26,742 nucleotides of DNA, from the IMG/VR virus record IMGVR_UViG_3300023174_004443, positions 1-26,742 of that record; one strand, written 5' to 3'. Every line of letters begins with the position of its first letter. Within the stretch, counting starts at the first letter, position 1. The stretch comes from a virus. The notes beneath the pieces are model-generated. The model worked only from the letters and a program-made list of their open reading frames with translations, had not been told where the DNA came from and did no database searches. This document shows positions 1 to 26,742 of this stretch, in pieces. Position numbers and translations under genes: made by a program.

Positions 1-1
1 C

Positions 2-3000
2 ATGTCTACTCGCGCCGCACGGAGGTCATCCCGAACAACGTCGGCCGCAACTGGTCCAGCATCGGGCCTTGCGTCGGAAGATAAATTTCCACAAGTTGAT
101 GCGGGTGACCTTGCGTCACGTTTGGCCAAACTTGAGGAGAGAAGGAAGCAACTTCAGGCAGAGAGGGAAAAGAACAAAAGTGCAACAGAGACTCTTGAAT
201 CTGCAATTAAAACGCTGGTTGAAGCAGACAGAGAGGCAGATCCTGAGCCTAAATCAACAGAAATTGATGAGTACACAGAAGACCTTAAAGATTTGGACGC
301 TGACAGGAGAAAAATCGCACGGAAGCCGATTGGCCTGCGCCCAACTGGAGAAGAGTTTCAAAAAAGAATTGCTGAACTCTCTGTGGCCACTGTTCCCACA
401 TACGACGAGACAACAGGGGAAGAGATAACCAGAGAAGTAGTCAATAAGAAAACAAAGAAAAAGACTAAAGAGGTGGTGCAGAGACCGCTACGTGATGATG
501 AAATCATGCAAATGCTTCAGGATGAGTTTGACGCAAGTCAGGAAGAAATTTCCGAAGGACTAAGAAGCGCTAGGGAACGAACCCAGAGGGCCCAAAACAT
601 CAGCGAGGCGCAACTTCTGGCTAAGACGTTGGTTGAGTACGCCAAACGCAAGATGTACCAAATTAGCGGGGCTGGCATTGATAAGAAAGAAGAAAAGACT
701 CTTCAGAAAACCATCGAGGGGATTATCAGGTCCGAGGGCGTAGGTGTATCGAAAGACGACATCGCCTTCCTTGAGAAATTTGGCGTTGCATCAGAAACCA
801 TAGACGCTGCCTCCGGAGATACTGAAATTCTGGAAAAGATTGGCTTTGGGCGAGAAAAGAAGGGAACGCCCGCCCGCCCAGGGGCTCAAAGGCCAGATGA
901 TGTAGAGAAGACTGGCAAGGTGCAGCAGTTGCTCCTTGACGCAGAGAAGGAGGCAATGGAGACCGGCCAGGATATAGGGGTAGTCCTGGCAAACATGCTC
1001 GCCGCCGCTGAGGATCGGCAGAGGAAAATAGAAGCCCAGATTGCTGCGGATCAGCAAGACATTGTAAAACTAAAAGAAATACAAGACGACAACACCTTGG
1101 CACAAGGCGGCGCTTACTTCCGCGCAATTGGGCTGCCAGAGGGAAGGATTGGCCGAACAGATCCGCTGTCGCGTGTTGCGGGAAGAAAGATTGACTCAGA
1201 TCAGCAAGAGGCAATCAATGAGCGGGCAAGGAGGATTGCTGCCAGATACCCAGGCGGCCTTGAAGCAATGCATGCGGATGTCCTAACGCTTAACCCAGAG
1301 TACGACGCAGCGACCGGGGAGAGCCCAAGGGGAATGGCCGGTGCGGAGCGAATTGAAGGAACCGTAACCCGAAGAGAAATTGCAGAGAACCCTATAGGCG
1401 GGTTGTTTAGGGTCCGTTCTCTGGTGCGGAATGCTGAGTCTGAGAGCGGTGCTCAGTTGTCCACGTCAACAATATCGCCAACGCAGGCCGGACCCGCACT
1501 TGAGTTCATGAAAGAACTGTTTGCAAGCCTAAAGATTGTCATGGCGGGAATGGCAGAAACTCTTTCTCAGGGCCGAGCAATAAAGCCAAGCGATGTGCAA
1601 GATCTCGGGGTAAACCTTTCTATCCTTGCCAATCTTTACGATCAGATACAGGGAATGGACCCCGGCCGCAACGAAGAACTAAAAAAGATTGTTGGCGACA
1701 TGAAGGCAAACTTTGCCGCCCTGGCAGAGGGAGAGGACATTGCCAAACTATTCTCACCCGGATTTGTCACAGAAAGATTGGGAAAATCCGCAGGACTTAG
1801 CAGGACAGAGAAAGAGGGTCTTGCCCTTGAGGTGGCTGGCATCGCAAGGGGCGTCAGCGCGGGCGGCGAAAGAGTCGTTGGCGGAATGCAGGCCTATTCA
1901 GAATCTAAGCAAAGGGCAACAACGGGCGTATATGGCGGCAGGGTGCCACGGGTTCCGTCCCCAGCAGACGCAGCGGAAGCCGCCGAGCAAATTAAGCAAC
2001 TTGCTGGAAAAGTTCAACTAGCAGAAGGCAGCGATAAGGAATCCCTAAAGGAGCAATTGATTGCGCTGATTGGCAATCAGATTTCTGAGGCTGCAATCAA
2101 CCCACAAGATCTGCTGAAGTTAGTCAAAGATCCTGAAATTCAAAAAGAGATCAGAGAAAAGTTTTCCCGAAGCATTGATGCATACAAGTTGCGAATGGAG
2201 CCCATGGGGGAGGAGGGATTGCAGCCTATTGGATATGAGGTGCAAGGCACCGGTGGCGCGCGCGGCGGCGGGGCAGGAAGAATTAAAGAGGGCACTAGAG
2301 AGGTCATTGATCCAGTTGGGCCAGAAGCAGCAGCCCAACTTGTTGAAAGAATCCTCTCCATTGAGGAAGTGGTGGCAAAGATTGCGGAAGATATTGATGC
2401 AATATTTTCAAAAAATGAAAGAGATGCAGACTCTTCCAAGCGAGAAGAGTCAAAACTTCTTATTGAAGAGCGATCCCGACAACTTGAGATTGCCGAAAAG
2501 CGCCTCAAGCAGGTAGAGGACAGACTCAGGCTGCAGGCGTTCCTTTCTGGCAGGGAGGCTCCGCCGCCAACATTTGGTACCGACCCGGGCTATAGCAGGC
2601 TGAAATCGCTTGGAAATGTTTCTGAGGAGATTCAAGAGCGCGGCGCACTTGCTCGGAACTTTATAATTCCAGCACAGCAGAGAATTTTTGAGACTTACAA
2701 AACTAAACCTGAGGTCGGCTCGCAAGAAGAAATCCTTTCAAAATTTACTAAAATTGAGAAAGTTGAAGACTTAAAACCATTTGGCGATGACGCAACCGCT
2801 GCTCTTGGGTTCCGATCGTTGCCAATTTCTTTGGTCAGAAGGCTGATCAGAGAGAACCCAGAACTTAAAAAGTTGGAAACTCCTAGCAACCCGATTGAAG
2901 GGGTCCCAAGCGGTGGAATTCTTAAGGTAAGTGAAGAAGCCGCACGTGCTGTGCTTGAAGCACTTGAAAAAGTCGGAGTAAGAATCTCTGTTGGAAGTTT

Positions 3001-6000
3001 TTCAAATCCTGAAGAACCTGATTCTCAAAGTCTAGTTTCTGTTATGCATATTGCAGAAAAATTGGCAGATGACAAGTTTGCCGCTTACGTTGCAACAGGA
3101 ATAGCAGAAAATGTTATTACGTCAAATACCGGCGGAAATGCCCTTCTGAACATTCAAACTCCAGAATTTAACTCTTACCCGAGTTTAGATGGAAAAGTTA
3201 AAGAAGACGCTGGCGGGCACATGCAATCGGCGGGGATTGTCCCAAGCGGCGTGGTTAGAAACATACAACTTGTAAGGAGAATGGCCACAGGCGATCCAAT
3301 GGAAAGGCCATCATATATCCGCAGGGCAGTTGCCCATGAGTACGGGCACGCGATTACGTTGCCATATAACGAGGACGAAGAATCAAAATCATACACACTG
3401 GGCAGGATCAAAGCGCGCGGAATTGGTGAAGACCAAGCAAGATCTGTATCTAAATACGGGGCAACTGACTATAGAGAACTGCTTGCTGAGTCTTACGCAA
3501 TTATCAATGGCTATACCCAGGATGAAGGCGAGGAAGATCTGGCCAATAGCGAGGGTTGGGCAGAAAGCCTGGTGCCGGCGCTTATGGGCGCTATCGAGGA
3601 CGCAAAAGAACTAACAAAAAAGCGCGCCAAGCGACTAGGCACCTATGCCAAAGGCGGTGTGTTCCGGACAAAACCTGCGCCAATGACCACCGGCGGCCTG
3701 CGCGGGCCCGCAGCGGGCCGAGGTGCAAGGGTAGTTGCCGATAGGGCCACTACTGATGATCTTTACGGCGATACGCTAGAAAACTTTGGTGCATCGTTTG
3801 CAATGCAAACGTCGCCGGAAGGGGCGCCAGTGGTTACCGGAAATACTCCGGGCCCAGGATTTAGCGTTGGCGGTCTGAACAAGCGTAACTTTAATCTTCT
3901 CCCATCCGACATGGTTCCAGAAGAGGCAGCCTCGGGAATGGGCGAGGAAGAAATAAAAGGAATTCAAGAGAGGAATAAGCAAAAGCGTGAACGGTTTAGG
4001 ATTGCAGTCCTGCAACTCATGCAGGAAAATGCCGCATTTATCAAGCGCGCGCTTGCCGAGGGCCGCGAGATCTATTTTGGGACATACTTTGATGAATCTG
4101 TCGGGAAAATTGCGCTTGATGTTACTGAGTTGATTCCATACGATCCAAACGATGCTGAGAGCGAGGCCAAAGCAAGGGCAAAAGCACTGGCAGATGCAAC
4201 GGTAAGGAATCAGCAGTCAGTAGCAAGAATTGAGCCAGTGGCCGGAAAGGGTCGCGGCACTGGCGCTGGCTTTGGCGTAGATTTTGGCAATCCAGATGCG
4301 TTCCCATCTACTGGAATCCCAGCGGGGGAAGACGCAATGGCCGGATATCGCGCATGGACCGGCAAGCGTTGGACCAGCAGCAACCTTCCCGACGCACCGG
4401 TAACTGGGCCAGGAGAGCCAGGGTCTCCCGCCAACTTCCCTGCCCCGAGCGACAACTTTGATTCCATTCAAAAAGATCTGGAAGAAACTCTTGCCAACGA
4501 CCCAGAAAGCGCCCTAGCAAAAGATAACCTTCGCATGCTGCTTGAGGCTCGTGGCATGGAGGCTGATGCAATCGCTCGTCGGGTTGAAGAAGTTGCCCGT
4601 GGCGCTGTCGCGCAACAGGCAGCCGTTGAGTCTGAGTCAAAGAAGTCTGACAAGGCAGAGGCGTCCGCAAAGGCCGCAGAGGACGACCTTGGCTTGTTTG
4701 AGGACTTCACCGACGAGGAAATGGGCGAGGAGTTCTACGGAGACGACGAGAGCGGGTCGTACGAAGTTCTACCCGAGGAGAAGGCTGCGCAGGGCGCGCG
4801 CAAGGCTGCGGCTGCTGAGCGAATCATTGCGGCTGGAGAGCAGGAGACTCAGGCTGTTGAAAATTCTGCAACCGCCTCAGAGTCGCGCGCGGCAAGCGTT
4901 CAGGTGGCGACTGACGCCGGATCTACAGGCTCCGGTACAGGGGCGGCCGCTGCCGCGACCACTGACTCAATCTCAAAGGTCCAAGAGATTGAAGCCGAGA
5001 TTGCTGCAATTGACGCGAAGCGAGCAGAGTTGCAGGAAAAGATTAGTGCAGCGTTTTCCGCTCGAAGGGAGGCCGCAGTATCCGCAAAAGATAAACTTCG
5101 GGCCGCTTTCGACGTCCTTATGCAGATGGAAAATGAAGAACTAGCAGATGAATTGGTTGCTATTGAACTAGATACAGACAGGGAAATGGCGCAGCGCGAG
5201 GCAAGGTTTAGGCGAACAAAGCCAGGAAGAAAGCGCACAAAAACTGGCGAATACGCAAACGAGTATGTACCCGAAGTTTATGGACCTGAATCAGAAGAAC
5301 ACAAGAGGTTAATTTCTGAAGGATTTAAGCCAGACGAGGATAACGCCTTTACCGAAAGGGACATGGTATTTAGTGAGAAGTCTGCACGGTTTAGGCACGC
5401 CCTTGGAGTTGAGAACTATGGCAATAATAAGAATCTTGCTTCGAAGGTTGGACTCCCTCCAGTCAATCTCCCGGGAGCAGACGCGCCACAGCAAACCATA
5501 GAAGAAATTCGTGAATATATAAAATTAAGGTCCGCTGAACAGCCGGAGCCCGGAGTGGGTGAGCCGCTTCCCGAAGATGTTGAGGCCGCCAGGCAGGCTC
5601 TTGTTGAGTTCCAAGCGGCAATCGCCCCGGTAACGGAAGAAATTGACTCGCTCGACGCCGAACTAACAACTCTCACCGGGGCACGTCAGGCGCTCCGGGC
5701 AGAGCAAGTGAATCTCACGCCAGTCAAGAGTGAGTCAGCGAATGATGAAGCCGAACGTAATAATAAAGATGTAATCCTACAGAAACAAATTATCCCAGAA
5801 CAACTTGTCCCAATCATTGATCTTCTTAATAAGACCCTTGCTATTGCAGACAGAACAATAGCAGAAAGAGGGCAAGATACATCTGGGATGACGGCAAAGG
5901 ATAAAGCACAATTTCTTGAAAGTGATCCAAGCGGTATCGGAAGAAAACTAGAGTTCTTAATAAGCGCAATAGAAATGGCAAGTGGCACCGAAGCGCCAAA

Positions 6001-9000
6001 ACAAGGCCAACTGAGATTCCCGGGAGCAGTGCTTCCATCTGATGTAAGAGGCACAACTCCAGACGCTCGAGTTAAGTCTGGGGCAAAACTCACTGGCATG
6101 TCCCCAGAAGAAGTCGCTGATGTTTCTGGTGTTCTGCAGCGCATTCAAGCGGCGCTACGAGGACTTGAGTCGCAGGCGGCAACGGGAGAAGTTGACCTTG
6201 AGGCTCTTGCAGCGTCATTGCAAAACGTTTCATCGGAAGCGCGTGAGACAGCATCATTCTTAACAAAAACAACAACATCCGATCAGCAAAAAATTGTTGC
6301 TGCCGGCAATGCGCCGGGCGGCGCAGGCGGAAGTAAGCCACCAACCGCCACTGGCGGCGGAATGCCGCCAAGCGATCCAGACAACGATTGGAGAAAGATT
6401 CGAGCGGTAGTCCCTGACACGGAAATGATTTCCCGAGGCCTGAAAGACCTTGCCGCCCTTCAGAATCGATTTAACGAACTGTCTCCTACAATTCTTCACG
6501 TTGGTGATGCCAACAAGGCATTCTCCAGGTCGCTGGACGAGTCAGCCAAGAAGTCTCAGCAAGCATCTGAGGCCATAGCAACACTTACCAATACCAACGT
6601 TGGCGCACTGCGCGCAATCAGGACGCAAGTTAGCCGCGCGGCAACGTTCCTTGTCCTGCAGCAACTGGGCAGGGAAATTGGTGGAGTCTTTGAGCACCTC
6701 CAGTCTGGTGTGTTCCAATTTAACCAAGTTCTTGAAAACACCACCGTGGGTTTCAACACGCTTTTTGCAAACACGCTGCAAGCCCGCGCGGCCGTTGGCA
6801 ATGCGCTTGTTCCAAAACTAAATGAGGCCGGTGTCCAAATTGGCTTCATGCGAGAGCAGTCGGTTAAGTTCTCTGACGCCATTAACTATACCAAGGGTGC
6901 AGCCACAAGCATGGTTGCTGAGATTAGGAATATTGCAAATATCACGCCGTTTAGGTTTAAGCCACTCGTAGAAGCCGCACTCAAGATGAAGGCGTTCGGG
7001 TTTGAGGCGACTGAAATTCCTGGGATGATCAACTCTATCTCCAACGCCGTTGCGGCACTCGGTGGCGAAGACGAGAAGATCGACCGCATTGCCTACGCGC
7101 TTGGGCAAATGAACTCTGCTGGTCGCGTCTATCAGAACGACATGATGCAGTTGGCAAACGCGGGTATTGCAGGATATCGAATGCTTTCAGAGAAGTTGCT
7201 GATGGATTTGACAGCAATGAAGAACCGCTCGCTTGGAATGCTAAAAGACGTCCCAGAAGAGACGGCAGCAGAGTTTGACAGGCTCCAGCAAATGCTCAAT
7301 AGCGCTTCGTTCAAGAAATCTTTCGGCAGCATCGATGAAATGATTCGCACCCTGGAAGATCCAAAGCGCGCTGAAGGGTTAATTAGAAACCTTGCAAAGC
7401 GCGGATTCCTGATTGGATCAACCGCTGCTCGTGCAATCACCGAAGGAATGGACAAGCAGTACCAGGGTTCTGCCGATCGACTTTCGAGGACAATGACCGG
7501 CGCACTTTCAACGATTGCAGATCTTTCTCAGAATTTCATGGCAACAGCCTTTGAGCCACTGTTTACATCTGTCCGAGACACAATTGTTGAGATTGGTCAG
7601 TTCATGCTCAACTCAAAAGAAATTACAAAGTTTGTTGATGGCGTTCGCACAAGAATGGTCGCATTCATGGGAACCCTGGCAGATTTTGGGCCAGCACTTC
7701 AGTCTGCTGGGCAAATATTCCTCAATATCTTTGTTGGCGGTATTGGATCTGCGCTCGATAAGGGCACACAGTTTGGCGCAGTCATTACTGGAATTGTTCA
7801 AAACCTAGGACCAGGGCTAAAACTTATTGGCGACATTCTCACAAATGATGTTGGCAAAGGTCTCGTCGTTGCAACTTTGGCATTTAGCCTATTCTCAAAA
7901 GCAATCACCGCGAACCCATTGATTGCAACAATAACACTATTGATCGCTGCAATTAGCGGAATTGCAAAAGCAATAGAGGAAGATACCCTTGGCGTTGGGA
8001 CATTTGTAAAAATGTTTGTTCCTTCCATCGAGCAACTATTTAAAGTAATCGGCGATGCGTTCGGAACTATTATGAAGGAAATTTCCGAGGGTGGCCTTGC
8101 CGGATTTATTGCCGGTCTCTCACTGGCGATTGATGTGCTCATGCCATTCCTTACCGTTTTCTTGGCAACGTTGTCGGTAATCCTCAAGATAATTACACCG
8201 TTCGCCAAGCCGCTCGGCATCGTCATTGGCCTGTTCCTTGCGCTAAAGACCGCACTGATGGCATACGACCTGGCTGGCTCACTTATGGGCAAGGTTATGA
8301 ATGGAATCGGTGGCGCGTGGACAAAAGTCAATGGCGCTATTGATCAGCAAATATCTAAGGTAAAGCAAACCGCCGCTGCGTATGACGAACTAAAGAAAGC
8401 AAAGATTGAGGCAGAGGACTACAAGACAAACGACAGGGGCCAATATCTTGACGATAAGGGTCGCGTTACCAAAGACAAGAGCAAGGCCGCGCTTAACTGG
8501 GGACCTGGAGAAAAAGTAAATTCTTACGGGATGACCGAAAGAAAGGGCCGCGCAGCGCAGGCCATGCTTGAGGGCAGGGGCTTTGTTCCTGGGCTGCTCG
8601 CAATGGAGCGCGGCAAGCAGCAGGCAATGGACTACGGCCAAAACATGATGGGCGTCCGCCCAGAATTTGGTAAAGGCTTCCACCTGTCCCACGGCGACAG
8701 CGCCCTGCCGCACACCGAAGCGGTTATCACAAATCGAGGGATTGAGGGAACCTACGGATACCTCGACCAGGCCGAGTCACGGCTTACGGCGTTTAGGGAC
8801 GCGAACCAAGGCAAGACCCTTGTTGGCGAAGACCTAGAGAAACTAAGGGACCTTGAAGAGGCCGCAAAACTGAAGCAGGAATATTCAAAGGCTGGCGTCA
8901 TGAGGTTTGCCGGTCTTGACGAGGGCAAGTCCGTCACCGGAAAAGCGGATATAAACAAGAACGCCGGTGCCTACTCAATGGACAACATGCTTTCGGCCAT

Positions 9001-12000
9001 CACCATCCAGAAGCAAATTAACTGGATTATCAATACCTCCTACAAGCAGATTGAGGAAGCCGGTGCTGAAATTGCTGCAATCAATAAAGAGTTGGATTTG
9101 CTCAAAAAGCAGATGGAATCTGGAGAGATTACCACTGAGGATTATGAAACAAAAAAGCAAAGTGCCCTTGATCGAATTCAGCAAGTAAAGGCAAAGCCAG
9201 TCAACCAGAAGGCCGTTGCGGTTATCGGCGGACTGATTGAGGGCCAGGGTGGCGACGCAACCGACCTGCTTGACAAGGCTGCCGCTGGGAGGCCTATCAA
9301 TATTCCGAAGGGAAGCGCAGAGGCTATCAAGAAACTCCCAGACAAGACCCGCAACATCATTATGGCAAGGGTCCTTGAGGCGCAGACCAAGGGCGATGCG
9401 TTCCTAACTGACAAGGAACTCAACGATATCGTGACCGGAGCCCTTGGCGATGCAAGGGGCAAGGCGGCACTCAAAGCAATGACCACCGGCATTTCTGGAA
9501 AGATTGCCCAGTCGCTTACCAACCTGTACAACAAAATAGCCGCCGGTGTTCCAAAGCAGTTCAAGACCATTGAGCGCGGCGGCGGAACAACCGGCTTGAA
9601 AGAAATCGACAGCAGGAATGGCGATTATTACTACGTCAACGAAGAGACGGGCATGCTCAGCAACAGAAGGGTTGGCAAGAAGGAACTTGCTTCCCGCGAG
9701 CGAATAAAGAGCCTTCCTGGTGCTGGGATGCTTGGCAAGATTGGCGGAGCGGTTGGGATTGCTGGCCTTGCCGGCGGACTTGCCACGGGGGCCTCTCGCC
9801 TTGCCGGACAGATGGCTCCAATTCTTTCTGCCCCAATCATTGGGCCACTCATGGAATTTCTTCCAAAAGAAATGACTAACGTTCTAAAGCAGAAGGCTGG
9901 ACCATTCCAGGCCATGGCTGCTGGAATCGGAACGGCTGCGGGCGCAGCGCTTGGCCAGGCGCTCATCCCAATCCCTGGAGTTGGCGCGGCACTTGGCGGA
10001 ATGATTGGCGGAGCCCTTGCAGAATTTGTTGGCAACGCCGTTGACAAGGCAATTGCTGGCTCCGAAGCGGCAATGGAAAAGAAGAAGCAGGTCATGGAGG
10101 AAGCAACGTTCCTGGGCTTCTCAACCGAGCAGTCAAAGACAATTGGTGAGGCAGTTAACTCGCTAGAGGGAGATTCTGGATCAATTCCATTTATTGTTGG
10201 CGACCCGTCAGAAGCATACTCGGCACCAGACTCTAGGAAAAATCTTGCAGAAAGATATCAAACAGAGTTCGGTGCAGATGTAGTAAAAGAGCGAAACGAC
10301 GCCCTAACGGCCTACATGACAAGCGACGTCGGTAAGTTTACAAATACTATAACGGCGGGTTTGCAAAATCTTTTCATTACAACTGGAATACTTGGTGGCG
10401 TAACGGGGATCGGCGCAGGAAAAGAGGGCGATGCGCGAGTTAAGGCATACGCGGCATTCAGGGAAAAGCAGGCAGAGTTTATGGGTACCGCGCTGCCGCT
10501 TCAAGACCTTATGGAAGTTTATGGTCAGGATGCAATGTTTACAAAGCAGAGGCTGTACGACTTTAAGATAAGACACGGCGAAGAAATGAAGTTGATTGAT
10601 GGAAAGTTGGCCCGAAACGAAGAATTGTCAATAAGCGAAAAAAGATTAAAAGACGAATTTGAAAGGCTAACAGCAGCGGCGGCTGGTTCACCAATGGGCG
10701 TGATGGGAACAATTACCGACACAAAGGTCATGAGCCCAACAATGTTTGCAAAACTGATTGACCAGGGCGGCCGAGGAAAGGTTACAGCGGAAGAGGCAAA
10801 GGCGTCTGAGGGCAAATTGAAGGAAGGGGATTTCAAGGAGGGATTCAGCAAATTTGAGTCGCTTCTTGCAACTGCGGATATTCAATTTATGACTGAAGGC
10901 GCTGGGTTTGGAACAAAGACCGCAGATGCTCTTTCTGCAGCGGGTTTTGACTATTCAAAAATAACCGCAGAAACAACTGACAAAGAAGTTCTTGCTATGG
11001 TTAAAGAGGCGCTTAAGCCGCTCATTCAGGCGCGAGTTCGTGCAAAAGAGTTGACGCCAAAGGTTGACCTAAGCATGACGCGCATCGAGATGATGGAGAC
11101 ATTTGGCGGCGAGGCAGGCTACAAACTCTTTGATAAATACGCTGGCCAACGAGACGTCTACCAGAAAAAGCAAAAAGAGTTTGACTCGCTTGGTGGAGAG
11201 GCCAGGCTTTTGTTCCTTCAGTCGATTGCAGACCAGTCTATCCTTGGATCAAACTTCCTCTCGCAGCCGCTACCGGGAAGTAGGCCAGTTGCCCCAGCAA
11301 CCCCGCCGCCAGGTTTGCCATTTACTGGAAGAACCGGCGCGGGCGGTCCGGTCATTCCGCGCGGAGACTACGTCATTCCGCAAGTGGATCTGGGCGAGGG
11401 CACCGGTTTTAGCCAGACGGCAGGCCCGATGGGCCAGTATGTAAACACACTACTTACAACCGCACAATCAGTTGAACTAGAAAATCTAAAAAATAAACAA
11501 AAAGAACTTACGGATGCACGATATGAAACGCTTGAAGTAGATATGAAGTTGCGCACGTCTTTGGCTGGCGCAACCGAAGAGGACCGAGCAAAAGGAGTTG
11601 CTGCGGAGAAGGCGTTTGTTACATTTAAAGAAGAGAATGGAAAGAAACTTCTTGCCGCTGTGCAGGCTGGCAAGAATGCAAGCAGGGAGCAATTGGATCT
11701 CCTTAAGGAAGAGGCAAGACTTCGAGAGGGGTACTTAACAACAGAAAGCACAAAACTAAACATTGGCGATGCGCTCCAGGCCGCCGAGGCCGCCGGCCTT
11801 AACATTTCTTATAAGGACCTGGCAAACAATCAAGCACTGGTTGAGTTGCTCCTTGCAAAGCAGAACATTATTGACAAACTTGGGGGCGCTTCTGCGGCCC
11901 AAGTTGAATCACGTGGAGCAGAAATTATTGCGGAAGACTTTATTACAAAGGCCTCGATCAAGCAACTTGCCATTGAAGAGGAGAAAGCAAAAATTGACAT

Positions 12001-14494
12001 TCTTAGGGCAAGAATTGATGCGGCCAGACTGTCCGGAGATGCTCAGCACGTAGGCGTTCTTGAAAAGGAATTAGCGCAAATGGAAGGGGCGGGCGGGAAA
12101 CTTGTCGGACTGCAGAAAGAATATGACAACCTGAGCGCCTCGGCGCAAAAGTGGCTTGATAAGGCGGCGGCGGCAAACCCACGCAAATTGCTCCAGAAAG
12201 ACATTGACGCCATTAAGAAAATGATTGCAAAAAACCCAGGTTCAATTCTTGGGGGCGACGGCGGAGCGAAAGACTCAAAGACACTGCAGAAAAACATTGA
12301 CCTGCTGAACAAGATGGCGTCCGTTGCCCAGAAGGCATATGACCGGATGCGCAAGGAGCAGCAGCGCACGCACGACGATTACATCAAGCAACTTGACGAG
12401 CAGGAGAAGCGGATTAATGAGCGCTACCAGCAGCGCTCAGACATCCAGACGGAAGAAAACCTCCAGGCACAACTCCAGATTGCAGGGCTTCAGATGCGAT
12501 CTGCCTCTGCCGATCCGCTTGAGGCTGCCAAGTCATTCTACGACGCCAAGCAGGCATTGGAGCAGTTCTACATTGATCAGCAACGCGACGCAGAACTTAA
12601 GGTTATTACCGATGAGAAGGAGCGATACGAGAAACAATTTGGCGACTCTTCAACGGCCTCCCAAGCAATCTACGACGCAGCGATGCAAAGGCTGAACAGC
12701 AGATTTGAGTTTGCCCAACAGGTGCTCAACGGCGACGAGAAGATGGCTGGCAAGATGAACGATGCCCTTCGAATGACGATGTTTGGTGGCGACATTGAGG
12801 GAATGGTCAATATTGATGGTGAGGTTTCTAGCGCGGCAAATACTGCATTCAATGAGTACAAGAAGGGCGGCGGGGCAAACTACAAAAAGTATGCAGCAAT
12901 ATCAAAGGCAAATCGAACCAAGGCTCAACAGGCTGTTGTCACTAAATACGAAAGCCTTCTTGCTGCAGCAAGAAAGGAGTCAGCCGTCAACGCCATGCTC
13001 GATGCCGTATATGGGGTAACTGGCGAGCAGGACATCACAATGACAACTAACGCAGAGCAGGATCTTGCAAAGTTTGAGTCAGAGAACAGAGACGCTATTG
13101 CAGCCGCAATTGCAGCAAACGAAAATATGACTACAGATCAGGAGGAATTGCTTGGAAACCTTGCTGAATTGCGCGCTGCCGCAGAGGCTGCTCAAAAAGA
13201 CGCACTGCTTGGCGCCCTTGGCAGCATTGGTCAGGGGGTCTTGTACAACGACAATAAGGCATTCTCAGCCTCTGGTGGCGGATTTACTGGCGGCATTGCT
13301 GGGCTCAAGTATGGCGGAAAAGCAATGACCCAAGCGCAAATGAAAGTTTACCGAGGATCAACGGAAGAAAGCGGGCTTGCGGCGACATTCCTTAACGAGG
13401 CTATCATGGGGCAAATGAGATACACGGATCAAAACGGAAAAGAATATGCGGGCGCGGGGAATATTCTAGCCTATTTGACTGGCGTTATTAACAACATGGG
13501 CGGCTCGCCAGAGGGAGTTACAAAACTTAATGCAGAGCAGGACGCGCTCTACAAGTACCTTAGAACGCTTGTATCCTCAAAGAATACCTTTACTGACGCT
13601 CAGAAAATTGCAATCCTTGCCCAGCGAACGCTTGAGCAGGGGCTCAACGACTTTGAGCAGTCAACTGGTGTCGATATCAACATTGCCAACCTTGCAGATG
13701 CAGATGTCACAGAAAAGCAGTTTACAGATTACTTCACTGCCCTAGGCAAGAACTTTGAGGACAACGCCGCACGAGACGCCGCAATCCAGAAGATGCGCGA
13801 CGTTCTCAGGGACACTTACGGACAGGCACTGCTTTCGGTTGATGTTGAACAATACGCAAAGTTTGCAGACTCAAGCGATAATCGAATTGGTACATTGAGT
13901 GGCGTTGCAAAGAGCCTTAAGGACGTCATGGATCAGATTGACGGGATCATGTCTAGCCCGAACAAGATGACCAGCCTAGACAAGTTGTTGTTTGGTGCCG
14001 ACTTTGATCCGAACAACCTCTCCGGAACCGGTCCAGTCAGCAACCTAAAGTTCGGAAAGACGCAAATCGACGCCGTTACTACTGCAGTAACCGCAACGCG
14101 AGATGCCTTTGAGAGCAGCATGAATAGCATCAAGTCATACGCCTCAGAGTTGAGCGGACCGCTGGGAGCATTTAATCAGCAGTCGGTCACGGGCGCAGAT
14201 GCCTTGACCGCAGCCATGGGCCAGACCGCATCCTCATTCTCCCTTGCCACAGGAAAGGTTAATGAGTATGCTACTGCCTTGGCCGCTGCGGCTGCCGCGC
14301 GCACAAGCCTCGGTGTTAATGCAACTCTTGCCACGGGCCTGGCAACCAGTGCAACGCCAACTGGCACCGTAACCGCTGGCGCTAACAACACCTTCAACAT
14401 CACCGTCAGCAACGCAAGCGGTATGGATGCCCAGCAATTGGCCGCAGAACTTGCTAGACTGATTGCACTTCAAGCAGGAAGCAGTGTTAAGTAA
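2..14494 (+). CDS. Giant tail tape-measure protein with an N-terminal zincin domain
   Basis: Tape-measure proteins set tail length and help deliver DNA through the host membrane. This frame has 4,830 codons. Residues 1-130 are charged coiled coil. Residues about 970-1190 carry a zinc-peptidase signature (H1112, E1113, H1116, Y1152, E1159, E1163). A small domain lies near 1335-1410, followed by an acidic Ala/Ser-rich region near 1500-1680. A Gly/Pro hinge just before W2130 leads into the tape-measure core (about 2190-2500, with TPFRF at 2315). Hydrophobic helices follow near 2620-2656 and 2697-2760, glycine zippers near 3240-3283 and 3306-3347, a Pro-rich linker near 3755-3800, and long coiled coils. 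The C-terminal NNTFNITVSNASG segment resembles the end of other tape measures. I found no cysteine on reading the whole protein. The ATG lies one base inside the window, so its ribosome site cannot be checked and the gene could begin further upstream. The family call is firm; the role of the N-terminal third is inferred. Confidence 0.94.
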   Translation: MSTRAARRSSRTTSAATGPASGLASEDKFPQVDAGDLASRLAKLEERRKQLQAEREKNKSATETLESAIKTLVEADREADPEPKSTEIDEYTEDLKDLDADRRKIARKPIGLRPTGEEFQKRIAELSVATVPTYDETTGEEITREVVNKKTKKKTKEVVQRPLRDDEIMQMLQDEFDASQEEISEGLRSARERTQRAQNISEAQLLAKTLVEYAKRKMYQISGAGIDKKEEKTLQKTIEGIIRSEGVGVSKDDIAFLEKFGVASETIDAASGDTEILEKIGFGREKKGTPARPGAQRPDDVEKTGKVQQLLLDAEKEAMETGQDIGVVLANMLAAAEDRQRKIEAQIAADQQDIVKLKEIQDDNTLAQGGAYFRAIGLPEGRIGRTDPLSRVAGRKIDSDQQEAINERARRIAARYPGGLEAMHADVLTLNPEYDAATGESPRGMAGAERIEGTVTRREIAENPIGGLFRVRSLVRNAESESGAQLSTSTISPTQAGPALEFMKELFASLKIVMAGMAETLSQGRAIKPSDVQDLGVNLSILANLYDQIQGMDPGRNEELKKIVGDMKANFAALAEGEDIAKLFSPGFVTERLGKSAGLSRTEKEGLALEVAGIARGVSAGGERVVGGMQAYSESKQRATTGVYGGRVPRVPSPADAAEAAEQIKQLAGKVQLAEGSDKESLKEQLIALIGNQISEAAINPQDLLKLVKDPEIQKEIREKFSRSIDAYKLRMEPMGEEGLQPIGYEVQGTGGARGGGAGRIKEGTREVIDPVGPEAAAQLVERILSIEEVVAKIAEDIDAIFSKNERDADSSKREESKLLIEERSRQLEIAEKRLKQVEDRLRLQAFLSGREAPPPTFGTDPGYSRLKSLGNVSEEIQERGALARNFIIPAQQRIFETYKTKPEVGSQEEILSKFTKIEKVEDLKPFGDDATAALGFRSLPISLVRRLIRENPELKKLETPSNPIEGVPSGGILKVSEEAARAVLEALEKVGVRISVGSFSNPEEPDSQSLVSVMHIAEKLADDKFAAYVATGIAENVITSNTGGNALLNIQTPEFNSYPSLDGKVKEDAGGHMQSAGIVPSGVVRNIQLVRRMATGDPMERPSYIRRAVAHEYGHAITLPYNEDEESKSYTLGRIKARGIGEDQARSVSKYGATDYRELLAESYAIINGYTQDEGEEDLANSEGWAESLVPALMGAIEDAKELTKKRAKRLGTYAKGGVFRTKPAPMTTGGLRGPAAGRGARVVADRATTDDLYGDTLENFGASFAMQTSPEGAPVVTGNTPGPGFSVGGLNKRNFNLLPSDMVPEEAASGMGEEEIKGIQERNKQKRERFRIAVLQLMQENAAFIKRALAEGREIYFGTYFDESVGKIALDVTELIPYDPNDAESEAKARAKALADATVRNQQSVARIEPVAGKGRGTGAGFGVDFGNPDAFPSTGIPAGEDAMAGYRAWTGKRWTSSNLPDAPVTGPGEPGSPANFPAPSDNFDSIQKDLEETLANDPESALAKDNLRMLLEARGMEADAIARRVEEVARGAVAQQAAVESESKKSDKAEASAKAAEDDLGLFEDFTDEEMGEEFYGDDESGSYEVLPEEKAAQGARKAAAAERIIAAGEQETQAVENSATASESRAASVQVATDAGSTGSGTGAAAAATTDSISKVQEIEAEIAAIDAKRAELQEKISAAFSARREAAVSAKDKLRAAFDVLMQMENEELADELVAIELDTDREMAQREARFRRTKPGRKRTKTGEYANEYVPEVYGPESEEHKRLISEGFKPDEDNAFTERDMVFSEKSARFRHALGVENYGNNKNLASKVGLPPVNLPGADAPQQTIEEIREYIKLRSAEQPEPGVGEPLPEDVEAARQALVEFQAAIAPVTEEIDSLDAELTTLTGARQALRAEQVNLTPVKSESANDEAERNNKDVILQKQIIPEQLVPIIDLLNKTLAIADRTIAERGQDTSGMTAKDKAQFLESDPSGIGRKLEFLISAIEMASGTEAPKQGQLRFPGAVLPSDVRGTTPDARVKSGAKLTGMSPEEVADVSGVLQRIQAALRGLESQAATGEVDLEALAASLQNVSSEARETASFLTKTTTSDQQKIVAAGNAPGGAGGSKPPTATGGGMPPSDPDNDWRKIRAVVPDTEMISRGLKDLAALQNRFNELSPTILHVGDANKAFSRSLDESAKKSQQASEAIATLTNTNVGALRAIRTQVSRAATFLVLQQLGREIGGVFEHLQSGVFQFNQVLENTTVGFNTLFANTLQARAAVGNALVPKLNEAGVQIGFMREQSVKFSDAINYTKGAATSMVAEIRNIANITPFRFKPLVEAALKMKAFGFEATEIPGMINSISNAVAALGGEDEKIDRIAYALGQMNSAGRVYQNDMMQLANAGIAGYRMLSEKLLMDLTAMKNRSLGMLKDVPEETAAEFDRLQQMLNSASFKKSFGSIDEMIRTLEDPKRAEGLIRNLAKRGFLIGSTAARAITEGMDKQYQGSADRLSRTMTGALSTIADLSQNFMATAFEPLFTSVRDTIVEIGQFMLNSKEITKFVDGVRTRMVAFMGTLADFGPALQSAGQIFLNIFVGGIGSALDKGTQFGAVITGIVQNLGPGLKLIGDILTNDVGKGLVVATLAFSLFSKAITANPLIATITLLIAAISGIAKAIEEDTLGVGTFVKMFVPSIEQLFKVIGDAFGTIMKEISEGGLAGFIAGLSLAIDVLMPFLTVFLATLSVILKIITPFAKPLGIVIGLFLALKTALMAYDLAGSLMGKVMNGIGGAWTKVNGAIDQQISKVKQTAAAYDELKKAKIEAEDYKTNDRGQYLDDKGRVTKDKSKAALNWGPGEKVNSYGMTERKGRAAQAMLEGRGFVPGLLAMERGKQQAMDYGQNMMGVRPEFGKGFHLSHGDSALPHTEAVITNRGIEGTYGYLDQAESRLTAFRDANQGKTLVGEDLEKLRDLEEAAKLKQEYSKAGVMRFAGLDEGKSVTGKADINKNAGAYSMDNMLSAITIQKQINWIINTSYKQIEEAGAEIAAINKELDLLKKQMESGEITTEDYETKKQSALDRIQQVKAKPVNQKAVAVIGGLIEGQGGDATDLLDKAAAGRPINIPKGSAEAIKKLPDKTRNIIMARVLEAQTKGDAFLTDKELNDIVTGALGDARGKAALKAMTTGISGKIAQSLTNLYNKIAAGVPKQFKTIERGGGTTGLKEIDSRNGDYYYVNEETGMLSNRRVGKKELASRERIKSLPGAGMLGKIGGAVGIAGLAGGLATGASRLAGQMAPILSAPIIGPLMEFLPKEMTNVLKQKAGPFQAMAAGIGTAAGAALGQALIPIPGVGAALGGMIGGALAEFVGNAVDKAIAGSEAAMEKKKQVMEEATFLGFSTEQSKTIGEAVNSLEGDSGSIPFIVGDPSEAYSAPDSRKNLAERYQTEFGADVVKERNDALTAYMTSDVGKFTNTITAGLQNLFITTGILGGVTGIGAGKEGDARVKAYAAFREKQAEFMGTALPLQDLMEVYGQDAMFTKQRLYDFKIRHGEEMKLIDGKLARNEELSISEKRLKDEFERLTAAAAGSPMGVMGTITDTKVMSPTMFAKLIDQGGRGKVTAEEAKASEGKLKEGDFKEGFSKFESLLATADIQFMTEGAGFGTKTADALSAAGFDYSKITAETTDKEVLAMVKEALKPLIQARVRAKELTPKVDLSMTRIEMMETFGGEAGYKLFDKYAGQRDVYQKKQKEFDSLGGEARLLFLQSIADQSILGSNFLSQPLPGSRPVAPATPPPGLPFTGRTGAGGPVIPRGDYVIPQVDLGEGTGFSQTAGPMGQYVNTLLTTAQSVELENLKNKQKELTDARYETLEVDMKLRTSLAGATEEDRAKGVAAEKAFVTFKEENGKKLLAAVQAGKNASREQLDLLKEEARLREGYLTTESTKLNIGDALQAAEAAGLNISYKDLANNQALVELLLAKQNIIDKLGGASAAQVESRGAEIIAEDFITKASIKQLAIEEEKAKIDILRARIDAARLSGDAQHVGVLEKELAQMEGAGGKLVGLQKEYDNLSASAQKWLDKAAAANPRKLLQKDIDAIKKMIAKNPGSILGGDGGAKDSKTLQKNIDLLNKMASVAQKAYDRMRKEQQRTHDDYIKQLDEQEKRINERYQQRSDIQTEENLQAQLQIAGLQMRSASADPLEAAKSFYDAKQALEQFYIDQQRDAELKVITDEKERYEKQFGDSSTASQAIYDAAMQRLNSRFEFAQQVLNGDEKMAGKMNDALRMTMFGGDIEGMVNIDGEVSSAANTAFNEYKKGGGANYKKYAAISKANRTKAQQAVVTKYESLLAAARKESAVNAMLDAVYGVTGEQDITMTTNAEQDLAKFESENRDAIAAAIAANENMTTDQEELLGNLAELRAAAEAAQKDALLGALGSIGQGVLYNDNKAFSASGGGFTGGIAGLKYGGKAMTQAQMKVYRGSTEESGLAATFLNEAIMGQMRYTDQNGKEYAGAGNILAYLTGVINNMGGSPEGVTKLNAEQDALYKYLRTLVSSKNTFTDAQKIAILAQRTLEQGLNDFEQSTGVDINIANLADADVTEKQFTDYFTALGKNFEDNAARDAAIQKMRDVLRDTYGQALLSVDVEQYAKFADSSDNRIGTLSGVAKSLKDVMDQIDGIMSSPNKMTSLDKLLFGADFDPNNLSGTGPVSNLKFGKTQIDAVTTAVTATRDAFESSMNSIKSYASELSGPLGAFNQQSVTGADALTAAMGQTASSFSLATGKVNEYATALAAAAAARTSLGVNATLATGLATSATPTGTVTAGANNTFNITVSNASGMDAQQLAAELARLIALQAGSSVK
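2900..3560 (+). other. Anthrax-lethal-factor-type zincin domain inside the tape-measure protein
   Basis: The encoded segment (about residues 967-1187) contains RAVAHEYGHAI, an HExxH zinc motif with H1112, E1113 and H1116. It is followed 43 residues later by YGATDYRELLAES. In anthrax lethal factor the equivalent elements, as I recall them, are HEFGH, then SYGRTNEAEFFAEAF, where Y728 and E735 are functional and lie 7 residues apart. Here Y1152 and E1159 are also 7 apart, and the second glutamate, E1163, is conserved too. All expected zinc and catalytic residues are present, so the domain is probably active. Its substrate is unknown. Confidence 0.8.
6560..7510 (+). other. Tape-measure core domain
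   Basis: Residues about 2187-2503 match the N-terminal tape-measure domain of siphophages. The pattern is an alpha-helical run with ITPFRF, then MKAFGFEATEIPGMINSISN, a GRVYQNDMMQLANAGI block, and a helix leading to repeated hydrophobic segments. This is what identifies the polypeptide as a tape measure. In most phages this domain sits near the N-terminus; here about 2,130 residues precede it. Confidence 0.88.
7850..8285 (+). other. Membrane-helix region of the tape-measure protein
   Basis: Two long hydrophobic stretches lie at about residues 2620-2656 and 2697-2760. Together they could form three to five membrane-spanning helices. Tape measures of siphophages often carry such helices and are thought to form a channel in the cytoplasmic membrane during DNA entry. 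The channel role is inferred from the family. Confidence 0.7.
9719..10045 (+). other. Two glycine-zipper stretches in the tape-measure protein
   Basis: Residues about 3240-3283 and 3306-3347 are rich in small residues with recurring GxxxG and AxxxG spacing, separated by a short Pro-containing segment. Glycine-zipper helices pack tightly in membranes. The pair is a second candidate membrane-inserting region, well separated from the first one. Confidence 0.6.
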
Positions 14495-14508
14495 CATGGA
14501 GAGTCCCG

Positions 14509-17500
14509 ATGCCTAACCAGATTAGGGTCTTAATGCAATACAGGCCTGGGTACCCCCAGACCTCTACGGCTATCCAGGAGGAAATCTGGATTGACGTCAG
14601 CAAGCGCGTTGACTACCAGTCCCTTCAATGGGAGCAGCAGGCGACTGAGCAGAACACCGCTCTTCGTTTCGATATATTCACGATGCTCAACCTTTCTACC
14701 ACAAGATACGATGACTACGCTTCTTGGGGCACAAGCGGTAACGGGCTAGATGCATACACTCAAACTTCCCTGGGGATGGTTGATGCCATTAACGATCCGT
14801 CATTCTTTATCGATATAGCCAACAGGACAGAAGTAAAGGTGCAGGAGTGGGCACTAGTAAGTGGCCACTATGAGGTGGTCCGGACTCTCTGGGGCGGTGT
14901 TGTTTCCAGTGTTGATACCGAGCGACAGGGTGATGCGTTTGTTGTCCAGAGAGTGGAGTGCGCGGACTACACCGCCCTTCTGGACGAATTGATTATTCGT
15001 GACTACAACGCCCCGACTGTTTCTGCAGCCCTTGGCGAGCGACCAACGATTAGCGGCCTTACGACAGAGGTTATAGCCGGCGGCCTAACCCTTACCGCCG
15101 GACCATACACCTTCCGAGTTGTTGCCTACAACGCCGCCAACGAGATTGTAGAAATATTTACACATGTTAGCCAGAACCTTACCGCAACAGACATTGACCC
15201 GCCAGGGATTTCCGACCCGGAACTTCGGACAATCCGGCTGAACTGGAGTACCGTTGCTGGCGCTACGTATTACAAAGTCTTTGCCAAGTCTGGCATTGGC
15301 GTTAAGGACATGTACTACAAGGCTACCGTCACAAGTCCAACGGCCACGTATAGCCTGAGCACGGCACCAGCAGTCGCCGGAGAACTGAGCCCTGAGGACA
15401 AGGTTCAAAAGGGCTCCATTGACGTCGACATCATCAGCGGATCATCTGACCCGGCAAACGCGAACTATAAAGGCATCTTCAACGGGCTTGACCCAGATCT
15501 TGACCCTGGCATCGACAATCAGACTTCCTACGTTGAAACTGCTAAGAAACTTAACGATGGCACCCCCGACCCAGAGAAGTCATACCGATTCAGCCCAACG
15601 CTTGAGACCGGCGTTGTCCTTACCAGCCCCTTTGGCGGAAAGACGCTCAAGCAGGCGCTCAACATTATTATTGAAAAGACGGGCGGCGTATTCTGGGTTG
15701 ATGCCAACAAGGACCTGCACTACACCAACAAGCAAGCGCGAGAACTGGTGGAAAACCCACGATTTGAGTCTAGCCCAGCATCCTCTGGGTATTCCCTTGC
15801 TGGTGGGCATTCTATCCTGCAGGATCGCGGTCCATACGGATACGGCAGAGCCCTGGTTGCTTCGTCTGGCGCCACGACCGCAGAGAGCCAGACATCGGCA
15901 ATTCCAGTAACGGCAAATCAGTACTATTTTGCCAGGGTAAAGGGCTGGGCAAAGACAAACTTTTCTTTGGACTGGGACGCGGAGTTGCGTTTCTACAGCA
16001 ACGTAGGCGGAACGACTCAAGTTGGATCATCGTATAAACTTGAAAGAAATATATCCTTTGACTCAACAGACGACGGGCGATGGTGCAAGGCGTGGGCAAT
16101 GGCTCGGGCAGGTGCGACGGCAGTAACGGCAAGAATTGTTTTCATGAAAAAGCGCAACGGCGGAGACGAGGTTGCCTGGACTGACTTCTCGGTTGTGAAG
16201 GTTACGGGGAGCATGGGCTTCTCTGACAGCCCATCAGAAACCGCCTACGCGTTGCCGATGAAGTCATTTGAGACTCCAAAGGCGCCACGGTCCGCATCAA
16301 AGGTTGCCAATCGACTTCTTGTGTACGGTGTCTACAAGGATGCAAATAACCCAAGCGAACTTGAGTCCGTTGAGACGGACATTAGCCTGACTCTTAGAAA
16401 AGTTGCAGCGGGAACCCTTGCGGCTGGAAAATACTACGTTCGAGTCGTTGCCACCGTTGGAACTACAGAGATCATTTGTAAATACGCCACAGAGACGATT
16501 ACCGATCAAGATGTCATTGATGGCAACAGGGAACTGTATGCCTCTTGGGCAGCAGTAACTGGTGCGTCTTCGTACAAGATTTATGTTGGAACAAAGCGAT
16601 TTGCGATGCGCCTTAAGGCAACCCAGGCAGGCACAACGCTTAGCATTCAGTCGCCAGCCGCTGGCGGTGCAGCAATCTCTACCGAGCCTAGCGTGTACTA
16701 CTACAAGGTGTTTGACTTTGCTCCAGGAATTTGGGAGGCAGGCGGAAAGATTATTGAGGCAGCAATTAACGATAGCCTTGTTGATAATGACGACAAGGCA
16801 TCTACGCGGGCTCTTTCTTTCTGGGAAGAGAAGGGGATTGCAGAGCGAACGTGGGAGTTTGATACCTTCGAAACAGAAGTTCCAATGGTGGGCGAGGTTA
16901 TTCCGTTTGTTTGGATTGCGGACGACACCGCAGAGCCGCTCATGGTCAAGGGCATTAAGGCAAAACTTCTTGGCGATCGCGTCTACTACACGGTCACCGT
17001 TGGCGACGACCCACTCCTGACAAAGCGCGGGGTCACCCAGATCTTTGCCGACATGCAGGCGGCCACGGCACGGCTTAATGACACCATTGCCCCGGAGGCA
17101 CCGCAGTCCCTCTCCGTCACAGCCCCCGTAGGGGCACTTTTGCAGACCCCAGACGGGGTTACCAGGGCAACTGTGACTGCACAGTGGACCCCAAGCCCAG
17201 AGGACGACTTTGCCCACTACAGCGTCGAGTACGGGTACGACGAAAACTTTACAGAGGTACAACGAGCAAACGTTAGCCAGACCTCGGATTCACAGAGTGC
17301 TTCTACGGGCATCAAGGCAAATGTTGTCCATACGTTCCAGGCTGAGCCAGGAAAGAAGTTGTACTACCGGGTTGCCGCAATTGACAACACAAACAACAAG
17401 TCTCCGTGGTCGTCTGACGAGATTGACCTTCCGCAAGACATTACGCCATGTGACCCACCATATAACGCACTTGTTTCTCCAGGCCTCAAGAGCAACACCG

Positions 17501-20500
17501 TCACGTGGCAGTTTGATTTCTACAATCCTGAGTCGCCGCTTATTAATAGAGGAAACAGTGACTTTGCTCGATTTAGAGTTTACCGCAGGGTGCACAACAC
17601 TGGGGCCTATGCCGTCATTGCTGAAACATCCGCAACACAATATGTTGACACAGACTTTGCAAATTACTCTGCTGGCTATAACTACGCCGTAACTTCGCTT
17701 GACAGAACCGGCAACCAGAGCGGAGTTCCAGGAAACGGCGGAGCAACAGGAGTTGCCTACAACACTGCCAGCAACGTTCCAAGCAAGATTGATGGTGGGG
17801 TAGACATTACTACTGCATCGATTAGCGGGGCGCAAATTGCCAGCGCCACTATCACCGATGCCAACGTCGGCTCACTAAGTGCCACGAAGATCACAGCGGG
17901 AACGCTTAGCATTTCAACTGGCATGACTATTGCCACCAACGGTACAGCAGCCTTGCCCCAGTTTGAAGTTGATAAAGATGGTTTAACAGTAAGAAATAAT
18001 TCCGGCAACGTTGTTTTGCAAGTTAACGGAGCAACCTCAACACTTAATGCAAACTACATTAACGTGACCAACCTGGCGGCAAGCGAAGTCACTGTTGGGA
18101 CCGGCAATAGCGTAGTTCGAGTTGGAAATTATCCAAACTCAACATCACCTACCTTCCAGGGAATCTGGGGTGGCAACGCAAACCCATCATCTGCCGCATT
18201 CACTCTTAATACCTCTGGAATTCTTACCGCAACCAGCGCATCCATTAGCGGCTCCGTAAGCGCAAGCAGCGGAGCAATTGGTGGCTGGGCAATTGACAGC
18301 GACAAGATTTACAAAGCCACCGCCGTCTCTCCATACATCACTGGCATCTATACAGGGACAAGCGCAAGTAGTGGCCTTACGTTTTTTGCTGGAGCAGCCA
18401 CAAGCACTGGGACGTCTGCTGCATTCTCTGTTACCAACGCTGGGGCGGTGACCGCAACTAATGCCAATATCAGCGGAACAATCTCTGCGTCAGCGGGGCA
18501 AATCGGTGGATTTACCATTGCCTCTGACCGAATAACAAACCTTGGAACAACTAAGTACGCGGGCATTATTGATACTGCAGCAGACTCGGGGTTGGCATTC
18601 TTTGCTGGCGCAACAAGTACTGCTGGTACGGGCGCAGTATTCTCCGTAACTAACGCAGGAGCCCTTGCCGCAACAAGCGCATCGATCACTGGTTCGGTAA
18701 CCGCAAACAGCGGAGCAATTGGTGGATGGATAGTTGAAGCGGATAAGATTTACAACTCATCTAGCAACAGTAGATACGTTGGCTTAAAGTCAACATCTTC
18801 GTCAACCGGTTTGGCAATTTTTGCTGGTGCAGATAGTTCTGGCGGCGCAAACTCAGCGTTCTCTGTAACAAATTCTGGTGCAGTTGTTGCCACAAACATT
18901 AGCGTTCTTGGCGGAGACGTTGTTATTGGAAAACAAGGACCATCTATCGCCAGTCTGGCAAAAGACTCGGTGGGTATAGTCACAGTTATTACATCAACAG
19001 CGCATGAGTATACTGCCGGCTCAAAGATACTTATTGATGTTGAGAGCGGAACATATCAAAACGACGTCTGGGCAAATGGCTATAAGACAGTTCTTCCTGA
19101 TGGAATAACTTCAACGCAATTAAAATATGACAGCGGAACCTCTGGGGCTATAACTACTGTTTCCGTTATTGGGCATTTGTATAACGGATCACAGATGGCA
19201 GTTGGTGGGGACGGCGGAATTGCCGCTGCATGGATGACTATTAACAATAAACTTTCAATTAAATCCCCAACGACCGGTGCGGACATTATTGCCGTTGGCG
19301 CGGACGGAGTAACAATTAATGCAAACTTCCTAAATGCTGGCTCAATTGCCCTTGGTGGACTTGATAATGGTTCAAACTACGCCATCACCAGCACTAATTT
19401 TAATGTCACGAAAACAGGTGCGTTGACTGCCGCAAGCGCAGATATTACCGGATCAGTTACCGCAACCTCAGGTTCAATTGGCGGCTGGTCTGTTGACTCT
19501 TCAAGGATTTATAACGCTCTTGCATCGAGCCCGTATATTGCTGGAGTCCAGGGTTCCAGTACATCCACGGGTGTTGCCTTCTTTGCAGGGGGAACTAGCA
19601 GCACAGGGGCAACCGCTGCATTTAAGGTCACAAACGATGGTGCCTTGACGGCAACTAGCGCCTCCATTACGGGGGTGGTAACTGCAACAAGCGGCTCGTT
19701 TACTGGAACAATTTCCGCATCTGCTGGACAGATTGGCGGCTGGACAATTAGTTCCGACCGAATAACAAATCTTGGCGCGACAAAGTACGCAGGTATTATT
19801 GATACCGCAACAGACAATGGATTGGCATTCTTTGCGGGGGCAACAAGTACTGCTGGTACGGGCGCAGTATTCTCCGTAACAAATGAAGGTGCGCTAACAG
19901 CAACTAGCGCAAGCGTAACTGGCACAATTTCAACTAGCAACATTACCGCTACGGGTGGATTTATTGGTGGATGGAGTCTTTCATCCACATCGTTGACTGG
20001 CGGTAATACCACTATTGCAAGCGCGGGCGATATCACTCTTGGAACGGGGGAGAATGTGGCGCGATTGTCATCAAGCAACGCAGCCTATCGTCTCTGGCTA
20101 GGAGGCTCAACAGCCTCGACGGCTCCATTTAGGGTTACAAGCACAGGAGAAATGACCGCGACCAGTGCTTCAATAACTGGAACGGTTTCAACAAACAATA
20201 TCACTGCTACTGGTGGATTCATTGGCGGTTGGTCACTTACCTCAACAAGCCTGACAAATTATGGTGGATCTACTGGTCAGTATGCAGGTATTCTTGATAC
20301 CGATGCTACTGGGCTTGCATTCTTTGCCGGCGCAACAACAAGCACCGGAACTGGTGCGCAATTCTCAGTTACAAACGCAGGAGCCCTGACCGCAACTGGG
20401 GCAACAATTAGCGGAGCAGTAACCGCAACAAGCGGCTCATTCAATGGTTCAATTACTGCAAACGCTGGATCAATTGGTGGGTGGTCGCTAACCTCAACTT

Positions 20501-22125
20501 CGCTCACAAGCAGCAACACGACAATCTCTAGCACGGGAGATATTACCCTTGGCACAGGATCAAACGTTGCTCGCCTCTCCTCAAGCGACGCTGTCTACAG
20601 GCTTTGGCTTGGCGCGACTACCGGATCAGCAGCACCGTTTAGCGTTACCAGTACAGGCTCTATTTCCGCATCCGCAGGAATCATTGGTGGTTTTACGCTC
20701 AGTTCAACGTCGCTTACCGCAGGAACTGGATCAACGGCAGTTGGCCTTTTGCCTGGTTCTTATCCATTCTTTGCCGGTAGTAGCACTGGGTCGACTGCTC
20801 CATTCAGGGTCGGCAACGCAGGAGACCTTACAGCAACTAACGTCACAATTGTCGGAACAGACAGCACTGCGGTTACCACTACCCCGTCTGGAACTATGAC
20901 TACGGGAAAATTAACTCTCCAGCCAAGCACAAGTCAGGCTGCTTCGCTTATATTTACTGATGGTACGCTTGTTAAAACTGGAACATTCTCCGCAACAAGA
21001 AACAGCACAACCGGAAATGTCGTGGTTACATACACAGCAAGCAGCGACATTCTTCTAGGAATGTTTGTTACTACTGCAAGCGCGACTGCCACTCTTGTTG
21101 CAACAAATGCAAAAATTATTGCTGTTACTCCTGGTGCAAGTTTTACTTACCAGATGCCGACTGGAACTTCGGTCACCGGAAACCTCACGGGTTTTACTCT
21201 ATACAAAAGCCTGATTATGCTTGGTGGTGGAATAACCAGGTTTCAACAAACAACAACTGACGCTGGTGCCGTTGCTACTGGATCATTAATTCTTGGAAAC
21301 AACGATGGCCTTAACAATACTGGAACGGCTCAGTATGCAATTCCAGCAGACGGAGAGTTGGTATTTAATAGCACGGCTACTCCAAAGTATACTGGCGGCG
21401 GTAACCTTTATCAAAGTTCGCAAAACGTTCTTCGAACAAGCGGTGCATTTTCAATTGGTACAACCCTTGCAGTTGGATCAACAGTAACTCTTTCTGGAGA
21501 TGTCGATATCACCAGCACCACAGACGCATCATCAACCGTTGGATCCGGTGCTCTTTATGTTGCTGGCGGTATGTATGTCGCTAAAAAAACTTATCAAATC
21601 GGTAATTTTTATGCTAACTATGTAGATGTTGGAACATCAACAAACGACGATAGCGTGCTTATGACTATACCTTGGAGTTCAGGCTCAACTAACACTTATC
21701 CTTTGAGGTCTGTTCAATCCGCAGGTGTAGTCACTACAAGCGAAGGAGGATCTACCGGATCCCCATATGGCAACGCCTTAACTGCCAGAAGCGTATACAA
21801 ATTTGTTTCTCAAAGGGCGTACAAGGAAGAAATTCAAAATCTTTTAGACACTGAAGATATTCTTGAAGCGCAGCCAGTATCATATTATTCAAAAGGTTCC
21901 CGCGAAACTTTTGGTGATAAGGCACAAATAGAATATGGTTTTATTGTTGAAGACTTTGCCCCATTGAATAGCATTACCGATAAATACACCGTTAGGGATG
22001 CCGACGGTACGCCAATGACTGTCCAATACGATCTCCTGACCGTGCCAATCATTTCTGCCATGCGCTCTCTGAGGTCTAGGATTGTTGCGCTTGAGGCAAA
22101 GATTGCAAGGCTGGAAAACGCCTAA
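14509..22125 (+). CDS. Fused tail hub and fibre protein with C-terminal S74 chaperone
   Basis: This 2,538-residue protein should sit at the tail tip and bind the host. GGAGAG lies 5 bases before the ATG, 14 bases after the tape-measure stop. Residues 1-170 resemble a siphophage tail-hub N-terminus (a WGG...V...C-DYT-LLDELI pattern). A fibronectin-like segment follows near 173-290, hub sequence near 343-406, and a jelly-roll insert at 412-566 that resembles carbohydrate-binding modules. A second fibronectin-like segment lies near 625-734 and hub sequence resumes at 730-858. Two fibronectin type III domains (about 860-974 and 980-1084) lead to an ISGAQIASATITDANVG stalk, then nine fibre repeats (about 1240-2116) with an insert at 1463-1638. 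After more beta-rich sequence, an S74 intramolecular chaperone starts at S2434 with K2439 as the probable Ser/Lys pair. The layout resembles a lambda J-type tip protein fused to a fibre. The call is firm; the sugar-binding role is inferred. Confidence 0.92.
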   Translation: MPNQIRVLMQYRPGYPQTSTAIQEEIWIDVSKRVDYQSLQWEQQATEQNTALRFDIFTMLNLSTTRYDDYASWGTSGNGLDAYTQTSLGMVDAINDPSFFIDIANRTEVKVQEWALVSGHYEVVRTLWGGVVSSVDTERQGDAFVVQRVECADYTALLDELIIRDYNAPTVSAALGERPTISGLTTEVIAGGLTLTAGPYTFRVVAYNAANEIVEIFTHVSQNLTATDIDPPGISDPELRTIRLNWSTVAGATYYKVFAKSGIGVKDMYYKATVTSPTATYSLSTAPAVAGELSPEDKVQKGSIDVDIISGSSDPANANYKGIFNGLDPDLDPGIDNQTSYVETAKKLNDGTPDPEKSYRFSPTLETGVVLTSPFGGKTLKQALNIIIEKTGGVFWVDANKDLHYTNKQARELVENPRFESSPASSGYSLAGGHSILQDRGPYGYGRALVASSGATTAESQTSAIPVTANQYYFARVKGWAKTNFSLDWDAELRFYSNVGGTTQVGSSYKLERNISFDSTDDGRWCKAWAMARAGATAVTARIVFMKKRNGGDEVAWTDFSVVKVTGSMGFSDSPSETAYALPMKSFETPKAPRSASKVANRLLVYGVYKDANNPSELESVETDISLTLRKVAAGTLAAGKYYVRVVATVGTTEIICKYATETITDQDVIDGNRELYASWAAVTGASSYKIYVGTKRFAMRLKATQAGTTLSIQSPAAGGAAISTEPSVYYYKVFDFAPGIWEAGGKIIEAAINDSLVDNDDKASTRALSFWEEKGIAERTWEFDTFETEVPMVGEVIPFVWIADDTAEPLMVKGIKAKLLGDRVYYTVTVGDDPLLTKRGVTQIFADMQAATARLNDTIAPEAPQSLSVTAPVGALLQTPDGVTRATVTAQWTPSPEDDFAHYSVEYGYDENFTEVQRANVSQTSDSQSASTGIKANVVHTFQAEPGKKLYYRVAAIDNTNNKSPWSSDEIDLPQDITPCDPPYNALVSPGLKSNTVTWQFDFYNPESPLINRGNSDFARFRVYRRVHNTGAYAVIAETSATQYVDTDFANYSAGYNYAVTSLDRTGNQSGVPGNGGATGVAYNTASNVPSKIDGGVDITTASISGAQIASATITDANVGSLSATKITAGTLSISTGMTIATNGTAALPQFEVDKDGLTVRNNSGNVVLQVNGATSTLNANYINVTNLAASEVTVGTGNSVVRVGNYPNSTSPTFQGIWGGNANPSSAAFTLNTSGILTATSASISGSVSASSGAIGGWAIDSDKIYKATAVSPYITGIYTGTSASSGLTFFAGAATSTGTSAAFSVTNAGAVTATNANISGTISASAGQIGGFTIASDRITNLGTTKYAGIIDTAADSGLAFFAGATSTAGTGAVFSVTNAGALAATSASITGSVTANSGAIGGWIVEADKIYNSSSNSRYVGLKSTSSSTGLAIFAGADSSGGANSAFSVTNSGAVVATNISVLGGDVVIGKQGPSIASLAKDSVGIVTVITSTAHEYTAGSKILIDVESGTYQNDVWANGYKTVLPDGITSTQLKYDSGTSGAITTVSVIGHLYNGSQMAVGGDGGIAAAWMTINNKLSIKSPTTGADIIAVGADGVTINANFLNAGSIALGGLDNGSNYAITSTNFNVTKTGALTAASADITGSVTATSGSIGGWSVDSSRIYNALASSPYIAGVQGSSTSTGVAFFAGGTSSTGATAAFKVTNDGALTATSASITGVVTATSGSFTGTISASAGQIGGWTISSDRITNLGATKYAGIIDTATDNGLAFFAGATSTAGTGAVFSVTNEGALTATSASVTGTISTSNITATGGFIGGWSLSSTSLTGGNTTIASAGDITLGTGENVARLSSSNAAYRLWLGGSTASTAPFRVTSTGEMTATSASITGTVSTNNITATGGFIGGWSLTSTSLTNYGGSTGQYAGILDTDATGLAFFAGATTSTGTGAQFSVTNAGALTATGATISGAVTATSGSFNGSITANAGSIGGWSLTSTSLTSSNTTISSTGDITLGTGSNVARLSSSDAVYRLWLGATTGSAAPFSVTSTGSISASAGIIGGFTLSSTSLTAGTGSTAVGLLPGSYPFFAGSSTGSTAPFRVGNAGDLTATNVTIVGTDSTAVTTTPSGTMTTGKLTLQPSTSQAASLIFTDGTLVKTGTFSATRNSTTGNVVVTYTASSDILLGMFVTTASATATLVATNAKIIAVTPGASFTYQMPTGTSVTGNLTGFTLYKSLIMLGGGITRFQQTTTDAGAVATGSLILGNNDGLNNTGTAQYAIPADGELVFNSTATPKYTGGGNLYQSSQNVLRTSGAFSIGTTLAVGSTVTLSGDVDITSTTDASSTVGSGALYVAGGMYVAKKTYQIGNFYANYVDVGTSTNDDSVLMTIPWSSGSTNTYPLRSVQSAGVVTTSEGGSTGSPYGNALTARSVYKFVSQRAYKEEIQNLLDTEDILEAQPVSYYSKGSRETFGDKAQIEYGFIVEDFAPLNSITDKYTVRDADGTPMTVQYDLLTVPIISAMRSLRSRIVALEAKIARLENA
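15742..16206 (+). other. Carbohydrate-binding-module-like insert in the tail hub
   Basis: Residues about 412-566 begin with ELVENPRFESS and end with VAWTDFSVVKV. Start and end motifs of this kind, enclosing about 150 residues of beta strands, are typical of CBM4/9-like jelly rolls. The segment interrupts hub sequence that continues on both sides, so it is likely a surface insert. Glycan binding is inferred from fold resemblance only. Confidence 0.55.
17085..17760 (+). other. Pair of fibronectin type III domains
   Basis: Residues about 860-974 start with APEAPQSLSV, continue through a Trp-centred strand (TAQWTPSPEDDFAHYSVEY) and end with YYRVAAIDNTNNKSPWS. Residues 980-1084 repeat the pattern (PPYNALVSPG, TVTWQFDF, YNYAVTSLDRTGNQS). 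These are standard signatures of phage-tail fibronectin domains, which usually act as spacers or help attachment. Confidence 0.8.
18226..20856 (+). repeat. Nine-unit tail-fibre repeat array
   Basis: Inside the hub/fibre gene, nine units of roughly 65-85 codons begin near 18241, 18457, 18671, 19430, 19651, 19898, 20155, 20392 and 20656. Each opens with a TSASITG-S-like strand, then an IGGW or IGGF turn, and ends with a FSVTNAGALTA-like strand. There are two unit types: seven carry an FFAGA-like core (IFAGA in unit 3), and units 6 and 8 carry GDITLGTG and YRLWLG instead. A 41-base stretch at 18610-18650 recurs without mismatch at 19840-19880, showing recent duplication or conversion. The array probably forms a trimeric beta-rich shaft. 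Confidence 0.85.
21808..22122 (+). other. S74 self-cleaving intramolecular chaperone domain
   Basis: The last 105 residues begin SQRAYKEEIQNL and end in a leucine-rich coiled coil (LRSRIVALEAKIARLENA). The S-x4-K spacing (S2434, K2439) equals the catalytic Ser/Lys pair of endosialidase-type S74 chaperones. A YGFIVEDFAP motif typical of the family follows. These domains trimerise, fold the fibre and then cut themselves off, so cleavage is predicted just before S2434. Confidence 0.88.
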
Positions 22126-22129
22126 GCCG

Positions 22130-22158
22130 TTGAGTAGTTTTGTTACATCGTGTATGAT
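22130..22158 (+). promoter_or_regulatory. Probable sigma-70-like promoter for the lysis genes
   Basis: TTGAGT at 22130-22135 and TATGAT at 22153-22158 are separated by exactly 17 bases, matching the consensus at 4/6 and 5/6 positions. They lie in the only sizeable gap of the forward block (22126-22199), directly before the peptidase gene. The leader would be about 35 bases and contains the AGGTAGG ribosome site. No experimental support. Confidence 0.6.
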
Positions 22159-22199
22159 ATGCCACATCAGCGGGGGACAACCCGGAAAGGTAGGAAACC

Positions 22200-22976
22200 A
22201 TGAAGTACAAGGTTAAGAGTCAGTTGGACCACGAAGAGAAGGGCGGCATTCTTGACGACTGCGGCCCATCAAGTATAGCCGCATGCGTGTCATGGGCGTT
22301 TAAGTACGCTCCGGGCAAGGATTTCTCTGCTGCGGACGGCATCAAGGCTAAGTTTGAGGCCACCGGCCAGGTGGACAAGCAGGGCGTAAGCGACAATGGC
22401 TCAACTCTTGCTCAGTTGCTTCTTACGGCAAGAAAACTTGGCGCCGAAGCGCGCTGGGCAAAAGATTGGAACGATGTCATCAACTCCGCTAAGGCCGGTG
22501 CGGCTTTGGGCGTGTGGGTTGAGCAGCCGGCTGGTTACCCTAAGGGTCTGGAAGTTTCCGCATGGCATGCAAAGTGGGAGCGCTGGTGGTGGGTCAAGCA
22601 AAAGCAACCTACCCGCACGTATGGCCACATGACTTCAGCCGTGTACGACCCAATTGACGGCTGGCAGTGGGCGTGCCCAACGCGATCCGGCAAGGGTGCT
22701 GAGCAGTTTGGCGTAAAGATTGACGAGAAGATTCTTCTCACTCTTGCTGACTCAAAGCGCGTGTCCAAGAAGGACAACGCCCCGGCGTTTAAGCACATCA
22801 TTATCATCACAGCGCCAAAGGGCTGGGTTGCTCCAGCGCCAGTGGCTCAGGCAGTAGCACCAGTTGCACCGGCACCAGTTGCTGCGGCTCCAGTTGCTCC
22901 AGCACCGCAGCCGGCGGCACCGGCAGCATCAGTACCGTGCTCACGCTGTGGCGGCACGGGCGTAGTAAAGCAGTAG
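22200..22976 (+). CDS. C39-like cysteine peptidase, probable endolysin
   Basis: This 258-residue protein begins with a papain-like C39 pattern. Q8 would form the oxyanion hole, C21 in DDCGPSS is the probable nucleophile, H143 in TYGHMTSAVYD the general base, and D150 in DPIDGW the third member. An Ala/Pro/Val-rich linker (about residues 209-246) leads to a C-terminal C-x2-C-x-G-x-G motif (C247, C250), which is half of a DnaJ-type zinc site. I see no signal peptide. Its place between the tail-tip gene and a holin-like gene suggests cell-wall peptide cleavage at lysis. A virion or host-directed peptidase is the alternative. AAAGGTAGG precedes the ATG. The fold call is good; the wall substrate is inferred. 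Confidence 0.75.
   Translation: MKYKVKSQLDHEEKGGILDDCGPSSIAACVSWAFKYAPGKDFSAADGIKAKFEATGQVDKQGVSDNGSTLAQLLLTARKLGAEARWAKDWNDVINSAKAGAALGVWVEQPAGYPKGLEVSAWHAKWERWWWVKQKQPTRTYGHMTSAVYDPIDGWQWACPTRSGKGAEQFGVKIDEKILLTLADSKRVSKKDNAPAFKHIIIITAPKGWVAPAPVAQAVAPVAPAPVAAAPVAPAPQPAAPAASVPCSRCGGTGVVKQ
22825..22940 (+). repeat. Ala/Pro-rich linker repeat in the peptidase gene
   Basis: Short units based on CCAGTTGC and GCACCAGTTGC recur and encode alternating APV/APA residues. The segment joins the peptidase domain to the small CxxCxGxG end and probably acts as an extended spacer. Such tracts vary in length between relatives. Confidence 0.7.
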
Positions 22977-22985
22977 GAGAACAGA

Positions 22986-23393
22986 ATGTTTGCAAAGATT
23001 AAGTGGATTTTTGATAACACTGGTATAGACGAGGCGCTTCTTGAAGCGTTTCGCGTTGGTCTTGCAACCGGTATTGCCGTGATGCTTGCCACCGGTGCTC
23101 CAATCCTTGACATGTCCGCGCAGGACTTCCGAACCGTTGCCTCGGGTGCCATTGCGGCAACCCTCCAGGTCATTGTTCGTGCCCTCAATCCAGAGGATAC
23201 GAAGTTTGGCGTTGGCAAGGCAAAGATTGCCCGCGAAGAGCAGGCAAGCACCGCGCACATTGCCGGTTCTGCCATTGATACCGATGGCGACGGCATTGCC
23301 GACCAGTTGGCTGGCAGCCTTGCCGGCGAGCAGGGTTGGATTGATGTTGACGGTGACGGCATCAATGACCTTGAAGAGGAGCCAAAGGCGTAA
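22986..23393 (+). CDS. Holin-like membrane protein with two DxDxDG calcium-loop motifs
   Basis: This 135-residue protein starts 9 bases after the peptidase stop, with AGGAG overlapping that stop codon. Residues about 19-41 and 47-68 form two moderately hydrophobic helices, a layout seen in small phage holins. Holins open the cytoplasmic membrane so that the endolysin reaches the wall. The C-terminal third is soluble and carries DTDGDGIAD (98-106) and DVDGDGIND (120-128) followed by LEEE. These are EF-hand or thrombospondin-3-like loops that usually bind calcium. That tail is odd for a holin and could regulate pore opening or have another job. The holin call rests on size, helices and position rather than a diagnostic motif. 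Confidence 0.68.
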   Translation: MFAKIKWIFDNTGIDEALLEAFRVGLATGIAVMLATGAPILDMSAQDFRTVASGAIAATLQVIVRALNPEDTKFGVGKAKIAREEQASTAHIAGSAIDTDGDGIADQLAGSLAGEQGWIDVDGDGINDLEEEPKA

Positions 23394-23395
23394 TC

Positions 23396-23908
23396 GTGGC
23401 GAAAGCCGCTAGTGATCGCCCCGATGTCTCGGTAGACTGGGTAGAAATTGACCAGGTTACCAATCATCCCGATAACCCTCGGGATGGAGACGTTGGGGCG
23501 ATTATTACTTCTATTAGCCAGAACGGCTGGTACGGTGTGCTTATTGCACAGAAATCAACTAACTTTGTGCTGGTCGGGAATCATCGACTCATGGCTGTTC
23601 GTCAACTTGGTTGGAAGCAAGTTCCTGTAATTTTCCTAGATGTTGATGACCGACGGGCACGCAACATTATGCTTGCGGACAACAGGGTTTCAGACAAAGC
23701 GGACTACAACGAAGACTCCCTTGCTGCGCTTCTGTCAGCAGCAGCGGCAGATGGAGACCTTTTGGCAACAGGCTACGACCAAGAGGAAGTGGACGCGCTT
23801 ATCGCCTCATCAATGGATACTGGCCCGCTAGACTCAGAGAAGATAGATAAGAAGTGCCCGCACTGCGGAAAGTCACTCAGTGGATCGGCTCGGAGTCGTC
23901 CTCGATAA
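23396..23908 (+). CDS. ParB-like nuclease-domain protein with a C-terminal CPHC motif
   Basis: The gene starts with GTG 2 bases after the holin-like stop, with AAAGG 7 bases upstream. The 170-residue product has the ParB/Srx N-terminal pattern: NHPDNPRDGDV, then SISQNGWYG, a GNHR motif (usually GHRR or GNHR in the fold), LGWKQVPVIFLDV and the ADNRVSD block. Phages carry many stand-alone ParB-like proteins, some nucleases and some linked to DNA modification, so the exact role is open. C154-P-H-C157 near the end is only half of a zinc ribbon, and the second Cys pair is missing. The last 32 bases overlap the convergent reverse gene. The domain call is solid; the function is unknown. Confidence 0.84.
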   Translation: MAKAASDRPDVSVDWVEIDQVTNHPDNPRDGDVGAIITSISQNGWYGVLIAQKSTNFVLVGNHRLMAVRQLGWKQVPVIFLDVDDRRARNIMLADNRVSDKADYNEDSLAALLSAAAADGDLLATGYDQEEVDALIASSMDTGPLDSEKIDKKCPHCGKSLSGSARSRPR

Positions 23909-24149
23909 TCGGGGCTAGGGCAGAGGCATCGGGCGGGGTAAAGCCAGCAGGAACGTCTACCCAGCGAATGCGCATCTCTCCGCTCTCGTCATCGTCAGTC
24001 ATTGTGCTGATGATAAACCGAGCAGCAGCCTCAAGGGCTCGCTCAGGGGAGGTTGCAGTGTCCTGGATGACGCCACCATAAAGCACGTGCCACTTGGCGT
24101 GTGCGGAACTGCCCGTGTAACGGATAACAATTTCCGTAGGGTGCTTCAT
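23877..24149 (-). CDS. Small acidic protein of unknown function
   Basis: I do not recognise this protein. From the chosen ATG at 24149 it has 90 residues: a beta-rich start (EIVIRYTG, KWHVLYGGVIQDT), an Ala-rich helix (ERALEAAARFIIS) and an acidic, Pro-containing tail. It is the last gene of the reverse block. The chosen start lies 4 bases after the upstream stop, with GAGG just before it, though the spacing is short. A TTG at 24185 or ATGs at 24179 and 24173 would add up to 12 residues and overlap the previous gene. Its end overlaps the ParB-like gene by 32 bases in convergent orientation. Confidence 0.68.
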   Translation of the reverse strand: MKHPTEIVIRYTGSSAHAKWHVLYGGVIQDTATSPERALEAAARFIISTMTDDDESGEMRIRWVDVPAGFTPPDASALAPIIEDDSEPIH

Positions 24150-24153
24150 GTCC

Positions 24154-24582
24154 TCAGAGTAAATCACTATCATCCTCATCTTCAATGTCGTCGCCTTCTA
24201 CAAGCGGCAACGGCGAGACGGGCCTGAGCGGGCAGGTTGCGTCCCAGCACTTTGGGTTCTTGTCGTTGTTCGCGCACGAGCGGCACATTGCGTCCACGGA
24301 ATTTCGGTACAGGGCAATCACCCTGGTTGAGGTGGCGTCTTTTACGGGCGCCTCTAAGACCCTTTTGAGCGTCAGGATGTCATTGTCCATGACAATAACC
24401 CGCTCGTAGTAAACATCGCGCAGCCGATTAAAGGTCATCTCAACGCCAAGGCTTGCAGCAACCTTCGCAAACGTATTAAAGGTCATCCCATATTTTACTA
24501 GGACCTTCGCTAAGACTTCGTTGAATTCCCTGTACGGTGCGGGGTTCTTCGCCTTGTGGGCGCTGACAACGTCCCGGATCAC
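24154..24582 (-). CDS. Four-cysteine, probable zinc-binding protein of the terminase operon
   Basis: This 142-residue protein starts with GTG immediately after the preceding stop codon, so translation is probably coupled. Residues 17-62 look helical and may include a helix-turn-helix (MTFNTFAKVAASLG, then TFNRLRDVYY). Residues 100-119 carry C100-x2-C103-x8-C112-x4-C117 followed by PL. This CxxC...CW...CPL pattern recurs in small phage proteins and should bind zinc. The C-terminus is very acidic (GDDIEDEDDSD). A DNA-binding or regulatory role fits, but no specific function can be given. Confidence 0.78.
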   Translation of the reverse strand: MIRDVVSAHKAKNPAPYREFNEVLAKVLVKYGMTFNTFAKVAASLGVEMTFNRLRDVYYERVIVMDNDILTLKRVLEAPVKDATSTRVIALYRNSVDAMCRSCANNDKNPKCWDATCPLRPVSPLPLVEGDDIEDEDDSDLL

Positions 24583-24750
24583 CTACTTGGTCTTCTTTTC
24601 GCCGCTTCCCTTTGAGGCCTCAGTGGCATCGTTTGTCGACTCGGCCTGAAGGCGGGCGACAATCTGCGTCAACTTATCAATCTCTAGGCGGAGCGCATCA
24701 ATCTCCATGGTCTGTGCGCCAATCTTCTTAAAAAGGTCTTCAACCGTCAT
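24583..24750 (-). CDS. Small coiled-coil protein (55 residues)
   Basis: This short gene starts with ATG overlapping the terminase stop (ATGA arrangement) and ends with TAG directly against the next GTG. GAGG lies 8 bases before the start. The product begins MTVEDLFKKIG and has a heptad-like segment (MEIDALRLEIDKLTQIVARL, residues 15-34), then a Ser/Thr/Lys tail ending GEKKTK. The segment is leucine-zipper-like, so it probably forms a dimer or binds a partner coiled coil. The exact stop-start joins on both sides argue strongly for a real gene. The function is unknown; a terminase accessory role is a guess from position. Confidence 0.78.
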   Translation of the reverse strand: MTVEDLFKKIGAQTMEIDALRLEIDKLTQIVARLQAESTNDATEASKGSGEKKTK

Positions 24751-26171
24751 CCTGCATACCTCGTTGCTGAGGTGAAGTAAAAGCCGACTCCACCCACATC
24801 TGCGGCATAGACCAGCGCGTCGACCATGTCGTCGTGCTCGCTATTGGGGAATCCTAGCATCTCAGACTCCAGCGCGCTGATACCCGGTCCTCCCCGAAGA
24901 TGGAATACTTTTCCAGCCTCATAACGGGCGGCTAGGGCGCGAGCGCGGACCACCTTGTCGCGGTCCGGGCGGATAGGCCGAGCCGGGAGGCGAGTCTCGG
25001 ATAGCATTTCGCGCACAAACGTGCTCTGGTGCTGGACGGCTTCAATATTGACCGCCTCAAAGTTTCTCGGGCTGTCCATGTCGACATCCTGCTGTCCACG
25101 GAGGCCGACGTATCTGGCCGGCCAAAGCATCCGTGGGCCATTGGAGCCATCCACGATCGAGCCAGTCTTGTCCAGGCCCGTCAGCCACTGCTGGTGCCCC
25201 TGCACCAGTCGTTCACGGTAAGCCCCAACGACATACAGGTTCTTGTCTGCGTCCTCAACGATCTCCACTGCCGCCGTGTAGTCGGAGCGCTCGCTTGCCG
25301 ACGAAGCAAGGTCGACCCCAATCCTGCGGGCGCCAGCAGGGACGCGGTCCACATACTGAAGGAAGTCATAGCGAAAGATGTTGCCACCCATCTGGGTCAC
25401 GTCGTTCTGGTATTGAAGCGAGAAGATGGGTCCGCCAAGTTCTTCTTTTTTCTGAAGCAGTGCCTCTTCGGTGTACATCTCCGGCCAGAGCGGTCCGGAG
25501 TCTTCGAGGGAGCGCCGCTGGTAAGTCGGAACGCCTTTCCTAGTTAGTTCGGCGTAGAAGTCATCCTCGTGCCATCGAGTGCCGATATACCATCGCTTGG
25601 AGCCAGGAACAAGCATGGGGTCAACAACCTGCCAGTAGGTTTCGCTGGATTTCTGACGCTGAAGGGGAGTAGCGTTCTCCTTGATGCCAACCATGTCGTC
25701 CGCAAGGAGCACGTCGAGGCGGGCTCCAGGCTTAATCGAACCCACGCCGTCCGCAAAGCAGGTTGCGTCTTTACCAAGGTTAGTGCCCTTAATAGTCCAC
25801 ACTTCGTCGGTCCACTTCGTGCCGATTACGCCGTCCCTTGCCCACTCAAAAATCTCGGCAAAGCGTGGATGCTCTACAAGTGATCGAACGGCACGAGATC
25901 GCGCCAAGGCATCGGAGAGCACGGCGGTTAAGATACCTACACGAATCTGCCCCTTGTGGACGCCAATCAGCCGAGCGGCCCGGTGCAAAAGTTGCGTTGT
26001 CTTAGCATGGCCTCTGGGCATGAGCACCAGTGCGCGGTCATGGTCATTAAGGAACTGCTCCATCTCACGAAGGTGCTTGGGGAAAACAAGGTTGCCAATG
26101 TACTCGGCAAACGCTGCGTCAGACGTCTGTGCTTTCCGCCTCAACCACTCGCGGTACTCCTGGTTGTTCAT
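24747..26171 (-). CDS. terL: Terminase large subunit (packaging ATPase and nuclease)
   Basis: This motor pumps DNA into the capsid and cuts the concatemer. With the ATG at 26171 it has 474 residues. Walker A is MPRGHAKTT (51-59, K57) and Walker B is LDVLLADD (152-159). YIGTRWHEDD (195-204) fits the coupling region. The RNase-H-like nuclease starts with GVDLASS (D287) and ends with HDDMVDAL (H446, D447, D448, D451). An in-frame TTG at 26204 would add 11 residues, but AGGAGG sits 6 bases before the ATG, so I take the ATG. The gene starts 53 bases inside the small-subunit gene, which suggests coupled translation. All main motifs are intact. Confidence 0.97.
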   Translation of the reverse strand: MNNQEYREWLRRKAQTSDAAFAEYIGNLVFPKHLREMEQFLNDHDRALVLMPRGHAKTTQLLHRAARLIGVHKGQIRVGILTAVLSDALARSRAVRSLVEHPRFAEIFEWARDGVIGTKWTDEVWTIKGTNLGKDATCFADGVGSIKPGARLDVLLADDMVGIKENATPLQRQKSSETYWQVVDPMLVPGSKRWYIGTRWHEDDFYAELTRKGVPTYQRRSLEDSGPLWPEMYTEEALLQKKEELGGPIFSLQYQNDVTQMGGNIFRYDFLQYVDRVPAGARRIGVDLASSASERSDYTAAVEIVEDADKNLYVVGAYRERLVQGHQQWLTGLDKTGSIVDGSNGPRMLWPARYVGLRGQQDVDMDSPRNFEAVNIEAVQHQSTFVREMLSETRLPARPIRPDRDKVVRARALAARYEAGKVFHLRGGPGISALESEMLGFPNSEHDDMVDALVYAADVGGVGFYFTSATRYAG

Positions 26172-26670
26172 CCGGCACCTCCTCTCCAGTCTTCTGGGAC
26201 TCAATGTCTTCCGCCCATGCGCGGAGCCGTGCGGCTACTTGCGCTGGTGGAAGGTGATCAATTTCGTGCTCAGTCTGCACAACTTGGATGGCACCGCCGC
26301 CCGGGCCGCTAATCTCCGCCTTCTCCGGGGCGTACGCGCCCGTCAACTTGGCAATGCGGTCGACAACTTCTAGTTGCAGTTTAAGCGCCGCCACCGCTGC
26401 GCTTGTGCCGCGCGCCTTAGCAGCCTCAATAGCAGCCTGTTGGGAGATCGAGTTCGCCTTGGCAATCAACTCTAGGCGGGTGCCGCTGACATCAACGCCC
26501 TGGTCTTTCCACTCTTGCCGGATGACGGTGAGGTGCCTGCGGACGGTGTCCTCAGCCAGTTCTACCTGCTTGGCAATGGCGCTAGGGTGCAGCCCAGCAA
26601 GCAGGAGAGAGCGGATTCTGTCTCTGACTGCCTGTACCTGTCCTTGCGGAAGTCTGCCGGGTCGTCCCAT
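26119..26670 (-). CDS. terS: Probable terminase small subunit (helix-turn-helix DNA binding)
   Basis: This 183-residue protein should recognise the packaging site and recruit the large subunit. Residues about 28-55 form a helix-turn-helix (HPSAIAKQVELAEDTVRRHL) after a basic start (MGRPGRLP). A helical middle with Ala/Leu repeats (QAAIEAAKARG, AAVAALKLQLEVVDRIAKLTG) suits the oligomerisation core. The C-terminus is acidic and disordered-looking and overlaps the large-subunit start. AGGAG lies 5 bases before the ATG. Function is judged from the fold plus its place directly before terL; sequence conservation in this family is low. Confidence 0.85.
   Translation of the reverse strand: MGRPGRLPQGQVQAVRDRIRSLLLAGLHPSAIAKQVELAEDTVRRHLTVIRQEWKDQGVDVSGTRLELIAKANSISQQAAIEAAKARGTSAAVAALKLQLEVVDRIAKLTGAYAPEKAEISGPGGGAIQVVQTEHEIDHLPPAQVAARLRAWAEDIESQKTGEEVPDEQPGVPRVVEAESTDV
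26178..26183 (-). promoter_or_regulatory. Strong ribosome site that fixes the terL start
   Basis: On the reverse strand AGGAGG, within GGAGAGGAGG, stands 6 bases before the ATG at 26171. It lies inside the terS coding sequence and favours the ATG over the TTG at 26204. Confidence 0.85.
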
Positions 26671-26701
26671 TGATTCTCCTAAATGACGTTGTCGTGGGGT
26701 T

Positions 26702-26707
26702 ATTATA
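26702..26707 (-). promoter_or_regulatory. Minus-10 box (TATAAT) of the terminase operon promoter
   Basis: The reverse strand reads GATGTATAATAACC, a perfect TATAAT with TG directly before it. It lies about 30 bases before the terS start codon. No good minus-35 box is present at the usual distance, so the promoter may depend on an activator or on the upstream TG. The remaining bases to 26742 hold no gene. Confidence 0.6.
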
Positions 26708-26742
26708 CATCACGCAGTCACGCTCGATGTTGTGTGATCTTG

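Follow-up and report, generated by a model that had tools for sequence, protein, structure and literature searches.

The window analysed here is an entire viral record of 26,742 bases (IMG/VR record IMGVR_UViG_3300023174_004443). An open reading frame (ORF) at positions 22986 to 23393 (stop codon included; plus strand, as are all features of this gene and of its partner given below) encodes a holin-like protein of 135 amino acids, in which a two-helix membrane hairpin is followed by a tail with calcium-type loops. The AlphaFold2 model (mean pLDDT 67.9) predicts helices at residues 2 to 12, 14 to 36, 45 to 67, and 77 to 93. The second (23025 to 23093) and third (23118 to 23186) would form the hairpin and span the membrane, which agrees with the two-helix membrane protein of the initial annotation; their hydropathy is only moderate, with best 19-residue values of 1.48 and 1.22, respectively. 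Residues 94 to 135 are modeled with low confidence and have no predicted helix, and residues 93 to 135 form an acidic tail with 12 Asp/Glu and only 1 Lys/Arg. No Pfam or NCBIfam model reached its cut-off for the 135-residue protein, the best matches being subthreshold calcium-repeat families, and PHROG gave no match to the full-length protein. Matches to Aeromonas phage proteins (E about 0.04), whose genes are 1065 bases long and lie between those for capsid and RNA polymerase, were taken as chance. Directly after the hairpin gene, positions 23396 to 23908 encode a ParB-like protein with a C-terminal CPHC (PHROG 723, E 1.4e-34). Elsewhere in the window, positions 2 to 14494 are a single ORF of 4830 amino acids, probably an unusually long tape measure protein, and TerL resembles that of phages of many hosts, with every match below 60% identity (255 records).

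The gene upstream of the hairpin gene (22200 to 22976) encodes a protein of 258 amino acids that is likely the endolysin, a C39-like peptidase with a predicted papain fold. This assignment comes from the model of a fused homologue, L026 (first row of alignment A2), in which most of the N-terminal domain is confident and the linker and hairpin are of low confidence; Foldseek matched it to the C39-like peptidase 3erv (E 5.6e-5) and also to phytochelatin synthase and staphopains. The catalytic Cys (22260 to 22262) and His (22626 to 22628) are invariant in 25/25 aligned members. In C39-like peptidases, the third catalytic residue is Asp or Asn; here, this position is Cys in 23 of the 25 members, including the window (codon 159, 22674 to 22676), the other two, L031 and L032, having Asp. 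Pfam Peptidase_C39_2 matched 3/25 members (best E 0.027), the window peptidase itself having no match to this model at E up to 1, and a search of the lysin-like protein against named phages gave a single match with an E of 0.3. In each of 10 longer records (30 to 91 kb), one homologue was detected. The C terminus of the protein consists of a Pro-Ala linker and the motif CxxCGGTG, whose CSRC (22938 to 22949) is a possible half zinc site. C39-like domains have precedents in lysins, as passages of PMC3314691 relate domain N5 of mycobacteriophage endolysins to a Bacillus anthracis C39-like peptidase and passages of PMC10868165 describe a protease C39 domain encoded by the lysin A gene of Gordonia phage Culver.

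Two calcium-loop motifs and an acidic run after the second had been described for the tail, and all three are present. Loop 1, DTDGDGIAD, comprises residues 98 to 106 (23277 to 23303); the second motif, DVDGDGIND, comprises residues 120 to 128 (23343 to 23369) and is followed directly by LEEEPKA. The complete 12-residue loop 2, DVDGDGINDLEE (residues 120 to 131, 23343 to 23378), is of the EF type with Glu at position 12, so that its end at 23378 slightly corrects the earlier extent. The two loops are not equivalent: EF position 12 of loop 1 is Ala in the window, and in 51 distinct sequences it is Ala in 48, Thr in 2, and Glu in 1. Lacking the acidic residue, loop 1 thus departs from the textbook EF loop. 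Apart from the window, only nine close relatives (L001 to L009) have loop 2. Closer inspection of calcium-binding families gave scores below cut-off throughout, with 8.6 bits for EF-hand_5 (cut-off 25.9), 13.2 bits for bacterial TSP3 (TSP3_bac; gathering cut-off 25), and 13.4 bits for Excalibur (cut-off 22), as well as one Dockerin_1 match (E 0.16) in 1/26 members; the low-confidence model of the tail has no helix-loop-helix. The Excalibur domain pattern, DxDxDGxxCE, includes a cysteine, and the window protein has no Cys at all.

Could such motifs arise by chance in an acidic tail? When the protein's own residues were shuffled 200,000 times, at least one D.[DN].DG appeared in 1.3% and at least two in 0.012% of the whole-protein shuffles; with shuffling confined to residues 84 to 135, the values were 2.2% and 0.039%. 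Among six-frame ORFs of at least 60 amino acids from the window and the related 58-kb and 30-kb contigs (scanned in three and two pieces, respectively), the extended pattern D.[DN].DG..[DNSTE] was found solely in the hairpin gene and its orthologue. Together with the selection on the loop described below, the shuffles rule out a chance motif.

Loop 1 is under strong purifying selection and is the most constrained part of the protein. D98, D102, and D106 are each present in 51 of 51 distinct tail-bearing sequences, and position 100 is Asp in 49 and Asn in 2; this is the pattern required of a metal loop. In 33 distinct genes, a set that overlaps with these sequences, GAT and GAC are both used at positions 98, 100, 102, and 106, and G101 and G103 are invariant (33/33). 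Across these 33 loop-bearing genes, dN/dS was 0.18 for residues 1 to 67, 0.157 for residues 68 to 93, 0.100 for residues 94 to 116, and 0.011 for loop 1, values that are pairwise sums and hence not independent, with dS near saturation. Furthermore, the nine-codon windows starting at residues 96 and 98 had the lowest and fifth-lowest pN of 105 windows in the 51 sequences, with pS values of 0.74 and 0.80, compared to 0.62 for residues 12 to 67 and 0.58 for residues 68 to 93. Loop 1 is followed by a conserved stretch, QLAGSLAGE (residues 107 to 115, 23304 to 23330), in which G110 is found in 51/51 and E115 in 50/51 sequences and L108, A109, and L112 are each found in 33/33 genes. For residues 117 to 135 of the ten two-loop sequences, pN/pS was 0.059. 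Of 50 distinct tail ORFs, 49 have 20 to 47% Asp/Glu in their last 15 residues. Judged by these sequence features, the tail probably binds metal.

Scanning IMG/VR identified 33 relatives of the hairpin protein, and a profile added one more. Peptidase and hairpin are encoded by two genes in 27 of these 34 relatives and by one ORF of 376 to 397 amino acids in 7, and a C39-like gene lies upstream of the hairpin or is fused to it in 34/34 loci first compared. A profile of the upstream protein found 471 relatives, the best 80 of which were kept; including these, 91 distinct contigs comprise 46 fused and 45 split forms, shares that pertain to this selection. Since the peptidase adjoins the hairpin in every one of the 34 loci and is fused to it in 46/91 contigs, a role of the hairpin in a lysis cassette is likely, and the placement in a lysis block made by the initial annotation can be kept. 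The fused ORFs, with the peptidase first and the membrane domain last, include L026:4122-5288, L028:4092-5282, L030:4125-5288, L031:4155-5282, L032:4152-5282, L033:562-1740, and L037:4116-5282, among others. In L066, L070, and L079, the order is reversed and a hairpin gene without loop precedes the lysin gene (computed for L066 and L079; L070 carries identical proteins). A profile of the tail alone found 68 IMG/VR contigs, 9 of them with two loops; in 67, the tail is borne by this hairpin family and the same C39-like peptidase is present, as a separate ORF throughout, and the 68th is cut at the contig end. None of 98 pattern matches in bacterial genome contigs was confirmed as a relative, and the tail alone had no match among named phages. 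The lysin-domain tree places 31 of its 32 loop-bearing rows in one group (support, 98/99), with L008 unresolved, and the loop may have arisen once; the tree has a midpoint root and unsettled bootstrap values and gives no proof that the fused form is ancestral.

The distribution of the loop fits the main rival to our reading, in which the tail would be constitutively metal bound and would dock the separate lysin or another partner, so that docking would take the place of the covalent connection in the fused form and the metal would be structural and not a signal. A D.[DN].DG loop is present in 0/46 fused contigs and in 39/45 split contigs (30 with one loop and 9 with two), in the same selection with the best 80 of 471 lysin relatives, and the QLAGSLAGE-like stretch past loop 1 could be the contact. 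However, five of the 45 split contigs (L066, L070, L079, L109, and L110) have no loop, L024 being cut before the loop position. A pairing of metal tags, the CxxC of the lysin with the loop of the hairpin, at first held in 38/39 loop-bearing contigs, but CxxC is present in only 48 of the 67 tail-bearing loci and absent from 19, and a strict tag pair was thus rejected. We regard such an adaptor function of the tail as unlikely.

Is the hairpin itself a holin? The initial annotation had called it holin-like, which is supported by the predicted hairpin, by its position, by the fusion to the lysin in relatives, and by the names of its structural neighbors; weak hydrophobicity, the absence of a family match at threshold, and the other candidates nearby in most relatives speak against it. 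The three best BFVD matches are all named "Holin," two at E < 0.001 and the third at 0.033. In the best of them, 133 columns align at 60% identity (E 3.9e-7) with an rmsd of 21.7, and the match therefore owes more to sequence than to shape. Searches of Pfam and PHROG gave no convincing holin family; holin names came up only as PF23987 (E 2.1) and phrog_26796 (E 0.12), each in one member of alignment A5. A kinship to r1t-type holins was considered: "Holin, r1t-type" appeared in BFVD at an E of 1.1 only, the r1t Pfam model was absent among the Pfam matches, and hhalign against nine r1t-type sequences gave a probability of 5.5% (P 0.007), the register being sensible and the comparison not significant. 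A membrane function of the protein in lysis is probable.

Near the lysin gene, relatives have further small hydrophobic genes that may be holin candidates as well, judged by sequence: A, of about 57 amino acids, and B, of about 55 to 67 amino acids with a coil and a hydrophobic stretch. A contains TGPLRW and B is XhlA-like by eye; the two are found at L128:3905-4093 and L128:2713-2877 and upstream of many fused lysins. One or both are present in 37/38 fused, 16/21 one-loop split, 4/4 no-loop split, and 0/9 two-loop split loci, counted over distinct testable loci (a further five lie too close to an end, and neither gene is present in the truncated L024) with models seeded from the same loci in which both were sought. 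Small membrane genes thus stand beside the lysin in most relatives, and the hairpin there need not be the pore former. In an alternative reading, the holin would be A or B, and the hairpin would serve as an anchor, co-holin, or antiholin with a tail that has another role, possibly outside the membrane. The tethering of the hairpin to the lysin in the fused form would be in line with this, as would its hydropathy of 1.2 to 1.5, which is below that of A (about 2). On the other hand, searches for A and B came up empty in the window, in 9/9 distinct two-loop loci, and in the 58-kb L004 contig, so that in the group of the window the hairpin is the sole holin candidate detected beside the lysin. The 58-kb contig has an unrelated coil-plus-hydrophobic ORF (L126:16339-16626). 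We consider a hairpin that is not the pore former rather improbable, even less likely than a docking tail; outside the group of the window, the hairpin may partner A or B. An acidic cytoplasmic tail that merely delays or tunes triggering electrostatically, with no specific metal site, would suit the acidic last 15 residues, the charged tails common on holin-like proteins, and the lysis-recovery mutants of F1 phages altered in acidic residues just after TMD2 (both from passages of PMC9671378 and PMC13056207), but is very unlikely, as charge alone would allow Glu for the invariant Asp at 98, 102, and 106 and would not fix G101, G103, and G110.

On which side of the membrane does the tail reside? 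In the fused relatives, a soluble peptidase domain of ~200 residues precedes the hairpin and has no signal sequence obvious by eye. Followed by two helices, such a domain would place the N terminus inside and the C terminus inside as well. The charges point the same way, with a mean of 5.1 K/R in residues 65 to 93 versus 1.0 in the connecting loop (residues 42 to 49); the N-terminal segment (K/R, 2.4; D/E, 3.7) by itself is of no help for an inside location. We therefore think it fairly likely that the tail is on the cytoplasmic side before triggering. Free calcium is low in the bacterial cytoplasm and higher outside. External calcium would reach a cytoplasmic tail only once the membrane leaks, and the earlier proposal of pore timing that responds to calcium or to membrane collapse must be divided: the response to collapse fits a cytoplasmic tail, and timing set by external calcium does not fit the predicted N-in/C-in topology.

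Taken together, our analysis favors, with a probability of roughly 45%, a model in which the hairpin is a holin or co-holin whose cytoplasmic DxDxDG tail takes up Ca2+ at the first leak and thereby aids opening or lysin release. In these uncultured phages, the gene would be the membrane half of a lysin/membrane protein pair, and the short N-in/C-in hairpin would act for the upstream C39-like endolysin. In the branch of the window, the two are separate genes, and the hairpin would bear its acidic C-terminal tail around one (here, two) DxDxDG loops. In the intact cell, the tail would lie in the largely calcium-free cytoplasm; with the first membrane leak it would bind Ca2+, fold, and lose much of its charge, and the folded tail would favor commitment of the hairpins to the open state or release of the lysin. 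That calcium influx is the working signal is doubtful, and it is improbable that the tail is a full calcium-triggered lysis switch, in which calcium from the leak folds and neutralizes the tails and drives cooperative opening by positive feedback. If true, the calcium switch would have arisen in the branch with separate peptidase and hairpin genes. The fused relatives manage without the tail, which counts against an essential role; the tail is thus not essential to the work of the hairpin. What determines the time of holin firing is a long-standing question, for which a conserved metal loop would offer a concrete trigger chemistry, and the fused and split relatives provide a natural comparison of tethered and free lysins. 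The matches listed in open-licence literature include no calcium-loop holin, and the word "calcium" was absent from the holin papers checked.

For phages of Gordonia and Mycobacterium, passages of PMC9671378 and PMC13056207 describe holin-like proteins that have two helices, an N-in/C-in topology, and a charged tail. The hairpin differs in that it has no holin-family match at threshold and that many relatives carry it joined to the lysin in one polypeptide. It shares with phage 21 S68, mycobacteriophage D29 gp11, and Girr LysF1a, as described in these passages, its size, the two (here, predicted) helices, the lysin neighbor, and a charged C-terminal part, and adds to these the conserved DxDxDG loop. 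With r1t-type holins it has a similar register, that is, Glu/Arg before helix 1 and an aspartate-aromatic pair before helix 2, the profile comparison being not significant. Like domain N5 of mycobacteriophage endolysins, the partner peptidase has a predicted C39-like fold and the same best structural relative in B. anthracis, and the protease C39 domain of lysin A, as in Gordonia phage Culver, is a further counterpart; the partner differs in having Cys at the third catalytic position in most members and a hairpin fused or adjacent to it. A natural holin-endolysin fusion of the TpeE family is reported from Clostridium sporogenes in passages of PMC9527704; both systems use one polypeptide, with the holin N-terminal there and with the peptidase N-terminal and the hairpin C-terminal here. 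The loop sequence DTDGDGI.D, finally, is common to thrombospondin type 3 and bacterial TSP3 repeats (OmpA family protein, PDB 5wtl, E 0.035), and the CglD and MtsD models of NCBIfam (E 0.001 to 0.003) have a TSP3-like loop sequence in common with the tail; in contrast to TSP3 repeats, only one or two loops are present here, and these are placed in the tail of a membrane protein.
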